A stretch of 64,000 nt of DNA from Gelidibacter salicanalis (GTDB lineage Bacteria > Bacteroidota > Bacteroidia > Flavobacteriales > Flavobacteriaceae). Below are positions 1 to 64,000 of this stretch, in pieces (the stretch's first letter is position 1; the number at the start of each line of letters is the position of its first letter). The position numbers and the translations under genes are program-made. The DNA lies in contig NZ_VORX01000002.1 in assembly GCF_007997285.1 (NCBI RefSeq), positions 558,001-622,000 on the forward strand, given 5' to 3'. The notes under the pieces are model-generated. The model saw nothing but the letters and a program-made list of their open reading frames with translations, was not told the origin of the DNA and searched no databases.

Positions 1-68
1 TTTGAGGTGTGTACCGCGTTTAACTCTTCAGGATGACTGAGTAAATATGTAAAGTCTTGTGTGTTCAC
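1..68 (-). CDS. Partial protein, 5' end only, likely TPR-repeat protein downstream of lptE
   Basis: Only about 22 codons are inside the window. Reading the minus strand from a GTG at 68-66 gives V/M-NTQDFTYLLSHPEELNAV and then the window edge. The start lies 9 bases after the lptE stop, so it is probably the next gene of the miaB-regulator-lptE operon. Flavobacterial lptE genes are commonly followed by a tetratricopeptide protein with a similar N-terminus (MNxQDFxYLLxxPE). That identity comes from memory of the family and the visible N-terminus only. Confidence 0.5.
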   Translation of the reverse strand, partial: MNTQDFTYLLSHPEELNAVHTS

Positions 69-77
69 GTTATAAGA

Positions 78-584
78 TTACCATTTGCCTAAAGTAGCAT
101 TTAAAATATCTTGGGTGATTCGTTCTAAAATTTCAGAAATAGCTGCGTCTTTCTGGGCGCCCACCAATTGTGCATTTCCGGGATAATCATAAAAGAACGA
201 AAATGTTTGGTTGACGTCTCCGTCCGGGTTGTTTTTATCAAAAAATCGCACTCGTACGCTAATGGTTAATCTGTTTTGAGCAGCCGTAATGTCAGCCGTT
301 GCCGTAGTAGGAGAGATGCGATACTCCACAATTTCACCTTCATAAGTAATGTCACCTCCTGAAGTTACCAATTGTAAACTGGTTTGATTTTGAATTAAAT
401 CGGCCAAGGAGTTGGTAAACGTGCGCTCCAGTCCTGGTTCAATCAGCGGGGCATCATTTTGAAAATAGTTAACTTGATAGGTGGTCGTACCTGCAGGTAA
501 AGAGATGCCTGTAAATCCGTAATTGCCACAGCTTGTTGCTAAACAGAAGCTGAAGGCGACTGTTAAAGTTTTTAAATAGTTCAT
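78..584 (-). CDS. lptE: LptE-family LPS assembly lipoprotein
   Basis: Small outer-membrane lipoprotein (168 aa) expected to plug LptD and help insert lipopolysaccharide into the outer membrane. The N-terminus is a lipoprotein-type signal with the likely lipidated Cys at residue 19 (LATSC-GNYGF). It is followed by the GISLPAGTTTYQVNYF and PGLERTFTNSLADLI segments typical of Bacteroidota LptE, which pair a short beta-rich core with a helix (LERxFTxxL). The C-terminus (AISEILERITQDILNATLGKW) fits the second helix of the family. It lies 23 bases after the sigma-54-type regulator and shares its direction, so co-transcription from the miaB promoter is likely. Confidence 0.85.
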   Translation of the reverse strand: MNYLKTLTVAFSFCLATSCGNYGFTGISLPAGTTTYQVNYFQNDAPLIEPGLERTFTNSLADLIQNQTSLQLVTSGGDITYEGEIVEYRISPTTATADITAAQNRLTISVRVRFFDKNNPDGDVNQTFSFFYDYPGNAQLVGAQKDAAISEILERITQDILNATLGKW

Positions 585-607
585 AGTCGTTATTCTGTGC
601 GTACGGA

Positions 608-1876
608 TTATAAATCGTATTGTTTAATCTTTCTATACAAGGTGCGTTCGCTTATACCCAATTCAGCAGCAGCTAATTTGCGTTTGCCTTGATGACGTTC
701 CAGCGATTTCTTGATCAATTCCAATTCTTTATCATGTAAAGACAGGGTTTCTTCCTCTTCAACTTCTTCCGCAAAATAATATTTATCGTTCGATTCGTCA
801 ATCGCTTCTGAAAGTTGATTCATTTTTTCAGGAATGGAAAGCACTTCTAAATCTTCAACGGATTCTTCGTAATTTTCTTCATCCTCTTCGTCGCCATAGA
901 TTTTCTGAATCAAGCCTTCATTTTTCTTTTGAACATCATGAGTCGTCCCATTTTTCATCAATTCCATGGTGAGTTTCTTCAGGTCATTCAAATCGCCTTT
1001 CATATCAAACAACACTTTATATAGAATTTCACGCTCACTACTAAAATCACTTTCACTTTTAGAATTTTTAATAACAGCAGGAAGATTGCCTTCATAGTTT
1101 GGTAAGTAACCTTTTAATGTAGGGGCATTAATGGTACGGGTTTGTTCTAAAACCGAAATTTGCTCAGCTGCATTTCGCAACTGTCTGATATTTCCGTTCC
1201 ATCTATTTTTTAAGAGTACCTCAACAGCCTCATCGGTTAATTTGATGGTGGGCATTTTGTATTTTAACGCAAAATCACTGGCAAACTTCCGGAACAACAA
1301 GTGGATATCCTCTTTGCGTTCGCGAAGAGGTGGTAAGTGAATGTCTATTGTGCTCAGTCGGTAGTATAAATCTTCTCTAAATTTTTCCTTTTTTATGGCT
1401 TCGAACATGTTCACGTTGGTCGCAGCTACAATGCGGACATTGGTTTTTTGAACTTTGCTTGATCCAACCTTAATAAACTCTCCATTTTCTAAAACACGCA
1501 GCAAACGTACTTGGGTGGTTAAGGGTAATTCACCCACTTCATCCAGAAAAATTGTGCCGCCGTCTGCTACTTCAAAATAACCCTCACGGGTTTGGGTGGC
1601 TCCGGTAAATGCGCCTTTTTCGTGACCAAACAATTCACTGTCAATCGTCCCTTCTGGAATGGCGCCACAGTTTACGGCAATATATTTACCGTGCTTACGG
1701 TGGGATAATTGATGGATGATTTTTGGAATACTTTCCTTACCAACACCACTTTCGCCAGTAACCAGCACTGAGATGTCTGTAGGCGCAACTTGAATGGCTT
1801 TTTCTATAGAACGGTTGAGTTTTGGGTCATTCCCAATAATTCCGAAACGTTGTTTTATGGCTTGAATTGATTCCAT
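608..1876 (-). CDS. Sigma-54-interacting transcriptional regulator (AAA+ / Fis HTH)
   Basis: Enhancer-binding-type activator of 422 aa. It has no N-terminal sensor domain: the AAA+ domain starts almost at once. Walker A is GESGVGKE (41-48), the sigma-54 contact loop GAFTGA is at 88-93, Walker B is IFLDEVGEL at about 109-117, and an R-finger region follows. After about residue 260 comes a long acidic, low-complexity linker (roughly 315-375, rich in E/D). The protein ends in a Fis-type helix-turn-helix (RKLAAAELGISERTLYRKIK). Flavobacteria keep this gene between miaB and lptE. Lacking a receiver or GAF domain, its activity must be set by abundance, partners or the acidic linker (inference). Confidence 0.9.
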   Translation of the reverse strand: MESIQAIKQRFGIIGNDPKLNRSIEKAIQVAPTDISVLVTGESGVGKESIPKIIHQLSHRKHGKYIAVNCGAIPEGTIDSELFGHEKGAFTGATQTREGYFEVADGGTIFLDEVGELPLTTQVRLLRVLENGEFIKVGSSKVQKTNVRIVAATNVNMFEAIKKEKFREDLYYRLSTIDIHLPPLRERKEDIHLLFRKFASDFALKYKMPTIKLTDEAVEVLLKNRWNGNIRQLRNAAEQISVLEQTRTINAPTLKGYLPNYEGNLPAVIKNSKSESDFSSEREILYKVLFDMKGDLNDLKKLTMELMKNGTTHDVQKKNEGLIQKIYGDEEDEENYEESVEDLEVLSIPEKMNQLSEAIDESNDKYYFAEEVEEEETLSLHDKELELIKKSLERHQGKRKLAAAELGISERTLYRKIKQYDL

Positions 1877-1942
1877 TTAATAAAATTATGAATAAATACT
1901 GTACACTATATATGAGGTAATGTTTCGATAAGTAATTTTGGA

Positions 1943-3388
1943 TTAGTCATTATATGCATAGCCAATAGCTTCCCCAATGAGGGTGGCGCTCGTGCAATCC
2001 GTAATGGTGACAAGAACTAAATCGCCAATTTTATAATTTTCTTTAGGGAAAACGGCCACGACATTTTGAGAGGTTCTTCCTGACCATTCTTGATCAGATT
2101 TTTTAGACTCTCGTTCTACCAAGACCTCCACGGTGGTGTTTAAAAATGCACGGGTTCTCAACTCGCTATGTTGGCGTTGTAATTGGACAATTTCATCTAA
2201 GCGTCTTTTTTTGACTTCTTCAGGAACATCATCTTCCATTTTGCGTTCCGCCATAGTGCCTGGACGTTCAGAGTAGGTAAACATATATCCAAAATTATAT
2301 TTTACGTACGTCATTAAACTCAGTGTATCATGATGGTCTTTTTCCGTTTCCGTAGGGAATCCTGCAATCATATCATGAGAAATAGAGCAGTTTGGAAGGA
2401 TGCGTCTGATGTTATCTATGAGTGAAAAATATTCTTCACGGGTATGCAGACGGTTCATTTCCTTTAAAATACGGTTACTGCCGCTTTGTACAGGTAAATG
2501 AATATGGTCGCAAATGTTTGTGTGCTTGGCCATGGTTGTAATCACGTCCAGAGTTAAATCTTGAGGGTTGGAGGTTGAAAAACGGATGCGCATTTTAGGA
2601 TAGGCTTTGGCACATAAATCTAAAAGATTGGAGAAGTTTACGGCTGTCGCTTTTTGGATGTCACTGGCTTTATCAAAATCCTTTTTAAGGCCACCGCCAT
2701 ACCATAAATAACTATCCACATTCTGACCTAAAAGAGTTATTTCCTTAAAGCCTCTGTCCCAAAGATCTTTAATTTCCTCTAAAATACTTTGTGGATCACG
2801 GCTACGCTCACGCCCTCTAGTAAAGGGAACTACGCAAAACGTGCACATATTATCACAACCACGGGTGATTGAAACAAACGCAGAAACGCCGTTGGAATTT
2901 AAGCGCACTGGAGAAATATCACCATAAGTCTCATCCTTACTCAGGATAACGTTAATAGCGTCTCTGCCTTCTTCAACCTCTGACAATAAATTGGGAAGAT
3001 CTTTATAGGCATCAGGACCAACTACGAGATCTACAATTTTTTCTTCTTCTAAAAATTTACTTTTCAAACGCTCTGCCATACATCCTAAAACGCCGACCTT
3101 CATCTTCGGGTTAATGCGTTTTACAGCATTGTATTTTTCAAGGCGTTTACGAACAGTTTGTTCGGCCTTGTCGCGAATAGAACAGGTGTTCACCAATACC
3201 AAATCAGCATCTTCTAAAGTTTGGGTAGTATTATAGCCTGCCTTAAGTAAGATGGAAGCTACAATTTCACTGTCGCTAAAATTCATAGAACACCCGTAAC
3301 TTTCAATAAAAAGTTTTCGAGTATTACCATTTTTAGGTTCGAGTACGAGAGATTCTCCTTGTTTGCTTTCGTCAATAATTTTCTCCAT
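1943..3388 (-). CDS. miaB: tRNA-2-methylthio-N6-dimethylallyladenosine synthase MiaB
   Basis: Radical-SAM methylthiotransferase (481 aa) that converts i6A37 to ms2i6A37 in tRNAs reading UNN codons. The N-terminal UPF0004 domain holds Cys33 (ESYGCSMN), Cys69 (NTCSIRDKAE) and Cys103 (LGCMAERL), the ligands of the auxiliary cluster. The radical-SAM motif CxxxCxxC is C178, C182, C185 (RGCDNMCTFC), and a TRAM domain forms the C-terminus. The frame is open up to 3445, but a Bacteroidota promoter (TATCTTTG at 3450-3443) overlaps that upstream ATG. The ATG at 3388 (MEKIIDESKQ) is therefore chosen, leaving a leader of about 48 bases. It is first in a minus-strand operon with the regulator and lptE. 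Confidence 0.95.
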   Translation of the reverse strand: MEKIIDESKQGESLVLEPKNGNTRKLFIESYGCSMNFSDSEIVASILLKAGYNTTQTLEDADLVLVNTCSIRDKAEQTVRKRLEKYNAVKRINPKMKVGVLGCMAERLKSKFLEEEKIVDLVVGPDAYKDLPNLLSEVEEGRDAINVILSKDETYGDISPVRLNSNGVSAFVSITRGCDNMCTFCVVPFTRGRERSRDPQSILEEIKDLWDRGFKEITLLGQNVDSYLWYGGGLKKDFDKASDIQKATAVNFSNLLDLCAKAYPKMRIRFSTSNPQDLTLDVITTMAKHTNICDHIHLPVQSGSNRILKEMNRLHTREEYFSLIDNIRRILPNCSISHDMIAGFPTETEKDHHDTLSLMTYVKYNFGYMFTYSERPGTMAERKMEDDVPEEVKKRRLDEIVQLQRQHSELRTRAFLNTTVEVLVERESKKSDQEWSGRTSQNVVAVFPKENYKIGDLVLVTITDCTSATLIGEAIGYAYND

Positions 3389-3442
3389 AAGGTTTCTAAA
3401 ACGTCTGAATTTAAAATACTGCACTGCTTTAAAATGCAGCTG

Positions 3443-3474
3443 CAAAGATAGGATTATTTTACGGATTGTGACAA
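3443..3474 (-). promoter_or_regulatory. Promoter of the miaB operon
   Basis: On the minus strand TTG (3474-3472), a 21-base spacer and TATCTTTG (3450-3443) match the Bacteroidota sigma-A pattern TTG / TAnnTTTG. The predicted transcription start is near 3436, about 48 bases before the chosen miaB ATG. Confidence 0.65.
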
Positions 3475-3496
3475 AGTGACAGTGTTTAAAAATGTT

Positions 3497-3526
3497 TTGA
3501 TACTGTTAAAAATTATGGTTACTTTG
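3497..3526 (+). promoter_or_regulatory. Putative promoter of the membrane-protein gene at 3554
   Basis: TTG (3497-3499), a 19-base spacer and TTACTTTG (3519-3526) match the Bacteroidota pattern with one mismatch in the -7 box. It lies inside the longest open frame and supports the ATG at 3554 over the one at 3476. Confidence 0.4.
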
Positions 3527-3553
3527 AGGTCTAACCAACTAAAATTACTCCGA

Positions 3554-4336
3554 ATGACTCCAGATGAATTTCAATCCAAACTAGCCAATGCAAGAGCTTT
3601 AGATTTTGGAACCATTTTTAATCAATCTATTGAACTTTTTAAAAAAAGCTGGTTATACGGGTTTTTGATGCAACTGTTTGTCATTATAATAATGATGCCA
3701 TTTATCCTAATTTTTTACGTGCCTTTTGTTTTTGCTGTGGTGGCGCAGTCTGAAACTGGAGATTTTGACCCCAGTACTGCTAGTGGTCTCTTGGAAGGCT
3801 TCACACTGGTATACGGTTTGTTATTCATGGTTGGGATTTTAGTAGTGGCGGCAATCCAAGTGGCACTTAACGCAGGTTTTTTTAGGATCTTAAGAACTTT
3901 AGATATGGGTGGCGAAGTGCGGACTTCGGATTTGTTTTATTTTATGAAGGGCGACTATTTTGGGAAAATACTTTTGTTGATGCTTGTTACAGTGGTAATT
4001 TCTTCCCTAGCATCCTTGGCGTTTTACCTACCCTTAATTTATGTCATGGTACCGATTTCCTTCTTCTCCGTAATTTTTGCCTTTAGTCCGGAGTGGTCCG
4101 TTGGAGCAATTGTTACGTCTAGCTTTAGATTTGGAAATAAAAAATGGGTCTTGACTTTTGGACTGTTAGTCGTGTCCTATATATTAATAATGATAGGAGC
4201 TGTGGTGACCTGTGGCATCGGAGGTTTGTTTTTAGCATCGTTTATATTTCATCCTATTTATTATATCTACAAGGAAACGATTGGAATTGATGAGACCAGC
4301 GAATTACATCAGATAGGGGCTAGAGAAACATTTTAA
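3554..4336 (+). CDS. Multi-pass membrane protein of unknown function
   Basis: A 260-aa integral membrane protein from the ATG at 3554 (MTPDEFQSKLANARALDFG). An upstream ATG at 3476 would add 26 residues but precedes the candidate promoter. After a short amphipathic start (FGTIFNQSIELFKKSWLYGF) come about five or six hydrophobic segments, including one near 45-65, a pair around 90-115, two around 145-200 and one near 210-235. Similar flavobacterial proteins have often been mislabelled beta-carotene 15,15'-monooxygenase; I see no catalytic motif supporting any enzyme. It is followed by a lipoprotein gene 73 bases downstream in the same direction. Confidence 0.75.
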   Translation: MTPDEFQSKLANARALDFGTIFNQSIELFKKSWLYGFLMQLFVIIIMMPFILIFYVPFVFAVVAQSETGDFDPSTASGLLEGFTLVYGLLFMVGILVVAAIQVALNAGFFRILRTLDMGGEVRTSDLFYFMKGDYFGKILLLMLVTVVISSLASLAFYLPLIYVMVPISFFSVIFAFSPEWSVGAIVTSSFRFGNKKWVLTFGLLVVSYILIMIGAVVTCGIGGLFLASFIFHPIYYIYKETIGIDETSELHQIGARETF

Positions 4337-4409
4337 CGCAACCTTTTTGATCTCTTTACATCTATTAAATGATGCTAATCAGGCATTTACTAAAAAACAA
4401 CCAAAACTT

Positions 4410-5636
4410 ATGAAACAATTCTTTTTTGTATTTGCTCTAATGTGTCTCTTGTCGTGTAATACTGATGATAGAGATTATGAAACGATAGCTGTAGCCATTC
4501 CGGAAATGATGTCAAAATCGGAATTTAGAAAGTCGGTGGAAGTGCAAGCTGCCAAATCTTCAATTAACGTGGGTAAAATTTACGCTTACGAAGATTTAAT
4601 TTTTATTACTGATGCGTTTAAAGGGGTTCATGTAATTGATAATTCCAATCCAACCGCACCGCGTGCTACCGCCTATTTAAAGATCCCTGGCAATGAGGAT
4701 ATTTCTATCAAGAATAATCATCTCTATGCGGACAGCGCTATGGATTTGGTTGTTTTTGATATCTCAGATCTTTCAAATGTGCAAGTTATTGATCGGTTGG
4801 AAGATGTGTTTTCAGTTTATGACTACCGGATTCCTAGTGAGGCAGAATATGCAGATTTTAGCAATTATGATTTTGAAAACAATGTTGTGATCAGTTGGCG
4901 CATCGTGCAAGAGCGGCGTGAAATTGTTGATAATAGTCTATTAGTGTTTAATGATGCCGCCTTTTCAACCGCAGCGGAAAGTAGCGTGGGTGTTGGTGGG
5001 TCTCTAGCGCGCTTTCAAATTATAAATGATTATTTGTACACCGTTGGGACTTCAGCTCTTTCCATATTTAATATTTCAAATTTGGCCAATCCTATATTTG
5101 AGAATATACAATATGCAGGATGGAATATTGAAACCATGTTTTACGCAGATAATTATTTGTATTTGGGTGGGACTAATGGGATGTACATCTATAGTTTGGA
5201 AAATGCTACGACCCCCAAATATGTATCACAATTTGTGCATTGGGAAGGCTGTGACCCTGTTGTGGTAGATGGTAATTATGCGTATTTAACTTTGAGGGGT
5301 GGTAACACTTGCGGTCAATTGGAAAGTGTGTTGGAGGTTATAGATATTACTGACAAAACCAATCCCACTTTGGCGGCTAGGTATTTTTTGGATAATCCGT
5401 ACGGCTTAGGATTTAAAGGTCCAACCTTGTATGTGTGTGATGGCACTTCTGGCTTAAAAGTTTTTGATAAAACCAATCCGTTAGAACTTCAGCAAACCCA
5501 ATCATTTACAGATATACATGCTAAGGATGTCATTCCATTACCTAATAGTCTATTAATGATAGGCGAAAAAGCGCTGTATCAATATAGTTACAATGAAAAT
5601 GCCTTACAACTAATAAGCACGTATCGTTTAAATTAA
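4410..5636 (+). CDS. LVIVD-repeat (beta-propeller-like) lipoprotein
   Basis: Predicted lipoprotein of 408 aa. The start is the ATG at 4410 (MKQFFFVFALMCLLSC-NTDD): a signal peptide with lipobox LLSC, Cys16 lipidated. The upstream in-frame ATG at 4347 would bury the signal. The mature part carries repeated blocks of the LVIVD type (GVHVIDNSNPTAPR, LVVFDISDLSNVQV, LSIFNISNLANPIF, MYIYSLENATTPKY, LEVIDITDKTNPT, LKVFDKTNPLELQ). About seven blades would close a beta-propeller. The location is probably periplasmic or surface. The substrate or partner cannot be read from the sequence. A terminator follows at once. Confidence 0.8.
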   Translation: MKQFFFVFALMCLLSCNTDDRDYETIAVAIPEMMSKSEFRKSVEVQAAKSSINVGKIYAYEDLIFITDAFKGVHVIDNSNPTAPRATAYLKIPGNEDISIKNNHLYADSAMDLVVFDISDLSNVQVIDRLEDVFSVYDYRIPSEAEYADFSNYDFENNVVISWRIVQERREIVDNSLLVFNDAAFSTAAESSVGVGGSLARFQIINDYLYTVGTSALSIFNISNLANPIFENIQYAGWNIETMFYADNYLYLGGTNGMYIYSLENATTPKYVSQFVHWEGCDPVVVDGNYAYLTLRGGNTCGQLESVLEVIDITDKTNPTLAARYFLDNPYGLGFKGPTLYVCDGTSGLKVFDKTNPLELQQTQSFTDIHAKDVIPLPNSLLMIGEKALYQYSYNENALQLISTYRLN

Positions 5637-5656
5637 AATGCAATTCATAATTTAAG

Positions 5657-5691
5657 AAGCCGTCTCAAAACTAATTGAAACGGCTTTTTTT
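5657..5691 (+). terminator. Rho-independent terminator after the LVIVD lipoprotein gene
   Basis: AAGCCGTCTCAA pairs with TTGAAACGGCTT around a short loop, with a run of T immediately after. It separates the 3.5-5.6 kb unit from topA. Confidence 0.8.
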
Positions 5692-5700
5692 ATGTTTTTC

Positions 5701-5720
5701 TCTCGGACAGCTGACCGAGA
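5701..5720. repeat. 20-bp imperfect palindrome upstream of topA
   Basis: TCTCGG-ACAGCTGA-CCGAGA: 6-bp arms around a CAGCTG core with one mismatched pair. It lies about 140 bp before the topA promoter and just after a terminator. It could be a protein-binding site; nothing else in the sequence tells its role. Confidence 0.35.
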
Positions 5721-5837
5721 ATAGTACTCAAATATTCAACTCTAAGATAGGTTGTATAAGAATTGAGACACATTCTTTGTGTTTTAATAAGGACTCGGTA
5801 AACTGCATATAAATAGGCTTAAATTTTTTATATTAGG

Positions 5838-5865
5838 TTGAATAATTATTTTTCATATACATTTG
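5838..5865 (+). promoter_or_regulatory. Promoter of topA
   Basis: TTG (5838-5840), a 17-base spacer and TACATTTG (5858-5865) are an exact match to the Bacteroidota consensus. The expected start is near 5872, about 13 bases before the topA ATG. Confidence 0.7.
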
Positions 5866-5884
5866 TAGCCAGAAAAAATCAGAT

Positions 5885-8401
5885 ATGGCGAAGAACTTAG
5901 TAATTGTTGAGTCCCCTGCGAAGGCTAAAACTATTGAAAAATTTTTAGGAAAGGATTATAAGGTAGAGTCCAGTTTTGGACATATTGCTGATTTACCTTC
6001 TAAAGAATTGGGGGTAGATGTGGAAGGCGATTTTAAACCAAAATATGAAGTTTCAAAAGATAAAAAAGCAGTTGTTAAAAAACTGAAAGACTTAGCAAAG
6101 AAAGCCGAAATGGTATGGTTGGCAAGTGATGAGGATCGCGAGGGTGAGGCTATTGCTTGGCACTTGGCGGAGACCTTGAAACTGGATAAAGCAAAGACCA
6201 AGCGCATTGTTTTTCATGAGATTACAAAAACGGCCATTCTTAAGGCTATAGAAAATCCGAGAGATATTGATTATAATTTAGTTGATGCCCAACAAGCACG
6301 TAGGGTTTTAGACCGCATCGTAGGTTACGAGTTATCACCAGTTTTGTGGCGTAAAGTAAAGGGTGGGCTATCGGCAGGCCGTGTACAATCGGTTTCAGTG
6401 CGCCTTATTGTGGAGCGCGAAAGAGATATTCAGAACTTTACAGCAGAGGCGTCCTATAGAATTGATTCTGAATTTTCCAATGAAGATGGGCAATCCTTCA
6501 AAGCAAAACTTCCTAAAAACTTTGCAACTAAAGAAGAAGCTCACAAATTTTTAGAATCCAACGCTGCCGCTGCCTTTAAAGTAGCAGATTTAGATAAAAA
6601 GCCAGCTAAGAAATCGCCGGCTGCTCCATTTACAACCTCTACATTGCAACAAGAAGCGGCTCGTAAACTGTATTTTTCAGTATCGAAAACCATGACCATG
6701 GCGCAACGTTTGTATGAAGCTGGTTTGATTACCTACATGAGAACCGATAGTGTCAACTTATCTGACGATGCCCGTAAAGGTGCGGAAGCGGAAATTAATG
6801 AAGCTTACGGCCAAAAATATAGCAAACCACGTAATTATAAAGGGAAAAGCAAAGGTGCTCAAGAAGCGCATGAGGCCATCAGACCCACTGATTTTTCGGT
6901 GCATACCGTCCAGATGGATCGCGATCAGGCACGGTTATATGATTTGATTTGGAAACGTGCCATTGCTTCACAAATGAGCGAAGCGGAATTGGAACGGACC
7001 AACGTAAAGATCAGTGCTTCTACCCATAAAGAACTATTTACCGCCAACGGAGAAGTCATCACTTTTGATGGGTTTTTAAAAGTGTATTTGGAAGGTACTG
7101 ATGATGAGGATTCTGAACAAGAAGGCATGTTGCCTGCCATGCGGACCAATGAAACTTTACTCAACTCTTATATTACAGCTACGGAACGTTACACACGTCC
7201 ACCTTATAGATATACCGAGGCATCATTGGTAAAGCAATTGGAAGAATTGGGTATTGGCCGACCGTCCACCTACGCGCCAACCATTTCTACCATTCAAAAC
7301 AGAAATTATGTTGAGAAAGGCACCATAGAAGGTGTAGAACGCAACTATACCCAACTGACTTTAAAATCAGGTAAAGTTAAAGATGCTGAATTGACTGAAA
7401 AAGTGGGTTCAGACAAAGGAAAGTTAGTGCCTACAGATATTGGAATGATTGTTACTGACTTTTTAGTGAATCATTTTGAGAGCATTTTAGATTACAATTT
7501 CACGGCCAAAGTTGAAGCTGATTTTGATGAGATAGCAGAAGGGAAGGAAGATTGGACCAGCATGATGAAGAATTTCTACAAAGATTTTCATCCTCAGGTG
7601 GAAGATGTTCAGGAAAACGCTGAGCGTGAATCTGGAGAACGCATTTTAGGTAAAGATCCGAAGACCGGACGTCAGGTAAGTGTGCGTTTGGGCAAATTCG
7701 GTGCGATGGTTCAGATAGGAACTGTAGAGGAGGAAGAAAAGCCGTTATTCGCGAGTTTGTCACCAGATCAGCAATTGAATAGCATTACGTACGAAGAAGC
7801 TATGGATCTTTTTCAACTTCCTAAAGCTTTGGGAGAGTATAAAGGCGAGGCTATTGAGGTAAATAATGGCCGTTTTGGACCTTATGTAAAATACGGCGAT
7901 AAGTTTGTCTCACTCCCTAAAGGAATGGAAGCGTTAAACGTTGAGTTGGATGAGGCAATTGATTTGATCAAAGAAAAGGAAAAAGCGGACGCTCCTATCT
8001 ATATGTATCAGGATTTACCGGTTCAGAAAGGTAAAGGACGCTTTGGTCCCTTTATCAAATGGAACGATATGTTTATAAACGTTAACAAAAAATACGATTG
8101 GGACAACCTGTCTGACCAGGATATCGTACAATTGATCGAAGATAAAATTCAAAAGGAAATTGACAAAGTCATCCACAATTGGGAGGACGAAGGCATCCGT
8201 ATTGAGAAAGCACGTTGGGGAAGGCATAATATCATCAAAGGCAAAACGAAAATAGAATTGGATAAATCAGTGGATGTTTCGGAATTTACATTAGAGAAGG
8301 CCCAGGCCATGATTGAAGCCAAAGCCCCTAAAAAGAAAGCAGCCAAAAAACCTGCAAAGAAAAAAGCCACAAAGAAAACCGCAACTGCGAAAAAGAAATA
8401 G
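5885..8401 (+). CDS. topA: DNA topoisomerase I
   Basis: Type IA topoisomerase of 838 aa that relaxes negative supercoils through a 5'-phosphotyrosine intermediate. The Toprim domain starts at once (NLVIVESPAKAKTIEKFLG; acidic motif DEDREGEAIAWH near 81-92). The active-site Tyr284 is in GLITYMRTDS. The C-terminal region holds topoisomerase C-terminal repeats (GRFGPYVKYGD, GRFGPFIKWND) without obvious Cys4 zinc ribbons. The end, from about residue 812, is a Lys/Ala-rich tail (repeats of AKKPAKKKATKK), likely a non-specific DNA contact. It has its own consensus promoter. The arginase-fold gene starts 3 bases after the stop, so they are co-transcribed. Confidence 0.97.
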   Translation: MAKNLVIVESPAKAKTIEKFLGKDYKVESSFGHIADLPSKELGVDVEGDFKPKYEVSKDKKAVVKKLKDLAKKAEMVWLASDEDREGEAIAWHLAETLKLDKAKTKRIVFHEITKTAILKAIENPRDIDYNLVDAQQARRVLDRIVGYELSPVLWRKVKGGLSAGRVQSVSVRLIVERERDIQNFTAEASYRIDSEFSNEDGQSFKAKLPKNFATKEEAHKFLESNAAAAFKVADLDKKPAKKSPAAPFTTSTLQQEAARKLYFSVSKTMTMAQRLYEAGLITYMRTDSVNLSDDARKGAEAEINEAYGQKYSKPRNYKGKSKGAQEAHEAIRPTDFSVHTVQMDRDQARLYDLIWKRAIASQMSEAELERTNVKISASTHKELFTANGEVITFDGFLKVYLEGTDDEDSEQEGMLPAMRTNETLLNSYITATERYTRPPYRYTEASLVKQLEELGIGRPSTYAPTISTIQNRNYVEKGTIEGVERNYTQLTLKSGKVKDAELTEKVGSDKGKLVPTDIGMIVTDFLVNHFESILDYNFTAKVEADFDEIAEGKEDWTSMMKNFYKDFHPQVEDVQENAERESGERILGKDPKTGRQVSVRLGKFGAMVQIGTVEEEEKPLFASLSPDQQLNSITYEEAMDLFQLPKALGEYKGEAIEVNNGRFGPYVKYGDKFVSLPKGMEALNVELDEAIDLIKEKEKADAPIYMYQDLPVQKGKGRFGPFIKWNDMFINVNKKYDWDNLSDQDIVQLIEDKIQKEIDKVIHNWEDEGIRIEKARWGRHNIIKGKTKIELDKSVDVSEFTLEKAQAMIEAKAPKKKAAKKPAKKKATKKTATAKKK

Positions 8402-8404
8402 GAA

Positions 8405-9571
8405 ATGACGTTTAACTTTTTATCGCCAGTTTCTGAAGCAGTATTGACTCATAATGAAGTGTTAGTACCTCAAGCTTTGGGCAAGAAATTAAAGATTCAC
8501 TCCCAGCAACACGGTATTCCGGATCTTGACAATGTGCAAATTGCTCTTATCGGCGTTCTCGAAAATCGGAATGACATCAATTATACGGGATTTGATATAA
8601 ATTTGGACACTATAAGAAACGTCTTTTATAATCTGTTTCCAGGCAATTGGCATACGAATCTGGCAGATTTGGGCGATATCCTAAAGGGTGATAGTGTTGA
8701 AGATACTTATTTTGCTCTGAGGACCACTATTTCAATTTTATTGGAAAAGAAAATTATTCCTATTGTTTTAGGCGGAAGTCAAGATTTGACTTATCCCATT
8801 TACAGAGCTTACGACAGGATTTCGCCTATGATTAACGTCGTGAATGTCGATAGTAATTTTGATTTGGGAGACTCTGCGCTTTCTATTAAGAACAACAGTT
8901 ATTTGGGAAAAATTATTTTGGAGCAACCCTATAATTTATTTAATTACTCAACTATCGGTTACCAAACCTATTTCAATTCACAGGAAGAGATAGATTTAAT
9001 GGAGAAACTATACTTTGAAGCCTACCGTTTAGGTGAAGTATCAAATGCCATTAATATTGTAGAACCAGTGATGCGTGACGCCCACATCGTGAGTGTCGAT
9101 TTAAAAGCGGTCAAAGCTTCAGAGGTTTCTAAGTCGCAAAAATATTCGCCCAACGGTTTCGACGGAAAGGAGATATGTGCTATTGCGCGTTATGCGGGAA
9201 TAAGTAATAAAGTTTCGTCGTTTGGCATATATGAATACCAAAATTCAGAAGAGGATCACGTCACAGCGATGTTGGTGGCACAAATTATGTGGTATTTTAT
9301 TGAAGGTGTGAATTGTAGGGTAAATGAGAATGTTTTAGGCGATCAGATAAACTATCAAAAATTTAATGTTTTAATAGACAATGATGAGCTTATTTTTTAT
9401 AAAAGTAACAAATCAGGACGCTGGTGGATTGAGATTCCTTTTTTGCCCGATGTCAATAATAAATTAAAGAAGCATACGTTATTACCTTGCACCCATGAAG
9501 ATTACACCGAGGCAATGCAGGGTAAAATCCCCGAAAGGTGGTATAAAGCCTATAAAAAGAACACCTATTAA
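8405..9571 (+). CDS. Arginase-fold (formimidoylglutamase-like) protein with degenerate metal site
   Basis: A 388-aa member of the ureohydrolase/arginase superfamily, 3 bases after topA and upstream of gldK. The fold motifs are recognisable but the di-manganese ligands are not intact. The usual GGDHS/GGxHD is GGSQD (123-127, His replaced by Gln126). The usual DAHxD is DSNFD (149-153, His replaced by Asn151). The usual SxDxD is SVDLK (230-234, second Asp replaced by Lys234). Three of six canonical ligands are therefore missing. Automated annotation usually calls such proteins formimidoylglutamase, but hydrolase activity is doubtful. No other hut (histidine degradation) gene is visible nearby. 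The topA-this gene-gldK order suggests an envelope or T9SS link (inference). Confidence 0.75.
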   Translation: MTFNFLSPVSEAVLTHNEVLVPQALGKKLKIHSQQHGIPDLDNVQIALIGVLENRNDINYTGFDINLDTIRNVFYNLFPGNWHTNLADLGDILKGDSVEDTYFALRTTISILLEKKIIPIVLGGSQDLTYPIYRAYDRISPMINVVNVDSNFDLGDSALSIKNNSYLGKIILEQPYNLFNYSTIGYQTYFNSQEEIDLMEKLYFEAYRLGEVSNAINIVEPVMRDAHIVSVDLKAVKASEVSKSQKYSPNGFDGKEICAIARYAGISNKVSSFGIYEYQNSEEDHVTAMLVAQIMWYFIEGVNCRVNENVLGDQINYQKFNVLIDNDELIFYKSNKSGRWWIEIPFLPDVNNKLKKHTLLPCTHEDYTEAMQGKIPERWYKAYKKNTY

Positions 9572-9647
9572 TAATATTTGCTGACGGTTCTTTAATCGAT
9601 GAAACGTTAACTTTTTAGGATGAAATGCAAATAAAGTAAAAAAAAGA

Positions 9648-9678
9648 TTGTTTTTTTGAAAATATATAAATATGTTTA
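9648..9678 (+). promoter_or_regulatory. Putative promoter of the gldKLMN operon
   Basis: TTG (9648-9650), a 20-base spacer and TATGTTTA (9671-9678) give one mismatch to TAnnTTTG. It would leave a leader of about 50 bases before gldK. Confidence 0.4.
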
Positions 9679-9737
9679 CGCCCTCAAAAAACAGATCCTG
9701 AACATTATAAGATTAAATAATTTAACCTCGAGTTTAT

Positions 9738-11114
9738 ATGAATATGAAGAAGTTCGCTTTATTAACCGCTGTTTTAGCACTATTAGCTAGTTGTAATTCT
9801 GGAGACAGAGGGGAGCTAGTTGGAGTACAAGGAAAGAAATGGCATCCGGAAAAGCCCTATGGAATGACTCTGATACCTGGAGGATCTTTCATTATGGGTA
9901 AATCTGACGATGATTTGGCTGGTATAAATGATGCGCCTACCAAAACCGCGACAGTTAGAGCCTTTTATATGGACGAAACTGAAATTACCAATGGGGAATA
10001 CCGTCAATTCGTAAACTGGGTTAGAGACTCTACTATTAGAACAAAGTTAGCCATTATGGCTGATGAGTACGCCTTGACTCCTGGAGATGGAGGTACGGGC
10101 GAATTTGCATTTAAAGATTCGGATCCAGATAACATGACCGTATATGAAAAGTACATGTACGATAACTATAGTGGTGTAGGCCCAACCGGATATGAGGGAC
10201 GCAAACTTAACAAAAATGTAAAGTTAATTTTTGATACGAGCAAATATCCAGATGAATATTATGCTGAGGTTATGGATACGATGTATCTTCCTATAGAAGA
10301 ATCTTACAATGGACAACGTACTTGGGATGTTAAGAAATTTAAATTTCAATACACATACATGGACATTCAAGCTGCGGCCAAGAATAGGGATTTAAGACGT
10401 AAGGACGTTATAGTAACTGAAGAAGTTGCTATATATCCAGATACTACGGCTTGGATTAGAGATTTCGCTTATTCTTATAATGAACCTATGCATAATGATT
10501 ATTTCTGGCATGATGCTTACGGAGATTACCCAGTAGTTGGCGTATCTTGGAAACAAGCCAATGCATTCACTAAGTGGAGAACTTTATATAAAAATGCTGA
10601 CCAAAAGAGTAGAGGCAAACAACATGTTAATTCTTTTAGATTACCATCTGAAGCGGAATGGGAGTATGCTGCTAGAGGAGGACTGCAAGGAGCAACTTTT
10701 CCTTGGGGTGGACCTTACGCCAAAAATGATAGAGGATGTTTCTTAGCAAACTTTAAACCATTGCGTGGTGACTACGCCGCAGATATGGCGTTATACACTG
10801 TAGAAGCAAAATCTTATGAACCCAATGATTACAACTTGTATAACATGGCAGGAAATGTTTCAGAATGGGTAAACGGGTCTTATGATCCCGCATCATATGA
10901 ATACATGTCAACCATTAACCCAAATGTTAACGATCCAAACAATCAACGTAAAGTGGTCCGTGGAGGCTCTTGGAAAGATGTTGCCTACTTCCTACAAGTA
11001 AGCTCTAGAGATTATGAATACGCTGATTCCGCAAGAAGCTATATCGGATTTAGAACTGTACAAGACTACATGGGTACAGATATCACGGCCAACGCAGCAA
11101 CCAATAGAAATTAA
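9738..11114 (+). CDS. gldK: T9SS ring lipoprotein GldK (PorK family)
   Basis: Outer-membrane lipoprotein (458 aa) forming the periplasmic GldK/GldN ring of the type IX secretion and gliding machinery. The signal peptide ends in the lipobox LLASC-NSG. The rest has the formylglycine-generating-enzyme/sulfatase-modifying-factor fold: GMTLIPGGSFIMG near 43-55, FYMDETEITNGEYRQFVNWV, PVVGVSWKQANAFTKWR, RLPSEAEWEYAARGG, YNMAGNVSEWV and a final GGSWKDVAYFLQ...GFRTV. In this lineage the fold is structural, not enzymatic. A second ATG two codons in (9744) is an alternative start. It heads gldK-gldL-gldM-gldN. Confidence 0.96.
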   Translation: MNMKKFALLTAVLALLASCNSGDRGELVGVQGKKWHPEKPYGMTLIPGGSFIMGKSDDDLAGINDAPTKTATVRAFYMDETEITNGEYRQFVNWVRDSTIRTKLAIMADEYALTPGDGGTGEFAFKDSDPDNMTVYEKYMYDNYSGVGPTGYEGRKLNKNVKLIFDTSKYPDEYYAEVMDTMYLPIEESYNGQRTWDVKKFKFQYTYMDIQAAAKNRDLRRKDVIVTEEVAIYPDTTAWIRDFAYSYNEPMHNDYFWHDAYGDYPVVGVSWKQANAFTKWRTLYKNADQKSRGKQHVNSFRLPSEAEWEYAARGGLQGATFPWGGPYAKNDRGCFLANFKPLRGDYAADMALYTVEAKSYEPNDYNLYNMAGNVSEWVNGSYDPASYEYMSTINPNVNDPNNQRKVVRGGSWKDVAYFLQVSSRDYEYADSARSYIGFRTVQDYMGTDITANAATNRN

Positions 11115-11180
11115 TCATTACACCAAAACTAAATATTAATCTACTTAAAGAATCTATCTTAACTCTAACACACACAAATT

Positions 11181-11804
11181 ATGGCAATTAGTAAAAAAGC
11201 AATGAACATGGTATACGGCCTAGGTGCCGCAGTTGTAATTCTTGGGGCACTATTTAAAATTATGCACTGGCCTTTTGGTAACGAAATGTTAATTGCAGGA
11301 TTGGTCACTGAAGCATTCGTATTCGCAATATCTGCATTTGAACCTGTAGATAGTGATCTGGATTGGTCATTGGTGTATCCTGAATTAGCAGGAGGCCAAG
11401 GTATCCAAAGAAAAATAGAGCAGCCCAAAGATGCTGAAGGCCTCTTGTCTAGAAAATTAGACGAAATGCTAAAAGACGCTAAAATTGATGGCGAGCTTAT
11501 GGCAAGTTTAGGCAACAGCATTAAAAACTTTGAAGGTGCTGCAAAAGGAATTAACCCAACTGTAGATTCTATTGCTGCTACAAAAAAGTATGGCGAAGAA
11601 ATGTCATTGGCTGCGGCACAAATGGAGTCGTTAAACAGTCTTTATAAAGTACAAATGGATTCTGCCAGTCGTCAAGCTGCAATCAACGAAGAAGCTGTTG
11701 AAAACGCTGAGAAACTTAAAGAACAAATGAAATCTTTGGCATCAAACCTATCATCTTTAAATGGTGTATATGGTGGCATGTTAAGCGCAATGAACAGAAA
11801 CTAA
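11181..11804 (+). CDS. gldL: T9SS/gliding inner-membrane motor protein GldL
   Basis: A 207-aa inner-membrane protein that with GldM forms the proton-driven motor of the T9SS and gliding apparatus. Two adjacent transmembrane helices (about 11-29 and 36-53) contain Tyr12, Lys26, His29 and Glu44. These align by motif (GALFKIMHWPFG, GLVTEAFVFAISAFEP) with the charged and polar residues reported as essential for proton coupling in the family. A cytoplasmic helical, coiled-coil-rich region follows (about 85-207). It lies 66 bases after gldK and 49 before gldM. Confidence 0.95.
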   Translation: MAISKKAMNMVYGLGAAVVILGALFKIMHWPFGNEMLIAGLVTEAFVFAISAFEPVDSDLDWSLVYPELAGGQGIQRKIEQPKDAEGLLSRKLDEMLKDAKIDGELMASLGNSIKNFEGAAKGINPTVDSIAATKKYGEEMSLAAAQMESLNSLYKVQMDSASRQAAINEEAVENAEKLKEQMKSLASNLSSLNGVYGGMLSAMNRN

Positions 11805-11853
11805 TTAGGAATTAGTAGATTTTTATCAACCCAACAACTAAAAACTAATTAGA

Positions 11854-13398
11854 ATGGCAGGAGGAAAATTATCCCCAAGACAAAAAATGATTAACCTTAT
11901 GTATTTGGTGTTTATCGCAATGATGGCACTTAATATGTCCAAAGAAGTGCTTTCAGCATTTGGGTTAATGAACGAAAGAATCAGTGATTCTAACCAATCG
12001 GCTACCGTACGTAACGCGGCATTTATGCAAGGTTTGGCTGATAAAGTTGCTGAGCAACCAGCTAAATATCAACCATTAAAACAGCAGGCAGATGCTATTG
12101 ATAAATTATCATCAGATTTTAATGCGTATTTAGAGAGCGTTAAAGCTGACTTATTGAAATCTGTCGACAATCCATCGGAATATGAGAAAATGGATAGAAC
12201 TGATTTTCTTGACGAAAAATGGTTCAGTGGAGATAAAGTCACCAAGGATGGTGAGGCGTTTTTAGCTCAAATTAAAACCTATAGAGAAGGTGTTATTGAA
12301 GTATTAGGTGAAGACAATAAAGATATCCAAGCGGATCTTAAAAAGAAGTTCGCAACGGATAACGTTAAAACTTCTGATGGCATCACTAAAGGATGGTTAA
12401 ACTATCATTTTGAAGGATTTCCAATGGTAGCTTCATTAACGAAGTTGACCCAAATGCAGGCGGATGTTAAAACGGCTGAATCTGAAGTTTTATCATCTAT
12501 GTTAGCTGGGAAACTTAAAATTGAAGCTTCTTTAACAAACTTTGATGCGATTGTTGTTCCAGACAAGACGGCTTTCTTCTCGGGAGAAGAGTTTACCGGA
12601 ACCATCATCTTAGGAAAGAAAGATCAAACCCTAAGAGCTGATAAAGTAATCATAAACGGGAAAGAATTATCACCAGATGCGATGCAGGCTGGTAAAACCA
12701 TTTTGAAATTTCCTGCCGGTGGAGTTGGAGAAAGAGAGATTGTAGGTGAATTTCAATTTAAGGAAGGCGATTCAATTATTAAAATCCCTGTAAAAAGTAG
12801 CTATGCTGTAGTTCCTAAACCAAACTCTGCAACGATTTCAGCAGATAAGATGAACGTTGTTTATCGTGGTGTTGCTAACCCTATGACTATTTCTTTTGCT
12901 GGTGTTCCGGATAATAACGTGAATGCTTCAGCGCCAGGTTTATCTAAAGGTTCTGGTACTGGTAAATATGTTATGAACCCTGGTTCTGGTAATGAAGTTA
13001 CAATTAGTGTTACAGGATCTCTTCCTGATGGGACTAAAGTGAGTGACCGATCTACGTTTAGAATTAAGGACATTCCTAAGCCATCAGGTACAATTGCTGG
13101 ACAGGCTGATAATGTCAGTTTACCAAAAAGCAATGTTGAAATTGCTACAGTGGCTGCAAAGTTATTCGATTTTGACTTTGATTTAAATATCAACGTCACA
13201 TCATTTAAAATTAAAGTTCCTGGTCAACCAACAGTTACTGTTAATGGGAACAGAATGAATGATCAAGCAAAAAGTGCGCTTCGTAAAGCCTCTAGAGGTG
13301 ATGCGGTGCAAATCTTTGAAATCAAATCACAAATTCAAGGCAATAGCAGTATTAAGTTGCTTCCAGCGTCTCCAGTATTTATAGAAATTTCTAACTAA
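11854..13398 (+). CDS. gldM: T9SS/gliding motor protein GldM
   Basis: A 514-aa protein with a short cytoplasmic start (MAGGKLSPRQKMINLMYLVF), a single transmembrane helix at about 14-33 that enters the GldL ring, and a long periplasmic part. The periplasmic part has a helical D1 domain (about 40-220) followed by beta-rich domains. These include GEEFTGTIILG, VSYRGVANPMTISFAG-type and SFKIKVPGQPTVTVNGNRM segments characteristic of GldM/PorM D2-D4. It transmits motor motion across the periplasm to the GldK/GldN ring. Length and order fit the family. Confidence 0.95.
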   Translation: MAGGKLSPRQKMINLMYLVFIAMMALNMSKEVLSAFGLMNERISDSNQSATVRNAAFMQGLADKVAEQPAKYQPLKQQADAIDKLSSDFNAYLESVKADLLKSVDNPSEYEKMDRTDFLDEKWFSGDKVTKDGEAFLAQIKTYREGVIEVLGEDNKDIQADLKKKFATDNVKTSDGITKGWLNYHFEGFPMVASLTKLTQMQADVKTAESEVLSSMLAGKLKIEASLTNFDAIVVPDKTAFFSGEEFTGTIILGKKDQTLRADKVIINGKELSPDAMQAGKTILKFPAGGVGEREIVGEFQFKEGDSIIKIPVKSSYAVVPKPNSATISADKMNVVYRGVANPMTISFAGVPDNNVNASAPGLSKGSGTGKYVMNPGSGNEVTISVTGSLPDGTKVSDRSTFRIKDIPKPSGTIAGQADNVSLPKSNVEIATVAAKLFDFDFDLNINVTSFKIKVPGQPTVTVNGNRMNDQAKSALRKASRGDAVQIFEIKSQIQGNSSIKLLPASPVFIEISN

Positions 13399-13464
13399 GA
13401 TACTTTAGCTAGCGTTGCACCGTTGCATATGAATGAAGGTAACATCCCAAATAATAATAAAAAG

Positions 13465-14364
13465 ATGAAATTTAAATATTGTTTATTAACCGTTTTAAGT
13501 GTGGGGTTGGCAGTGAGTTCGTTTGGTCAAACCAACCTGCTCAACGCAAAGACACCTGAAGATATTGGTGTGAAATCTGAAGCTCAAAAAGCTATGGATA
13601 ACGACAAACCGCTTGAGTACGGTTATGTTGATGATAGGGATATCATGTTTTCAAAAATGACTTGGGAGAAGATTGTACTTGATGAGCGAGTTAATTTTCC
13701 TTTATATTATCCTGTAGACACCAATAATATCGGATCTAACAGAAGGTCTTTATTTGATGTGTTATGGAAAAGTGTAAGAGAAGGAAAAATTAAGAACGTT
13801 TATGATGATTCTTACTTTACAACGAAACGTAACCCTTCAGATATTCAATCCATTATGTCAAAAACCGACACCTTGGATATTGGATACCAACAATACAATT
13901 CAGAAGGATTTGTATCTCCAGAATATATCATTAAAAGAAATATACAGTCTTATGACATCAGTGCTTACCTAATTAAAGGGTTATGGTATTTTGACAAACG
14001 TCAAGGCGAATTAAAGTACAGACTTTTAGGTATTGCTCCGGCGGCGGCAGACGTTAACTTTATTGACTCTGAAGATGAAGCTAACAAGCAACCCATTGCT
14101 TTGTTCTGGGTATTCTATCCTGAAGTAAGAGAGGTGTTGCATGAAGCAAAAGCGTTTAATAATGAGAACAGTTCTATGCCATTTTCCTATGATCACTTGC
14201 TGAATTCAAGACGATTCAACGGCTACATGTACAAAGAAGAGAATGTATATGGGGATAGAGAAGTTAAAGAATATGTTGCGGACAACGCATTAATGCAGTT
14301 GTTGGAATCTGATCGTATTAAAGATAAGATTCGCGATTTCGAGCAAGACATGTGGTCTTACTAA
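13465..14364 (+). CDS. gldN: T9SS ring protein GldN (PorN family)
   Basis: A 299-aa periplasmic partner of GldK. The start chosen is the ATG at 13465 (MKFKYCLLTVLSVGLAVSSFGQ), a clean signal peptide; the in-frame ATG at 13423 would add 14 polar residues before it. The mature part shows family segments such as DDRDIMFSKMTWEKIVLDERVNFPLYYP (about 45-72), RRSLFDVLWK, IKGLWYFDKRQGELKYRLLGIAP and PIALFWVFYPEVREVLHEAKAFN. It is last in the gldKLMN operon, followed by a strong terminator. Confidence 0.95.
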   Translation: MKFKYCLLTVLSVGLAVSSFGQTNLLNAKTPEDIGVKSEAQKAMDNDKPLEYGYVDDRDIMFSKMTWEKIVLDERVNFPLYYPVDTNNIGSNRRSLFDVLWKSVREGKIKNVYDDSYFTTKRNPSDIQSIMSKTDTLDIGYQQYNSEGFVSPEYIIKRNIQSYDISAYLIKGLWYFDKRQGELKYRLLGIAPAAADVNFIDSEDEANKQPIALFWVFYPEVREVLHEAKAFNNENSSMPFSYDHLLNSRRFNGYMYKEENVYGDREVKEYVADNALMQLLESDRIKDKIRDFEQDMWSY

Positions 14365-14386
14365 TTCGCGCACTACAATAGTACAC

Positions 14387-14416
14387 AACGCCCACTTTTC
14401 GAGTGGGCGTTTTTTT
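14387..14416 (+). terminator. Rho-independent terminator of the gld operon
   Basis: AACGCCCACT / AGTGGGCGTT, a perfect 10-bp stem with a 5-base loop, followed by seven T residues. Confidence 0.9.
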
Positions 14417-14469
14417 GGTTAAAAGTGAAGTGATATTTGAACTGTTTTTTATTAACTACAATTAAATGG

Positions 14470-14477
14470 TACTTTTG
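14470..14477 (+). promoter_or_regulatory. -7 box immediately before the oxidoreductase start
   Basis: TACTTTTG matches TAnnTTTG exactly and ends only 5 bases before the ATG at 14483, which would make the transcript leaderless or nearly so. No TTG is present at the usual -33 distance. Confidence 0.4.
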
Positions 14478-14482
14478 TTAGT

Positions 14483-15532
14483 ATGAAAGAAGTAGACTAT
14501 ATCCTTGTAGGCTGTGGATTGGCCGGTGTGGCCTTCTGCGAAGAGCTTCGGGCTCATGACAAATCATTTGTGGTGTTTGATGATGGCTCCCAGCAATCCT
14601 CGATTGTAGCGGCAGGATTGTACAATCCGGTCATCTTAAAACGCTTTACTGGGGTTTGGAAAGCTAAGGAACAGTTGGAATTGGTGGCGTCCTTCTACCA
14701 ACACCTCGAAAAGCTATTAGGTGTAACGTTAGATTACAAACTCCCGGTATACCGACGTTTTGCCTCCATTGAAGAGCAGAACGATTGGTTTACGGCTTCC
14801 GATAAGCCTATTTTGGAAGAGTATCTCCATCCTGAGGTTATTAGCAATACCAATACGTGCATAGAAGCGCCCTTCGGATTTGGCAAAGTTTTGGAAACAG
14901 GCCGTATAGATACGGCTACTTTACTTCAACATTATAAACTATATCTGAAAACCATCAACAGCTATGTAAAGGAACGTTTTGACTACAGCGCGCTTTCCCA
15001 TACCGATTCAACGGTGAGCTATAAGACTATTGAAGCTAAAACAATTGTCTTTGCCGAGGGCTTTGGTATGGTGCAGAATCCGTTTTTTAAAGATCTTCCA
15101 CTCAATGTGGCAAAAGGTGAAGTGTTGACCATTAAAGCCCCAGATCTCAAAATGGACTTCATCTTAAAATCTTCTATATTTCTTGTGCCTGAGTTGGATG
15201 ATTGTTATTCTGTAGGCGCGACTTATAATTGGGAAGATAAAACCCATGCCACTACCGAAGCAGCCAAAGTTGAACTTGTGGATAAATTAAAAGAGCTGAT
15301 TACCTGCGGCTTTGAAGTGGTTGATCAAGTTGCCGGCATACGACCTACAACTAAGGATAGGAGGCCCCTAGTGGGCAAGCATCCTAATCATGGCAACATG
15401 ACCATCTTAAACGGATTGGGCACACGAGGGGTGATGATTGGACCTTATGTGGCCAAGAACCTTTATCAGCACTTAGAACATGGAACGCCTCTAGAAGAAG
15501 AAATTGATATTAAGCGCTTTCAGAAGGACTAG
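14483..15532 (+). CDS. FAD-dependent oxidoreductase (DAO / glycine oxidase-like)
   Basis: A 349-aa flavoprotein with a Rossmann dinucleotide fold at the extreme N-terminus (YILVGCGLAGVAFCEEL, GxGxxG at about 10-15). The acidic end of strand 2 is VVFDDGSQQSS and the C-terminal FAD-binding motif is TKDRRPLVGKHPNHGNMTILNGLGTRGVMIGP (split over about 295-325). This layout is that of the DAO family, which oxidises amines or amino acids. The substrate is not evident. The fold begins at residue 5, so the ATG at 14483 must be right, although a -7 promoter box sits only 5 bases upstream. It stands alone between the gld terminator and a convergent gene. Confidence 0.85.
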   Translation: MKEVDYILVGCGLAGVAFCEELRAHDKSFVVFDDGSQQSSIVAAGLYNPVILKRFTGVWKAKEQLELVASFYQHLEKLLGVTLDYKLPVYRRFASIEEQNDWFTASDKPILEEYLHPEVISNTNTCIEAPFGFGKVLETGRIDTATLLQHYKLYLKTINSYVKERFDYSALSHTDSTVSYKTIEAKTIVFAEGFGMVQNPFFKDLPLNVAKGEVLTIKAPDLKMDFILKSSIFLVPELDDCYSVGATYNWEDKTHATTEAAKVELVDKLKELITCGFEVVDQVAGIRPTTKDRRPLVGKHPNHGNMTILNGLGTRGVMIGPYVAKNLYQHLEHGTPLEEEIDIKRFQKD

Positions 15533-15581
15533 TATTTTTAAAGATGCAGAAATGAAGGCGATAGCTATCACTGAATTGCTG

Positions 15582-15974
15582 TTAATCAAAGTGTTTTTTG
15601 GCGAGGTTCTCATCGTAACTCATAAACATATTGATCCAAATATTACGCGAGAGACGCATAATGATAGGCATAAATACGACTAGGGTAATTACAATGGCTA
15701 TAAATGCTGTGGTGAGTGTAGAACTAAAAAAGAAAAAGCTGATGATAAAGGCGGCCACTGAAAAAGCGACACCTAAACCATAGCTCACATACATGGACCC
15801 AAAAAAGAATGACGGTTCCATACGGTATTTGGTCTGACAATGGGAACATTTCTCCTTAATTTTAAGCGTGTCCGCCAGCATATAAGGGTTCGGATTAAAG
15901 TACATGGACTCTTGATGGCATTTAGGACATGTGCCCGTAAAAATACTATACAATTTACTTCCTTTATTTATCAT
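15582..15974 (-). CDS. DUF983 family membrane protein
   Basis: A 130-aa protein with two CxxC pairs near the N-terminus (TCPKC at about 16-19 and KCSHC at about 43-46), likely a zinc ribbon. Two transmembrane helices follow (about 64-84 and 88-108). FFFGSMYVSYGLGVAF is typical of DUF983. The function is unknown. The gene points away from the ABC-F gene and converges with the FAD oxidoreductase gene. Confidence 0.85.
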   Translation of the reverse strand: MINKGSKLYSIFTGTCPKCHQESMYFNPNPYMLADTLKIKEKCSHCQTKYRMEPSFFFGSMYVSYGLGVAFSVAAFIISFFFFSSTLTTAFIAIVITLVVFMPIIMRLSRNIWINMFMSYDENLAKKHFD

Positions 15975-15984
15975 GGATAATGTT

Positions 15985-15992
15985 TACTTTTG
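15985..15992 (+). promoter_or_regulatory. -7 promoter box of the ABC-F gene
   Basis: TACTTTTG matches TAnnTTTG. No convincing TTG lies at -33. The expected leader is about 58 bases. Confidence 0.35.
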
Positions 15993-16057
15993 CATTTTCA
16001 AATAAAATACAAAATTAAGATTTTTAAAATCAATGTTTTGTAACAATCCTTACAATA

Positions 16058-17965
16058 ATGCTCAATATACATAATCTTTCCATTTCATTTCAGGGGGAAT
16101 ACCTTTTTGAAGACATCACTTTTAGACTAGGCGCTGGTGACAGAATTGGCCTTATCGGAAAAAATGGTGCAGGTAAATCCACCATGCTCAAAATCCTATC
16201 CAAAGAAATGGAGCCAGATTCTGGACAAATTGCTGCCGATAAAAATTTAAGTATTGGCTTTTTAAAGCAGGATATCGATTTTGTTTTAGGCAGAACTGTT
16301 CTTGAAGAAGCGTATGAAGCATTTCACGAAATTAAGGACCTAGAAGCAAAGATAGCACATATCAACGAACAATTGGTAGTACGTACAGATTATGAAAGTG
16401 AGCTGTACCACCAACTCATGGTTGATTTGAGTGAGTTTCAACACCAATATGAAATTATTGGAGGTTATAATTATCAAGGTGAAACTGAAAAAATACTACA
16501 AGGTTTAGGTTTTAAGCGAGAAGATTTTAACAAATTGACGGATACCTTTTCAGGAGGTTGGCGTATGCGTATTGAACTAGCAAAACTTTTACTTCAAAAT
16601 AACGACATTCTTCTTTTGGATGAGCCTACCAACCACTTGGATATCGAATCGATCATTTGGCTGGAAGGGTTTTTGAAAAATTATATTGGTGCTGTGGTTA
16701 TTGTATCGCATGATAAGATGTTTTTGGATAACGTGACCAACCGAACCATTGAAATTTCGCTAGGACGGATATACGATTATAAAAAAGCCTATTCTGAATA
16801 TTTAGTGCTGCGAAATGAATTAAAAACCCAACAATTAGCATCACAAAAAAATCAGCAGAAACAGATTGAACAAACTGAAAAGTTAATCGAAAAGTTTAGA
16901 GCCAAGGCTTCTAAAGCCACCATGGCGCAATCGCTCATAAAAAAATTGGATCGAATGGATCGGATTGAGGTTGATGAGGATGATAACAGTGTGATGACGC
17001 TTAATTTTCCAGTTTCAGTTATTCCTGGGAAAGTTGTAGTGGAGGCCGAACATATTTCCAAACGCTACGGCGATTTACAGGTGTTGAAGAATATTCATCT
17101 GAATGTAGAGCGCGGGAGCATGATTGCCTTTGTTGGTCAAAACGGACAGGGGAAATCTACCTTGGCAAAAATTATTGTGGGCGAATTGAAATATGAAGGG
17201 CATCTGAAACTCGGTCATAATGTGCAAATCGGATATTTCGCCCAAAATCAGGCAGAATATTTAGATGGTAATAAGACCGTTTTAGACACCATGATTGATG
17301 CTGCCAATGAGAAAAACAGAAGCAAAGTACGTGATATTTTAGGGTCATTTCTCTTTAGAGGGGAAGAGGCTGATAAATATGTAAGAGTGTTATCAGGAGG
17401 TGAACGGAACCGTTTGGCTTTAGCAAAATTACTATTGCAACCGTTTAATGTGCTGGTAATGGATGAGCCCACCAATCACCTGGACATCAAATCTAAGAAT
17501 GTACTTAAAGAAGCGTTGAAGAGATTTGAAGGTACGTTGATCTTGGTCTCGCATGATAGGGATTTTCTCCAAGGGTTGACTAAGAGTGTATATGAGTTTA
17601 AGGACCAGCGTATTAAAGAGTATTTAGGTGATATTGACTTTTATTTAGACCAGCGTAATGTTGAAAACCTGAGAGAGGTTGAAAAACGAGATGTTATTAA
17701 GGAAACCCCTAAGGAAACCAATAAGCAGACTTATGAAGATCAGAAGAAATTAAAATCATTGAACAACAGGCTAAGTAACGTAGAAGCAAAGATCAGCCAG
17801 CACGAAAAGGAAATAAAATCTATGGATGCGGCACTTGCAACAGATTATGATAAAACCAGTGCGGACCCAAAGTTTTTTGAGCGTTACAAAGGAAAGAAAG
17901 AAAAGCTTACTAATTTAATGCAAGAATGGGAAACCATTCAAGAAGAATTGGAACACGTCAGCTAA
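16058..17965 (+). CDS. ABC-F family ATPase (translation factor type)
   Basis: A 635-aa protein with two ATP-binding cassettes and no membrane segment, the layout of ABC-F proteins that act on the ribosome. Cassette 1: Walker A GKNGAGKST (about 35-43), signature FSGGWRMR, Walker B LLLDEPTNHLD. The Lys/Gln-rich interdomain linker lies at about 250-300. Cassette 2: Walker A GQNGQGKST, signature LSGGERNR, Walker B VLVMDEPTNHLD. The C-terminal coiled coil (about 565-635) resembles that of Uup. The subfamily is probably Uup/YdiF-like rather than EttA, and it is not recognisably an antibiotic-resistance member. The CPXCG protein gene begins 4 bases downstream. Confidence 0.92.
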   Translation: MLNIHNLSISFQGEYLFEDITFRLGAGDRIGLIGKNGAGKSTMLKILSKEMEPDSGQIAADKNLSIGFLKQDIDFVLGRTVLEEAYEAFHEIKDLEAKIAHINEQLVVRTDYESELYHQLMVDLSEFQHQYEIIGGYNYQGETEKILQGLGFKREDFNKLTDTFSGGWRMRIELAKLLLQNNDILLLDEPTNHLDIESIIWLEGFLKNYIGAVVIVSHDKMFLDNVTNRTIEISLGRIYDYKKAYSEYLVLRNELKTQQLASQKNQQKQIEQTEKLIEKFRAKASKATMAQSLIKKLDRMDRIEVDEDDNSVMTLNFPVSVIPGKVVVEAEHISKRYGDLQVLKNIHLNVERGSMIAFVGQNGQGKSTLAKIIVGELKYEGHLKLGHNVQIGYFAQNQAEYLDGNKTVLDTMIDAANEKNRSKVRDILGSFLFRGEEADKYVRVLSGGERNRLALAKLLLQPFNVLVMDEPTNHLDIKSKNVLKEALKRFEGTLILVSHDRDFLQGLTKSVYEFKDQRIKEYLGDIDFYLDQRNVENLREVEKRDVIKETPKETNKQTYEDQKKLKSLNNRLSNVEAKISQHEKEIKSMDAALATDYDKTSADPKFFERYKGKKEKLTNLMQEWETIQEELEHVS

Positions 17966-17969
17966 ACTT

Positions 17970-18152
17970 ATGGAAGAACATTTTTTTCAATGTCCGCATT
18001 GTTGGGAGGAAATTTCGATGCTTTTAGATTACTCTGTTAGCCAACAGAGCTATGTAGAAGACTGCGAGGTCTGTTGCAATCCCATCCAAATTACTCTAAG
18101 TATTAATGATCACACTCTCGAAAGTTTTAGTGCGCAAAGTATTGAGCAGTAG
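17970..18152 (+). CDS. CPXCG-motif cysteine-rich small protein
   Basis: A 60-aa protein with CPHC (8-11) and a second cysteine set CEVCC (about 33-37), a small zinc-ribbon arrangement typical of the Cys-rich CPXCG family. It begins 4 bases after the ABC-F stop and is probably co-transcribed. The function is unknown. Confidence 0.85.
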   Translation: MEEHFFQCPHCWEEISMLLDYSVSQQSYVEDCEVCCNPIQITLSINDHTLESFSAQSIEQ

Positions 18153-18242
18153 GAGGCACTGATTCCAAGTCTCTTTTTTTGAGCTAAAAATTTTCTTATT
18201 CCTCATGTAAAAGTAAGCCTCAAATATCCTAATTTTAAGGGT

Positions 18243-19514
18243 ATGCAAGAGGCTTTTCTTCATTATATATGGCAATTTAAAAAGTTTGATACCACTGCGT
18301 TAAAATCAACCCGTGGTGAAGGCATCACCTTGCGAAATACTGGACATCCAAATTTGCATGGAGGTCCAGATTTTTTCAATGCTCAACTTGAAATTGACGG
18401 CATTCTCTGGGTAGGAAACGTGGAGTTACATATAAAGTCCAGTGATTGGTATGTGCACCATCATGAAACTGACCTGGCTTATGACAATGTTATTTTGCAC
18501 GTGGTCTATGAACACGATACTGATATTTTTAGGAAAAATAATTCAGTGATTCCGACGGTTGAGTTGAAAGACATTATACACTCTAAGGTATTTCACAACT
18601 ATCAACACCTGTTAATGGCGCCCCATAAATGGATCAATTGCGAATCTGATTTTGCGAATGTTGATGATTTTATAGTGGATAATTGGTTGGAACGTCTGTA
18701 CATTGAACGTCTCGAAAGAAAATCGAAGACTATAGAAGAGTTATTGTATGCCACAAAAAACGATTGGGAAGCAGTGCTGTTTACGCTTCTTGCCAAAAAT
18801 TTCGGACTTAAAATAAATGGTGATGCTTTTTTGAGCATGGCCAAATCCTTTGACTTTTCAATCATCCGAAAACTCCATAGCCAACCGCTGCAATTGGAAG
18901 CCTTATTATATGGGCAGGCAGGAGTACTCGACAAGGATTTTGAAGAAGCCTATTATTTGAGTTTAGTAAAAGAATATCACTTTTTGAAACAAAAATTCAA
19001 CTTGTCCACTACTCATGTGATTCCGTTGCAATATTTTAGACTTCGACCTCCTAATTTCCCAACCATCAGATTATCTCAACTCGCGATGCTGTACCATCAA
19101 CATCCTAATTTTTTCGCGAAACTGATGGCCGCTGAGACATTGGAAAATCTGTACCAACTCTTTCGAGTGGGCACCTCCGAGTTTTGGACCACGCATTTCA
19201 CTTTCGAAAAGACATCAAAACTTTCTAAAAAGGTTCTTACAAATAATTTTATCGATCTCCTTCTGATTAACACCGTGCTGCCTCTTAAATTCAGCTACTT
19301 AAAACACCAAGGTAAGAACCCAACAGAACTTAATTTACAGCTTGCCCAAATGATCAGCCCCGAAAAAAACAACATTATTACTGCCTTTGATGCGCTCAAA
19401 CCACTGGCAACTAGCGCCATGCTTACCCAAGCACTACTTCAGCTAAAAACGGAATATTGCGATAAAAATAGGTGTATGAAATGTGCTATTGGCAATTCAA
19501 TTTTAGCAAAATAA
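18243..19514 (+). CDS. DUF2851 family protein
   Basis: A 423-aa soluble protein found throughout Bacteroidota. The diagnostic N-terminal block is present: MQEAFLHYIWQFKKF, then TRGEGITLRNTGHPNLHGGPDFFNAQL and WVGNVELHIKSSDWYVHHH. The GPDF...GNVELHIKSSDW arrangement (about 40-75) resembles a restriction-endonuclease-like core (acidic D, then E-x-H-x-K), so a nuclease fold is possible but unproven. A C-terminal Cys cluster (CDKNRCMKCAIG) may bind metal. It stands alone with no informative neighbour. Confidence 0.82.
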   Translation: MQEAFLHYIWQFKKFDTTALKSTRGEGITLRNTGHPNLHGGPDFFNAQLEIDGILWVGNVELHIKSSDWYVHHHETDLAYDNVILHVVYEHDTDIFRKNNSVIPTVELKDIIHSKVFHNYQHLLMAPHKWINCESDFANVDDFIVDNWLERLYIERLERKSKTIEELLYATKNDWEAVLFTLLAKNFGLKINGDAFLSMAKSFDFSIIRKLHSQPLQLEALLYGQAGVLDKDFEEAYYLSLVKEYHFLKQKFNLSTTHVIPLQYFRLRPPNFPTIRLSQLAMLYHQHPNFFAKLMAAETLENLYQLFRVGTSEFWTTHFTFEKTSKLSKKVLTNNFIDLLLINTVLPLKFSYLKHQGKNPTELNLQLAQMISPEKNNIITAFDALKPLATSAMLTQALLQLKTEYCDKNRCMKCAIGNSILAK

Positions 19515-19552
19515 AGACTGATTAAAATAACAAAAAATGAGTACATTGCGGC

Positions 19553-19780
19553 ATGAACATCTTGTACAGAGCCTTACTTTATTTTCAGAAACGTGGGTAT
19601 TACGTCTGTCAGCGAATTGCGGATAGATTAGGAATTCGGGCAAAGGTGGTGCGTATTTCTTTTATGTACCTCACTTTTGTAACCGTAGGATTCGGTTTTG
19701 CACTCTATTTGTTTTTTGCGTTTTGGATGCGTATAAAAGATCTTATCTATACCAAACGATCTTCTGTTTTTGATTTATAA
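19553..19780 (+). CDS. PspC domain protein
   Basis: A 75-aa single-pass membrane protein matching the PspC fold: amphipathic RGYYVCQRIADRLGIRAKVVRISFMYL followed by a transmembrane helix (about 38-60) and a short basic tail. PspC-type proteins sense or respond to envelope stress. It starts 38 bases after the DUF2851 gene. Confidence 0.75.
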   Translation: MNILYRALLYFQKRGYYVCQRIADRLGIRAKVVRISFMYLTFVTVGFGFALYLFFAFWMRIKDLIYTKRSSVFDL

Positions 19781-19843
19781 GCTATGAACGCGCTAGATAA
19801 ATTTCACGACTTCAATGTTGTAGCTTATAGTTGTCACTTCATT

Positions 19844-19895
19844 GGTTATTACGAGATGCTTAAGCATTTCTTATGGAGGTTTCATCTCGATAACC
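19844..19895. repeat. Imperfect inverted repeat upstream of the symporter gene
   Basis: GGTTAT-TA-CGAGATG (19844-19858) pairs with CATCTCGATAACC (19883-19895), a 13-bp stem with a 2-base bulge. The loop starts inside a 12-bp palindrome (ATGCTTAAGCAT). No T-run follows, so it is not a clear terminator. It is the only structure seen in the 274-bp gap between the PspC and symporter genes. Confidence 0.4.
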
Positions 19896-20054
19896 TCAAA
19901 TTTTAATTATGATAAAACCCATCACCATTCTTAAGCCTCCCGATGTTTATCATATTTTTCATTTTAACAACCAAATTTTTATAAAATCATTTTTTTTTAG
20001 CATCTTGTGGTGTTTTTAACCAAATATTATAACTAACTAATACAAAATTCCCTT

Positions 20055-22127
20055 ATGAAGAAGTATCTTCTCACCCTATTTATCACGCTCTTTCCTGTTT
20101 TGTTTTTTGCTCAAGATCTAGATATTAAGGGAGATATAGTAAACCCATCAGAAGCTATCAATGATGGTGTTATTGTCGTTACAGCATCAGGAGGGGTTGC
20201 GCCTTATACTTACCGATGGAGTGACCAAAACACGCCTTTAAGCTCCAATAAAGCAATGGGTTTAACTGAAGGTGTGCCCTATACCGTAGTGGTGACAGAT
20301 TCCAATGGCGATACCAAAACCGCGGTTTATACCGTTAAGACAGGCGCAATTACAGAAGTATTTAACGGAACGATGACCCCAGCAGTGGCTGCACTTGGGG
20401 CTATTTTATTTTGGGATCCTTTTGCCGCAATTGGGGTTTATGACCCAGTGGTTTATGCAGATGAAAAGCAAATTGGGGTGCCAGATTGGACTAATGAAGT
20501 TGAAAATAAATATACACTTAAGCAGTGGCTCAAACCTGAAGGCGCTCAAGTGTCTAAAGATGTACCCATAACAATTATAACTGATAAGGAAGGCAAAGAA
20601 ATTATTGTAAATTCTTCCGCTCAAGGAACCTTAAAACATCTTACGGCAGAAGGGAAGGTCATTTATAATTCTGACAATAGTAAACACGTCATTGAGCAAG
20701 GCGCCCATAATTTCGCTCAAGTTATATATGATGAGCCAGTAGTGCTGACACATCCTAATGGAGATCCATTAACAAAGCCAATTCCATTTATTGTGATTTG
20801 GTTGGTCGTGGGAGCCGTATTCTTTACAATAAGAATGGGCTTTATAAACTTTAGAGGTTTTAAGCATGCTATAGATTTAGCACGTGGAAAATATGATGAT
20901 CCGAGCGCTCCAGGACAAGTAACCCATTTTCAAGCCTTGGCGACTGCAGTTTCTGGAACTGTTGGTTTGGGGAATATTGCCGGCGTTGCGGTAGCTGTTT
21001 CGGTTGGTGGAGCAGGCGCAACATTCTGGATGATTGTCTGTGGACTTTTGGGGATGTCAACAAAATTTGTAGAATGTACTTTAGGCGTAAAATACAGAGA
21101 TATTTTACCTGATGGACGTGTATTTGGTGGCCCAATGAACTATTTGCGTTACGGACTCGAAAAACGTCAAATGAAAGGCTTAGGAAAAGTATTGGCCGGA
21201 TTATTTGCCGTATTGGCAGTTGGCGCCTCTTTTGGAGGTGGCAACATGTTTCAGGCCAATCAGTCTTTTGAACAAATGGCTGGACAATTTCCAGTATTAG
21301 TGGGTAACGGATTCTGGTTTGGAATTATTACAGCGATTTTAGTTGGTGTGGTAATTATTGGAGGGATCAGCAGTATCGCCAAAGTAACGGGAAAAGTTGT
21401 GCCAATTATGGCTTCCATATATATAGTTGCAGCCTTGGCCGTGATTATTATGAACATTCAAAACGTTGGACCTGCATTTGCTGCTATTTACGATGGTGCA
21501 TTTAGTGCCTCCGCTTTAAAAGGTGGTGTCATTGGGGTACTGGTTGTTGGTTTCCAGCGGGCCGCGTTCTCTAATGAGGCCGGTGTTGGGTCTGCCGCTA
21601 TTGCACATAGTACGGCAAAAACCAATCACCCACCATCTGAAGGCTTTGTGGCATTATTAGAGCCCTTTATTGATACGGTTGTAGTGTGTACATTAACTGC
21701 ACTTGTTTTGATCTTTACCGGAATGCACGAAGTTGAAGGTTTGGCAGGAGCGCAGTTAACGTCTGATGCTTTTGGAAGTCAAATTTCTTGGTTCCCATAT
21801 GTGTTGGCGGTAGCAGTATTCTTATTCGCGTTCTCTACTATGATTTCATGGTCCTACTACGGAATGAGAGCTTGGACATACTTATTTGGGAAAAGCAAAA
21901 AAATCGAATTCATTTACAAAATGTTATTCTTAGTATTTGTGGTTATTGGAGCTTCAGTAAGTTTAGGCGCTGTGTTAGATTTCTCAGATATGATGATTTT
22001 GGCTATGTCATTCCCTAATATTATTGGGCTTTACATCATGTCAAAAGAAGTCAAATTTGATTTGGATGCGTATATCGTAAAACTCAAGGCTAATTTGCTT
22101 TATAAAAAGCAAGAGCCTAATAATTAA
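20055..22127 (+). CDS. Alanine/glycine:cation symporter (AGCS) with secreted SprB-like N-terminal domain
   Basis: A 690-aa protein. Residues 1-20 are a signal peptide ([20 protein letters not shown]). Residues about 25-95 resemble a SprB repeat ([20 protein letters not shown], then [19 protein letters not shown]), a beta domain common in secreted flavobacterial proteins. About 105-245 is a further region with one hydrophobic stretch. From about 248 the AGCS transporter core begins: [43 protein letters not shown] and [17 protein letters not shown] are the family motifs. It should import small amino acids with Na+. Bacterial AGCS proteins are usually about 450-500 aa, so the extension is an addition facing outward. 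Confidence 0.88.
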
Positions 22128-22136
22128 AATGTCATC

Positions 22137-23030
22137 ATGGCAATCAAATCCCATTTCAAGTTTTCTAACAGTCAACGAAATGGGATTTTTTTATTAGCCA
22201 TACTCATCGTTGTTGCGCAAGCGGTTTATTTTTTTGTAGATTTTTCACCTAACGTTAGCCATACTAAACATGAGGAAATAGAATACTTTAGACAGCAGGT
22301 CGATTCGCTCAAACAAATCGCCTCTGAAAAGAACATTCCTAAAGTGTATCCTTTTAACCCCAATTTCATTACCGATTATAAGGGTTATACGCTTGGGATG
22401 ACACCTGAGGAAATTGACCGGTTGTTAGCATTTAGAGCTAAAGATCAATGGATCAATTCTGCACAACAGTTTCAAGACGTTACCAAGGTTTCTGATTCTA
22501 TGCTGACTGTTTTGTCACCACTATTTAAATTTCCAGATTGGGTTACAAATCCGAAACCTAAAGCCCATTGGGTGGATTATTCTAAAACTCAAGATCAGAA
22601 AAATTATGCTTCAAAAACCTACGCCCAAAAACAAGATTTAAATACCGCTACAGCACTCGATTTGCAAAAAATAAACGGGATTGGCGAAAAAATATCTGAT
22701 AATATTATTAAGTATCGGAACAAATTTAAGGGTGGATTTATTTCAGAAGTCCAACTGCAGGATATTTATGGATTAACGCCAGAAGTCATTTCGCGCCTAT
22801 TGAATGATTTTGCAGTAAAGACTCCTAGAGTTGTGGAAAAGATTGATCTGAATAGCGCAAGCAAAGAACAATTAGTCACCGTACAGCATATCGATTATGA
22901 GATTGCACACCATATAATTGAACAACGCACCCTTAGAGAAGGCTTCAAATCTTTTGACGAACTGCTGTTAGTTAAAAAATTTCCAGTTCAAAAATTTGAG
23001 ATAATTACGTTATATTTGAAACTTAATTAA
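22137..23030 (+). CDS. Membrane-anchored helix-hairpin-helix (ComEA-like) protein
   Basis: A 297-aa protein with one N-terminal transmembrane helix (about 16-35) and three helix-hairpin-helix-like units. These are EEIDRLLAFRAKDQWINS (about 86-103), then DLNTATALDLQKINGIGEKISDNIIKYR (spanning about 163-190), then IDLNSASKEQLVTVQHIDYEIAHHII (about 237-262). This is the ComEA-type DNA-binding fold, here possibly periplasmic. A role in DNA uptake is inferred from the family only; no other com gene is near. It begins 9 bases after the symporter stop. Confidence 0.8.
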   Translation: MAIKSHFKFSNSQRNGIFLLAILIVVAQAVYFFVDFSPNVSHTKHEEIEYFRQQVDSLKQIASEKNIPKVYPFNPNFITDYKGYTLGMTPEEIDRLLAFRAKDQWINSAQQFQDVTKVSDSMLTVLSPLFKFPDWVTNPKPKAHWVDYSKTQDQKNYASKTYAQKQDLNTATALDLQKINGIGEKISDNIIKYRNKFKGGFISEVQLQDIYGLTPEVISRLLNDFAVKTPRVVEKIDLNSASKEQLVTVQHIDYEIAHHIIEQRTLREGFKSFDELLLVKKFPVQKFEIITLYLKLN

Positions 23031-23046
23031 ATGAAAAAGACAACGT

Positions 23047-24213
23047 ATGAACAGCATGTACTTCACAGAAGAACATCAACTTTTTAGAAAAAGTTTACAA
23101 GATTTCTTAAAGAAAGAGGTCGTTCCGCATATTGACAAGTGGGAAAAAACAGGAACTATTGAACGATTTATTTGGAAAAAGTTTGGAGATATGGGCTTCT
23201 TCGGAATCAATTATCCTGAAGCTTATGGCGGAATGGATCTCGATTTATTCTACACGGTTATTTTTCTTGAGGAATTACAAAAGATAAATTCGGGAGGCTT
23301 TGCTGCAGCTATGTGGGCTCATGCTTATTTGGCCATGACCCACCTTAATAAGGAGGGCAGTCATGACATCAAAGAAAAGTATTTGGCGCCTAGTATTACC
23401 GGCGATAAAATTGGGTGTTTATGTATCACCGAGCCTTTTGGTGGAAGTGATGTTGCAGGAATGCGCACCACAGCAATAAAACAGGGGGACAGGTATGTGA
23501 TTAATGGTTCTAAAACCTTTATCACTAACGGTATTTACAGTGATTATTTGATAGTTGCTGCCAAAACAGATCCAGATGCAGGACACAACGGGATGAGCAT
23601 TTTTGTGATGGACAGAGATACCCCAGGGATTTCGTCTACTAAATTGGACAAGTTGGGCTGGAGAGCATCAGATACTGGAGAGATTGCATTTGATAATGTG
23701 ACCATTCCAGCCGATCAATTGATGGGCGAAGAAGGCAAAGGCTTTCCTTACATTATGCAACATTTTGCCTTGGAACGCTTGATTATGGGGATTAACGCCC
23801 ATGCCAGAGCTGAGTTTGCCTTGGAATATGCGGTGCAGTATATGTCTGAGCGTACTGCGTTTGGCAGAACCATTGATAAATTTCAAGCTCTGCGTCATAA
23901 AGTTGCCGATTACTATACGGAAATGGAAATATCCAAGGAATTCAATTATTCTGTAGCCCACCGTTTGAATAAAGGCGAATACGTAGTGAAAGAGGCGACC
24001 ATGTCTAAATTGCACGCCACTAAAATGGCTGATGAAATTATTTACGGGTGTCTGCAATTTTTAGGCGGCTATGGCTATATGGAAGATTATCCATTGGCAA
24101 GAATGCTTCGTGATAGCCGACTAGGCCCAATCGGCGGCGGCACTTCTGAAATTTTGAGAGAAATTATCGCTAAAATGGTGATTGATAAGAAGGACTATAA
24201 ACCTAGCACCTAA
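23047..24213 (+). CDS. Acyl-CoA dehydrogenase (LCAD-like)
   Basis: A 388-aa FAD enzyme that oxidises acyl-CoA to trans-2-enoyl-CoA in beta-oxidation. Motifs: CITEPFGGSDVAGMRT (about 139-154), GSKTFITNG, RTAFGRTIDKFQALRH and LQFLGGYGYMEDYPLARMLRDSR. The end reads PIGGGTSEILREIIAKMVI. The Glu of the short/medium-chain YEGTS motif is Gly here. Glu243 in FALERLIM matches the ERL catalytic base of long-chain and isovaleryl enzymes, so LCAD-like chemistry is likely. The start could also be the ATG at 23056. Its last 17 codons are the first copy of the 88-bp tandem array that follows. Confidence 0.92.
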   Translation: MNSMYFTEEHQLFRKSLQDFLKKEVVPHIDKWEKTGTIERFIWKKFGDMGFFGINYPEAYGGMDLDLFYTVIFLEELQKINSGGFAAAMWAHAYLAMTHLNKEGSHDIKEKYLAPSITGDKIGCLCITEPFGGSDVAGMRTTAIKQGDRYVINGSKTFITNGIYSDYLIVAAKTDPDAGHNGMSIFVMDRDTPGISSTKLDKLGWRASDTGEIAFDNVTIPADQLMGEEGKGFPYIMQHFALERLIMGINAHARAEFALEYAVQYMSERTAFGRTIDKFQALRHKVADYYTEMEISKEFNYSVAHRLNKGEYVVKEATMSKLHATKMADEIIYGCLQFLGGYGYMEDYPLARMLRDSRLGPIGGGTSEILREIIAKMVIDKKDYKPST

Positions 24214-24829
24214 TATTTTAAATCACTATTTGGCGAACATTCCTCACGGAATTATCGCTAAAATGGTGATTGATAAAAAGGATTATAAACCTGCCACCTA
24301 ATATTTTAAATCACCATTTTAGCGAACATTCCTCACGGAATTATCGCTAAAATGGTGATTGATAAGAAGGACTATAAACCTGCCACCTAATATTTTAAAT
24401 CACTATTTGGCGAACATTCCTCACGGAATTATCGCTAAAATGGTGATTGATAAAAAGGATTATAAACCTGCCACCTAATATTTTAAATCAGCATTTGGCG
24501 AACATTCCTCACGGAATTATCGCTAAAATGGTGATTGATAAGAAGGACTATAAACCTGCCACCTAATATTTTAAATCAGCATTTGGCGAACATTCTCACG
24601 GAATTATCGCTAAAATGGTGATTGATAAGAAGGACTATAAACCTGCCACCTAATATTTTAAATCAGCATTTGGCGAACATTCCTCACGGAATTATCGCTA
24701 AAATGGTGATTGATAAAAAGGATTATAAACCTGCCACCTAATATTTTAAATCAGCATTTGGCGAACATTCCCAACGGAATTATCGCCAAGATGGTGATTG
24801 ACAAGAAGGATTATAAGCCGGCAACTTAG
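24162..24829 (+). repeat. 88-bp tandem repeat array made of the acyl-CoA dehydrogenase 3' end plus trailer
   Basis: The segment beginning AATTATCGCTAAAATGG starts at 24162 (inside the gene), 24250, 24339, 24427, 24515, 24602, 24690 and 24778. The spacings are 88, 89, 88, 88, 87, 88 and 88 bases. Each unit holds the codons for IIAKMVIDKKDYKP(A/S)T plus stop, then a 37-bp trailer (TATTTTAAATCA...CATTCCTCACGG). Copies 1, 3, 5 and 6 carry AAG/GAC; copies 2, 4 and 7 carry AAA/GAT at the two variable codons, hinting at growth by dimers. Copy 8 (24778-24829) is the most diverged and lacks the trailer. This array fills most of the 735-bp gap before the next gene. Confidence 0.95.
24309..24360. repeat. 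Long hairpin within repeat unit (17-bp perfect arms)
   Basis: AATCACCATTTTAGCGA (24309-24325) is the exact reverse complement of TCGCTAAAATGGTGATT (24344-24360). The 18-base loop itself holds ATTCC-TCAC-GGAAT. The left arm is trailer, the right arm is the copied coding sequence. The other units have the same hairpin with 2-4 mismatches in the left arm. Confidence 0.9.
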
Positions 24830-24861
24830 CGAGGATATAGTCTCGCATCTCAACATATAAA

Positions 24862-24907
24862 AACCTCATTTAGTGAATTTAAGTCCACTCAAATGAGGTT
24901 TTTTTTT
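24862..24907 (+). terminator. Rho-independent terminator after the repeat array
   Basis: AACCTCATTTAGTG pairs with CACTCAAATGAGGTT (one bulge), followed by a run of nine T. It ends transcription of the acyl-CoA dehydrogenase unit and its repeat trailer, so the array is probably transcribed. Confidence 0.85.
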
Positions 24908-24949
24908 ATACTTTTAAGCCCAAGTCACTACTAATCTACCATCTACAAC

Positions 24950-26359
24950 ATGAAACACCTACTCACCTTAGCGCTCTGCTTTTTATGTTTTTCCGCGATC
25001 GCTCAAAAAGAACTGAAAAATAAAATTTCTGATTTCGGGACTTTGATGCCTATTGAAAGCGCCAGCATCTATGTGCAAAACACCACCATTGGAACAGTCA
25101 GCAATGCCGATGGTAAGTTTGTGTTGCAAGTGCCGCTGCAATTTGCAAGTGATACTTTGGTGATTTCCTCCATCGGATATAAAAGTTTTAAAACCACAGT
25201 TAGTGATTTTGACAATACCCAAGAAATTTATCTGGAGGAAGATGTGGCGTCTTTAGATGAAATTGTATTGGTGGCAGAAACCCGTCCTAAAACCGGAAAC
25301 GATATTGTGCTTAAAGCATTAGAAAAGCTTTCAGTGAATATGCCAGAACAACCCTATTTACAAAAAGGATTTTTACGTCATAAGGAACGCAACCGAAGAG
25401 AGTTTAAATGGCTTATCGAGAGTGCCATAACAGTGTATGACTCGGCTTATACCTCACCATCCAAAGAGAATCTTAAAATAAATGTAGATCAAGTTCGGAA
25501 AAGTTATGATTTGCGTGACGTGGATAGCTTGCTAACCTATACGGCATATTTGAAAGAAAACGCCAATAGAGTAAACTTACAGGCGCGTAATCTAAGGCGG
25601 GATACCATTAAAACATCGAGTTTGGTAAAAGCCATAAAATGGAATGATACGCGAATTAACGGTCTTCAAAACTTGTTTGAAAGCAAGTTAAATGTGTTTA
25701 GAAATGTTAACGCCACGCGTGCTTTATTTGGCGAGGATGTGTTGGATACCCACCAATTCCGTTTGGATACCATTTTGGTGGACAATGATCGGAAGCTTTA
25801 TAAAATAAAAATTTCTGAAAGCCATAAGTATGTAAATCTGGAGACGAAAGGTGTCTTTAATGATGGGTATCACGCCAAAGGTTGGCTCTACATTTACTAC
25901 GATAATTATGCCATTAAGAAACTGGAATATGAGTTGGAAGCCGCATCAAAGGCGCAAAAGAGCAGAAGTAAGACTCTTTTTGACACACAAATCAACCATA
26001 AAATTACGATGACCTTTAGAGAATATCAGGGAAAAATGTATCCTAATTATATCTATTACGAAACTCCTAAATTAGTGAATGTGGGTTACAAGCCAACCAA
26101 GCCTGGCCAAGTCATGGAAGAAGAAACCAATACTGATGAGCGTTTTTATTATACCGTTCAAGAAGTTCTATTTACTGAAATTATTTTGGATGCTGACCGT
26201 ATAAATGAAGCATTGCAACATTCTTGGGATCCTGACATTTTCGCTGTAAAACCATATAACAAGGAATTTTGGAGAAACTATAACACGCTCTTGGAAAGTG
26301 AGGAGGATGAAAAGCTGATCCAAGATCTGACGAAGCGTTCGTCATTGTTTAAAGATTAA
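24950..26359 (+). CDS. Exported protein with CarboxypepD_reg-like domain
   Basis: A 469-aa secreted or envelope protein. The signal peptide is MKHLLTLALCFLCFSAIAQ. The carboxypeptidase regulatory-like beta-sandwich spans about 22-95 (IESASIYVQNTTIGTVSNADGKF, DTLVISSIGYKSF). It resembles the N-terminal extension of TonB-dependent receptors, but no receptor barrel or plug follows. The rest (about 100-469) is a family-typical region of unknown function. Such proteins are numerous in flavobacteria and probably act in the periplasm or at the outer membrane. It begins 42 bases after a terminator and stands alone. Confidence 0.8.
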   Translation: MKHLLTLALCFLCFSAIAQKELKNKISDFGTLMPIESASIYVQNTTIGTVSNADGKFVLQVPLQFASDTLVISSIGYKSFKTTVSDFDNTQEIYLEEDVASLDEIVLVAETRPKTGNDIVLKALEKLSVNMPEQPYLQKGFLRHKERNRREFKWLIESAITVYDSAYTSPSKENLKINVDQVRKSYDLRDVDSLLTYTAYLKENANRVNLQARNLRRDTIKTSSLVKAIKWNDTRINGLQNLFESKLNVFRNVNATRALFGEDVLDTHQFRLDTILVDNDRKLYKIKISESHKYVNLETKGVFNDGYHAKGWLYIYYDNYAIKKLEYELEAASKAQKSRSKTLFDTQINHKITMTFREYQGKMYPNYIYYETPKLVNVGYKPTKPGQVMEEETNTDERFYYTVQEVLFTEIILDADRINEALQHSWDPDIFAVKPYNKEFWRNYNTLLESEEDEKLIQDLTKRSSLFKD

Positions 26360-26427
26360 TACTACGGACGTTAGCGTTTAAATGAGCATTTTTCCTATAT
26401 CTTTAGAGAAAACAAAACGGTTTACAT

Positions 26428-26706
26428 ATGAATGAAATGTCTTATATAACAGCAGCTGTTTTAGCACCTTACTTTAGTTATGATCTGTTTCTCAATAAAA
26501 ACGCCTTAAACACGACTACGTTACGAATTCTGGGTGTGTACAACATGTTGTTTTTAATTGCTGCCATCACGGTTACTATTATGGACTCAGAATTCATCTT
26601 TAACAATTGGTGGTTATTCACGCTATTTGCGTTGCCTACCTTGATTTTTCAAATATTAAAATTCAGAAATTCTAGTAGGTCTCAAGTTCAGAAAAACCGT
26701 CTATAA
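26428..26706 (+). CDS. Small membrane protein of unknown function
   Basis: A 92-aa protein with about three hydrophobic segments (8-22, 34-52, 61-79) and a basic tail (KFRNSSRSQVQKNRL). I do not recognise the family. A TATCTTTA box (26398-26405, one mismatch to TAnnTTTG) lies 22 bases upstream. It sits between the exported protein and rpsU, same direction as both. Confidence 0.6.
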   Translation: MNEMSYITAAVLAPYFSYDLFLNKNALNTTTLRILGVYNMLFLIAAITVTIMDSEFIFNNWWLFTLFALPTLIFQILKFRNSSRSQVQKNRL

Positions 26707-26783
26707 GATTCGCTAGAGTAATATTTAAATTTAAAATAATTATTGACTTTGTAGTGAGCTCCCAACAATTTTCAAATTTTTAA

Positions 26784-26813
26784 TTGCAGATTATAATTTA
26801 CTTTTTATATTTG
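26784..26813 (+). promoter_or_regulatory. Promoter of rpsU
   Basis: TTG (26784-26786), a 19-base spacer and TATATTTG (26806-26813), an exact match to the Bacteroidota consensus. Confidence 0.75.
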
Positions 26814-26836
26814 CAGCCTGAAAAATCTAAAAGAGA

Positions 26837-26841
26837 GGAGG
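26837..26841 (+). promoter_or_regulatory. Strong Shine-Dalgarno sequence before rpsU
   Basis: GGAGG within AGAGAGGAGG lies 10 bases before the rpsU ATG. Nearly all other genes here lack such a sequence, as is normal in Bacteroidota, whose anti-Shine-Dalgarno is masked by bS21-bS18-bS6. A strong site on the bS21 gene fits feedback control: ribosomes lacking bS21 expose the anti-SD and translate rpsU. Confidence 0.75.
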
Positions 26842-26851
26842 TTAAGACACT

Positions 26852-27046
26852 ATGTTAATAATACCAATTAAAGAAGGAGAACAAATAGATAGAGCGTTAA
26901 AGCGTTATAAACGAAAGTTTGATAAAACGGGGACGAAACGTCAATTACAGACTCGTAAACAGTTTAACAAACCTTCAGTAGAGCACAGAGCTTTGATACA
27001 AAAAGCACAATACGTTCAACGATTAAGAGATCAAGAAAACGTGTAA
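26852..27046 (+). CDS. rpsU: 30S ribosomal protein bS21
   Basis: A 64-aa basic ribosomal protein (MLIIPIKEGEQIDRALKRYKRKF...). The ALKRYKRKFDKTGTKRQLQTRKQFNKPS segment (about 15-42) is the Bacteroidota bS21 core. In this phylum bS21 with bS18 and bS6 sequesters the 16S rRNA tail. It has its own consensus promoter, a strong Shine-Dalgarno and its own terminator, so it is a monocistronic unit. Confidence 0.95.
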   Translation: MLIIPIKEGEQIDRALKRYKRKFDKTGTKRQLQTRKQFNKPSVEHRALIQKAQYVQRLRDQENV

Positions 27047-27072
27047 GCGTTTATTGATTATTATAAAAAAGG

Positions 27073-27100
27073 ATTCCTGCATGAGCAGGAATTTTTTTTT
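27073..27100 (+). terminator. Rho-independent terminator of rpsU
   Basis: ATTCCTGC-ATGA-GCAGGAAT, a perfect 8-bp stem, followed by an uninterrupted run of T. Confidence 0.9.
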
Positions 27101-27140
27101 ACCCTATATTTAAAATCTGAACACCTCAATTGATTGTTAC

Positions 27141-28052
27141 ATGTCTGCACCACATTCAGAATTCGCCTATTTTTCAGAATATCTCCGTCACGAAAAGAAC
27201 TATTCTGAACTGACGGTCAAGGCGTACCTTACAGATCTTGAAGCGTTTTCAGAATTTATGGCAGAGGAGTCAGGCTATAAAACTATTCAAGATGTCCATT
27301 ATTCCCAAATAAGAACATGGATCGTAGCGTTGGTAGAAACTCAAATATCCAACCGAACAATTAATCGGAAAATTTCCGCTTTAAATTCCTATTTTAAATT
27401 TTTGATCAAGACCGGAACCATTGAAGCAAATCCGCTATCCAAACACAGAGCTTTAAAAATGACCAAAAAAGTTCAAATTCCATTTTCGCAAAAAGAGATG
27501 GGCGATGTGATGAAGATTTTGGAAACTGAGTCTGATTTTGAAGGCCTAAGAAATCGATTGATTGTGGAATTGTTTTATGCTACAGGCATTCGTCGCATAG
27601 AGCTGATTGACATTAAGATGAAAGATATAGATTTCTCCAATAAAACTTTAAAAGTACTGGGAAAACGGAATAAAGAACGTTTTATCCCGTTAATTGATGC
27701 GGTGGTAGTAACGGCCAAGCAGTATTTAGAATTTCGAAGCACTCTAAACAGGGTTCAAGATTCTGAATATTTGTTTCTAACCAAAAAAGGGTTAAAAGTA
27801 TATGAAACCCTTGTTTACAGAATTATAAATGAGTATTTTAGTAAAGCATCTTTAAAAGTAAAAAAGAGTCCGCATATTTTGAGGCACTCTTTTGCGACCC
27901 ACTTACTTAATGAAGGTGCTGATTTAAATGCGGTAAAGGAATTGCTTGGACATTCCAGTTTAGCGGCTACACAGGTTTATACCCACAATAGTATCGCGGA
28001 ATTAAAAAAGGTGTACGATAGTGCACATCCAAGAAGTATAAATAATAACTAG
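27141..28052 (+). CDS. Tyrosine recombinase, XerC/XerD type
   Basis: A 303-aa site-specific recombinase expected to resolve chromosome dimers at dif. The N-terminal SAM-like domain (about 5-90: YFSEYLRHEKNYSELTVKAYLTDL) binds the core site. The catalytic domain has Arg in TGIRRIEL (about 149-156), Lys in LKVLGKRNKERFIPL, HxxR in HILRHSFATHLL, LGHSS and the nucleophile Tyr in TQVYTH near the end. It lies between rpsU and hpf, a common flavobacterial order, which argues for the housekeeping enzyme rather than a mobile-element integrase. Whether it is XerC or XerD cannot be decided here. Confidence 0.9.
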   Translation: MSAPHSEFAYFSEYLRHEKNYSELTVKAYLTDLEAFSEFMAEESGYKTIQDVHYSQIRTWIVALVETQISNRTINRKISALNSYFKFLIKTGTIEANPLSKHRALKMTKKVQIPFSQKEMGDVMKILETESDFEGLRNRLIVELFYATGIRRIELIDIKMKDIDFSNKTLKVLGKRNKERFIPLIDAVVVTAKQYLEFRSTLNRVQDSEYLFLTKKGLKVYETLVYRIINEYFSKASLKVKKSPHILRHSFATHLLNEGADLNAVKELLGHSSLAATQVYTHNSIAELKKVYDSAHPRSINNN

Positions 28053-28134
28053 TGTCTAACCCAAATGAAGGCATAAAATTTTTAGACTGAAGGTGTATAA
28101 ATATTATGCTGCTAATTTATTAAAACCACAACAG

Positions 28135-28437
28135 ATGAAAGTAAACATTCAATCAGTTAACTTTAGTGCAGACAAGAAGTTGATCGACTTTATTCAAAAA
28201 AGAATGGATAAGTTAGATTTGTTTTATGATAAGGTCATTCAATCTGATGTCTATCTAAAAGTTGAAAATACCAGCGACAAAGAAAATAAAATTTTTGAGG
28301 CCAGAGTAAATGTGCCAGGAGATAGCTTTGTGGTAAAGAAGCAATGTAAAACATTTGAAGAAGGTGTAGACATGGCTGTGTCGTCACTTGAAAGACAGCT
28401 AAAACGAAGAAAAGAGAAGTTAAGAACACATATTTGA
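28135..28437 (+). CDS. hpf: Ribosome hibernation promoting factor (HPF/RaiA family)
   Basis: A 100-aa short-form HPF that binds the 30S decoding region in stationary phase. The start is the ATG at 28135 (MKVNIQSVNFSADKKLIDFIQKRM); the open frame reaches back to 28093 but that part is unlike the family. Family features: ADKKLIDFIQKRMDKLDLFYDKVI helix, the VNVPGDSFVVKKQ strand and a C-terminal basic helix (SSLERQLKRRKEKLRTH). It is probably co-transcribed with the recombinase gene 82 bases upstream. Confidence 0.92.
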   Translation: MKVNIQSVNFSADKKLIDFIQKRMDKLDLFYDKVIQSDVYLKVENTSDKENKIFEARVNVPGDSFVVKKQCKTFEEGVDMAVSSLERQLKRRKEKLRTHI

Positions 28438-28468
28438 AAATTATTTGAAAAAAAATAAAAAAAATGTT

Positions 28469-28497
28469 TTGAAAACTTAAATATTTCTATACATTTG
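28469..28497 (+). promoter_or_regulatory. Promoter of the tRNA-tuf-secE-rpo block
   Basis: TTG (28469-28471), an 18-base spacer and TACATTTG (28490-28497) match the Bacteroidota consensus exactly and lie 51 bases before the first tRNA. Confidence 0.7.
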
Positions 28498-28548
28498 CAG
28501 TCCGTTAGAAATAGCGGGCTTTTTTATTGAAGAGAAAGATCATAAAAA

Positions 28549-28622
28549 GCCGATGTAGCTCAGCTGGCTAGAGCAGCTGATTTGTAATCAGCAGGTCGTG
28601 GGTTCGAGTCCCTCTATCGGCT
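28549..28622 (+). tRNA. tRNA-Thr (anticodon TGT)
   Basis: A 74-base cloverleaf. Acceptor GCCGATG pairs with TATCGGC (one G-T pair), with discriminator T. The anticodon loop TTTGTAA sits within GCTGA/TCAGC, and the T-arm contains GGTTCGAGTCC. It differs from the copy at 47091 by a single base in the acceptor stem. Confidence 0.97.
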
Positions 28623-28712
28623 CAAAAAACTCCTAGAGTTTTTGAGATTGTTTCTCTTCGATAAAAGAACTGGGCAACCAGTTAAGAGTTCATTAACACA
28701 GATTGAATAATT

Positions 28713-28794
<82 letters not shown>

Positions 28795-28973
28795 CAAAGT
28801 TTTTCAAAATTGGTATCATAAAAATGCTTACTTTTGCAAAACTTAATTTGAAAGTACTCGTTCGGAGTAATTCGGACAGGATTAATGAGCCTAGCGCGTT
28901 AGTTCATAATTAACATGATTACGTTCATTAGGTAATGAGGTTTGAAATTTCTAAACGGAAATTTCTAAAAATT

Positions 28974-29046
28974 GCGGGAGTAGCTCAGTTGGTAGAGCGT
29001 CAGCCTTCCAAGCTGAATGTCGCCGGTTCGAACCCGGTCTCCCGCT
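28974..29046 (+). tRNA. tRNA-Gly (anticodon TCC)
   Basis: A 73-base cloverleaf: acceptor GCGGGAG / CTCCCGC, discriminator T, anticodon loop CTTCCAA within TCAGC/GCTGA, T-loop GGTTCGAACC. Confidence 0.97.
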
Positions 29047-29201
29047 CTAAAGTGAAATGTGATCACGTATAACGTCGATCCGCTCTTAAAGAGGATATCA
29101 TCGCAACAACTTGGCGTGGTGTCCTGCTCTAGATTAATTTACGAGCTCCGTACTGTGATTTACGAATCGTAGATCTTAAAATCGGCTAGCGTAAATCAAC
29201 C

Positions 29202-29273
29202 GCCGGTGTAGCTCAGGGGTAGAGCGTTTCCTTGGTAAGGAAGAGGTCACGAGTTCAATTCTCGTCATTGGCT
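29202..29273 (+). tRNA. tRNA-Thr (anticodon GGT)
   Basis: A 72-base cloverleaf: acceptor GCCGGTG / CATTGGC (one G-T pair), discriminator T, anticodon loop TTGGTAA within TTTCC/GGAAG, T-arm GAGTTCAATTCTC. A 9-bp inverted repeat (TGATTTACG 29156-29164 / CGTAAATCA 29190-29198) precedes it and may aid processing. Confidence 0.95.
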
Positions 29274-29340
29274 CTTTTTTAAAATAAGCAAAATTAAATT
29301 TTTGAACACTAATATAAATTAAGATTAAAATAAATTAAAC

Positions 29341-30528
29341 ATGGCAAAGGCAACTTTCGATCGTTCAAAACCACACCTTAACATAGGTACTATTGGACAC
29401 GTGGATCACGGTAAAACAACTACGACTGCAGCTATTACTAAAGTATTAGCTGATGCAGGTTTTTCAGAAGCAAAATCATTTGATCAAATTGATAACGCTC
29501 CAGAAGAAAAAGAAAGAGGTATTACAATTAATACATCTCACGTAGAATATGCAACAGCTAATCGTCATTACGCTCACGTTGACTGTCCAGGTCACGCGGA
29601 TTACGTAAAGAACATGGTTACTGGTGCTGCTCAAATGGATGGTGCTATTCTGGTTGTTGCTGCAACAGATGGTCCTATGCCACAAACACGTGAGCACATC
29701 CTTTTAGGTCGCCAAGTAGGTATTCCTAGAATGGTTGTATTTATGAACAAAGTTGACTTAGTTGATGACGAAGAGTTATTAGAACTAGTTGAAATGGAAA
29801 TCAGAGATTTATTATCATTCTACGATTATGATGGTGATAATGGTCCTGTTGTTCAAGGTTCTGCTTTAGGTGCACTTAACGGTGAACAAAAATGGGTAGA
29901 CGCTCTTCTTAAATTAATGGAAGAAGTTGACGTTTGGATTGAAGAGCCAGTTCGTGATATGGACAAGCCTTTCTTAATGCCTATTGAAGATGTATTCTCT
30001 ATTACTGGTCGTGGAACTGTTGCTACAGGTCGTATCGAAACTGGTATTGCTAAAACTGGAGATCCAGTAGAAATCATCGGTATGGGAGCTGAGAAATTAA
30101 CTTCTACTATTACTGGTATTGAAATGTTCCGTCAAATCCTTGATAGAGGTGAAGCTGGAGATAACGCAGGTATCTTGTTAAGAGGTATTGAAAAATCTCA
30201 AATTACAAGAGGTATGGTTATCGTTAAGCCAGGATCTGTTAAGCCACACGCTAAGTTTAAAGCTGAGGTTTATATCTTGAAAAAAGAAGAAGGTGGTCGT
30301 CATACACCATTCCACAACAACTACCGTCCACAGTTCTACGTACGTACAACTGACGTGACAGGAAACATTATGCTTCCAGAAGGTGTTGAAATGGTAATGC
30401 CAGGAGACAACTTAACTATTACAGTAGAATTGATTCAATCAATTGCAATGACAGTAGGTTTACGTTTCGCTATCCGTGAAGGTGGTAGAACTGTAGGTGC
30501 AGGTCAAGTAACTGAAATCTTAGACTAA
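29341..30528 (+). CDS. tuf: Elongation factor Tu
   Basis: A 395-aa GTPase that delivers aminoacyl-tRNA to the ribosome. Motifs: [18 protein letters not shown] (P-loop, about 16-33), the Switch I region [30 protein letters not shown], and the C-terminal barrel ending [15 protein letters not shown]. Codon use is strongly biased, as expected for a highly expressed gene. It lies 67 bases after tRNA-Thr(GGT) in the conserved tRNA-tuf-tRNA-Trp-secE order. A weak hairpin (AAGGC / GCCTT at about 30551-30580) lies between tuf and tRNA-Trp. Confidence 0.99.
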
Positions 30529-30589
30529 TTATAATGGTCAAAATATTAATTAAGGCGTCTTGAATATTCAGGGTGCCTTGATTATGTTT

Positions 30590-30662
30590 ACGGGTTTAGC
30601 TCAGTTGGTAGAGCACTGGTCTCCAAAACCAGGTGTCGTGAGTTCGAGTCTCTCAACCCGTG
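30590..30662 (+). tRNA. tRNA-Trp (anticodon CCA)
   Basis: A 73-base cloverleaf: acceptor ACGGGTT / AACCCGT, discriminator G, anticodon loop CTCCAAA within CTGGT/ACCAG, T-arm GAGTTCGAGTCTC. Confidence 0.97.
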
Positions 30663-30748
30663 CAAAACAATTTAAGTTATTAGTCCAATAATTTAAATGA
30701 TTATAATAAAAAATTAAAAGCGTTTGCTTTGAAATAAACACAACCATA

Positions 30749-30943
30749 ATGGCAGGATTTGCAAATTATATTTCGGAATCTTTTGGTGAATTAAAAAACA
30801 ACGTGACATGGCCAACATGGGCAGAAGCACAGCGTTTAACCATAGTAGTAGCTGTATTCTCAATTATATTTGCCTTGGCAATTTGGGGAGTTGATACAGT
30901 GTTTAGTGGAGTTATCGAAGCTTATTTCGACTGGATTAAGTAA
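30749..30943 (+). CDS. secE: Preprotein translocase subunit SecE
   Basis: A 64-aa single-span SecE, the essential clamp of the SecYEG channel. The amphipathic helix FANYISESFGELKNNVTWPTWAEAQR (about 4-29) carries the conserved WPTW motif before the transmembrane helix (about 32-52). It lies between tRNA-Trp and nusG, the standard order. Confidence 0.95.
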   Translation: MAGFANYISESFGELKNNVTWPTWAEAQRLTIVVAVFSIIFALAIWGVDTVFSGVIEAYFDWIK

Positions 30944-30957
30944 AATACAAATAAAGA

Positions 30958-31515
30958 ATGTCTGAAACTAGTGGAAATAAAAAGTGGTATGTTGTAAGGG
31001 CCGTTAGTGGTCAAGAAAACAAGATCAAAGCTTATATTGAAAACGAAATTACCCGTTTGGGTCTAGAAGATTTCGTTGACCAAGTTTTGGTGCCTACTGA
31101 AAAAGTAATACAAATCCGTAACGGAAAAAAAATCAATAAAGAAAAAGTTTATTTTCCAGGTTATATCATGATTCAAGCCAACTTGAGTGGCGAGATTCCT
31201 CACATCATTAAATCCATAACCAACGTTATTGGATTTTTGGGTGAAACAAAAGGAGGTGAACCTGTGCCGTTAAGACAATCTGAAGTAAACAGAATGTTAG
31301 GTAAGGTTGATGAACTTACAGTTGATGCGAATGCCAATGTGGCCATTCCATTTACAATAGGTGAAACAGTTAAAGTAATCGATGGTCCATTCAACGGTTT
31401 TGATGGTACGATTGAGAAGATTAACGAAGAGAAGCGTAAGCTTGAAGTAATGGTGAAGATCTTTGGAAGAAAGACACCATTAGAGTTGAGTTATATGCAA
31501 GTTGAAAAAGTTTAA
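30958..31515 (+). CDS. nusG: Transcription termination/antitermination factor NusG
   Basis: A 185-aa protein with an NGN domain ([21 protein letters not shown] at about 8-28; [15 protein letters not shown]) and a C-terminal KOW domain ([21 protein letters not shown], about 134-154). It binds RNA polymerase and couples transcription to translation or Rho. It begins 14 bases after secE. Confidence 0.97.
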
Positions 31516-31583
31516 TAATTGTTACATATAGATCGCATGCCTCTCGGCTTCCAATGGAGAGTTATGCAACTAAAATTTTAAAA

Positions 31584-32021
31584 ATGGCAAAAGAATTAAG
31601 TAAAGTAGTTAAGCTACAAGTTCGGGGAGGCGCAGCGAATCCATCGCCGCCGGTAGGACCCGCTTTAGGAGCTGCTGGAGTTAATATCATGGAATTCTGT
31701 AAGCAATTTAATGCTAGAACTCAGGATAAGCCAGGTAAAGTATTACCTGTTGTGATTTCTGTATTCAAGGATAAATCGTTTGATTTCGTTATTAAAACTC
31801 CACCAGCTGCGGTACAATTATTGGAAGCGGCCAAAGTAAAAAAAGGATCTGGAGAACCGAACAGAAAGAAGGTAGCAAAAGTAACCTGGGATCAAATTAA
31901 AGCGATTGCTGAAGACAAAATGCAAGATTTAAATGCATTTACTTCAGAGAAAGCTATGGATATGGTTGCAGGTACAGCAAGATCAATGGGTATATCCGTA
32001 ACAGGTAAAAAACCTAATTAA
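31584..32021 (+). CDS. rplK: 50S ribosomal protein uL11
   Basis: A 145-aa protein of the GTPase-associated centre. The ATG at 31584 ([29 protein letters not shown]) gives the normal family length; the open frame reaches 31554 but those 10 residues are not part of the family. The proline-rich [25 protein letters not shown] block and [10 protein letters not shown] are diagnostic. Confidence 0.97.
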
Positions 32022-32032
32022 ACATTTCTGAA

Positions 32033-32722
32033 ATGGCTAGAATAACAAAAAAGCAAAAAGAGGCAAGAGCTAAAGTTGACAAAAACAAACTTTATACTCT
32101 TGAGGAGGCTACAACTTTATTAAAAGAAATCACTTACACAAAATTTGATGCTTCAGTGGATATCGCTGTAAGACTAGGAGTAGATCCTCGTAAAGCAAAC
32201 CAAATGGTAAGAGGTGTAGTATCTTTACCTCACGGAACAGGAAAGGACATGAAAGTTCTTGCATTAGTAACACCTGACAAAGAGCAGGAAGCTAAAGATG
32301 CAGGTGCTGATTATGTAGGATTGGATGAATACCTTGAGAAAATCAAAAATGGTTGGACAGATGTTGACGTGATCGTTACCATGCCTGCAATCATGGGTAA
32401 ATTAGGTCCTTTAGGACGCGTATTAGGCCCAAGAGGTTTAATGCCAAACCCTAAGACAGGAACAGTAACAATGGATGTGGCTAAAGCAGTTGCAGAAGTT
32501 AAAGCTGGTAAGATTGACTTTAGAGTTGATAAAACAGGTATCGTTCACGCTCCAATCGGGAAAGCATCATTTACTGCTGACAAGTTGATGGACAACGCTA
32601 ACGAACTGTTGACAACCTTAATTAAAATGAAACCTGTTGCGGCTAAAGGTGTGTATGTAAAAAGCATCTTTATGTCAAGTACCATGAGTCCAAGTATATC
32701 AATTGATACTAAAATAGGTTAG
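32033..32722 (+). CDS. rplA: 50S ribosomal protein uL1
   Basis: A 229-aa protein of the L1 stalk, usually also the autogenous repressor of its own operon. Diagnostic blocks are [42 protein letters not shown] and the C-terminal [20 protein letters not shown]. It begins 11 bases after rplK. Confidence 0.97.
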
Positions 32723-32740
32723 TAGTTAAACTTTAATATT

Positions 32741-33262
32741 ATGACAAGAGAAGAAAAATCACAAGTTATTGAAGAGTTGACTGCTCAATTAGCGGATAAT
32801 ACACATATCTATTTAACAGATATCTCTGGATTAAGCGCTGGATCCACTTCAAATTTACGACGTGCTTGCTTTAAAGCAAACATTAAAATGGCCGTTGTAA
32901 AAAATACATTGCTAGCAAAAGCAATGGAAGCTTCTGATAAAGATTTTGGCGACTTGCCAACAACTTTAGTAGGAAACACTTCTGTAATGTATTCTGAAAC
33001 TGGTAATGCTCCAGCTAAAGTTATAAAAGAGTTCCGTAAAAAGTCTGATAGGCCTTTGCTTAAAGGTGCTTTTATAGAAGAAGCAATCTATATTGGAGAT
33101 GACCAATTAGATGCATTAGTTGACATCAAGTCTAGAGAAGAGTTAATTGGAGACATCGTAGGATTGTTACAATCTCCAGCTAAAAACGTTATCTCTGCAC
33201 TTAAGTCAAGTGGTGGCAAAATAGCAGGCATCGTCAAAACATTATCCGAAAGAGAAGGATAA
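32741..33262 (+). CDS. rplJ: 50S ribosomal protein uL10
   Basis: A 173-aa stalk base protein that anchors bL12 dimers. MTREEKSQVIEELTAQL start, LRRACFKANIKMAVVKNTLLAKA core (about 40-62), and a C-terminal helix for bL12 binding (KNVISALKSSGGKIAGIVKTLSER). It lies 18 bases after rplA. Confidence 0.96.
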   Translation: MTREEKSQVIEELTAQLADNTHIYLTDISGLSAGSTSNLRRACFKANIKMAVVKNTLLAKAMEASDKDFGDLPTTLVGNTSVMYSETGNAPAKVIKEFRKKSDRPLLKGAFIEEAIYIGDDQLDALVDIKSREELIGDIVGLLQSPAKNVISALKSSGGKIAGIVKTLSEREG

Positions 33263-33321
33263 TCAAACAAGTACGCACTTAAACAAATTATATTTTATTA
33301 AAATTATTAAAACGATAGAAA

Positions 33322-33696
33322 ATGGCAGATTTAAAAGATTTCGCAGAAAAATTAGTTAACTTAACAGTAAAAGAAGTTAACGAATTAGCTACAATATTAA
33401 AAGATGAGTACGGTATCGAACCAGCTGCTGCTGCAGTTGCAGTTGCTGCAGGTGGTGGTGCTGGTGCTGAAGCCGCTGAAGAGCAGTCAGAATTTGACGT
33501 TGTTCTTAAGGCAGCAGGTTCTTCAAAATTAGCAGTTGTTAAATTGGTAAAAGAATTAACTGGTTTAGGTTTGAAAGAAGCTAAAGAATTAGTTGATAGC
33601 GCACCAAGTAACGTTAAAGAAGGTGTTTCTAAAGATGAAGCAGAAGCTTTAAAAGCTCAATTAGAAGAAGCTGGAGCAGAAGTTGAGCTTAAATAA
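33322..33696 (+). CDS. rplL: 50S ribosomal protein bL12
   Basis: A 124-aa stalk protein that recruits translational GTPases. N-terminal dimerisation helix ([20 protein letters not shown]), an Ala/Gly hinge (about 33-52), and the C-terminal domain with [35 protein letters not shown] split over about 60-94. It is the last gene before the rplL-rpoB hairpin. Confidence 0.97.
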
Positions 33697-33719
33697 GCTT
33701 AGCCCAAACTACAATTTAT

Positions 33720-33770
33720 GGTTTAGGTCTTCCCAATCCCGATAGTAATCGGGACGGAATGACCTAAACC
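33720..33770 (+). promoter_or_regulatory. Long three-part hairpin in the rplL-rpoB gap
   Basis: GGTTTAGGTC (33720-33729) pairs with GACCTAAACC (33761-33770). Inside it, TTCC pairs with GGAA, and CCCGAT-AGTA-ATCGGG forms a perfect terminal hairpin. The sequence after it (CTTTTGTG) is a poor T-run. A partial attenuator or processing site that lowers rpoBC expression relative to the L10-L12 genes is likely, as known at this position in other bacteria (inference). Confidence 0.75.
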
Positions 33771-33835
33771 CTTTTGTGTATATTAAAAGTACATAAAAAA
33801 ACTACTATTTTTTTTAATCAAAATCTCGTTCATCG

Positions 33836-36800
33836 ATGTTAGCACAAAAAGCTGAAAGATTAAATTTCTCTTCTATTGTAAATAGAACGGATTATCCTGA
33901 CTTTCTGGATATCCAAATAAAATCCTTCCAGGATTTTTTCCAATTAGAGACTAAATCTGAACAAAGAGGGAATGAAGGTCTCTACAACACCTTCATGGAA
34001 AACTTCCCAATTACCGACACTCGCAATCAATTTGTCTTGGAGTTTTTGGATTATTTCATTGATCCACCAAGATATTCTATTGAAGAATGTATTGAAAGAG
34101 GATTAACGTACAGTGTGCCATTAAAAGCGCGTTTGAAATTGTATTGTACAGATCCTGAACATGAGGACTTCGAGACTATCGTTCAAGATGTGTATTTAGG
34201 TACCATTCCTTACATGACGCCAAGTGGAACCTTCTGTATTAATGGTGCTGAGCGTGTTGTCGTTTCACAATTGCACAGATCTCCAGGAGTTTTCTTCAGT
34301 CAGTCTTTCCATGCGAATGGAACTAAATTATACTCTGCCAGAGTTATTCCTTTTAAAGGGTCGTGGATTGAATTCGCTACAGATATCAATCAAGTGATGT
34401 ATGCGTATATCGATCGTAAGAAAAAATTACCAGTTACTACCTTGTTTAGAGCTATCGGCTTTGAACGTGACAAGGACATTCTTGAAATTTTTGACCTTGC
34501 TGAAGAGGTTAAGGTTTCTAAGTCTGGACTTAAGAAAATCATTGGTCGTAAATTGGCAGCTCGTGTGTTGAACACATGGCACGAAGATTTTGTTGATGAA
34601 GATACCGGTGAAGTAGTTTCAATTGAACGTAACGAAATTGTACTTGATCGTGATACTGTTTTAGATAAAGACAATATCGAAGAGATTCTTGAGGCTGATG
34701 CAAAAACTGTTCTTTTACACAAAGAGAGTGCTCAGCAAGGCGATTATTCTATCATCCATAATACGCTACAAAAAGATCCAACAAACTCTGAAAAAGAAGC
34801 TGTTGAACATATCTACCGTCAATTGCGTAACGCGGAGCCGCCTGATGAGGAGACTGCACGTGGTATTATTGACAAATTATTCTTCTCTGACCAACGTTAC
34901 TCTTTAGGTGAAGTAGGTCGTTATAGAATGAACAAAAAACTACAATTGGATATCGGTATGGATAAGCAAGTGCTTACCAAATTGGATATCATTACAATTA
35001 TAAAATATTTAATTGAGCTTATCAACTCTAAAGCTGAGATTGATGATATTGACCACCTTTCTAACCGTCGAGTACGTACAGTAGGGGAGCAATTATCTCA
35101 ACAATTTGGTGTTGGTTTAGCCCGTATGGCACGTACAATTCGTGAGCGTATGAACGTTCGTGACAATGAGGTGTTTACACCAATCGATTTGATTAACGCG
35201 AAGACCTTGTCTTCTGTAATCAACTCTTTCTTTGGAACGAATCAATTATCTCAATTTATGGATCAAACCAATCCATTGGCTGAGATTACGCACAAACGTC
35301 GTCTATCAGCATTAGGACCTGGAGGTTTGTCTAGAGAGCGTGCAGGATTCGAGGTTCGTGACGTTCACTATACCCACTACGGACGTCTATGTCCTATTGA
35401 AACTCCTGAGGGACCAAATATTGGTCTGATTTCATCACTTTCGGTGTATGCTAAAGTGAATGGAATGGGCTTCATTGAAACACCTTATCGTAAAATTACG
35501 GATGGTGTTGTTGACATTAAAAATGAACCAACCTATTTAAGTGCCGAAGAGGAAGAAGATATGTTGATTGCGCAAGCAAACATCAAGATTGATTCTACAG
35601 GTAAAATTACTGAAGATAAAATTATTGCCCGTCAAGAAGGTGATTTCCCAGTAATTGATCCAGCTAACGCTAACTATACTGACGTTGCTCCTAACCAAGT
35701 AGCTTCAATTTCAGCATCGTTAATTCCATTCTTGGAGCATGATGATGCCAACAGAGCCTTGATGGGATCTAACATGATGCGTCAGGCAGTACCATTATTG
35801 CGTGTTGATGCACCAATTGTAGGAACTGGATTAGAGCGTCAAGTAGCTTCAGACTCTAGAGTATTGATTAATGCAGAAGGTGATGGAACTGTTGAGTATG
35901 TAGATGCCAACGAAATCACCATCAAATACGAACGTACAGAAGAACAAGCCATGGTAAGTTTTGATAGTGATACCAAAACCTATCCATTAGTGAAGTTCAG
36001 AAAAACCAACCAAGGCACGTCAATTAACTTAAAGCCTATTGTAACCAAAGGTGATAAAGTTAAAAAAGGACAAGTACTTTGTGAAGGTTATGCTACTCAA
36101 AACGGAGAGCTCGCTTTAGGTCGTAACATGAAAGTGGCATTTATGCCATGGAAAGGATACAACTTTGAGGATGCGATCGTGATTTCTGAAAAAGTAGTAC
36201 GTGATGATATTTTTACATCGATTCATATTGATGAGTATTCATTAGAAGTTAGAGATACCAAATTAGGTAACGAAGAATTGACTAATGATATTCCTAACGT
36301 TTCTGAAGAGGCTACTAAAGACTTAGATGAAAATGGTATGATTCGTATTGGTGCTGAGATCAAACCAGGTGATATCCTTATCGGGAAAATCACACCAAAA
36401 GGTGAATCTGATCCAACACCAGAAGAAAAATTATTAAGAGCAATCTTCGGTGATAAAGCTGGTGATGTAAAAGATGCGTCTTTAAAAGCATCTCCATCAT
36501 TACACGGTGTGGTTATTGAGAAAAAATTATTCTCAAGAGCTGTAAAAGACAAACGTAAGAGAGCTAAAGATAAGGAGGATATTGATGCATTAGAATCAGT
36601 TTACTACAGAAAGTTTGACGATTTAAAAGCTGTTGTGGTTGATAAATTGTTCGCTATTGTAAACGGTAAAACTGCCCAAGGTATCTTTAATGATCTTGGA
36701 GAGGAAATCATTCCAAAAGGTAAAAAGTATACCTTAAAGATGTTAAACTCTGTAGATGATTATACGCATTTAACTTCAGGAGTTTGGACTACTGACGATC

Positions 36801-37648
36801 ATACTAATGGTTTAATTGCGGATTTGATCCACAATTATAAAATTAAGGAAAATGACCTTCAAGGGTCGTTGCGTCGTGAGAAGTTTACAATTTCTGTAGG
36901 AGATGAGTTGCCAGCGGGAATCATCAAATTAGCTAAAGTTTACATCGCTAAGAAACGTAAACTGAAAGTTGGTGATAAAATGGCAGGGCGTCACGGTAAC
37001 AAAGGTATCGTTGCGCGTATTGTACGTCAGGAAGATATGCCATTCTTAGAAGATGGAACTCCGGTAGATATCGTATTGAATCCACTTGGTGTACCTTCTC
37101 GTATGAACATTGGTCAAATCTATGAAACGGTTCTTGGATGGGCTGGTCAAAAATTAGGTCGTACGTATGCAACTCCAATTTTTGATGGGGCTACTTTAGA
37201 TCAAATTAATGAATTGACGGATGAAGCTGGAATTCCACGTTTCGGACATACATATTTATATGATGGTGGTACGGGAGATCGTTTTGATCAACCTGCAACT
37301 GTTGGTGTAATTTATATGTTGAAACTAGGACATATGGTGGATGATAAAATGCACTCACGTTCAATAGGACCATACTCATTAATTACACAACAACCATTGG
37401 GTGGTAAAGCTCAGTTTGGTGGTCAGCGTTTTGGTGAGATGGAGGTATGGGCACTTGAAGCTTATGGCGCATCTGCAACCTTACGTGAGATCTTAACAGT
37501 AAAATCTGATGATGTTATCGGTAGAGCAAAAACTTACGAAGCAATCGTTAAGGGAGAGCCAATGCCAGAACCAGGACTACCTGAATCTTTCAACGTACTT
37601 ATGCACGAATTGAAAGGATTAGGATTAGATATTAGATTGGAGGAATAA
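33836..37648 (+). CDS. rpoB: RNA polymerase subunit beta
   Basis: A 1270-aa subunit with catalytic and rifampicin-binding regions. The rifampicin cluster reads [33 protein letters not shown] (in two parts, about residues 464-498). [17 protein letters not shown] and the C-terminal [50 protein letters not shown] region are present. Length and insertions fit Bacteroidota. The visible cluster residues (Q, D, H and S positions) look wild type. Its stop codon lies inside a perfect hairpin. Confidence 0.99.
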
Positions 37649-37666
37649 TATCGCAGATATTATTCC
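37642..37666 (+). promoter_or_regulatory. Perfect hairpin enclosing the rpoB stop codon
   Basis: GGAATAATATC-GCA-GATATTATTCC is an 11-bp perfect stem with a 3-base loop. The TAA stop of rpoB (37646-37648) lies in its left arm. No T-run follows. Confidence 0.8.
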
Positions 37667-37668
37667 GT

Positions 37669-37698
37669 GGTAGAGACAGATGATTATCTGTCTCTACC
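37669..37698 (+). promoter_or_regulatory. Perfect hairpin in the rpoB-rpoC gap
   Basis: GGTAGAGACAGAT-GATT-ATCTGTCTCTACC is a 13-bp perfect stem with a 4-base loop, 2 bases after the previous hairpin. No T-run follows, so an RNA processing or stability element is more likely than a terminator. Confidence 0.8.
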
Positions 37699-37740
37699 CA
37701 ATCCAAAAAATTAAATTTTAATTTGTTAGTACCATAAAAA

Positions 37741-40700
37741 ATGGCAAGAAGACAAGATAAGAATACAGTACAGAGATTTAATAAAATCTCCATTGGTTTA
37801 GCGTCTCCAGAGTCTGTTTTAGCAGCATCTCGAGGTGAGGTTCTTAAACCTGAAACTATTAATTATCGAACACACAAACCAGAAAGAGATGGTTTGTTCT
37901 GTGAGCGTATTTTTGGTCCTGTAAAGGATTTTGAATGTGCTTGTGGTAAATATAAACGCATCCGTTACAAAGGTATTGTTTGTGACCGTTGTGGTGTTGA
38001 AGTAACTGAAAAGAAAGTACGTAGAGACAGAGTAGGGCATATTAATTTGGTAGTGCCTGTAGCTCATATCTGGTATTTCCGTTCATTACCAAACAAAATT
38101 GGATATGTATTGGGGTTACCTTCCAAGAAATTGGATATGATTATTTATTACGAACGTTATGTCGTAATTCAACCAGGTAATGCCAAAAATATCGACGGAG
38201 AACCATTACAAAGATTAGATTTCTTAACGGAAGAAGATTACTTGACAATTCTTGAATCCCTTCCACAAGACAACCAGTATTTAGATGATAATGATCCAAA
38301 CAAATTCATCGCCAAAATGGGTGCTGAATGTTTGATTGATTTACTTTCAAGAATTGATTTAAACGATTTATCTTTTGAATTACGTCATAAAGCAAACACT
38401 GAAACGTCTAAACAACGTAAAACTGAAGCGTTAAAACGTTTACAGGTTGTTGAAGCCTTCCGTGACTCTAACGCCAATCGTGAGAATCTACCTGAGTGGA
38501 TGATCATGAAGGCGATTCCAGTAATTCCACCAGAATTACGACCGTTAGTGCCTTTAGATGGTGGTCGTTTTGCGACTTCAGATTTAAATGATTTGTACCG
38601 TCGTGTTATTATTCGTAACAACCGTTTGAAGCGTTTGGTTGAGATCAAAGCGCCTGAGGTAATTTTACGTAATGAGAAACGTATGTTGCAAGAATCAGTA
38701 GATTCATTATTTGACAACACACGTAAAGCATCTGCAGTAAAAACAGATTCTAACAGGCCATTAAAATCGTTATCTGATTCCCTTAAAGGAAAACAAGGAC
38801 GTTTTCGTCAAAATTTACTTGGTAAACGTGTGGATTATTCAGCACGTTCGGTAATTGTCGTTGGACCAGAATTAAAATTATTTGAATGTGGATTGCCTAA
38901 AAACATGGCAGCTGAACTTTACAAACCGTTTATCATCAGAAAACTGATTGAGCGTGGTATCGTAAAAACAGTAAAATCTGCAAAGAAAATTATAGACCGT
39001 AAAGAGCCTGTAGTTTGGGATATATTAGAGAATGTTTTAAAAGGACATCCGGTTCTTTTAAACCGTGCTCCAACGTTGCACAGACTAGGTATTCAAGCGT
39101 TCCAGCCTAAGTTAATTGAAGGTAAAGCAATCCAATTGCACCCATTAGTATGTACGGCGTTTAATGCCGATTTTGATGGGGATCAAATGGCAGTGCATTT
39201 ACCATTAGGACCTGAGGCTATTTTAGAAGCTCAATTATTAATGTTGGCTTCTCATAACATCTTGAACCCTGCTAACGGTTCTCCTGTTACTGTACCTTCT
39301 CAAGACATGGTGCTTGGTCTTTACTATATGACCAAGGAACGCAAGTCTACGGATGAGGTTAAAGTGAAAGGTGAAGGTTTAACATTCTATTCTGCAGAAG
39401 AAGTAAACATTGCTTACAATGAAAAGATGGTCGATTTAAACGCGGCAATCAAAGTAAGAACTGAAGACTTTAACGAAGAAGGAGAATTAGTAAAACAGAT
39501 TGTGTCAACTACTGTTGGTCGTGTACTCTTTAACGAGAAAGTACCAGCTGCAGCAGGATATATCAATCAAGTATTGACTAAAAAATCGTTGAGAGATATT
39601 ATTGGTAACATCCTAAAAGCAACTTCTGTTCCTGAAACAGCTGAGTTTTTAGATGAAATCAAGGATTTAGGCTATAAATTTGCCTTCCAAGGTGGATTAT
39701 CATTTAGTTTAGGTGATATTATTATCCCGCCGGAAAAACAAAGCATGATTGATAGCGCCAACAAACAAGTTGATGGTATTATGGCCAACTATAACATGGG
39801 TCTTATTACCAACAATGAGCGTTACAACCAAGTTATTGATATCTGGACGTCTACAAATGCGGAATTGACTGAATTGTCAATGAAACGTATCCGTGAAGAT
39901 CAACAAGGATTCAACTCAGTGTATATGATGCTTGACTCTGGTGCTCGTGGATCTAAAGAACAGATTCGTCAGTTAACCGGGATGCGTGGATTGATGGCGA
40001 AGCCTAAAAAATCTAATGCAGGTGGTGGAGAGATTATTGAAAACCCGATTCTTTCTAACTTTAAGGAAGGTCTATCAATTTTAGAATACTTTATCTCTAC
40101 TCACGGTGCTCGTAAAGGTCTTGCCGATACCGCACTTAAAACGGCAGATGCTGGTTACCTAACACGTCGTTTGGTAGATGTATCTCAAGATGTTATTATC
40201 TACAGTGAAGATTGTGGAACATTAAGAGGTATTGAAGTTTCTGCATTGAAGAAAAATGAGGAGATCATTGAAACTCTTGAAGATAGAGTAGTGGGTAGAA
40301 CGTCATTAAATGATGTTTACGATCCATTAACTCAAGAACTTATTGTTGGTGCAGGTGAGCACATTTATGATCCAATCGCAAAACGCATACAAAATTCGGC
40401 TTTAGAGTCGGTTGAAGTACGTTCAGCATTAACTTGTGAGGCTAAAAAAGGAATTTGTTCTAAATGTTACGGACGTAACCTTGCTACCGGTAAGATGGTA
40501 CAAAGAGGTGAAGCTGTTGGTGTCGTTGCTGCCCAATCTATTGGAGAGCCAGGTACACAGTTAACACTTCGTACCTTCCACGTTGGAGGTATTGCGGGTA
40601 ACATTTCTGAAGAAAATAAATTGACGGTTAAATTTGACGGTATAGCTGAAATTGAAGATTTAAAAGTAGTCAAAGGAAAAGATAGCAATGGCGAAGCTGT

Positions 40701-42042
40701 TGATGTTGTAATTTCTCGTACTTCTGAATTCAAATTGGTGGATGCTAAAACAGGAATTACACTAAGTACGAATAATATTCCTTACGGATCATTCATCTAC
40801 TGCGAGCCAGGAGATAAAGTGAAGAAAGGCGACGTCATTTGTTCATGGGATCCATATAACGGGGTTATTATTTCTGAGTTCGCCGGTAAGGTAGCTTATG
40901 AAAATATTGACCAAGGTGTCACTTACCAAGTTGAAATTGATGAGCAAACAGGATTCCAAGAGAAGGTAATCTCTGAGTCTAGAAACAAGAAATTGATTCC
41001 GACATTGCACATTCAGGATGCTAAAGGTAACGCCATACGCTCTTACAACTTACCTGTAGGTTCTCACATTATGATTAATGATGGCGAGAAAATTAACGTC
41101 GGTAAGGTATTGGTGAAAATTCCACGTAGATCAGCTAAGTCTGGTGATATTACAGGAGGTTTACCACGTGTAACTGAGTTATTTGAAGCACGTAACCCTT
41201 CAAATCCAGCTGTAGTAAGTGAGATTGATGGTGTTGTTTCTTTTGGAAAAATCAAAAGAGGTAACCGTGAGATTGTTATCGAGTCTAAATTAGGTGAGGT
41301 TAAGAAATATTTGGTAAAACTATCTAGTCAGATTCTTGTTCAAGAAAATGATTATGTGAAAGCCGGTATGCCTTTATCTGATGGGTCAATCACTCCTGAT
41401 GATATCTTAAATATTAAAGGACCTTCAGCAGTGCAGCAATACTTGGTAAATGAAGTACAAGAAGTATATCGTTTACAAGGTGTGAAGATTAATGACAAGC
41501 ATTTTGAGGTAGTGGTAAGACAAATGATGCGTAAAGTTAGAATCATTGATTCTGGTGATACTATTTTCTTAGAAGATCAATTGGCTCATAAATCAGATTT
41601 CATTGAAGAAAACGATAAAATTTTCGGAATGAAGGTGATTGAAGATGCTGGAGATTCTAAGACACTTAAACCAGGACAAATTGTTACAATGCGTCAGTTA
41701 AGAGATGAAAACTCTGTGATTAGAAGAGAAGATGGTCAGTTGGCTGTTGCAAGAGATGCACAACCGGCTACAGCAACTCCTATATTACAAGGGATTACGA
41801 GAGCGTCATTACAGACTAAATCGTTTATTTCAGCAGCATCGTTCCAAGAGACGACTAAAGTACTTAACGAAGCCGCAGTAAGCGCTAAAGTTGACGAGTT
41901 AGAAGGCTTGAAAGAAAACGTAATTGTCGGACACAGAATTCCTGCGGGAACTGGTGTAAGACGTTACGAGAACATCATCGTTGGTTCTAAAGAAGAATTC
42001 AACCAAATGATGAAAGCTAAAGAAGAGTTGAATTTTAATTAA
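37741..42042 (+). CDS. rpoC: RNA polymerase subunit beta'
   Basis: A 1433-aa subunit. The N-terminal zinc ribbon [20 protein letters not shown] (about 66-85) and the catalytic loop [12 protein letters not shown] (about 470-481) with the three Mg-binding Asp residues are present. So are the bridge helix/trigger loop region ([24 protein letters not shown]) and the second zinc site [38 protein letters not shown] follows. It is last in the tRNA-tuf-rpo block. Confidence 0.99.
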
Positions 42043-42049
42043 TGAGATG

Positions 42050-42074
42050 CCACTTCTGTTTTTTACAGAAGTGG
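42050..42074 (+). terminator. Hairpin after rpoC, likely terminator
   Basis: CCACTTCTGT-TTTTT-ACAGAAGTGG is a perfect 10-bp stem 8 bases after the rpoC stop. No T-run follows, so it may act as an mRNA 3' end stabiliser or a weak terminator. Confidence 0.6.
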
Positions 42075-42088
42075 TTCATCAAATTATC

Positions 42089-42102
42089 CCCGCGCAGGCG
42101 GG
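42089..42102. repeat. Short GC-rich palindrome
   Basis: CCCGC-GCAG-GCGGG, followed by AATCTTTTAAAT. It is much richer in GC than its surroundings and resembles short dispersed intergenic palindromes common in Flavobacteriaceae genomes; only one clear copy lies in this window. Confidence 0.4.
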
Positions 42103-42223
42103 AATCTTTTAAATAAGTTAACAATCATGGTGAATCATAGTTGATTCTCAAAATCGTCAGTTTTTTCAAGAGACCAATTTTAAAAATATAATTCCTGATT
42201 TTTCAGGATTGTAAGTACATATT

Positions 42224-42541
42224 ATGAGCGACATCAAAGAAGACCCAAAACAAGGACAAATCAATATTGAATTGGATGAAAAAATTGCGGAAGGTATTTA
42301 TTCCAATTTAGCAATCATCAACCATTCTGTTTCTGAATTTGTTGTTGATTTTGTAAGCATCATGCCCGGAACACCTAAAAGCAAAGTGAAGTCACGAATT
42401 ATCCTGACGCCACAACACGCCAAGCGTTTGCTCAAGGCTTTAGGCGAGAATGTCAAGCGTTTTGAAAATGCCCATGGTGAAATTAAGGATTATGAACAAC
42501 CACCGATACCATTAAATTTTGGCCCGACTGGCCAAGCATAA
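42224..42541 (+). CDS. DUF3467 family protein
   Basis: A 105-aa soluble protein with the DUF3467 signature: INIELDEKIAEGIYSNLAIINHSVSEFVVDFVSIMPG (in two parts) and KVKSRIILTPQHAKRLLKALGENVKRFE. The function is unknown. It regularly follows rpoC in flavobacteria. A strong terminator lies just after it. Confidence 0.9.
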   Translation: MSDIKEDPKQGQINIELDEKIAEGIYSNLAIINHSVSEFVVDFVSIMPGTPKSKVKSRIILTPQHAKRLLKALGENVKRFENAHGEIKDYEQPPIPLNFGPTGQA

Positions 42542-42549
42542 CCCACAAA

Positions 42550-42590
42550 AAATCCCTTTGAAACTTAATTCAAAGGGATTTTTCTTTTTT
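42550..42590. terminator. Bidirectional terminator between the DUF3467 and Fe-S protein genes
   Basis: AAATCCCTTTGAA pairs with TTCAAAGGGATTT (13 bp) around a 6-base loop. T-rich sequence follows on the plus strand and A-rich sequence precedes it, so it can serve both convergent genes. Confidence 0.85.
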
Positions 42591-42598
42591 AGAAATAG

Positions 42599-42826
42599 TT
42601 AGGCTACTTTCTGATTTATATGAAATTTTAAAGCTCCGGACGGACATTTCTGAACTTGGCTAATGATGCTCTGCGATGGTGCACCATCTAAATCAATCCA
42701 AGGGATTACAGAATTCCGAAATACATCTGATAGTTCTTTTGCACAACGACCAGCATTGATGCAAACACGAGGTTCGTAAGTAATAGTCATCTCGCTATTA
42801 CTAAACTGGTTCATAATGGTTTCCAT
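42599..42826 (-). CDS. Small (4Fe-4S) mono-cluster protein, Fer4_19 / YjdI family
   Basis: A 75-aa protein with CINAGRC (Cys22 and Cys28) and a C-terminal KCPSGALKF. This is the short ferredoxin-like pattern of the divergent 4Fe-4S mono-cluster (YjdI) family. VIPWIDLDGAPSQSIISQVQ also fits. An in-frame ATG four codons in is an alternative start. It is convergent with the DUF3467 gene. The electron partner is unknown. Confidence 0.8.
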   Translation of the reverse strand: METIMNQFSNSEMTITYEPRVCINAGRCAKELSDVFRNSVIPWIDLDGAPSQSIISQVQKCPSGALKFHINQKVA

Positions 42827-43036
42827 AAATAGTTCAATTTGGGGTTTGACACTATCTAGATTTGGAAAAAGTAATTCAACAAAGCATCTATTTTTTTAAA
42901 CCCCTCGATTAAATGTATAAAAAATTCGTTAAAACTTAAATTGTACGAGAATTATTCGATGAACTACAGTTCTTTGATAACATGAACTCTGAATCCCAAA
43001 TTTTGAAATATAGAAAACGGAGTCTTATAATATAGC

Positions 43037-44626
43037 TTATTTATATTCTGAAGTAAAATGGAATTTTATACTTGGATATTTTTGTTGGGTCATCTGAAGT
43101 GAAAATTGGGAGTCGGCCAAGAATACCAATTGGTCTTCTTTGTCTTTGGCCAAATAACGATGCTTAACTCTTAAGAACTCTTTGTATTCCTCATTCTTCG
43201 CATCTGTTGGTTCAACCCAGCACGCTTTGAATACATTCAAATTTTCGTAGGTGCATTTGGCGCCGTATTCGTGCTCCAATCGGTATTGGATCACTTCATA
43301 TTGCAATGCGCCAACCGTTCCAATAACCTTTCTTCCGTTTAATTCTAATGTAAACAATTGGGCAACCCCTTCATCCATCAATTGGTCGATGCCTTTAAAG
43401 AGCTGTTTCGATTTTAACGGATCAGCATTATTGATATATCTAAAGTGTTCCGGAGAGAAGCTAGGGATGCCCTTGTAGCTCATATTTTCCCCTTCAGTGA
43501 GTGTATCCCCAATTTTAAAATTCCCCGTGTCGTGCAGCCCTACAATATCGCCCGGATAAGAGATGTCCACAATTTCCTTTTTCTCCGCAAAAAAGGCATT
43601 GGGACTGGAGAACTTCATTTTTTTCTTATTTCTAACGTGTAGATAGGGTTTGTTACGTTCAAACGTGCCTGACACAATTTTTATAAAGGCCAAACGGTCC
43701 CGATGGTTGGGGTCCATATTGGCGTGAATTTTAAAAACAAAGCCTGTAAAATCCTTTTCATCCGGCTGTACTAAGCGTTCTTCACTTTGTTTGGCTCGTG
43801 GTTTAGGTGCTATTTCAATAAAGCAATCCAATAACTCACGAACGCCAAAGTTATTTAAAGCGGATCCGAAAAACACCGGTTGTTGGTGGCCATTTAAATA
43901 TTCCTCGCGGTCGAATGTAGGGTAAATCCCTTCTACAAGTTCCACTTCTTCACGTAGGGTATTAGCGGCTTTTTCACCGATAAGTTTATCAATTTCTGGT
44001 GATGCTAAATCGGAAATTTCAACCGTCTCTTCAATATTTTTACGGCTGTTGCCACTGAATAGGTTGATATTGTTCTCCCACAAATTATAAATTCCTTTAA
44101 AATCATAACCCATGCCAATAGGAAAACTCATTGGGACGACGCGCAAGCCTAATTTTTGTTCAATTTCATCTAACAAATCAAACGCATCCTTTCCTTCACG
44201 GTCCATTTTATTGATAAACACGATCATCGGGATATTTCGCATTCGGCACACTTCAACCAACTTCTCAGTTTGTTCCTCCACACCTTTAGCCACGTCTACA
44301 ACCACAATCACACTGTCTACGGCCGTAAGAGTCCTATAGGTATCTTCAGCAAAATCCTTATGTCCGGGAGTATCCAAGATATTGATTTTCGTACCTTCAT
44401 ACTCAAAAGCCAAGACCGATGTCGCTACGGAAATACCACGCTGGCGTTCAATCTCCATAAAGTCACTCGTCGCACCTTTCTTAATTTTGTTGCTTTTGAC
44501 GGCACCAGCTTCCTGAATTGCACCTCCAAATAGTAGTAATTTTTCCGTAAGTGTGGTTTTTCCGGCATCGGGATGCGCAATAATTCCAAATGTACGTCGT
44601 CTGTTGATCTCTGATTTAAAACTCAT
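43037..44626 (-). CDS. prfC: Peptide chain release factor 3
   Basis: A 529-aa GTPase that recycles RF1/RF2 after termination. The start is the ATG at 44626 (MSFKSEINRRRTFGIIAHPDAGKT); the open frame extends to 44944 but those residues are not coding-like, and a promoter box lies at 44655-44648. P-loop AHPDAGKTTLTEK (about 16-28), the ERQRGISV switch, DTPGHKDF, and NKMD are clear. The C-terminal RF3 domain (GTVGALQYEVIQYRLEHEYGA) distinguishes it from EF-G. Divergent from idi. Confidence 0.96.
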   Translation of the reverse strand: MSFKSEINRRRTFGIIAHPDAGKTTLTEKLLLFGGAIQEAGAVKSNKIKKGATSDFMEIERQRGISVATSVLAFEYEGTKINILDTPGHKDFAEDTYRTLTAVDSVIVVVDVAKGVEEQTEKLVEVCRMRNIPMIVFINKMDREGKDAFDLLDEIEQKLGLRVVPMSFPIGMGYDFKGIYNLWENNINLFSGNSRKNIEETVEISDLASPEIDKLIGEKAANTLREEVELVEGIYPTFDREEYLNGHQQPVFFGSALNNFGVRELLDCFIEIAPKPRAKQSEERLVQPDEKDFTGFVFKIHANMDPNHRDRLAFIKIVSGTFERNKPYLHVRNKKKMKFSSPNAFFAEKKEIVDISYPGDIVGLHDTGNFKIGDTLTEGENMSYKGIPSFSPEHFRYINNADPLKSKQLFKGIDQLMDEGVAQLFTLELNGRKVIGTVGALQYEVIQYRLEHEYGAKCTYENLNVFKACWVEPTDAKNEEYKEFLRVKHRYLAKDKEDQLVFLADSQFSLQMTQQKYPSIKFHFTSEYK

Positions 44627-44647
44627 AATCTGCATTAAAATGGGATG

Positions 44648-44655
44648 CAAAGATA
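44648..44655 (-). promoter_or_regulatory. -7 promoter box of prfC
   Basis: TATCTTTG on the minus strand matches TAnnTTTG and lies about 22 bases before the prfC ATG. No TTG at the ideal distance. Confidence 0.4.
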
Positions 44656-44713
44656 CTATTATTGAATACAAAATTAATAGATCAAAGAGGTCGATTTTTA
44701 TTTTAAGACAACA

Positions 44714-44747
44714 TTGGTTCTTTTTATTACTTTTGTTGGTAACTTTG
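44714..44747 (+). promoter_or_regulatory. Putative promoter of idi
   Basis: TTG (44714-44716), a 23-base spacer and TAACTTTG (44740-44747). A second exact box, TACTTTTG, is at 44728-44735. The closer box ends 6 bases before the idi ATG, implying a leaderless or very short-leader transcript if used. Confidence 0.4.
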
Positions 44748-44753
44748 TGGGTT

Positions 44754-45281
44754 ATGACAGAAGAAAAGGTAATACTCGTTAATGAAAAAGACGAGCAGAT
44801 AGGCACTATGCCAAAGATGGAAGCGCACGAAAAGGCACTATTGCATCGCGCTTTTTCCGTATTTGTTTTCAATGAGAAAAACGAATTGATGTTGCAGCAA
44901 CGCGCATCACATAAATACCATTCGCCCTTACTTTGGACCAACACCTGTTGCAGTCATCAAAGAGTAGGAGAGACCAATATCCAAGCAGGGAAACGCCGCT
45001 TACAGGAAGAAATGGGTTTTCAGACAGCTCTAGAAGAAACCGTTTCTTTTATTTATAAGGCGCCTTTTGATAATGGCTTGACGGAACATGAATTTGACCA
45101 CATTCTTGTGGGTAATTATGAAGACGCACCGGAAATTAATCCTGATGAAGTAGCAGCCTGGAAATGGATGCCTTTGGAAGACGTGAAACAGGATATCGCG
45201 AACCATCCAGATATTTATACCGAGTGGTTTAAAATTATATTCGAAAAATTTTACGAACATATAAATCGTGTGGAATCATGA
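44754..45281 (+). CDS. idi: Isopentenyl-diphosphate delta-isomerase, type I
   Basis: A 175-aa Nudix-fold enzyme interconverting IPP and DMAPP for isoprenoid synthesis. The ATG at 44754 (MTEEKVILVNEKDEQIG) gives the normal length; the frame is open from 44553 but overlaps prfC and the promoter. The active-site Cys is in TNTCCSHQ (about 64-71). The metal/catalytic Glu is in TEHEFDHI (about 114-121) and the Nudix-like helix is AGKRRLQEEMGF. Its stop overlaps the next start (ATGA), so the pair is translationally coupled. Confidence 0.93.
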   Translation: MTEEKVILVNEKDEQIGTMPKMEAHEKALLHRAFSVFVFNEKNELMLQQRASHKYHSPLLWTNTCCSHQRVGETNIQAGKRRLQEEMGFQTALEETVSFIYKAPFDNGLTEHEFDHILVGNYEDAPEINPDEVAAWKWMPLEDVKQDIANHPDIYTEWFKIIFEKFYEHINRVES

Positions 45282-45688
45282 GAGTAACGGTCAGTAGAAA
45301 AGCACATTTTAATGCGGCGCACCGACTTTACAGGAAAGATTGGAGCGCTGAGCAAAATGAAGCCATTTTTGGTAAATGTAGCAATCCTAACTTTCACGGC
45401 CATAATTATGATCTAACGGTAAGTGTTACTGGCGAAATAGATCAGGAAACTGGTTTTGTGATGGATATGAAAGTGTTGAAAGACATCATTAAAGATGACA
45501 TTGAAGAGGCTTTTGACCATAAGAACCTGAATGTAGAGGTAGAAGAATTTAAAACTTTAAATCCGACTGCCGAAAACATAGCTGTGGTTATCTACAACAA
45601 AATTAAACCGAAGTTACAACCAGATTTACAATTGTCTATTACCCTTTACGAAACCCCTCGTAATTTTGTTACCTATTCCGGATCTTAA
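45278..45688 (+). CDS. 6-pyruvoyl-tetrahydropterin synthase / QueD family protein
   Basis: A 136-aa T-fold enzyme. Zinc ligands are His in HFNAAHRL (about 10-17) and HGH in NFHGHNYDLTV (about 38-48). The catalytic Cys is in FGKCSNPNF. DHKNLNVE and the final YETPRNFVTY with the pterin-anchoring Glu fit the family. It could be a 6-carboxytetrahydropterin synthase (queuosine route) or a PTPS. No other queuosine gene is near, so the choice is open. It overlaps idi by 4 bases. Confidence 0.85.
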   Translation: MRVTVSRKAHFNAAHRLYRKDWSAEQNEAIFGKCSNPNFHGHNYDLTVSVTGEIDQETGFVMDMKVLKDIIKDDIEEAFDHKNLNVEVEEFKTLNPTAENIAVVIYNKIKPKLQPDLQLSITLYETPRNFVTYSGS

Positions 45689-45715
45689 TCCGCAGACTTA
45701 TAAAAATTTTATATT

Positions 45716-46687
45716 TTGAAAAATACGTTATATCCCTTAAAATTCCACCCTATTTTAAAAGATAAAATTTGGGGCGGCGAAAAGTTGAAAACACTTTTAA
45801 ATAAAGATTCCAAATTGCCAAACATTGGTGAAAGCTGGGAAATTAGTGATGTTGATGGCGATACATCTATAGTTTCTAATGGCACTTTGGAAAATCAATC
45901 CTTAAAACATGTGTTGAGTAGCTATAAAGCTGATGTGTTGGGAGAAAAGATTTATGAGCGCTTCGGTAATAAATTTCCGTTGCTAATTAAGTTTATTGAT
46001 GCTAAAGAAGATTTGTCCATACAATTGCATCCCAATGATGAGTTGGCGGCCAAACGTCACAATTCCTTTGGTAAAACGGAAATGTGGTACGTCATGCAGG
46101 CGGATAAAGATGCCAATTTAATTGTAGATTTTAATCAGCCGATGACCAAAGAACTTTATTTAGAGCATCTCGATAAGCATTCGCTTACTGAAATTCTAAA
46201 TTTTGACAAGGTTAAAACGGGCGATGCTTATTTTATTGAAGTAGGTCGGGTACATGCTATTGGCGCAGGTGTACTGTTAGCTGAAATTCAACAAACAAGT
46301 GATATTACCTACCGTATTTACGATTGGGACCGAACCGATGCTGACGGAAATTCCCGCGAGTTGCATACAGATTTGGCAATTGATGCGATTGGATTTGATA
46401 TGCCTGATAATTTCAGGGTATCTTATGATCAAGAAGCTAATCACTCTAATAAAATGGTGAGTTGCCCCTATTTTACTACTAATTATGTAAAGGTTAATAC
46501 AACCCTTGAGAGAGAAAACACCTATGATTCCTTTATGATATATATTTGTGTGGAAGGCGAAGCAGAATTAAAGACGGCCACGCATTCTGAACGCATTAAA
46601 AAAGGGGAAACAATATTGATTCCTGCAGCTTTGAAAACGTTTCAAATTGTAGCAAAGGACGCCACGTTGTTGGAAGTCTATGTGTAG
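45716..46687 (+). CDS. manA: Mannose-6-phosphate isomerase, class I
   Basis: A 323-aa zinc enzyme interconverting mannose-6-P and fructose-6-P. Motifs: LYPLKFHPILKDKIWGG (N-terminus), QLHPNDELAAKRHNSFGKTEMWYV (zinc site, about 103-126), the YFIEVGRVHAIGAGVLLAEIQQTSD cupin and YRIYDWDR. The reading frame begins with TTG at 45716. No in-frame ATG lies near, and the family N-terminus starts exactly here, so a TTG start is accepted. It begins 27 bases after the QueD-family stop. Confidence 0.92.
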   Translation: MKNTLYPLKFHPILKDKIWGGEKLKTLLNKDSKLPNIGESWEISDVDGDTSIVSNGTLENQSLKHVLSSYKADVLGEKIYERFGNKFPLLIKFIDAKEDLSIQLHPNDELAAKRHNSFGKTEMWYVMQADKDANLIVDFNQPMTKELYLEHLDKHSLTEILNFDKVKTGDAYFIEVGRVHAIGAGVLLAEIQQTSDITYRIYDWDRTDADGNSRELHTDLAIDAIGFDMPDNFRVSYDQEANHSNKMVSCPYFTTNYVKVNTTLERENTYDSFMIYICVEGEAELKTATHSERIKKGETILIPAALKTFQIVAKDATLLEVYV

Positions 46688-46731
46688 TTAAAATATACGC
46701 AATCCGTTATGCGGGACGTTGTTTAATTGAC

Positions 46732-46739
46732 TACTTTTG
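46732..46739 (+). promoter_or_regulatory. -7 promoter box before the 89-aa protein gene
   Basis: TACTTTTG matches TAnnTTTG and lies 23 bases before the ATG at 46763. No TTG at the usual distance. Confidence 0.35.
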
Positions 46740-46762
46740 TAAAAATTTTAAAATTAAGAAAA

Positions 46763-47032
46763 ATGGCAAATGTTAGAGACCTAAAAAAAGATATCAACTA
46801 CGTATTAGGAGATATTATTGAAGCGGCTTATGTTTGGGAATATACGCATACTGGTAAAGACACTAAAAAAACTGAAGCGATAGTTGACGAAGCTATTGAA
46901 ACGTTTGATGAGTTGATTGCTAAAGTAAACGATAAAACTGTCGAAAACAAAAGAGCTCACTTTAAACAAGTTAACGCTGAACTAGAAACTAAAGGTCGCG
47001 CGTTGATTGAAAAAATCAATAACTTAGGTTAA
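46763..47032 (+). CDS. Conserved small helical protein
   Basis: An 89-aa soluble, mostly helical protein (MANVRDLKKDINYVLGDIIEAAYVWE...). The ATG at 46763 is preferred to 46727, because a promoter box lies between them. I recognise it as a conserved flavobacterial hypothetical but know no function. Strong Lys/Glu helices (about 30-85) suggest a helical bundle. It lies just before the second tRNA-Thr(TGT). Confidence 0.75.
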   Translation: MANVRDLKKDINYVLGDIIEAAYVWEYTHTGKDTKKTEAIVDEAIETFDELIAKVNDKTVENKRAHFKQVNAELETKGRALIEKINNLG

Positions 47033-47049
47033 TTTTTATTTCAAAAGAT

Positions 47050-47079
47050 TTGCAAATATTATTTTCAAGATTATATTTG
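47050..47079 (+). promoter_or_regulatory. Promoter of the second tRNA-Thr
   Basis: TTG (47050-47052), a 19-base spacer and TATATTTG (47072-47079), exact Bacteroidota consensus, 11 bases before the tRNA. Confidence 0.75.
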
Positions 47080-47090
47080 CACTCTCTTAG

Positions 47091-47164
47091 GCCGATGTAG
47101 CTCAGCTGGCTAGAGCAGCTGATTTGTAATCAGCAGGTCGTGGGTTCGAGTCCCTCCATCGGCT
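47091..47164 (+). tRNA. tRNA-Thr (anticodon TGT), second copy
   Basis: A 74-base cloverleaf: acceptor GCCGATG / CATCGGC, discriminator T, anticodon loop TTTGTAA. It is identical to the copy at 28549 except for one acceptor-stem base (C here, T there). It has its own promoter and terminator. Confidence 0.97.
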
Positions 47165-47171
47165 CTCAGAA

Positions 47172-47197
47172 AACCTCTCATTTTGAGAGGTTTTTTT
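47172..47197 (+). terminator. Rho-independent terminator of tRNA-Thr
   Basis: AACCTCTC-ATTTT-GAGAGGTT followed by a run of T, 7 bases after the tRNA. Confidence 0.9.
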
Positions 47198-47325
47198 ATT
47201 GACATTAGTCTGGGACGAGAAGTTTATCCTTAGCGCAGTCGAAAGGAGTCCCTTCGTCGGCTCTTGAAAAAACTTCTTTGTGAAAGGTTAATTTGTGTGT
47301 ACTTATTAAGGAGGAGAAATTGATC

Positions 47326-47436
47326 ATGAGAATAATCAGTAGTTGTTTTCCTTGGATAGCCTGGGCGGCCACATATAAACCTTTCTCTTATCTAAATGTT
47401 ATATTAATCCTGAGGGCAATCAAAGGGCAGGTATAG
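47326..47436 (+). CDS. Candidate 36-aa small ORF with Shine-Dalgarno-like leader
   Basis: In the 360-bp gap between tRNA-Thr and the PBP1A gene, ATG at 47326 opens 36 codons (MRIISSCFPWIAWAATYKPF...). It is preceded by AAGGAGGAG ending 10 bases upstream, unusual in this phylum. It has two nearby Trp codons and a hydrophobic middle. No homology is recognised and no promoter is evident. The rest of the gap holds nothing else that I can name. A chance ORF is quite possible. Confidence 0.2.
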   Translation: MRIISSCFPWIAWAATYKPFSYLNVILILRAIKGQV

Positions 47437-47557
47437 GCAGATCATTATGTGGAGAATTACAAAATCCTCTTCAGTGTCTTTTAAAAAATCACTAGCGTAG
47501 ATATATTGTTTCTAAAGTAACGAAGAACTTCATTGTGATGCATTGCTCACAATAGAA

Positions 47558-49885
47558 TTATTCATCCTTATCTTTCTTCTTCAACCAACCAAAAATACCA
47601 CCACCTTTCTTATTCTTCTTTTCCTGTTTTTTAAATTGACGTTCTTCCTTTTTATTTCCAAAGAGACGCTTAAAAAAACCATCCGTTTTAGTTGGGTCGC
47701 AATTAAGCGAATTTAGCACAGCTTCCGTAGGGTTTTCAAAAGACGCTTTTGTAATGCTGTTGAACTTGGAATCTGCATTTAATTTTTGCAGGTATTTGGC
47801 AAAGATGGGAAGTGCTGAGTTGGCACCTTGACCTAATCCAGTAGAGCTGAACCCAATTTGTTGATTGTCATTACCTACCCATGTTACAGTTACCAGTTTT
47901 GGCATAATGCCCACAAACCAACCATCTTTATTATCCTGTGTTGTACCCGTTTTTCCGGCCAGTGCGTTCGGCAATTGATAGGTAGAACGTAATCTGGTGG
48001 CGGTACCTTCATTAACTGTGGCTTTCATAAATTCCAACATCACCTGTCGGGTTTCATTGCTAAACGCCATGCTGTTGTTTTGTGCTTCCGGATGTAAATC
48101 TTCAAAAGACGCAATGATGTTGCCATCTTTGTCTTCAATTTTGTTAATAAAAACTGGGTTGGAAGCCTTGCTGCCATTAACATAGGTGGTGTAGGCTTTT
48201 GCTAGTTCCAAAACCGTGAGATTTGATGATCCCAAAGCAATGGAAGGCACAGCTTCAATGTGGCTTTCAATCCCCATTTTCTTAGCTTGTGCAATTACAT
48301 TTCCCAGACCAGTTTCGTAAAGCACTTTCACGGCAATGGTATTGACGGAGTTGCTCAAGGCCTTTTGCAAATTATAATTGAGATCTTCATCATCCAGTCC
48401 ACCGGCGTTGGTTGGTCGCCAATTATTTACATCAGTATAGGTAATTGCTTTCAGCGGAATGTAAGTACACGGATCCATACCCTGCTCTAAAGCGGCAGTA
48501 TAGACAAACGGTTTAAAGGTGGATCCTACTTGACGTTTACTTTGCACAATATGATCAAATTGAAAAAAGCCGTAATCAATACCGCCTACATACGCTTTTA
48601 TGGCGCCATTTGATGGGTCTAGAGAGACGAGGCCCGCATTAAGAAACTTAGAGTAGTACTCTAAGCTATCGAGCGTAGACATAGAAGCTACGGTGATTTC
48701 ATCCCAGGAGAAACGGTCAATTTGATGGGGGCGTTGTAAAGAATCCGTAATGGCCTGGTCATCCAAACCTTGAGCCTTGTATTTTCTGTAGGATTTTAAG
48801 CGTTTTTTTGCCGCTTCAAATGCCGACTTCCCTTTAAGCCACGGGGCATTCTGTCCGTATGCTTTTTCAAATTGGCGTTGCAAATCACTCATGTGCTCTT
48901 GCATAGCGGCTTCCGCATAGCGTTGCATGGTATTATCTAAAGTGGTGTGAATCTTTAAGCCGTCGTGATAAATGTTGTACATCTCACCATTGGGTTTACG
49001 AAATTGTTTCTGCTTAAGTAAACTGTCCAGCTGTTTTTTAATTTCAGCCCTAAAGTATGGCGCTAACCCTTCGTTAGGAGCGTAATTTTGATAATCGATG
49101 ACGATACTATCGGTGGTGGCTTTGTTGGCTTCGGCTTCAGAAAGAAAGCCATATTTAACCATCTGATTAATGACCACATTTTTGCGTGCGCCCGATCTTT
49201 CGGGATAGCGACGCGGATTGTAACCGGTATTAGCTTTTAAGGAGCCCACCAATGTGGCGGATTGTACCAAGCTTAAATCTTTAGTATGGGAATTAAAGAA
49301 TTTTTCTGAAGCGCTTTCTATCCCGTAAGTGTTGTCCGGAAAAGGCACTGTATTAAGATATAAAGTGAGGATTTCATCCTTGGAATACAATTTTTCAATG
49401 CGTCTGGCAACAATACTTTCTCTGATTTTGTTGATCACAATTCCAAAAGGACCATAATTTTTTCTTCCAAAAAGGTTTTTAGCCAACTGCAGCGTTATGG
49501 TGCTCCCACCGCCCGAAGAATCATTAGACATCAGGATGCTTTTAAAGAATACACGAAGTAAACTTTTACTGTCAATCCCGTTGTGCTCATAAAACCGAAC
49601 ATCTTCAGTAGCTACCAAAGCATCAATTAAATGTTTGGGGAAATCTTCAAATTTAATAGATTGCCTGTCGTAAACGTAAATCTTACCAATTAAATCATTA
49701 TTGGCATCGAGTACTTGCGTAGCCTGACTTTGTTTTAACTGTGCGAGTTGTTTAGAGTCGGGGATTTTACCCCAGAGTCCGAAATAAATACTGGCATAAA
49801 AACAAATAAAAAGAGCTAAGAGAAGGCCTAAAGCATAGCTCATTCTCTTAGCCCATTTGATAAGGTCAACTTTGGTAATAGTCAT
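47558..49885 (-). CDS. Class A penicillin-binding protein (PBP1A type)
   Basis: A 775-aa bifunctional peptidoglycan synthase in the inner membrane. One transmembrane helix (about 14-35). The GT51 glycosyltransferase domain has the catalytic Glu in ATEDVRFYEHNGID (about 91-104) and GGSTITLQLAKNL. The transpeptidase domain has SxxK in GSTFKPF (about 464-470), SxN in SNSVNT and KTG in AGKTGTTQDNKDGWF. The C-terminus is a basic Lys-rich tail (KKEERQFKKQEKKNKKGG). It lies last in a likely minus-strand unit with a DUF4369-like lipoprotein and the DUF819 protein. Confidence 0.95.
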   Translation of the reverse strand: MTITKVDLIKWAKRMSYALGLLLALFICFYASIYFGLWGKIPDSKQLAQLKQSQATQVLDANNDLIGKIYVYDRQSIKFEDFPKHLIDALVATEDVRFYEHNGIDSKSLLRVFFKSILMSNDSSGGGSTITLQLAKNLFGRKNYGPFGIVINKIRESIVARRIEKLYSKDEILTLYLNTVPFPDNTYGIESASEKFFNSHTKDLSLVQSATLVGSLKANTGYNPRRYPERSGARKNVVINQMVKYGFLSEAEANKATTDSIVIDYQNYAPNEGLAPYFRAEIKKQLDSLLKQKQFRKPNGEMYNIYHDGLKIHTTLDNTMQRYAEAAMQEHMSDLQRQFEKAYGQNAPWLKGKSAFEAAKKRLKSYRKYKAQGLDDQAITDSLQRPHQIDRFSWDEITVASMSTLDSLEYYSKFLNAGLVSLDPSNGAIKAYVGGIDYGFFQFDHIVQSKRQVGSTFKPFVYTAALEQGMDPCTYIPLKAITYTDVNNWRPTNAGGLDDEDLNYNLQKALSNSVNTIAVKVLYETGLGNVIAQAKKMGIESHIEAVPSIALGSSNLTVLELAKAYTTYVNGSKASNPVFINKIEDKDGNIIASFEDLHPEAQNNSMAFSNETRQVMLEFMKATVNEGTATRLRSTYQLPNALAGKTGTTQDNKDGWFVGIMPKLVTVTWVGNDNQQIGFSSTGLGQGANSALPIFAKYLQKLNADSKFNSITKASFENPTEAVLNSLNCDPTKTDGFFKRLFGNKKEERQFKKQEKKNKKGGGIFGWLKKKDKDE

Positions 49886-49991
49886 TATTTATAAGTCTTT
49901 GCTCCATAACGGATATCTGGGTTAAGTATTTCAATTTCTGAAAAGGAAAACGTAGTAGGGTTGAATCAGGCCCATTGCCCAATTTTTACGG

Positions 49992-50684
49992 CTATTGCTT
50001 TTTACGTTCTGTAATCAGTTCTTGTAATATCTTACCGTATCGAGACGATTTAATTTCTGGAGTTAAGGCATTATTAATGGTGTCTAGATATCTCAAGTTT
50101 GCATCTGAAATTTCTGATATGGCCAAGTATGGTGCAATCTCGCTATCCTTATTATTCATCGCAAAATTGATGGTATACAAATATTTTCTGAGGATTAAAT
50201 TGTTGTATTCCTTATAGCTGGAATCCATTAAAATAGAATCATTACTTTTTCGGGCTTCTAAATTATTTTTTATAAGATCGAGATTCTTATCCTTGAATCT
50301 GTCCATCATCTTATTGTATTCTTCCAATTTTTCCTGTTGCTTAGACCCTGTGATTTTAGCGTCCATATAGAAGTTTTTTAAGCTTGTATTGATTTCAGTA
50401 GTTCCTAAATCAGCGAAAAAAGGAATTACTCCAGAATCTTGTCCGTTTTTATCCAATGCTAAATACAGTACTTCCGGACCATCCAATTTCGTGTGAAGCT
50501 CAAATTTCGAATCCCCATTTATTTGAATGGAATCTATCGATACCAAGAGAGAATCATCCACCCTCTGAAGATAAACGGTTCCTTTTTTTAAATCTTTAAT
50601 AGTTCCTGTAAGCGTGAAATTTGAGCTGTCTTTAGCACAGGACGACACGAGGAGTAAACTAAGTATAACTACTAATCTTTTCAT
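49992..50684 (-). CDS. Lipoprotein with DUF4369-like domain
   Basis: A 230-aa lipoprotein. The signal peptide MKRLVVILSLLLVSSC ends at the lipidated Cys16. The following beta-rich part (NFTLTGTIKDLKKGTVYLQRVDDSLLVSIDSIQING, in two parts from about 22) matches the DUF4369 pattern seen at the N-terminus of many Bacteroidota thioredoxin-like proteins. Here a helical, Lys-rich C-terminal half replaces the thioredoxin domain; no CxxC is present. It lies 106 bases upstream of the PBP gene. Confidence 0.75.
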   Translation of the reverse strand: MKRLVVILSLLLVSSCAKDSSNFTLTGTIKDLKKGTVYLQRVDDSLLVSIDSIQINGDSKFELHTKLDGPEVLYLALDKNGQDSGVIPFFADLGTTEINTSLKNFYMDAKITGSKQQEKLEEYNKMMDRFKDKNLDLIKNNLEARKSNDSILMDSSYKEYNNLILRKYLYTINFAMNNKDSEIAPYLAISEISDANLRYLDTINNALTPEIKSSRYGKILQELITERKKQ

Positions 50685-50735
50685 GGAGATTTTTAATTTT
50701 TGGTGGGCAAATATCTTATAAAATTCCTTTAAAAA

Positions 50736-52445
50736 CTAACCTACCGCAACTATTCTCATGAGCTCTGCACATAAAAGTGCGCCATAGGTTCCTACCACAT
50801 ATCCAAATACCGCCAAGAGCGCGCCAACCGTGGCCAATGAAGGGTGAAACGCGGCCGCAACTACCGGTGCAGATGCTGCTCCACCCACGTTTGCCTGACT
50901 TCCTACAGCCAGGAAAAAGTAGGGAGCTCTGATCAATTTAGCGATGACAATAAGGAGGACGGCATGAATGGTCATCCACACCAAACCTATTAATATCAGC
51001 CCAGGATTTTCGAAGATTTTGCCTAAATCCATTTTCATACCAATGGTAGCCACCAAGATGTATATAAAAATGCTCCCAATTTTACTGGCGCCGGCACCCT
51101 CGTAATTTTTAGCAGGGGTAAAGGATAATAAAATTCCGATTATTGTCGCAATGGATATCAACCAAAAGAATTGGCTACCAAATGAGGAAAGTGCGCTTCT
51201 CGGATTGCTGACGGCTTCAAAATTGGCGGAGAGATACGTAGAAATCACGTCCGCACCGTAATGTGCAATACCTACCGCAACAAAAGCAAATGTCAAAATG
51301 ATGAGCAAATCGGTTAAGGTGGGAATGCGGGTTGTTTTTTCGCTAAAGTTTTGCACTTTCTTTTGCAATTCATTAATAGCGGTATTATCTGCTTTTAGCC
51401 AGTTATCAATTTTTTCGCGTTTGCCAATTCCTAATAACAGCACGGCCATCCAAATGTTGGCCACTACAATGTCCACCAAGACCATGCCTCCGTAGAGTTC
51501 TTGATTAAATCCATAAATTTCTAACATGGCGGCTTGGTTGGCGCCACCGCCAATCCAACTTCCTGCTAAGGTTGCCAAACCACGCCATACCGCATCAAAT
51601 CCTGCACCTCCAACAGTTTCTGGAGAAAATGTTGAAATGATTAAAATGGCTATGGGCCCACCAATGATAATCCCAATAGTTCCCGTAAAGAACATCACTA
51701 AGGCTTTCCATCCTAAGTTGAAAACAGCCTTTAAATCGATGCTAATGGTGAGCAGTACTAAAGATGCTGGTAATAAATAACGGCTGGCAATATAGTAGGT
51801 TTCCGAAACGTCTGCGGAGATGAGACCCAGCGAATTGAAAATGGCTGGAATCATATAACACATTAATAGTCCTGGAACGTATTTGTAGAATTTTGGCCAA
51901 AACCCTTGTTTCTTTGATTCGGTGAAGAACACAAACCCGAGGGCTAGCATTAATAGTCCAAAAACAATAGCATCATTTTTAAAAAGTACAAATTGATTGG
52001 CAGTGGCCGGTTTGACCTTTTCAGTCATGGTGACCAATTGATTGTTATTGTAGAACGTACTTTCATTGATAACGATTATGTTTTCATCTGAAAAACGATT
52101 GGTCGTATTCAATTTTAAATCTAATAACTTTTCTTTTTTAGAAATTGCTAATGCACTTTCACTAGTGTAATCTATCGTATATATAGAGCCTACAGAAGAG
52201 AATTTTAGGGTTCCCTTGGAGAATTTTTTATCGAGAACTACTTGATTGATCACTAAAGATGGATCAGTTGTGGAAAGTTTAATTTGAAAGCGATCAAATG
52301 TGGTAGAATCAATAGTAATAGGAATATCAAAGTTTTCTGAGTAGCTCTCACTAGCCTTGTCAACCACTAAGGTTTGAGCGTTGCCGACGAAGGTTGAGGA
52401 AACAATAAAAGAAAAGAATAATAAAATTTTGAAATATGGACGCAT
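50736..52445 (-). CDS. DUF819 family membrane protein with secreted N-terminal domain
   Basis: A 569-aa protein. A signal peptide (about 1-23, ending VGNAQ) leads an extracytoplasmic beta-rich domain (about 24-150). A DUF819 transporter-like core of about ten membrane helices follows (from about 158: FGLLMLALGFVFFTESKKQGFWPKF, SWIGGGANQAAMLEIYG, and SQANVGGAASAPVVAAAFHPSLA near the end). DUF819 proteins are related to secondary transporters; the substrate is unknown. A TATATTTG box on the minus strand (52498-52491) lies 45 bases before the ATG. The usual family length is near 400 aa. Confidence 0.85.
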   Translation of the reverse strand: MRPYFKILLFFSFIVSSTFVGNAQTLVVDKASESYSENFDIPITIDSTTFDRFQIKLSTTDPSLVINQVVLDKKFSKGTLKFSSVGSIYTIDYTSESALAISKKEKLLDLKLNTTNRFSDENIIVINESTFYNNNQLVTMTEKVKPATANQFVLFKNDAIVFGLLMLALGFVFFTESKKQGFWPKFYKYVPGLLMCYMIPAIFNSLGLISADVSETYYIASRYLLPASLVLLTISIDLKAVFNLGWKALVMFFTGTIGIIIGGPIAILIISTFSPETVGGAGFDAVWRGLATLAGSWIGGGANQAAMLEIYGFNQELYGGMVLVDIVVANIWMAVLLLGIGKREKIDNWLKADNTAINELQKKVQNFSEKTTRIPTLTDLLIILTFAFVAVGIAHYGADVISTYLSANFEAVSNPRSALSSFGSQFFWLISIATIIGILLSFTPAKNYEGAGASKIGSIFIYILVATIGMKMDLGKIFENPGLILIGLVWMTIHAVLLIVIAKLIRAPYFFLAVGSQANVGGAASAPVVAAAFHPSLATVGALLAVFGYVVGTYGALLCAELMRIVAVG

Positions 52446-52611
52446 GTAGTCTGAATTTGAGCTGCAAAATAAGGATAATTATTCTGACGACAAATATAAA
52501 TATGGCACGGAATTTGAAAAGCTTATCATGTAAATAATTATGCTCTACATTACAAAAAGGAGTAGTTAACCTTTAGAGACGTTAATATTACATTTGGTTG
52601 GTTAGTTAGTT

Positions 52612-52640
52612 AAAAAGCACCTTGAGAAAGGTGCTTTTTT
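52612..52640. terminator. Bidirectional terminator after the alpha/beta hydrolase gene
   Basis: AAAAAGCACCTT pairs with AAGGTGCTTTTT around a 4-base loop. It lies 24 bases past the hydrolase stop and has T-runs on both strands. Confidence 0.8.
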
Positions 52641-52664
52641 CGGTTATATGAATGAAGTTTTCAA

Positions 52665-53585
52665 CTATTGTTTTATAAAATTTACGATAGATTGGATTAA
52701 CACCTCCGAAACTTTGCCATTAGGATCGTTATAAGATTTGGCGTTTTCCTGATCGTCGCCATCAATAACAAAGAGCACGTGGTTCATGTTATCAATGAGT
52801 TTTAATTCAGATGTTTCTGAGGCTTGTTGCAGCATTTCTGCTTCAGCCTTACTTACTTGCAAATCTTTGGTTCCGTTGAGGAGAAGAATGGGGATGTTTA
52901 ATGATTTGATGACCACTGCAGGATCGTGTTTCATCCAACTCATCATGAATTTTTGTACACTGCTGTCAAAGATGGAAGCTAAGGCAGGCGGATAGTCCGT
53001 CGTCGTACGCCCAGATTTTAAAACCTCAAATGCACGCTTGGTTTCCTCCGTAAACAAGGGCGCAGTTTTGTCAACTTGGTCAATAATTACAGCGTCAATA
53101 GACTGGCCTGCACCCGCAATGGAAATAAGACCATCAACATCTTGTTGCGCCGCCAACATACCAATTAAGCTACCTTGGCTATGTCCAATAATATAGAGCT
53201 GTTTAAATTTTTGTTCCGATTTAAAATGATGGACCACAGCAATAGCATCGGACACAAAATCGTCAAATTTGATATTAGGGTCGACAGATCTCATTTTAAT
53301 CTGTTTTACAATACGCTTGTCGTACCGAAAACTTGCAATGCCGTTTTCAGCTAATGTCTCAGCAAGTTTTTTAAGGTTATTAGTTTTTGCAAAATTCTGA
53401 TTCCCATTTCTATCGGTAGGACCGGAACCACCAATGATAATGGCCATCTGATCTGATCCTGAATTTGGAACGATCAAACTACCATCAATCCATTTGGATA
53501 CGCGGATTTCAGTTTCGGTAAAAGATGGGTCCTGAGCAAAACTCAAGGTGGAAATCAGGCTAAACAGGAGGATTAAAGTTTTCAT
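52665..53585 (-). CDS. Exported alpha/beta hydrolase
   Basis: A 306-aa secreted serine hydrolase. The ATG at 53585 (MKTLILLFSLISTLSFAQ) begins a clean signal peptide; the frame is open to 53615. The oxyanion region is IIGGSGPTDRNGN (about 42-54), the nucleophile elbow GHSQGS (about 134-139), the acid in LLNGTKDLQVS, and the base His in DNMNHVLF. The substrate is probably a small ester or peptide; not evident. It has its own terminator. Confidence 0.85.
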   Translation of the reverse strand: MKTLILLFSLISTLSFAQDPSFTETEIRVSKWIDGSLIVPNSGSDQMAIIIGGSGPTDRNGNQNFAKTNNLKKLAETLAENGIASFRYDKRIVKQIKMRSVDPNIKFDDFVSDAIAVVHHFKSEQKFKQLYIIGHSQGSLIGMLAAQQDVDGLISIAGAGQSIDAVIIDQVDKTAPLFTEETKRAFEVLKSGRTTTDYPPALASIFDSSVQKFMMSWMKHDPAVVIKSLNIPILLLNGTKDLQVSKAEAEMLQQASETSELKLIDNMNHVLFVIDGDDQENAKSYNDPNGKVSEVLIQSIVNFIKQ

Positions 53586-53951
53586 ACCTACAATTTTTTT
53601 GTGACGAAGATACATTACGGCAAACTATTACTAATTAAGTAACGGATAATTATTAAAAATATGTTGGGGTAAAGGATATTTGTAATGGAACAAATGATGC
53701 ATTTTGTCGATTAAATGTCGCTTTTTATCCTTAAATGTTAAATTTTATTGCATTTCATCGATTTAATATGTCCTTTAGCAGAGTGATTGAATTATATTTC
53801 TATCTTTGAAGTGTACTGAAATTAACGTTTTTGTACAATGGATTAATTAATTAGTATTTGCACATGTTGTTGGCTTAGTGACCCTAAATCTACACATTAT
53901 AAAAAACGCAAATTAGAAGAACCGAGGTTGAGGGACCTCGGTTCTTTATTT
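53586..53951. other. 366-bp gap, possible small RNA region
   Basis: No protein gene seen. It contains an exact TATCTTTG box on the plus strand at 53801-53808 (no TTG at the ideal distance) and a strong terminator at 53918-53950. Between them about 110 bases have no open frame. A plus-strand small RNA of roughly 53815-53950 is possible. The rest is AT-rich sequence without evident structure. Confidence 0.3.
53918..53950. terminator. Terminator next to the AlkB-like gene
   Basis: AGAACCGAGGT-TGAGGG-ACCTCGGTTCT, a perfect 11-bp stem with TTATTTTT after it on the plus strand. It begins 6 bases past the stop of the minus-strand dioxygenase gene, so it may serve both strands. Confidence 0.8.
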
Positions 53952-54548
53952 TTATAAGGATCTAAAGGTTAGGTTGATCCGCTCCTTCACCACCTTCTTA
54001 GTTTTCGGAATCTGATGCAACCAAAAATGTTGCATTTCCCCTTTCATAATTAAAAGACTCCCATGGTCAAGATGCAATTTGTATTGTTCTTTTTTTATGG
54101 TGCGGTGTTTAAAATGAAAGGCTCTTGTCGCTCCAAAGCTCAAAGAAGCGATCACAGGATTTATTCCCAATATCTTCTCATTGTCCGCATGCCAGCCGTT
54201 ACTATCCGAGCCGTCTCTATATCTATTAAGTAATACGGTGGTAAAATGATGCGCACTTATGTCTTCAACATCATTTTTTATTTGAAGAAGTTCATCAGAC
54301 ATTTTATTGGGAATCAACGTTAGATTAGAATAGCTATACGGCGTGGTGTTTATCGCATATAGTGCCGTTAAACGGGGTTGGGCATAGATTTTTCCGAAAA
54401 TTTTGATGTCGTCCTGTTGCCATGGGCTGTTTGCTTTAAAGTGATCAAAATAAGCGTCGGCCGTCCGAGCATCGTAAAAATTGGGGATATAGATCACTTC
54501 TGCATTTGGAAGGTGAAGAAGTGTTTTTTCAGCAGAAAATAAGTCCAT
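53952..54548 (-). CDS. AlkB-like 2-oxoglutarate/Fe(II) dioxygenase
   Basis: A 198-aa member of the AlkB family that repairs alkylated nucleic acids. Iron ligands: HxD in NGWHADNE (His and Asp at about 118-120) and the distal His in MQHFWLHQIPK. 2-oxoglutarate contacts: RINLTFR at the C-terminus. NRYRDGSDSNGWHAD and ASLSFGATRAFHFKHR are typical of the ALKBH2/3-like group. It is divergent from the dipeptidase gene with only 29 bases between the two starts. Confidence 0.9.
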   Translation of the reverse strand: MDLFSAEKTLLHLPNAEVIYIPNFYDARTADAYFDHFKANSPWQQDDIKIFGKIYAQPRLTALYAINTTPYSYSNLTLIPNKMSDELLQIKNDVEDISAHHFTTVLLNRYRDGSDSNGWHADNEKILGINPVIASLSFGATRAFHFKHRTIKKEQYKLHLDHGSLLIMKGEMQHFWLHQIPKTKKVVKERINLTFRSL

Positions 54549-54577
54549 AATTTAATTTTATCTAATTTAGCACAACT

Positions 54578-55261
54578 ATGATGAAAAACAAAGTAATGTT
54601 ATTGGTGCTGATTATCTTGGGATTTGCCTTTGCCAAATTGCCAACAAGCCCACTTCCTGACGGATTTGTATATGTTCAGGAGGTTATTCCTGATCTAGAC
54701 GTTGAGCTACGGTACCTCACAGATCATAACTTTGTAGGTAAACCTATTGAAGGGTATCGGGCCAATACATTGATTTTGACCAAAGATGCTGCTGAAGCGC
54801 TGGGAAAGGTTCAGGAAGCTCTCCGAGATCAGAACTTCTGCTTAAAAGTGTACGATGGCTACCGTCCACAACGCGCGGTTAACCATTTTGTAACATGGGC
54901 AAAAGATTTGGGAGATACACTCAATAAACACGCGTTTTATCCTGAGGTGGAAAAGCAATTTTTGTTCAGTGAAGGCTATATCGCTTCAAAGTCAGGGCAT
55001 AGTAGAGGAAGTACTATAGATTTGACCGTTACTGATGGCAATACCGGCGAGCCTCTAGATATGGGAGGTGCTTACGATTTTTTTGGGGAGCAATCCTGGT
55101 TGTCTTATGGACATCTTACGGAAGCGCAGCAAAATAACCGGCAAATTCTTCAGAGTGTGATGCAGGCGCACAACTTTAGAAATTATCCTAAAGAATGGTG
55201 GCACTTTACCTTACGTTGGGAACCTTTTCCAAATACCTATTTTGATTTTCTTGTGGAATAA
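54578..55261 (+). CDS. D-alanyl-D-alanine dipeptidase (VanX/DdpX-like, M15)
   Basis: A 227-aa exported zinc peptidase. The hydrophobic N-terminus (MMKNKVMLLVLIILGFAFAK) is a signal. Zinc motif SxHxxGxxxD is SGHSRGSTIDLT (about 138-149), the catalytic Glu and third ligand are EWWHF (about 206-210), and the YDGYRPQRAV segment holds the conserved Arg. It cleaves D-Ala-D-Ala in the envelope, most likely for peptidoglycan turnover; no vanHA genes are nearby, so glycopeptide resistance is not implied. Convergent with the M1 gene, 9 bases apart. Confidence 0.9.
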   Translation: MMKNKVMLLVLIILGFAFAKLPTSPLPDGFVYVQEVIPDLDVELRYLTDHNFVGKPIEGYRANTLILTKDAAEALGKVQEALRDQNFCLKVYDGYRPQRAVNHFVTWAKDLGDTLNKHAFYPEVEKQFLFSEGYIASKSGHSRGSTIDLTVTDGNTGEPLDMGGAYDFFGEQSWLSYGHLTEAQQNNRQILQSVMQAHNFRNYPKEWWHFTLRWEPFPNTYFDFLVE

Positions 55262-55270
55262 ATGTGCTAC

Positions 55271-57154
55271 TTATTTAATTAACACTTCTTCTTCAACTTC
55301 CGGTTCAAAACCCAGCAAGGCATCTATAGTGTTCGCCGTAACAGAATGGTAATTTGGACGCGATTTTTCATAAATTTTTAAAGCATCATCAACTCTGTCG
55401 TTTCGTTTAAAAGCTTTAAAAATAGTTTCTACATACCAGCGACGGCCCACAGTAGTTAAAAATTGCTCAATTTTTTTATCTACATTTTTGCCGTGGTAAT
55501 CATGATTTAAGACTTGTTCATACCACACCATCTGAATGTAGGAATTTGTGGCGTTGGTAAAATTAAAGGTTGTGTCCAATTCCTGCATCTGATCGGTAGT
55601 CATCGTGGCAGGGAAGTTTCTTATAAAATGCACCCATTCTTGAGATGTCCATTCTTTGGTAAGATCTTTATCGATTTTATCCGTAGTCAAAAATTCCTCT
55701 AAAATGTGTTCAACGATTTTAAACTTATCAGAAGTGATGACAGCTTGATTTTCAGGAACCCCAGGTTGATAGATCCATTCATCCGCATTGAAAGTGACCT
55801 GATTTTTCTCAAGTAAATTGGTTTTAAGATACGTAAGAAAGGTTTCAGTAGTCATCGTGGAAAACGCATGAGCCTTAAAGTATTGTTTTAAAAAGGCATC
55901 GAATTTATCACGGCCAACAGTCTCTTCCAAAGTTCTTAAAAAGAGATAACCTTTGTCATAAGCAATGCTGTTCATACCATCATCCGGATTTTTGCCTTTT
56001 AAATTCAGTTTGAGTTTCGTGGCGTCTGGAGTATCTTTCAATTGCGCTAATTCTTCATCTAAATCCTGACGGCTGATCAAGGCCAACATATCTGCCCGCT
56101 CTTTACCATAGAGGGCTTCCATGATGCGCATTTCAAAATAAACGGTAAAACCTTCGTTGAGCCAAAAGTCATTCCAAGTGGCATTAGTAACTAAATTTCC
56201 AGACCACGAGTGCGCCAGTTCATGAGCCACCAATGAAGTTAGGCTTTTGTCGCCAGCAATAACTGTTGGTGTAGCAAAAGTTAATCTCGGATTTTCCATG
56301 CCTCCAAATGGGAAACTTGGGGGTAGTACAATCACATCAAATTGCTCCCAGGCGTAATCGCCATAAAGTGCTTCAGCTGCACTGACCATATTTTCCATAT
56401 CAGAAAACTCATCGTGCACTTTGGTCAACATTGATTTTTCTGCATATACTCCTGTGCGATCGCTAATCGCTTTGTATTCAAAATTTCCAACGGCCAAAGC
56501 TATTAAATACGCCGGAATAGGCTGTTTCATTTTAAAATGGTACTGACCATCTTCAGTCTTTTCCTTTGGATTCTCTGCACTCATTACTGCCATCAGTCCT
56601 TTTGGAACTTTCACATTGGCGTCATAAGTAAGGCGAATTTGTGGGCTGTCTTGAATGGGAATCCAAGTTCTGGTCAAGATTGCCTGTCCTTGCGTAAATA
56701 GGAAAGGATGGGTTTTATCAGCAGTTTGTTGTGCTTTTAACCATTGCAGGGCTTCTGTAGCCTTGGTGGTTTTATAAACAATTGCAATTTGTTTGGTATT
56801 CTTGTCAATGGTCACGGTCAACGGTTGTCCTAACAGCTTGTCCTTGGCTCCCAATGAAAATTCGGTTTCTTTACCATCAGCCGTTACAGCTTCAATATCG
56901 AGATTTTTAGAATCCAAAATAATTTGGGTGCTGTTATTGTTTTTAATGTCATAGGTGGCTTTCCCGCTGATCACTTCCGTCTCAAAATTGACCGTGATGT
57001 CTAGGTTTAAATGAGTAATGAAGGCGTTGTTTGGTTTGGCATAGGAATGCGGTTCTTCCACATAAGTATACACTACAGGTTCAGCTACTTTAGGTTGTGC
57101 ACAACTCGTCATGATGAGTAGTATGAGGTATGGGATTGAATTTGAGATTTTCAT
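55271..57154 (-). CDS. M1 family aminopeptidase (leukotriene-A4-hydrolase-like) lipoprotein
   Basis: A 627-aa zinc aminopeptidase. The lipoprotein signal ends at Cys18 (LIMTSCAQPK). The N-terminal beta saddle carries LDITVNFETEVISGKATYDI. The exopeptidase motif is GGMEN (about 289-293), the zinc site HELAHSW (about 311-317) with Glu in NEGFTVYFE. A C-terminal helical domain of the LTA4-hydrolase type follows (about 460-627). It probably trims peptides in the periplasm for uptake. Confidence 0.93.
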   Translation of the reverse strand: MKISNSIPYLILLIMTSCAQPKVAEPVVYTYVEEPHSYAKPNNAFITHLNLDITVNFETEVISGKATYDIKNNNSTQIILDSKNLDIEAVTADGKETEFSLGAKDKLLGQPLTVTIDKNTKQIAIVYKTTKATEALQWLKAQQTADKTHPFLFTQGQAILTRTWIPIQDSPQIRLTYDANVKVPKGLMAVMSAENPKEKTEDGQYHFKMKQPIPAYLIALAVGNFEYKAISDRTGVYAEKSMLTKVHDEFSDMENMVSAAEALYGDYAWEQFDVIVLPPSFPFGGMENPRLTFATPTVIAGDKSLTSLVAHELAHSWSGNLVTNATWNDFWLNEGFTVYFEMRIMEALYGKERADMLALISRQDLDEELAQLKDTPDATKLKLNLKGKNPDDGMNSIAYDKGYLFLRTLEETVGRDKFDAFLKQYFKAHAFSTMTTETFLTYLKTNLLEKNQVTFNADEWIYQPGVPENQAVITSDKFKIVEHILEEFLTTDKIDKDLTKEWTSQEWVHFIRNFPATMTTDQMQELDTTFNFTNATNSYIQMVWYEQVLNHDYHGKNVDKKIEQFLTTVGRRWYVETIFKAFKRNDRVDDALKIYEKSRPNYHSVTANTIDALLGFEPEVEEEVLIK

Positions 57155-57203
57155 GATATTTTAGATCATTAAGGTTGCGAAGATATGATATTGAGGTTGA
57201 ACA

Positions 57204-57563
57204 TTAAAATTGTAAATACCAATAGGCCCAATATATTAGAGCGAATTGCAAGGGAATGCGTAGCAGTAAGACCCACTGTGGAATACCGGCTCCGGCTTTT
57301 TTGCTGGACAACATATAAAAATGCACCAACAGGAATAGGATGAGCATGGCAATAATTCCAGAAATTGCACTGTTTTTAGTGGCAGGAAAACACAAGCCAA
57401 TGCCTAACATGATTTCTGCAATACCACTCAGCGTGACCAGTAACTTTGGATTGGGCAGGTATCTTGGCATAATTCGCAGATACATTTTGGGTCTTATAAA
57501 ATGCATCATTCCAGCAAATATGTAAATTGCCGCCATCAAATAAAGGTGCCAAGGATAAATCAT
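57204..57563 (-). CDS. DoxX-like small membrane protein
   Basis: A 119-aa protein with four membrane helices (about 6-22, 44-62, 68-86, 95-115). FAGMMHFIRPKMYLRIMPRYLP and LVTLSGIAEIMLGIGL match the DoxX/DoxX-like family. The function is not established. It lies 6 bases downstream of the carboxypeptidase-regulatory-domain gene. Confidence 0.8.
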   Translation of the reverse strand: MIYPWHLYLMAAIYIFAGMMHFIRPKMYLRIMPRYLPNPKLLVTLSGIAEIMLGIGLCFPATKNSAISGIIAMLILFLLVHFYMLSSKKAGAGIPQWVLLLRIPLQFALIYWAYWYLQF

Positions 57564-57569
57564 ACTTTT

Positions 57570-58553
57570 TTAATCTTTATAAACATTAAAAGTTAATCCC
57601 ATGCCATAATTGTTCAAACCTGCTTGGAGTAATGTGGACTGGAATCCGCTATTCTCTTCAAATCGGGTCCAGTTATTTCCATTGACAAATACCCGTTTGA
57701 TATACGTTCTGTTTTGGGGGATTTCATCGGTAAACGGTAGTAAGGGTCGGAAATTTGTTGGAATTTTAACCACACTACCATCACGAGATTTAATTTCTTT
57801 ATACTTTTTATTGGAAAGCAACTTACCATTGTCATCCGTATAGCCTAATACTTGAAGCGATACAAATACGCCGGATTGGGGGATAAATATCGCTTCTTCC
57901 GATACATCGAACACGACAGCATCACCTCCTTTTTCTGTAGCTCTGACCACCAGCGTTTTAAAGAGAAGTTCTTTGCCAGGGAAACCGTTTACATTGTTGT
58001 AAAATTTCACCCTAAATAGGGTTGAAAATGGCTTTTTATCGGCGTTGGAGCGTTTTCTTTTTTCCCAATCCCTCGATTCTAATGTTACAGGGAAGTGCAC
58101 TTTGGTAATTTTTTTTAGCGCCTCATCAGGATTGTTGAAATAGACTGCAATTTCAGATTCTACAGTAGGCAGCCAACAATGGTAATAATCATCATCCAAA
58201 TAAGGTTTAATGTCTTCTACCTTAAATTTACGATCTATTTTAGCGGTAATCATTACTTCATCCAAAGCGTTCGTTTCTGGTTGCATTTGAATGATTTGGG
58301 GCAAATTTAGTGTTGCGATTTTAAACTCTTTATATCCAAGTGCAGAAATGTAAAGCGTGTCAATATCTGGATAAATCTTTTTGGTAAATATAAACTCACC
58401 TTCGTCATTGGCAAACAAGCCGTTGCCGTTGTTAAAGGAAACAGTGGCGTAGGAAACGGGGTATTGCGATTGCGCATCCTTAATGGTGGTTTGTGAAAAA
58501 CCTAGGGAAACACAACACAGCAGCAATATTAACGGTGTTGATTTAAATAGCAT
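57570..58553 (-). CDS. Exported protein with carboxypeptidase regulatory-like domain
   Basis: A 327-aa secreted protein. The start is uncertain: the frame is open to 58694, with ATGs at 58580, 58568 and 58553. The last gives the most standard signal peptide (MLFKSTPLILLLCCVSLGFSQ). The beta-sandwich regulatory domain follows (YPVSYATVSFNNGNGLFANDEGEF, DTLYISALGYKEF, then ALDEVMITA). About 190 residues of an unnamed region end in GMGLTFNVYKD. A minus-strand TATCTTTA box (near 58667-58660) supports one of the inner starts. Confidence 0.78.
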   Translation of the reverse strand: MLFKSTPLILLLCCVSLGFSQTTIKDAQSQYPVSYATVSFNNGNGLFANDEGEFIFTKKIYPDIDTLYISALGYKEFKIATLNLPQIIQMQPETNALDEVMITAKIDRKFKVEDIKPYLDDDYYHCWLPTVESEIAVYFNNPDEALKKITKVHFPVTLESRDWEKRKRSNADKKPFSTLFRVKFYNNVNGFPGKELLFKTLVVRATEKGGDAVVFDVSEEAIFIPQSGVFVSLQVLGYTDDNGKLLSNKKYKEIKSRDGSVVKIPTNFRPLLPFTDEIPQNRTYIKRVFVNGNNWTRFEENSGFQSTLLQAGLNNYGMGLTFNVYKD

Positions 58554-58745
58554 ATCGATAAAAGTCATAGATCTGGGCATGTCTTTCTTATGAATGGTAT
58601 AACTTAAAAAATTTAAAACTATGTAAAGCGTCAGTTGATAATCAGTAATTAAGACTTTAAAGATACAGTTATTAATAAAAAAAACGGCTAACAAAATGTT
58701 AACCGTGTAGAGAATGTGAATTTTAGTAGACTTTTGGCTTAAAGT

Positions 58746-59072
58746 CTAATGGGAAACAAACTTTAAGCCGACGATAGATAAAATGAGGGTTGATATGAAA
58801 AATATCCTCCAAAAATCGACTGATTCCTTAAAGATAAAAATCCCTACCAAAACAGTGCCTACCGCACCAATTCCGGTCCAGACGGCATACGCCGTTCCAA
58901 TGGGTAAGGTTTCTGTAGCTTTTATTAAAAGTAACATGCTGATGGTTAAGCATATTACAAATCCGATGTACCACCAAGTAGCAGCAATTCCTGTGGCATA
59001 TTTGGCTTTGCCTAAACACGCCGCAAAACCCACTTCAAATAACCCACCAATAATTAAGAGTATCCAATTCAT
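58746..59072 (-). CDS. SMR-family exporter, SugE/Gdx subtype
   Basis: A 108-aa four-helix small multidrug-resistance transporter that works as a dimer. The essential Glu is in GGLFEVGFA (residue 13). LPIGTAYAVWTGIGAVGTVLVGI and the C-terminal GLKFVSH are typical of SugE/Gdx, which exports guanidinium, rather than of EmrE. No guanidine riboswitch is apparent in the 57 bases upstream. It is followed by the regulatory-domain gene in the same direction. Confidence 0.88.
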   Translation of the reverse strand: MNWILLIIGGLFEVGFAACLGKAKYATGIAATWWYIGFVICLTISMLLLIKATETLPIGTAYAVWTGIGAVGTVLVGIFIFKESVDFWRIFFISTLILSIVGLKFVSH

Positions 59073-59129
59073 AAAATATAAATCTTAACTTTCATTCTTT
59101 TAAGCTTATAAATTCTAATTTTTCAATCC

Positions 59130-60371
59130 CTAATACCAACGTTTTTTCTTGCTTTTAGAGCCTTGTCCCTTCCGGCCTTTTTTGTGTTTACTCCCCGTTT
59201 TTTTAGAGGTATGGATGATGGGTTTTGCTTGTGGATCGAGTGGATATGGGTGATCGTTTTCCACAGGAATTTGAGTATTGATTAATTGCTGAATGCTTTT
59301 AACATAGGGTTTTTCATCTGCCGAACAAAACGAAAAAGAAGTTCCAAAATGTTCCGCACGTCCTGTCCTTCCAATTCGATGTACGTAGGTTTCTGGAACA
59401 TTGGGCAGGTCAAAATTGACTACTGCATCCAACTCATTGATGTCTATACCTCGGGCGGCAACATCTGTAGCAATTAAAATATTGGCTTCGCCGTGCTTAA
59501 ATTTACTTAAAGCAGCTTGGCGATCGCTCTGTGTTTTATCACCGTGAAAACTCTCCACTTTATATCCGTTTTTAATTAAAGTCTGCTCTAATTTATCAAC
59601 CCCAAATTTGGTGCGTCTAAATATTAAGATGTTTCCTTTAATGGTATTGCGTAAGAGATGAAGACAAAGCTCAATTTTGTTGCGTTTTGGAACATAATAC
59701 AATACTTGGCTCACATTTTTAGCTGCCGATGAGGTTGGAGTAACTTCAATACGTTCTGGCGATTTTAATATGGAGGAGGCCAGTTGCTCCACCTTAAAAG
59801 GCATTGTAGCTGAAAACAACAAGGTCTGTTTATCTTCAGGGCAAAGGCGAACAATTTTCGTTACCTCATCAATAAAACCCATATCGAGCATTAAATCCGC
59901 TTCATCTAAAACCAAGGTTTCTACATAATCTAAATTTATCAGGTCTTGCTTGTGCAAATCCAATAAACGTCCGGGAGTGGCAATGACAATATCAACGCCT
60001 TTCTTTAAAAGGTCAATCTGCGGATCAATGGAAGCTCCGCCAAAAACCACCATAGTTTGCAAATTGGTATGGGTACTGTACGATTTGAAGTTTTGTGAAA
60101 TTTGAATGGCCAACTCTCGAGTAGGGCTAATAATTAAAGCTCTAATCTTTTTGCCTTTTTTTGACCCCTCTTGCTTGTCATAAAGCAGTTGCAAAATAGG
60201 GAGAGCAAATGCCGCAGTTTTCCCAGTTCCGGTTTGGGCTGATGCAATAACATCTTTACCGGCCAGGATTAACGGTATAGTTTGTTCCTGAACTAAAGTG
60301 GGAGTATCGTAACCAGATTCAGTTACTGCTTTTAAAATAGGTTTGTTAAGCTGTAAGTCCTTAAATGACAT
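59130..60371 (-). CDS. DEAD-box RNA helicase (RhlE-like)
   Basis: A 413-aa helicase. Q motif GYDTPTLVQEQTIP (about 20-33), motif I AQTGTGKT (45-52), PTRELAIQ, motif II VLDEADLMLDMGF, motif III SAT, ATDVAARGID and HRIGRTGRAEH. A short basic tail (GSKHKKGRKGQGSKSKKKRW) follows. It should remodel RNA or ribosome precursors. Its promoter region carries a perfect 9-bp inverted repeat around the -7 box. Confidence 0.93.
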   Translation of the reverse strand: MSFKDLQLNKPILKAVTESGYDTPTLVQEQTIPLILAGKDVIASAQTGTGKTAAFALPILQLLYDKQEGSKKGKKIRALIISPTRELAIQISQNFKSYSTHTNLQTMVVFGGASIDPQIDLLKKGVDIVIATPGRLLDLHKQDLINLDYVETLVLDEADLMLDMGFIDEVTKIVRLCPEDKQTLLFSATMPFKVEQLASSILKSPERIEVTPTSSAAKNVSQVLYYVPKRNKIELCLHLLRNTIKGNILIFRRTKFGVDKLEQTLIKNGYKVESFHGDKTQSDRQAALSKFKHGEANILIATDVAARGIDINELDAVVNFDLPNVPETYVHRIGRTGRAEHFGTSFSFCSADEKPYVKSIQQLINTQIPVENDHPYPLDPQAKPIIHTSKKTGSKHKKGRKGQGSKSKKKRWY

Positions 60372-60379
60372 TGTTGATG

Positions 60380-60414
60380 ATTTTCTGCAAAGATAGCAGA
60401 AAATATAGTGGCAA
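60380..60414 (-). promoter_or_regulatory. Promoter of the helicase gene with overlapping inverted repeat
   Basis: On the minus strand TTG (60414-60412), a 16-base spacer and TATCTTTG (60395-60388). ATTTTCTGC (60380-60388) and GCAGAAAAT (60396-60404) form a perfect 9-bp inverted repeat with the -7 box in its 7-base centre and left arm. An operator for a dimeric regulator, or a 5' hairpin, would fit. Confidence 0.5.
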
Positions 60415-60434
60415 TTTATAGATGGGTTTAGGTT

Positions 60435-60587
60435 TTAATCGAGAGCTTGTTTGGTCACAAACACGCGCCATCGAATGATCGCCATTTCTAATTTGGACGC
60501 TTTTGCAAGGTCCAAACCTTTTTTTGTATAGCTTGGAAGTAGTGCTTTATTGATCTTTGCTAAAAATTTAAAGACGTTTTTTTTCAT
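60435..60587 (-). CDS. Conserved 50-aa basic protein
   Basis: A 50-aa ORF from ATG at 60587: MKKNVFKFLAKINKALLPSY, then TKKGLDLAKASKLEMAIIRW, then RVFVTKQALD. I recognise it as a small conserved flavobacterial protein, often labelled SsrA-binding protein in databases, although it lacks the SmpB fold and is far too short; the label is probably wrong. It is rich in Lys with a helical pattern. An exact -7 box on the minus strand (TATCTTTG, 60619-60612) lies 25 bases upstream. It lies upstream of the helicase gene in the same direction. Confidence 0.75.
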   Translation of the reverse strand: MKKNVFKFLAKINKALLPSYTKKGLDLAKASKLEMAIIRWRVFVTKQALD

Positions 60588-60611
60588 GGAGATCTATAAT
60601 GGCGTTCTGAA

Positions 60612-60619
60612 CAAAGATA
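60612..60619 (-). promoter_or_regulatory. -7 promoter box of the 50-aa protein gene
   Basis: TATCTTTG on the minus strand matches TAnnTTTG. No TTG at the usual distance. Confidence 0.4.
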
Positions 60620-61186
60620 CAAATTAACAGATTAAATTTCATGATGAAAGCGGAATGCTTACCCTAAGCTGAAACTCATTCTAGAACTGAGTTTGACTTA
60701 GTGGTTTTCCTTTACTGAATCGAGAAAATAATATCGATTATAATTTTGACAAGTGTGATCATGAGCGTAGTGTTTAAAAGGTTCATATATAGTGTTTATT
60801 TACAATTGTTTTCTGAAGATATATGTTTTGTAATCTATTATCCAAATACTTAGCTCAGATTTAATGAGTTTGACTTTACTTTTATAAGTGTAATTACCAG
60901 AACTGTTTCGGATTTTAATGCCTTGTCTAATTAAAAGTATTATTATGCAACTACATTAGCTTCTATAACATATAATATGTAATATAGTAAAGGCGTATTT
61001 TTAATTTTTTTATGAGTCCTAGGGGCAATTGATCTATAATGTGGCTAAAAACAAGAGTTTCGTCTTGAACCATCAAAAGTTAATGTCATCATAGAAAGAC
61101 CAGAGTGGGGACTTAGTGCTGAATAGAAGTAAATTGATAGGATACTCTATACTTACGAAATAAAGGAATTCTAAATCTTTATAAAG
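60620..61186. other. Long AT-rich gap without a recognised gene
   Basis: About 570 bp between the 50-aa gene and the terminator of the M56 gene. No frame of convincing length, tRNA or known RNA was found on either strand. Only the 60672-60694 palindrome and a 12-bp direct repeat stand out. Confidence 0.5.
60672..60694. repeat. Near-perfect 22-bp palindrome with one extra base
   Basis: AAACTCA-TTCTAGAA-C-TGAGTTT is fully self-complementary apart from one inserted C. The motif TGAGTTTGACTT at its right end recurs at about 60865-60876. It is the most ordered element in the long gap before the M56 gene. Confidence 0.45.
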
Positions 61187-61235
61187 AAAGGCGTTAAAAT
61201 TATCATTTTATAAATTTGATATTTTTAACGCCTTT
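61187..61235 (-). terminator. Terminator of the blaI-blaR1-like operon
   Basis: AAAGGCGTTAAAAT (61187-61200) pairs with ATTTTTAACGCCTTT (61221-61235), with one extra base. It lies 22 bases after the M56 gene stop. Confidence 0.7.
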
Positions 61236-61257
61236 AAATAATTAGAACAGTCGGTTG

Positions 61258-62889
61258 TTATTTTTTCTTTTTGGAAGTGATGATAATCACACCATGTGCG
61301 CCTTTGGTACCGTATTTTTTAGTGGCCGAATCGTCTTTTAATATATCCATAGACTCAATGGTATCCGGATCGATGGCTTCCATTTTTTCTTTAGTGATTT
61401 CTTCATTGTCAAGAATGTAAAGCGGCTGCATCTGAGTTTCAGTAGCGGTGGGGGCTTTTAATTGGATGATAATGACCCCATTCTTTGCTTTGTCACCATA
61501 AGATTTAGTCGCATTCTCATCTTTCAAAACAGAAATATGGGCAATAGTATCAGGGTCTATGGCCTGCATTTCTACATGCGTAATTTCTTTATCCTTTAAA
61601 ATTATTAGAGGTTTATTTTGAGAATTGGATGTCTCGTGAGTAATTTTTTGTAAGCCCAAAGGCTCTTTAAGAGCTATATTTTGAATATGGTTACTGTCCT
61701 TTTCTGATCCAATGGCGATTGTTTGACTTAACCCTGATGAGTGTTCGCCAATAGTCACATTGTGGGAAGTAGGATTTACTGAAATCTCAATTGAAGGAAT
61801 CGGGCTGGACAAACTTTTGGCATAGGTTCCTGTCTTGTTTTTGTAATCATACTTGATCTTGATGCCTGTGATTTCATTTTTGGAATTACGCTCAATATTC
61901 TTGAATTTAAAGTGGACGTCTTCATTGGAGAGCTTTTCGGTAATATATTCCATCTGTTCTATTTTTGTGTCTTTGGTAACGATAAATGTTAAAACATTCT
62001 GTTGATCCAAAGTCGTAGCCGAGGCTGGGTTAGAATCGGAAACATTCTGCGCAATGATTTCTGTATTAAAAGTCAAGGCAAAGGCAGCCAATAATGGCAC
62101 GATAATACTGTATTTCCAAGTGTTCATAAGGTTTGATTTTGATTTGTGTAACATAACGATTCGTTTTTTGATGGTTGAATTGTAAAAAGGATTGATACTA
62201 ATTAATTTTTCTTCAGGTACGCTAGTTTTAAGCAGTAATTTTTGATAGCGTTCTTCACAACCCGATTGTTTCTGGGTTTGGTGGTCGGCAATAAATTCTA
62301 AATTTTGTTTGAGGGATGTTCTGTAAATCCATATCAAAGGGTTGCACCAAAACAGAGCCGTGGTAAAATCCATGATGAGAACATCAATACTGTGTTTTTG
62401 TTCTGCATGTACTTTTTCGTGCTGTAAAACAAGATCTAGTTCTTGGGCATCAAACTGGGTTGGATTATATACAATCCAGTTAAAGAATGAAAATGGAGTG
62501 CTGACTTGAGCAATTTCTATAAAGGTGAATACCTCAGTTTTTTTCTTATGATGTTTGTTGATTAGGGTAGTTAGTGAAAAGAGCTGAAGAATAAATCTCC
62601 CTACAAAAAAACTCGCACCAATGGCATACCCCCAAATAAATAGTGAAGTCAGATCGAAAACTTCTGGAGGGTGTGGCATGGTGGCGGCCACAGCCGCAAA
62701 GTTCCTGTTGGGCGTCAATGGAACCTCAATGTACACAGGGATCACCATCAATGGTAATAGGGCAGAAGTCATTAGTCCCAGTAATAAAAACCATCGGTTG
62801 GCCTCATAAAAGGTTTCCCGCTGTAAAAACAAGCGATAACAGATATAAAATATGGACAATATAGCGCTTGCTTTAAGTACGTATTCCAT
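61258..62889 (-). CDS. M56 (BlaR1/MecR1-like) membrane metallopeptidase with TonB-plug-like tail
   Basis: A 543-aa sensor peptidase. About four membrane helices: 6-22, 34-52, 84-105 and, after the catalytic site, about 265-282. The zinc motif is HEKVH in LQHEKVHAEQKHS (about 158-162). After the last helix a periplasmic part of about 260 residues ends in two repeats: ITHVEMQAIDPDTIAHISVL then KDENATKSYGDKAKNGVIII, and ITKEKMEAIDPDTIESMDIL then KDDSATKKYGTKGAHGVIII. These copy the TonB-receptor plug motif (LKDxxAxxxYGxxGxxGVI). No penicillin-binding domain is present, so the signal is not a beta-lactam by the classical route. It pairs with the BlaI-like repressor 2 bases upstream. Confidence 0.9.
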   Translation of the reverse strand: MEYVLKASAILSIFYICYRLFLQRETFYEANRWFLLLGLMTSALLPLMVIPVYIEVPLTPNRNFAAVAATMPHPPEVFDLTSLFIWGYAIGASFFVGRFILQLFSLTTLINKHHKKKTEVFTFIEIAQVSTPFSFFNWIVYNPTQFDAQELDLVLQHEKVHAEQKHSIDVLIMDFTTALFWCNPLIWIYRTSLKQNLEFIADHQTQKQSGCEERYQKLLLKTSVPEEKLISINPFYNSTIKKRIVMLHKSKSNLMNTWKYSIIVPLLAAFALTFNTEIIAQNVSDSNPASATTLDQQNVLTFIVTKDTKIEQMEYITEKLSNEDVHFKFKNIERNSKNEITGIKIKYDYKNKTGTYAKSLSSPIPSIEISVNPTSHNVTIGEHSSGLSQTIAIGSEKDSNHIQNIALKEPLGLQKITHETSNSQNKPLIILKDKEITHVEMQAIDPDTIAHISVLKDENATKSYGDKAKNGVIIIQLKAPTATETQMQPLYILDNEEITKEKMEAIDPDTIESMDILKDDSATKKYGTKGAHGVIIITSKKKK

Positions 62890-62891
62890 AA

Positions 62892-63287
62892 TCAGACGGT
62901 ATTGGATTTCTCGGATTTGGCATCGTCACGATTTTTTGTTTCAATAAGCGCTATGATTTCTTTTAATTCAGCAATACTTATTTTTTCTTCCTTGGCAAAA
63001 AACGATACCACATTCTTATAAGAATTATTAAAGTAATGCTCAATAGCCGTACTCATAAAACGCTTTTTGTAGGCTTCTTTACTAATTGTAGGGTAATACT
63101 GATGGGTTTTGCCATAGGCATGATAACTGACATAGCCTTTCTCCTCCAAATTTCTAATGATGGTAGATAAGGTATTATAGTGTGGCTGGTCATCTGTGAT
63201 TTCTGCGAGCACATCTTTAACGAAGGCTTTTTCTAGCGTCCATATAATGTGCATAATTTCTTCTTCTTTGTTGGTGAGCTTCTGCAT
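62892..63287 (-). CDS. BlaI/MecI/CopY-family repressor
   Basis: A 131-aa winged-helix repressor from the ATG at 63287 (MQKLTNKEEEIMHIIWTL); a TTG two codons upstream is less likely. The DNA-binding domain has PHYNTLSTIIRNLEEKGYVSY (about 36-56), the recognition helix and wing. The C-terminal helices form the dimer and carry the site usually cut by the partner peptidase. Its own promoter overlaps three operator-like dyads, so it is autoregulated. Operon: repressor then M56 peptidase. Confidence 0.93.
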   Translation of the reverse strand: MQKLTNKEEEIMHIIWTLEKAFVKDVLAEITDDQPHYNTLSTIIRNLEEKGYVSYHAYGKTHQYYPTISKEAYKKRFMSTAIEHYFNNSYKNVVSFFAKEEKISIAELKEIIALIETKNRDDAKSEKSNTV

Positions 63288-63336
63288 GATCAATTATTTT
63301 AAGGTTCAATGGGTGCTATAATACACTTATGGAATT

Positions 63337-63365
63337 CAAATATAACTATTTTTATAGTTATACAA
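63337..63365 (-). promoter_or_regulatory. Promoter of the blaI-blaR1-like operon
   Basis: Minus strand: TTG (63365-63363), an 18-base spacer and TATATTTG (63344-63337), an exact consensus. The first operator dyad fills the spacer and the second covers the TTG. The expected leader is about 43 bases. Confidence 0.75.
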
Positions 63366-63399
63366 CTATCATTCTAGTTATTTAACTCAAATAATAGTT
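63344..63399. promoter_or_regulatory. Three evenly spaced BlaI-type operators
   Basis: AACTATTTTTATAGTT (63344-63359), AACTATCATTCTAGTT (63364-63379) and AACTCAAATAATAGTT (63384-63399): three 16-bp dyads of the form AACTA-N6-TAGTT at exact 20-bp steps. The first has perfect 6-base arms, the third keeps AACT/AGTT. The spacing puts them on nearly the same face of the helix. Confidence 0.8.
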
Positions 63400-63566
63400 G
63401 TGATAGCGATGTTTTGGGGTTCTCAATTGAAGATAGCGCGCTGTCTATCTAATGTTAGGGTAATATTTTGATTTTTTTTTCCTATGCGTTAAGAATTTTC
63501 AAGTTTCCTAAACTACAATGCTTTCCACATAATGTGAATATCCTATCTTCGCAAAAAAAAAATACT

Positions 63567-64000
63567 ATGAGTTTTGTTTGGGTGATTTTAGGTTTAATTC
63601 TTTTGGTCGTGGGAGGCGAGTTTTTGGTGCGTTCTTCCGTGGCGCTCTCCTTTAAATTTAATATCTCAAAACTTGTTATTGGGATGACCGTAGTGTCCTT
63701 TGCAACTTCAGCGCCAGAATTGTTGGTGAGTTTGCAGGCTGCTTTGGATGGATCTTCGGACATCTCCTTAGGAAATGTCATCGGATCCAATATTGCCAAT
63801 ATCGGTTTGGTACTGGGAATAACAGCGCTGATTTCACCTTTGGGAGTCGATAAGAATTTTTACAAACTCAATTGGCCCATGATGATGTTACTTTCCGTAG
63901 TCCTTTATTTCATGCTTCAGAGTGGTAATGTTCTTGACCGATGGGAAGGCGCAGCTTTAATGATTTCTATAATAATTTTTCTAGTGGTCCTGATCAGAAA
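63567..64000 (+). CDS. CaCA-family Na+/Ca2+ antiporter, partial
   Basis: The 5' part (144 codons) of a cation antiporter cut by the window edge. It reads MSFVWVILGLILLVVGGEFL and continues with the alpha-1 repeat GMTVVSFATSAPELLVSLQA, GNVIGSNIANIGLVLGITAL (about 51-90), the ion-binding signature of the YrbG-like calcium/sodium exchangers. Several membrane helices are visible. A TATCTTCG box (63544-63551, one mismatch to TAnnTTTG) lies just upstream. It is divergent from the BlaI-like gene. Confidence 0.92.
   Translation, partial: MSFVWVILGLILLVVGGEFLVRSSVALSFKFNISKLVIGMTVVSFATSAPELLVSLQAALDGSSDISLGNVIGSNIANIGLVLGITALISPLGVDKNFYKLNWPMMMLLSVVLYFMLQSGNVLDRWEGAALMISIIIFLVVLIR

Follow-up and report, generated by a model that had tools for sequence, protein, structure and literature searches.

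REP/BIME palindromes form hairpins in 3' regions, are sometimes arrayed and are linked to RAYT (Y1) transposases. In diversity-generating retroelements (DGRs) the 3' end of a gene is repeated downstream together with a hairpin, and integrase attB sites at gene 3' ends, integron attC and Xer/dif bring together gene-end recognition, gene restoration and folded or repeated sites. The dif site is typically one 28-bp intergenic site near the terminus (PMC3091885), and template switching in quasi-palindromes is a process named in the abstracts of PMC7202029 and PMC8604942.

The 64,000-nucleotide stretch of Gelidibacter salicanalis DNA analysed here (the window) carries an array behind an acyl-CoA dehydrogenase (ACAD) gene that recalls each of these systems in part. 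It shares head-to-tail units, a copy number that varies between relatives and a higher-order (dimer) pattern with minisatellites/VNTRs. Unlike those, however, it recurs at the same gene end with a shared unit length and hairpin across at least 24 genus codes (weak copies counted), its tails keep a third-position pattern and its presence is linked to synonymous codons outside the unit. The 3' hairpins in arrays are reminiscent of REP/BIME, but the ACAD unit is not dispersed and occupies this locus only in its own genome. A REP/RAYT origin was rejected given this lack of dispersed copies and the lack of a link to Y1 transposases, whose genes occur in 9 of 24 array genomes compared with 116 of 299 genomes overall. 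A repeated gene 3' end with a hairpin also resembles a DGR (cf. PMC3240598). In contrast to a DGR, the peptide is mostly preserved and the changes between copies and gene are not adenine-specific (A/G 69, C/T 50 and others 51 of 170, transitions making up 119); as no reverse transcriptase was found among the 14 neighbouring proteins scanned between 11854 and 32719, DGR identity was also set aside. The locus differs from attB, attC and dif in that no cargo is seen, no integrase is linked except the chromosomal xerC, spacing is variable and spacers are not identical. Compared with Xer/dif, up to eight copies are present here and one half-site is coding. Template-switch mutagenesis would account for arm homogenisation such as that of T segment 2 (Table 1), but by itself gives neither an array at one gene nor a link to outer codons. 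REP/BIME, DGRs, dif and terminator arrays each depart from the ACAD array in a defining feature that was tested. No description of such an array was found in the open-access literature, judged by titles and the starts of abstracts.

The array at the ACAD gene end

The segment AATTATCGCT...stop recurs head-to-tail with its trailer, giving eight copies of the ACAD end in 24162-24829 (Table 1). Tandem Repeats Finder (TRF) reports 24162-24816 with a period of 88, 7.4 copies, 95% match and a score of 1154, the last tail copy running on to 24829 past this call. The only other tandem repeat in the window at a TRF score of at least 50 is a single 2.4-copy 20-mer at 63340. A first-pass annotation of this DNA had given unit spacings of 88, 89, 88, 88, 87, 88 and 88, which were reproduced exactly as start-to-start distances. 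Its view that the unit mixes coding and non-coding sequence, and is not a protein repeat, is borne out. Its description of an amplified 3' end holds for the outcome and gives no explanation of how the array arose. That annotation did not extend to the hairpins, to the arrays at 51 of 243 loci, to the preference of copy differences for third positions or to the association with synonymous codons.

Counted from the conserved Ala codon, the window unit is divided into T, 42-44 nt long, and a tail of 45 nt that closes with the stop codon. The left arm within T reads TTTGGCGAACATTCC or TTTTAGCGAACATTCC and complements the first bases of the tail that follows, GGAATTATCGCTAAAATGG; over much of its length the trailer repeats coding sequence of that next tail in inverted orientation. 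The junctions are therefore hairpins whose right arm reaches into coding sequence. The RNA fold of 24150-24910 has a z of -10.9 (against 20 shuffles), and the seven junctions folded as single-stranded DNA give z values from -3.4 to -8.2, with an equally good fold for the weakest in 1 of 200 shuffles. In the strongest hairpin the right arm (24337-24365) extends into tail copy 2. T segment 2 differs from its sister segments by three changes that jointly yield a perfect palindrome. In addition to its third-position differences, the last copy departs from the gene at two more bases, in the gene's own Ser codon. The idea of this copy as a native tail was dropped, as it matches loci L010 and L017 equally (39/45) and its own gene at 34/45.

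The placement of a terminator solely behind the array, as first annotated, was also recovered. A T run follows the hairpin at 24859-24903 and none follows the inner hairpins, so the defining feature of an intrinsic-terminator array is absent. A standard scan with a loop limit of 8 gave no terminator-like hit within the array; it likewise missed the site at 24859, whose loop is 19 nt long.

Table 1. Features of the ACAD array and its surroundings (window coordinates).
Feature	Position	Strand	Basis or remark
ACAD gene, 388 aa	23047..24213	+	PF02771, PF02770, PF00441 (Acyl-CoA_dh_N, _M, _1); last codons are array copy 0
Gene-embedded site TCTGAAATTTTGAGAGAAATTATCGCTAAAATG, codons -8 to +2 around Ala codon	24145..24177	+	codon-array comparison across family; part 24145-24161 lies outside repeated segment
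Tail copy 0 (gene end, Ala codon to stop)	24169..24213	+	repeat analysis
T segment 1 (trailer, left hairpin arm, loop, right arm up to Ala codon)	24214..24256	+	
Tail copy 1	24257..24301	+	repeat analysis
T segment 2, left arm CACCATTTTAGCGA	24302..24345	+	perfect complement of next copy's start, unlike sister segments
Strongest array hairpin	24304..24365	+	arms 24304-24332 / 24337-24365, 86% complementary, z -8.2
Tail copy 2	24346..24390	+	repeat analysis
T segment 3	24391..24433	+	sequence, junction fold
Tail copy 3	24434..24478	+	repeat analysis
T segment 4	24479..24521	+	sequence, junction fold
Tail copy 4	24522..24566	+	repeat analysis
T segment 5, shorter by one base	24567..24608	+	sequence, junction fold
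Tail copy 5	24609..24653	+	repeat analysis
T segment 6	24654..24696	+	sequence, junction fold
Tail copy 6	24697..24741	+	repeat analysis
T segment 7	24742..24784	+	sequence, junction fold
Tail copy 7 (last)	24785..24829	+	peptide AKMVIDKKDYKPAT as in other copies; nine third-position differences from gene
Intrinsic terminator behind array	24859..24911	+	13-nt perfect arms 24859-24871/24891-24903, then T run
xerC gene	27141-28052		2.3 kb downstream of array

Distribution, gain and loss in Flavobacteriaceae

Extra copies of the gene's own end were found in 51 of 243 unique Flavobacteriaceae ACAD loci, with one copy in 30 loci, two in 12, three in 4, four in 2 and seven in 3. Unit spacing across these array loci is 83-92 bp in 89 of 95 cases. 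The 243 loci comprise 204 (228 entered, 24 duplicates removed), 44 of which carry a tail copy, and 39 new unique loci, 7 of which do. Named loci are the best 80 of 585, a set that leans to close relatives, and 22 of them have a tail copy; the further genomes are 120 of those listed among 186 matched and 32 new listed ones among 237 matched. The other 192 loci have no tail copy. Among them, three are cut by contig ends (L014, L016, L212) and six hold decayed remnants (L046, L076, L190, L204, L206, L229) recognised by a covariance model of the unit, which also matches most genes' own tails in copy-less loci and of which only matches downstream of the stop were used. All nine Gelidibacter genomes searched were positive, seven with arrays and two with contigs ending in the array (L014, L016). 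Contigs of four assemblies (G004, G006, G100 and G210) end inside this locus (L016, L014, L212 and L258, respectively), which the array explains. Single-contig genomes carry arrays as well, with four extra copies at L107 (NZ_CP113088.1) and seven at L308 (genome G496).

The element is restricted to one gene. Of the 392 other gene ends present in the 80 named loci, none has a downstream tail copy scoring at least 50, compared with 19 of 77 ACAD ends. The first-pass annotation had considered that the trailer might be a dispersed mobile repeat. This is contradicted by its own genome, where the unit is confined to this locus and the covariance model has no match elsewhere (next best E = 0.14). A pattern search of 98 genomes returned 14 matches, 11 of them at ACAD ends and the other three no more than 175 bases from a contig start (G004:C5, G006:C48), where they are putative broken arrays. 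The ACAD itself was found at E <= 1e-150 in 16 of 196 genomes drawn from the order, all of the same family.

Loci with arrays or remnants are spread across the tree. Their distribution (50 of 200 loci) takes 35 parsimony changes, compared with a shuffled mean of 44 and minimum of 38, which points to a degree of inheritance alongside much change; had the array arisen once, at the root, 65 losses would be needed. Flanks were compared in 22 pairs of array and empty loci at 80% gene identity or more. In six pairs the sequence that follows the last copy can be aligned for more than 100 nt with that following the empty relative's gene: L112 (118/120), L113 (107/113) and L199 (108/114) with L124, L122 with L115 (103/110), L116 with L123 (106/119) and L130 with L098 (83/110). 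These alignments start 0, 0, 11, 12, 39 and 0 nt behind the stop, respectively, and T has only chance-level matches in the empty relative's flank. L112/L124 presents a clean empty site, T having no counterpart in L124. The remaining 16 pairs are too diverged or different, and in Kordia (L103/L118) part of T matches the flank of the empty relative (30/33). Loss by tail-tail recombination would give clean empty sites, and the counts do not tell direction.

Constraint on hairpins, tails and synonymous codons

Across relatives the length of T between stop and Ala codon is 35-43 nt for 39 of the 44 first units, and the tail copy is about 15 codons long with the stop at its end. T holds a conserved motif, TTTTnGCGAAAAT, and its left arm is able to pair with the tail behind or the tail in front. 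In the junctions TTTTnGCGAAAAT is followed, mostly after 6-8 nt, by ATTATCGCnAAAAT or a variant, and gene site and junctions have in common a left motif with AAAT, about 6-10 nt and ATTATCGCnAAAAT. Between the end of the left motif and the Ala codon lie 11-17 nt; of the 38 first units in which the motif can be recognised, 30 have 12-14. Thirty-eight of the 44 first units were aligned (L073, L100, L103, L106, L132 and L250 left out), and their 20-pair stem is paired in 86.7% of cells compared with 34-54% when slid. Double changes occur in 35 cells compared with 10.8 in shuffles (0 of 500 as high), mainly in the column pairs 24-52 (14 cells), 12-64 (9) and 15-61 (7), the coding side of which is a third codon position. 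The non-coding arm follows synonymous changes of the coding arm. Six pairs have at least one double change, which is no excess over shuffles (126 of 500 get as far), and single covarying columns on independent pairs go one way, in too few cases. The non-coding left motif ranks among the most conserved parts of the 38-unit alignment, its AAAAT (columns 28-32) being kept in 37, 37, 32, 38 and 38 of 38 units. Column 29 is without a partner, the partners of columns 30-32 vary and the columns after AAAAT are free, so pairing alone does not explain this conservation. In the decayed units L068, L070 second and L190 the arms are still paired after departing from the gene sequence.

The tails retain a coding-like pattern. 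Differences between copies and gene fall at codon positions 1, 2 and 3 in 46, 52 and 168 cases (168 of 266 third), counted without L106, L130, L132, L073, L250 and copies below 75% identity, and 143 changed codons are synonymous compared with 81 non-synonymous. Simple decay behind a synonymously changing gene would, by our estimate, place about half of the differences at position 3. The overall share of 63% is above this half, and intact copies are far above it (L045 second 6/6, L086 10/11, L103 8/8, the last window copy 9/11). Others resemble plain decay (L054 second 5/11, L068 3/10, L070 second 3/9, L127 third 3/12). We read the third-position pattern as frequent exchange in which any tail is able to become the gene's end. 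Distal tail codons of distant array genomes have a third-position identity of 0.442 compared with 0.457 among empty ones. Since they are no more alike among array genomes, the tails look native and not passed between genera, and horizontal transfer of tails was rejected on this ground. The five arm codons have a third-position identity of 0.59 compared with 0.445, with 0 of 100 label permutations as high (relatedness ignored), so only the arm and the stretch just upstream appear constrained between array genomes. Remnants, L250 and L073 were excluded from the third-position and codon comparisons.

Array presence goes with the synonymous codons of a full site, TCTGAAATY...ATTATCGCnAAAATG, some of them outside the repeat. 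Within codons -8 to +2, array genomes and empty genomes use third positions differently, as counted in 45 array and 147 empty loci and tested on 22 phylogenetically independent pairs. Codon -8 is TCT in 32/45 array and 31/147 empty loci (p 0.013), codon -6 is ATA in 0/45 and 63/147 (p 0.0005) and codon -1 is ATC in 40/45 and 26/147 (p 0.001); GAA at codon -7 gives p 0.039. Codons -2 (ATT, p 0.065), +1 (AAA, 45/45 and 114/147, p 0.125) and +2 each fall short of p 0.05. No link was found at codons -5, -4, -3 and 0 inside the site (p 0.18-0.55) or at the tested codons -27 to -9 and +3 to +12 (p 0.18 or more). These p values are uncorrected over 30 codons at positions chosen on the same data, and under strict correction only codon -6 and, marginally, codon -1 would pass. 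Both the repeated segment and the hairpin lie downstream of codons -8 to -6, for which the consensus fold of gene end and first unit shows no partner.

Among the 200 loci scored for codons (L134 and three loci without an [IL][AS]K motif left out), the full site is present in 34, of which 28 are array, 3 remnant and 3 empty. Without it are 166 loci, comprising 19 array, 3 remnant and 144 empty. It is thus absent in 19 of 47 array loci, the three cut by contig ends counted, and present in 3 of 147 empty ones (L124, L128, L231). Five array loci with a site score of 5 or less of 8 have one copy each, with alignment scores of 36-76. Because the site was chosen on the same data as tested, new genomes were taken as a hold-out, the only comparison independent of site choice. 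This comprised 42 loci, from which the duplicates L300, L301 and L310 were removed and in which L285 and L286, without copies, were unscorable. Among the 37 scorable loci with 7 arrays, arrays are present in 5/5 full-site loci compared with 2/32 others (Fisher p 4.8e-5), all five having 2-7 extra copies. Of the two exceptions, L280 lacks one of eight letters and has the T motif GCAAAAAT, which fits its ATTGC, and L303 has one weak copy.

Possible mechanisms and alternatives

The ACAD array is a tandem element of Flavobacteriaceae at one gene only, built from the host's own ACAD end. At the sequence level, the copies, hairpin covariation, codon link and clean presence or absence in close pairs are all apparent. 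A neutral minisatellite would give no reason for the confinement to a single gene or for the outer codons, which suggests that something reads the nucleotides of the gene site and drives duplication of the gene end. The layout shared by site and junctions, together with change by whole units with the gene end restored, leads us to favour, at somewhat less than even confidence, site-guided exchange or re-copying of the ACAD gene end by a putative enzyme. A DNA-binding or strand-exchanging activity would recognise the ~33-bp site in the coding end, of which the junctions (TTTTnGCGAAAAT, spacer, ATTATCGCnAAAAT or variant) would represent a second version. One T and tail unit at a time would be gained or lost when the site and a junction, or junctions of sister chromosomes, undergo exchange or re-copying. 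As any tail could serve, every product would have an intact gene end and the tails would stay coding-like. Selection on the hairpin, or else template switching within it, may maintain the complementarity of the left arm. Should the gene site drift, the array would no longer be renewed and would decay. From these patterns we infer protein recognition, the exchange step and the order in which the site is lost and the array then decays. No enzyme for the proposed exchange was found, and xerC, 2.3 kb downstream, is a candidate recombinase by position only. Inverted half-sites, which a tyrosine-recombinase core would show around a fixed overlap of 6-8 bp identical in both recombining sites, are present. 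The variable spacing from motif to Ala codon and the gene spacer (Leu-Arg-Glu codons), which differs from the junction spacer in loci compared by eye and so lacks an identical overlap, both argue against a textbook core site. Taken in full, the proposal is of a new locus-specific DNA element in which a putative enzyme reads a synonymous-codon site and re-copies the gene's own end behind it. This would leave stacked, interchangeable, coding-competent endings with half-coding hairpins, cleanly gained and lost and decaying upon silent-letter drift; we put forward this complete picture as a tentative possibility.

An RNA-level function would also explain site and hairpin. On such terms copy number would be dose, units would arise via ordinary unequal tail recombination and the gene letters would be constrained as RNA. 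Hairpins acting in the 3' UTR of the ACAD mRNA, in stability, small-RNA processing or as a nuclease barrier, seem to us rather unlikely, but the most probable reading after site-guided exchange. The sole terminator lies behind the array, such that all copies may be transcribed, the hairpin is kept by compensatory changes even in the decayed units, and the conserved motifs contain what we read as A/U-rich AAAUU stretches. Against this, codons -8 to -6 are unpaired in the consensus fold, 192 of the 243 loci do without a tail copy, and Rfam at gathering score returns only tRNA in the window and nothing in the array, by which a known RNA family was rejected; miRNA and other Rfam models gave below-threshold matches only. 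Plain mutation would require neither a trans-acting factor nor a function: quasi-palindrome template switching would make or repair the left arm, and slippage or unequal crossing-over between the 45-nt tails would change copy number. The three changes in T segment 2 are what such template switching would produce, and presence changes frequently over the tree. We consider this unlikely, however, as restriction to a single gene, the conserved AAAAT and the synonymous codons outside the repeat are all left unexplained.

The patchy distribution, clean empty sites, restored gene end, half-site-like motifs and proximity of xerC are also what an attachment site of an integrative element (phage, ICE or Xer-using) at the ACAD 3' end would show, with the unit as an att site restoring the gene end. 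This we hold to be improbable, since the tails look native, spacers are not shared and, in 75 unique named loci of which 69 extend 3.5 kb or more downstream, no further tail lies beyond 700 nt. No cargo is seen, although unnamed loci cover ~1.3 kb downstream and larger elements would escape. In ten loci with unusual neighbours, reading frames inspected by eye include xerC in eight and no recognised integrase in two. A mobile or phage origin was likewise rejected, the array having no match in plasmids or phages and the tail none in viral contigs by one strict pattern. The four contigs that end inside the array indicate that assemblies struggle here, and the first-pass annotation had considered an assembly artefact. 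With arrays in single-contig genomes, units that differ in order and sequence and recurrence at 51 of 243 loci, we give an artefact or chance virtually no credence.

Synonymous sites are usually treated as near-neutral. Here synonymous letters go with a structural DNA feature behind the gene, including in the hold-out (5/5 compared with 2/32). If driven by the enzyme that we favour, the array would represent an undescribed gene-targeting duplication system with a 33-bp site and natural site variants. If the function lies in RNA, it would be a 3'-UTR element that has multiplied across no fewer than 24 genus codes. On either reading, the locus offers a natural system for hairpin-linked concerted evolution.

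Growth of the window array by dimer units, as suggested in the first-pass annotation, is plausible. The AAG/GAC and AAA/GAT variants alternate in copies 0-3, and the trailer variant CACT follows the same rhythm. TRF also returns alternative periods of 175 (score 1168) and 263 (score 1177) for the array, both scoring above period 88, in line with the dimer idea.

Relatives with an altered gene end or unusual spacing

The acyl-CoA dehydrogenase gene at locus L013 (genome G001) has lost its stop codon, and the protein ends in ...KPASLTF rather than ...KPAT. In the tail copy downstream, the repeated gene end, AKMVIDKKDYKPAT followed by a stop is still spelled. At L250 (genome G181), in the region 0 to 382 nt behind the gene, approximately 330 nt separate the dehydrogenase from a tail copy that is still coding-like; no other array locus carries such a longer insert between the two. 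The start of this insert carries a stretch resembling the T motif of the non-coding T segment, GGCGAAAAA...TCGC. In the array of Flavivirga algicola (L100), a run of N lies approximately 40–90 nt behind the gene and the copy that follows it stands at twice the usual period; the run perhaps represents a masked or gapped unit.

Motif occurrences and antisense promoter-like sites

An exact T motif, TTTTTGCGAAAAT, also occurs within xerC, 2.3 kb downstream of the array in the window, possibly by chance. On the opposite strand of the array units, sigma-70-like sites of the form TTTAAA-17-TATAAT/TATAGT recur with 9–10 of 12 matches. The sigma-70 consensus as scored is not that of Bacteroidota, and these sites may be without meaning.

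Other genes and repeats

A strong Shine-Dalgarno sequence, GAGAGGAGG or AAAGGAGGTGA, precedes rpsU (S21) in relatives, for example at L075 and L119, in whose phylum such sequences are uncommon. Further features of the window are collected in the table.

Coordinates of additional features in the window
Feature	Position	Strand	Description
gldM, gldN	11854-14364		
Sodium:alanine symporter	20055-22127		Carries an SprB-type repeat, residues 36-60 (Pfam matches: Na_Ala_symp and SprB)
Sigma-70-like sites	24194-24750	minus	Within array units
T motif in xerC	27482-27494	minus	Exact match
Direct repeat	63340-63387		20-bp unit, 2.4 copies; unrelated to the dehydrogenase array
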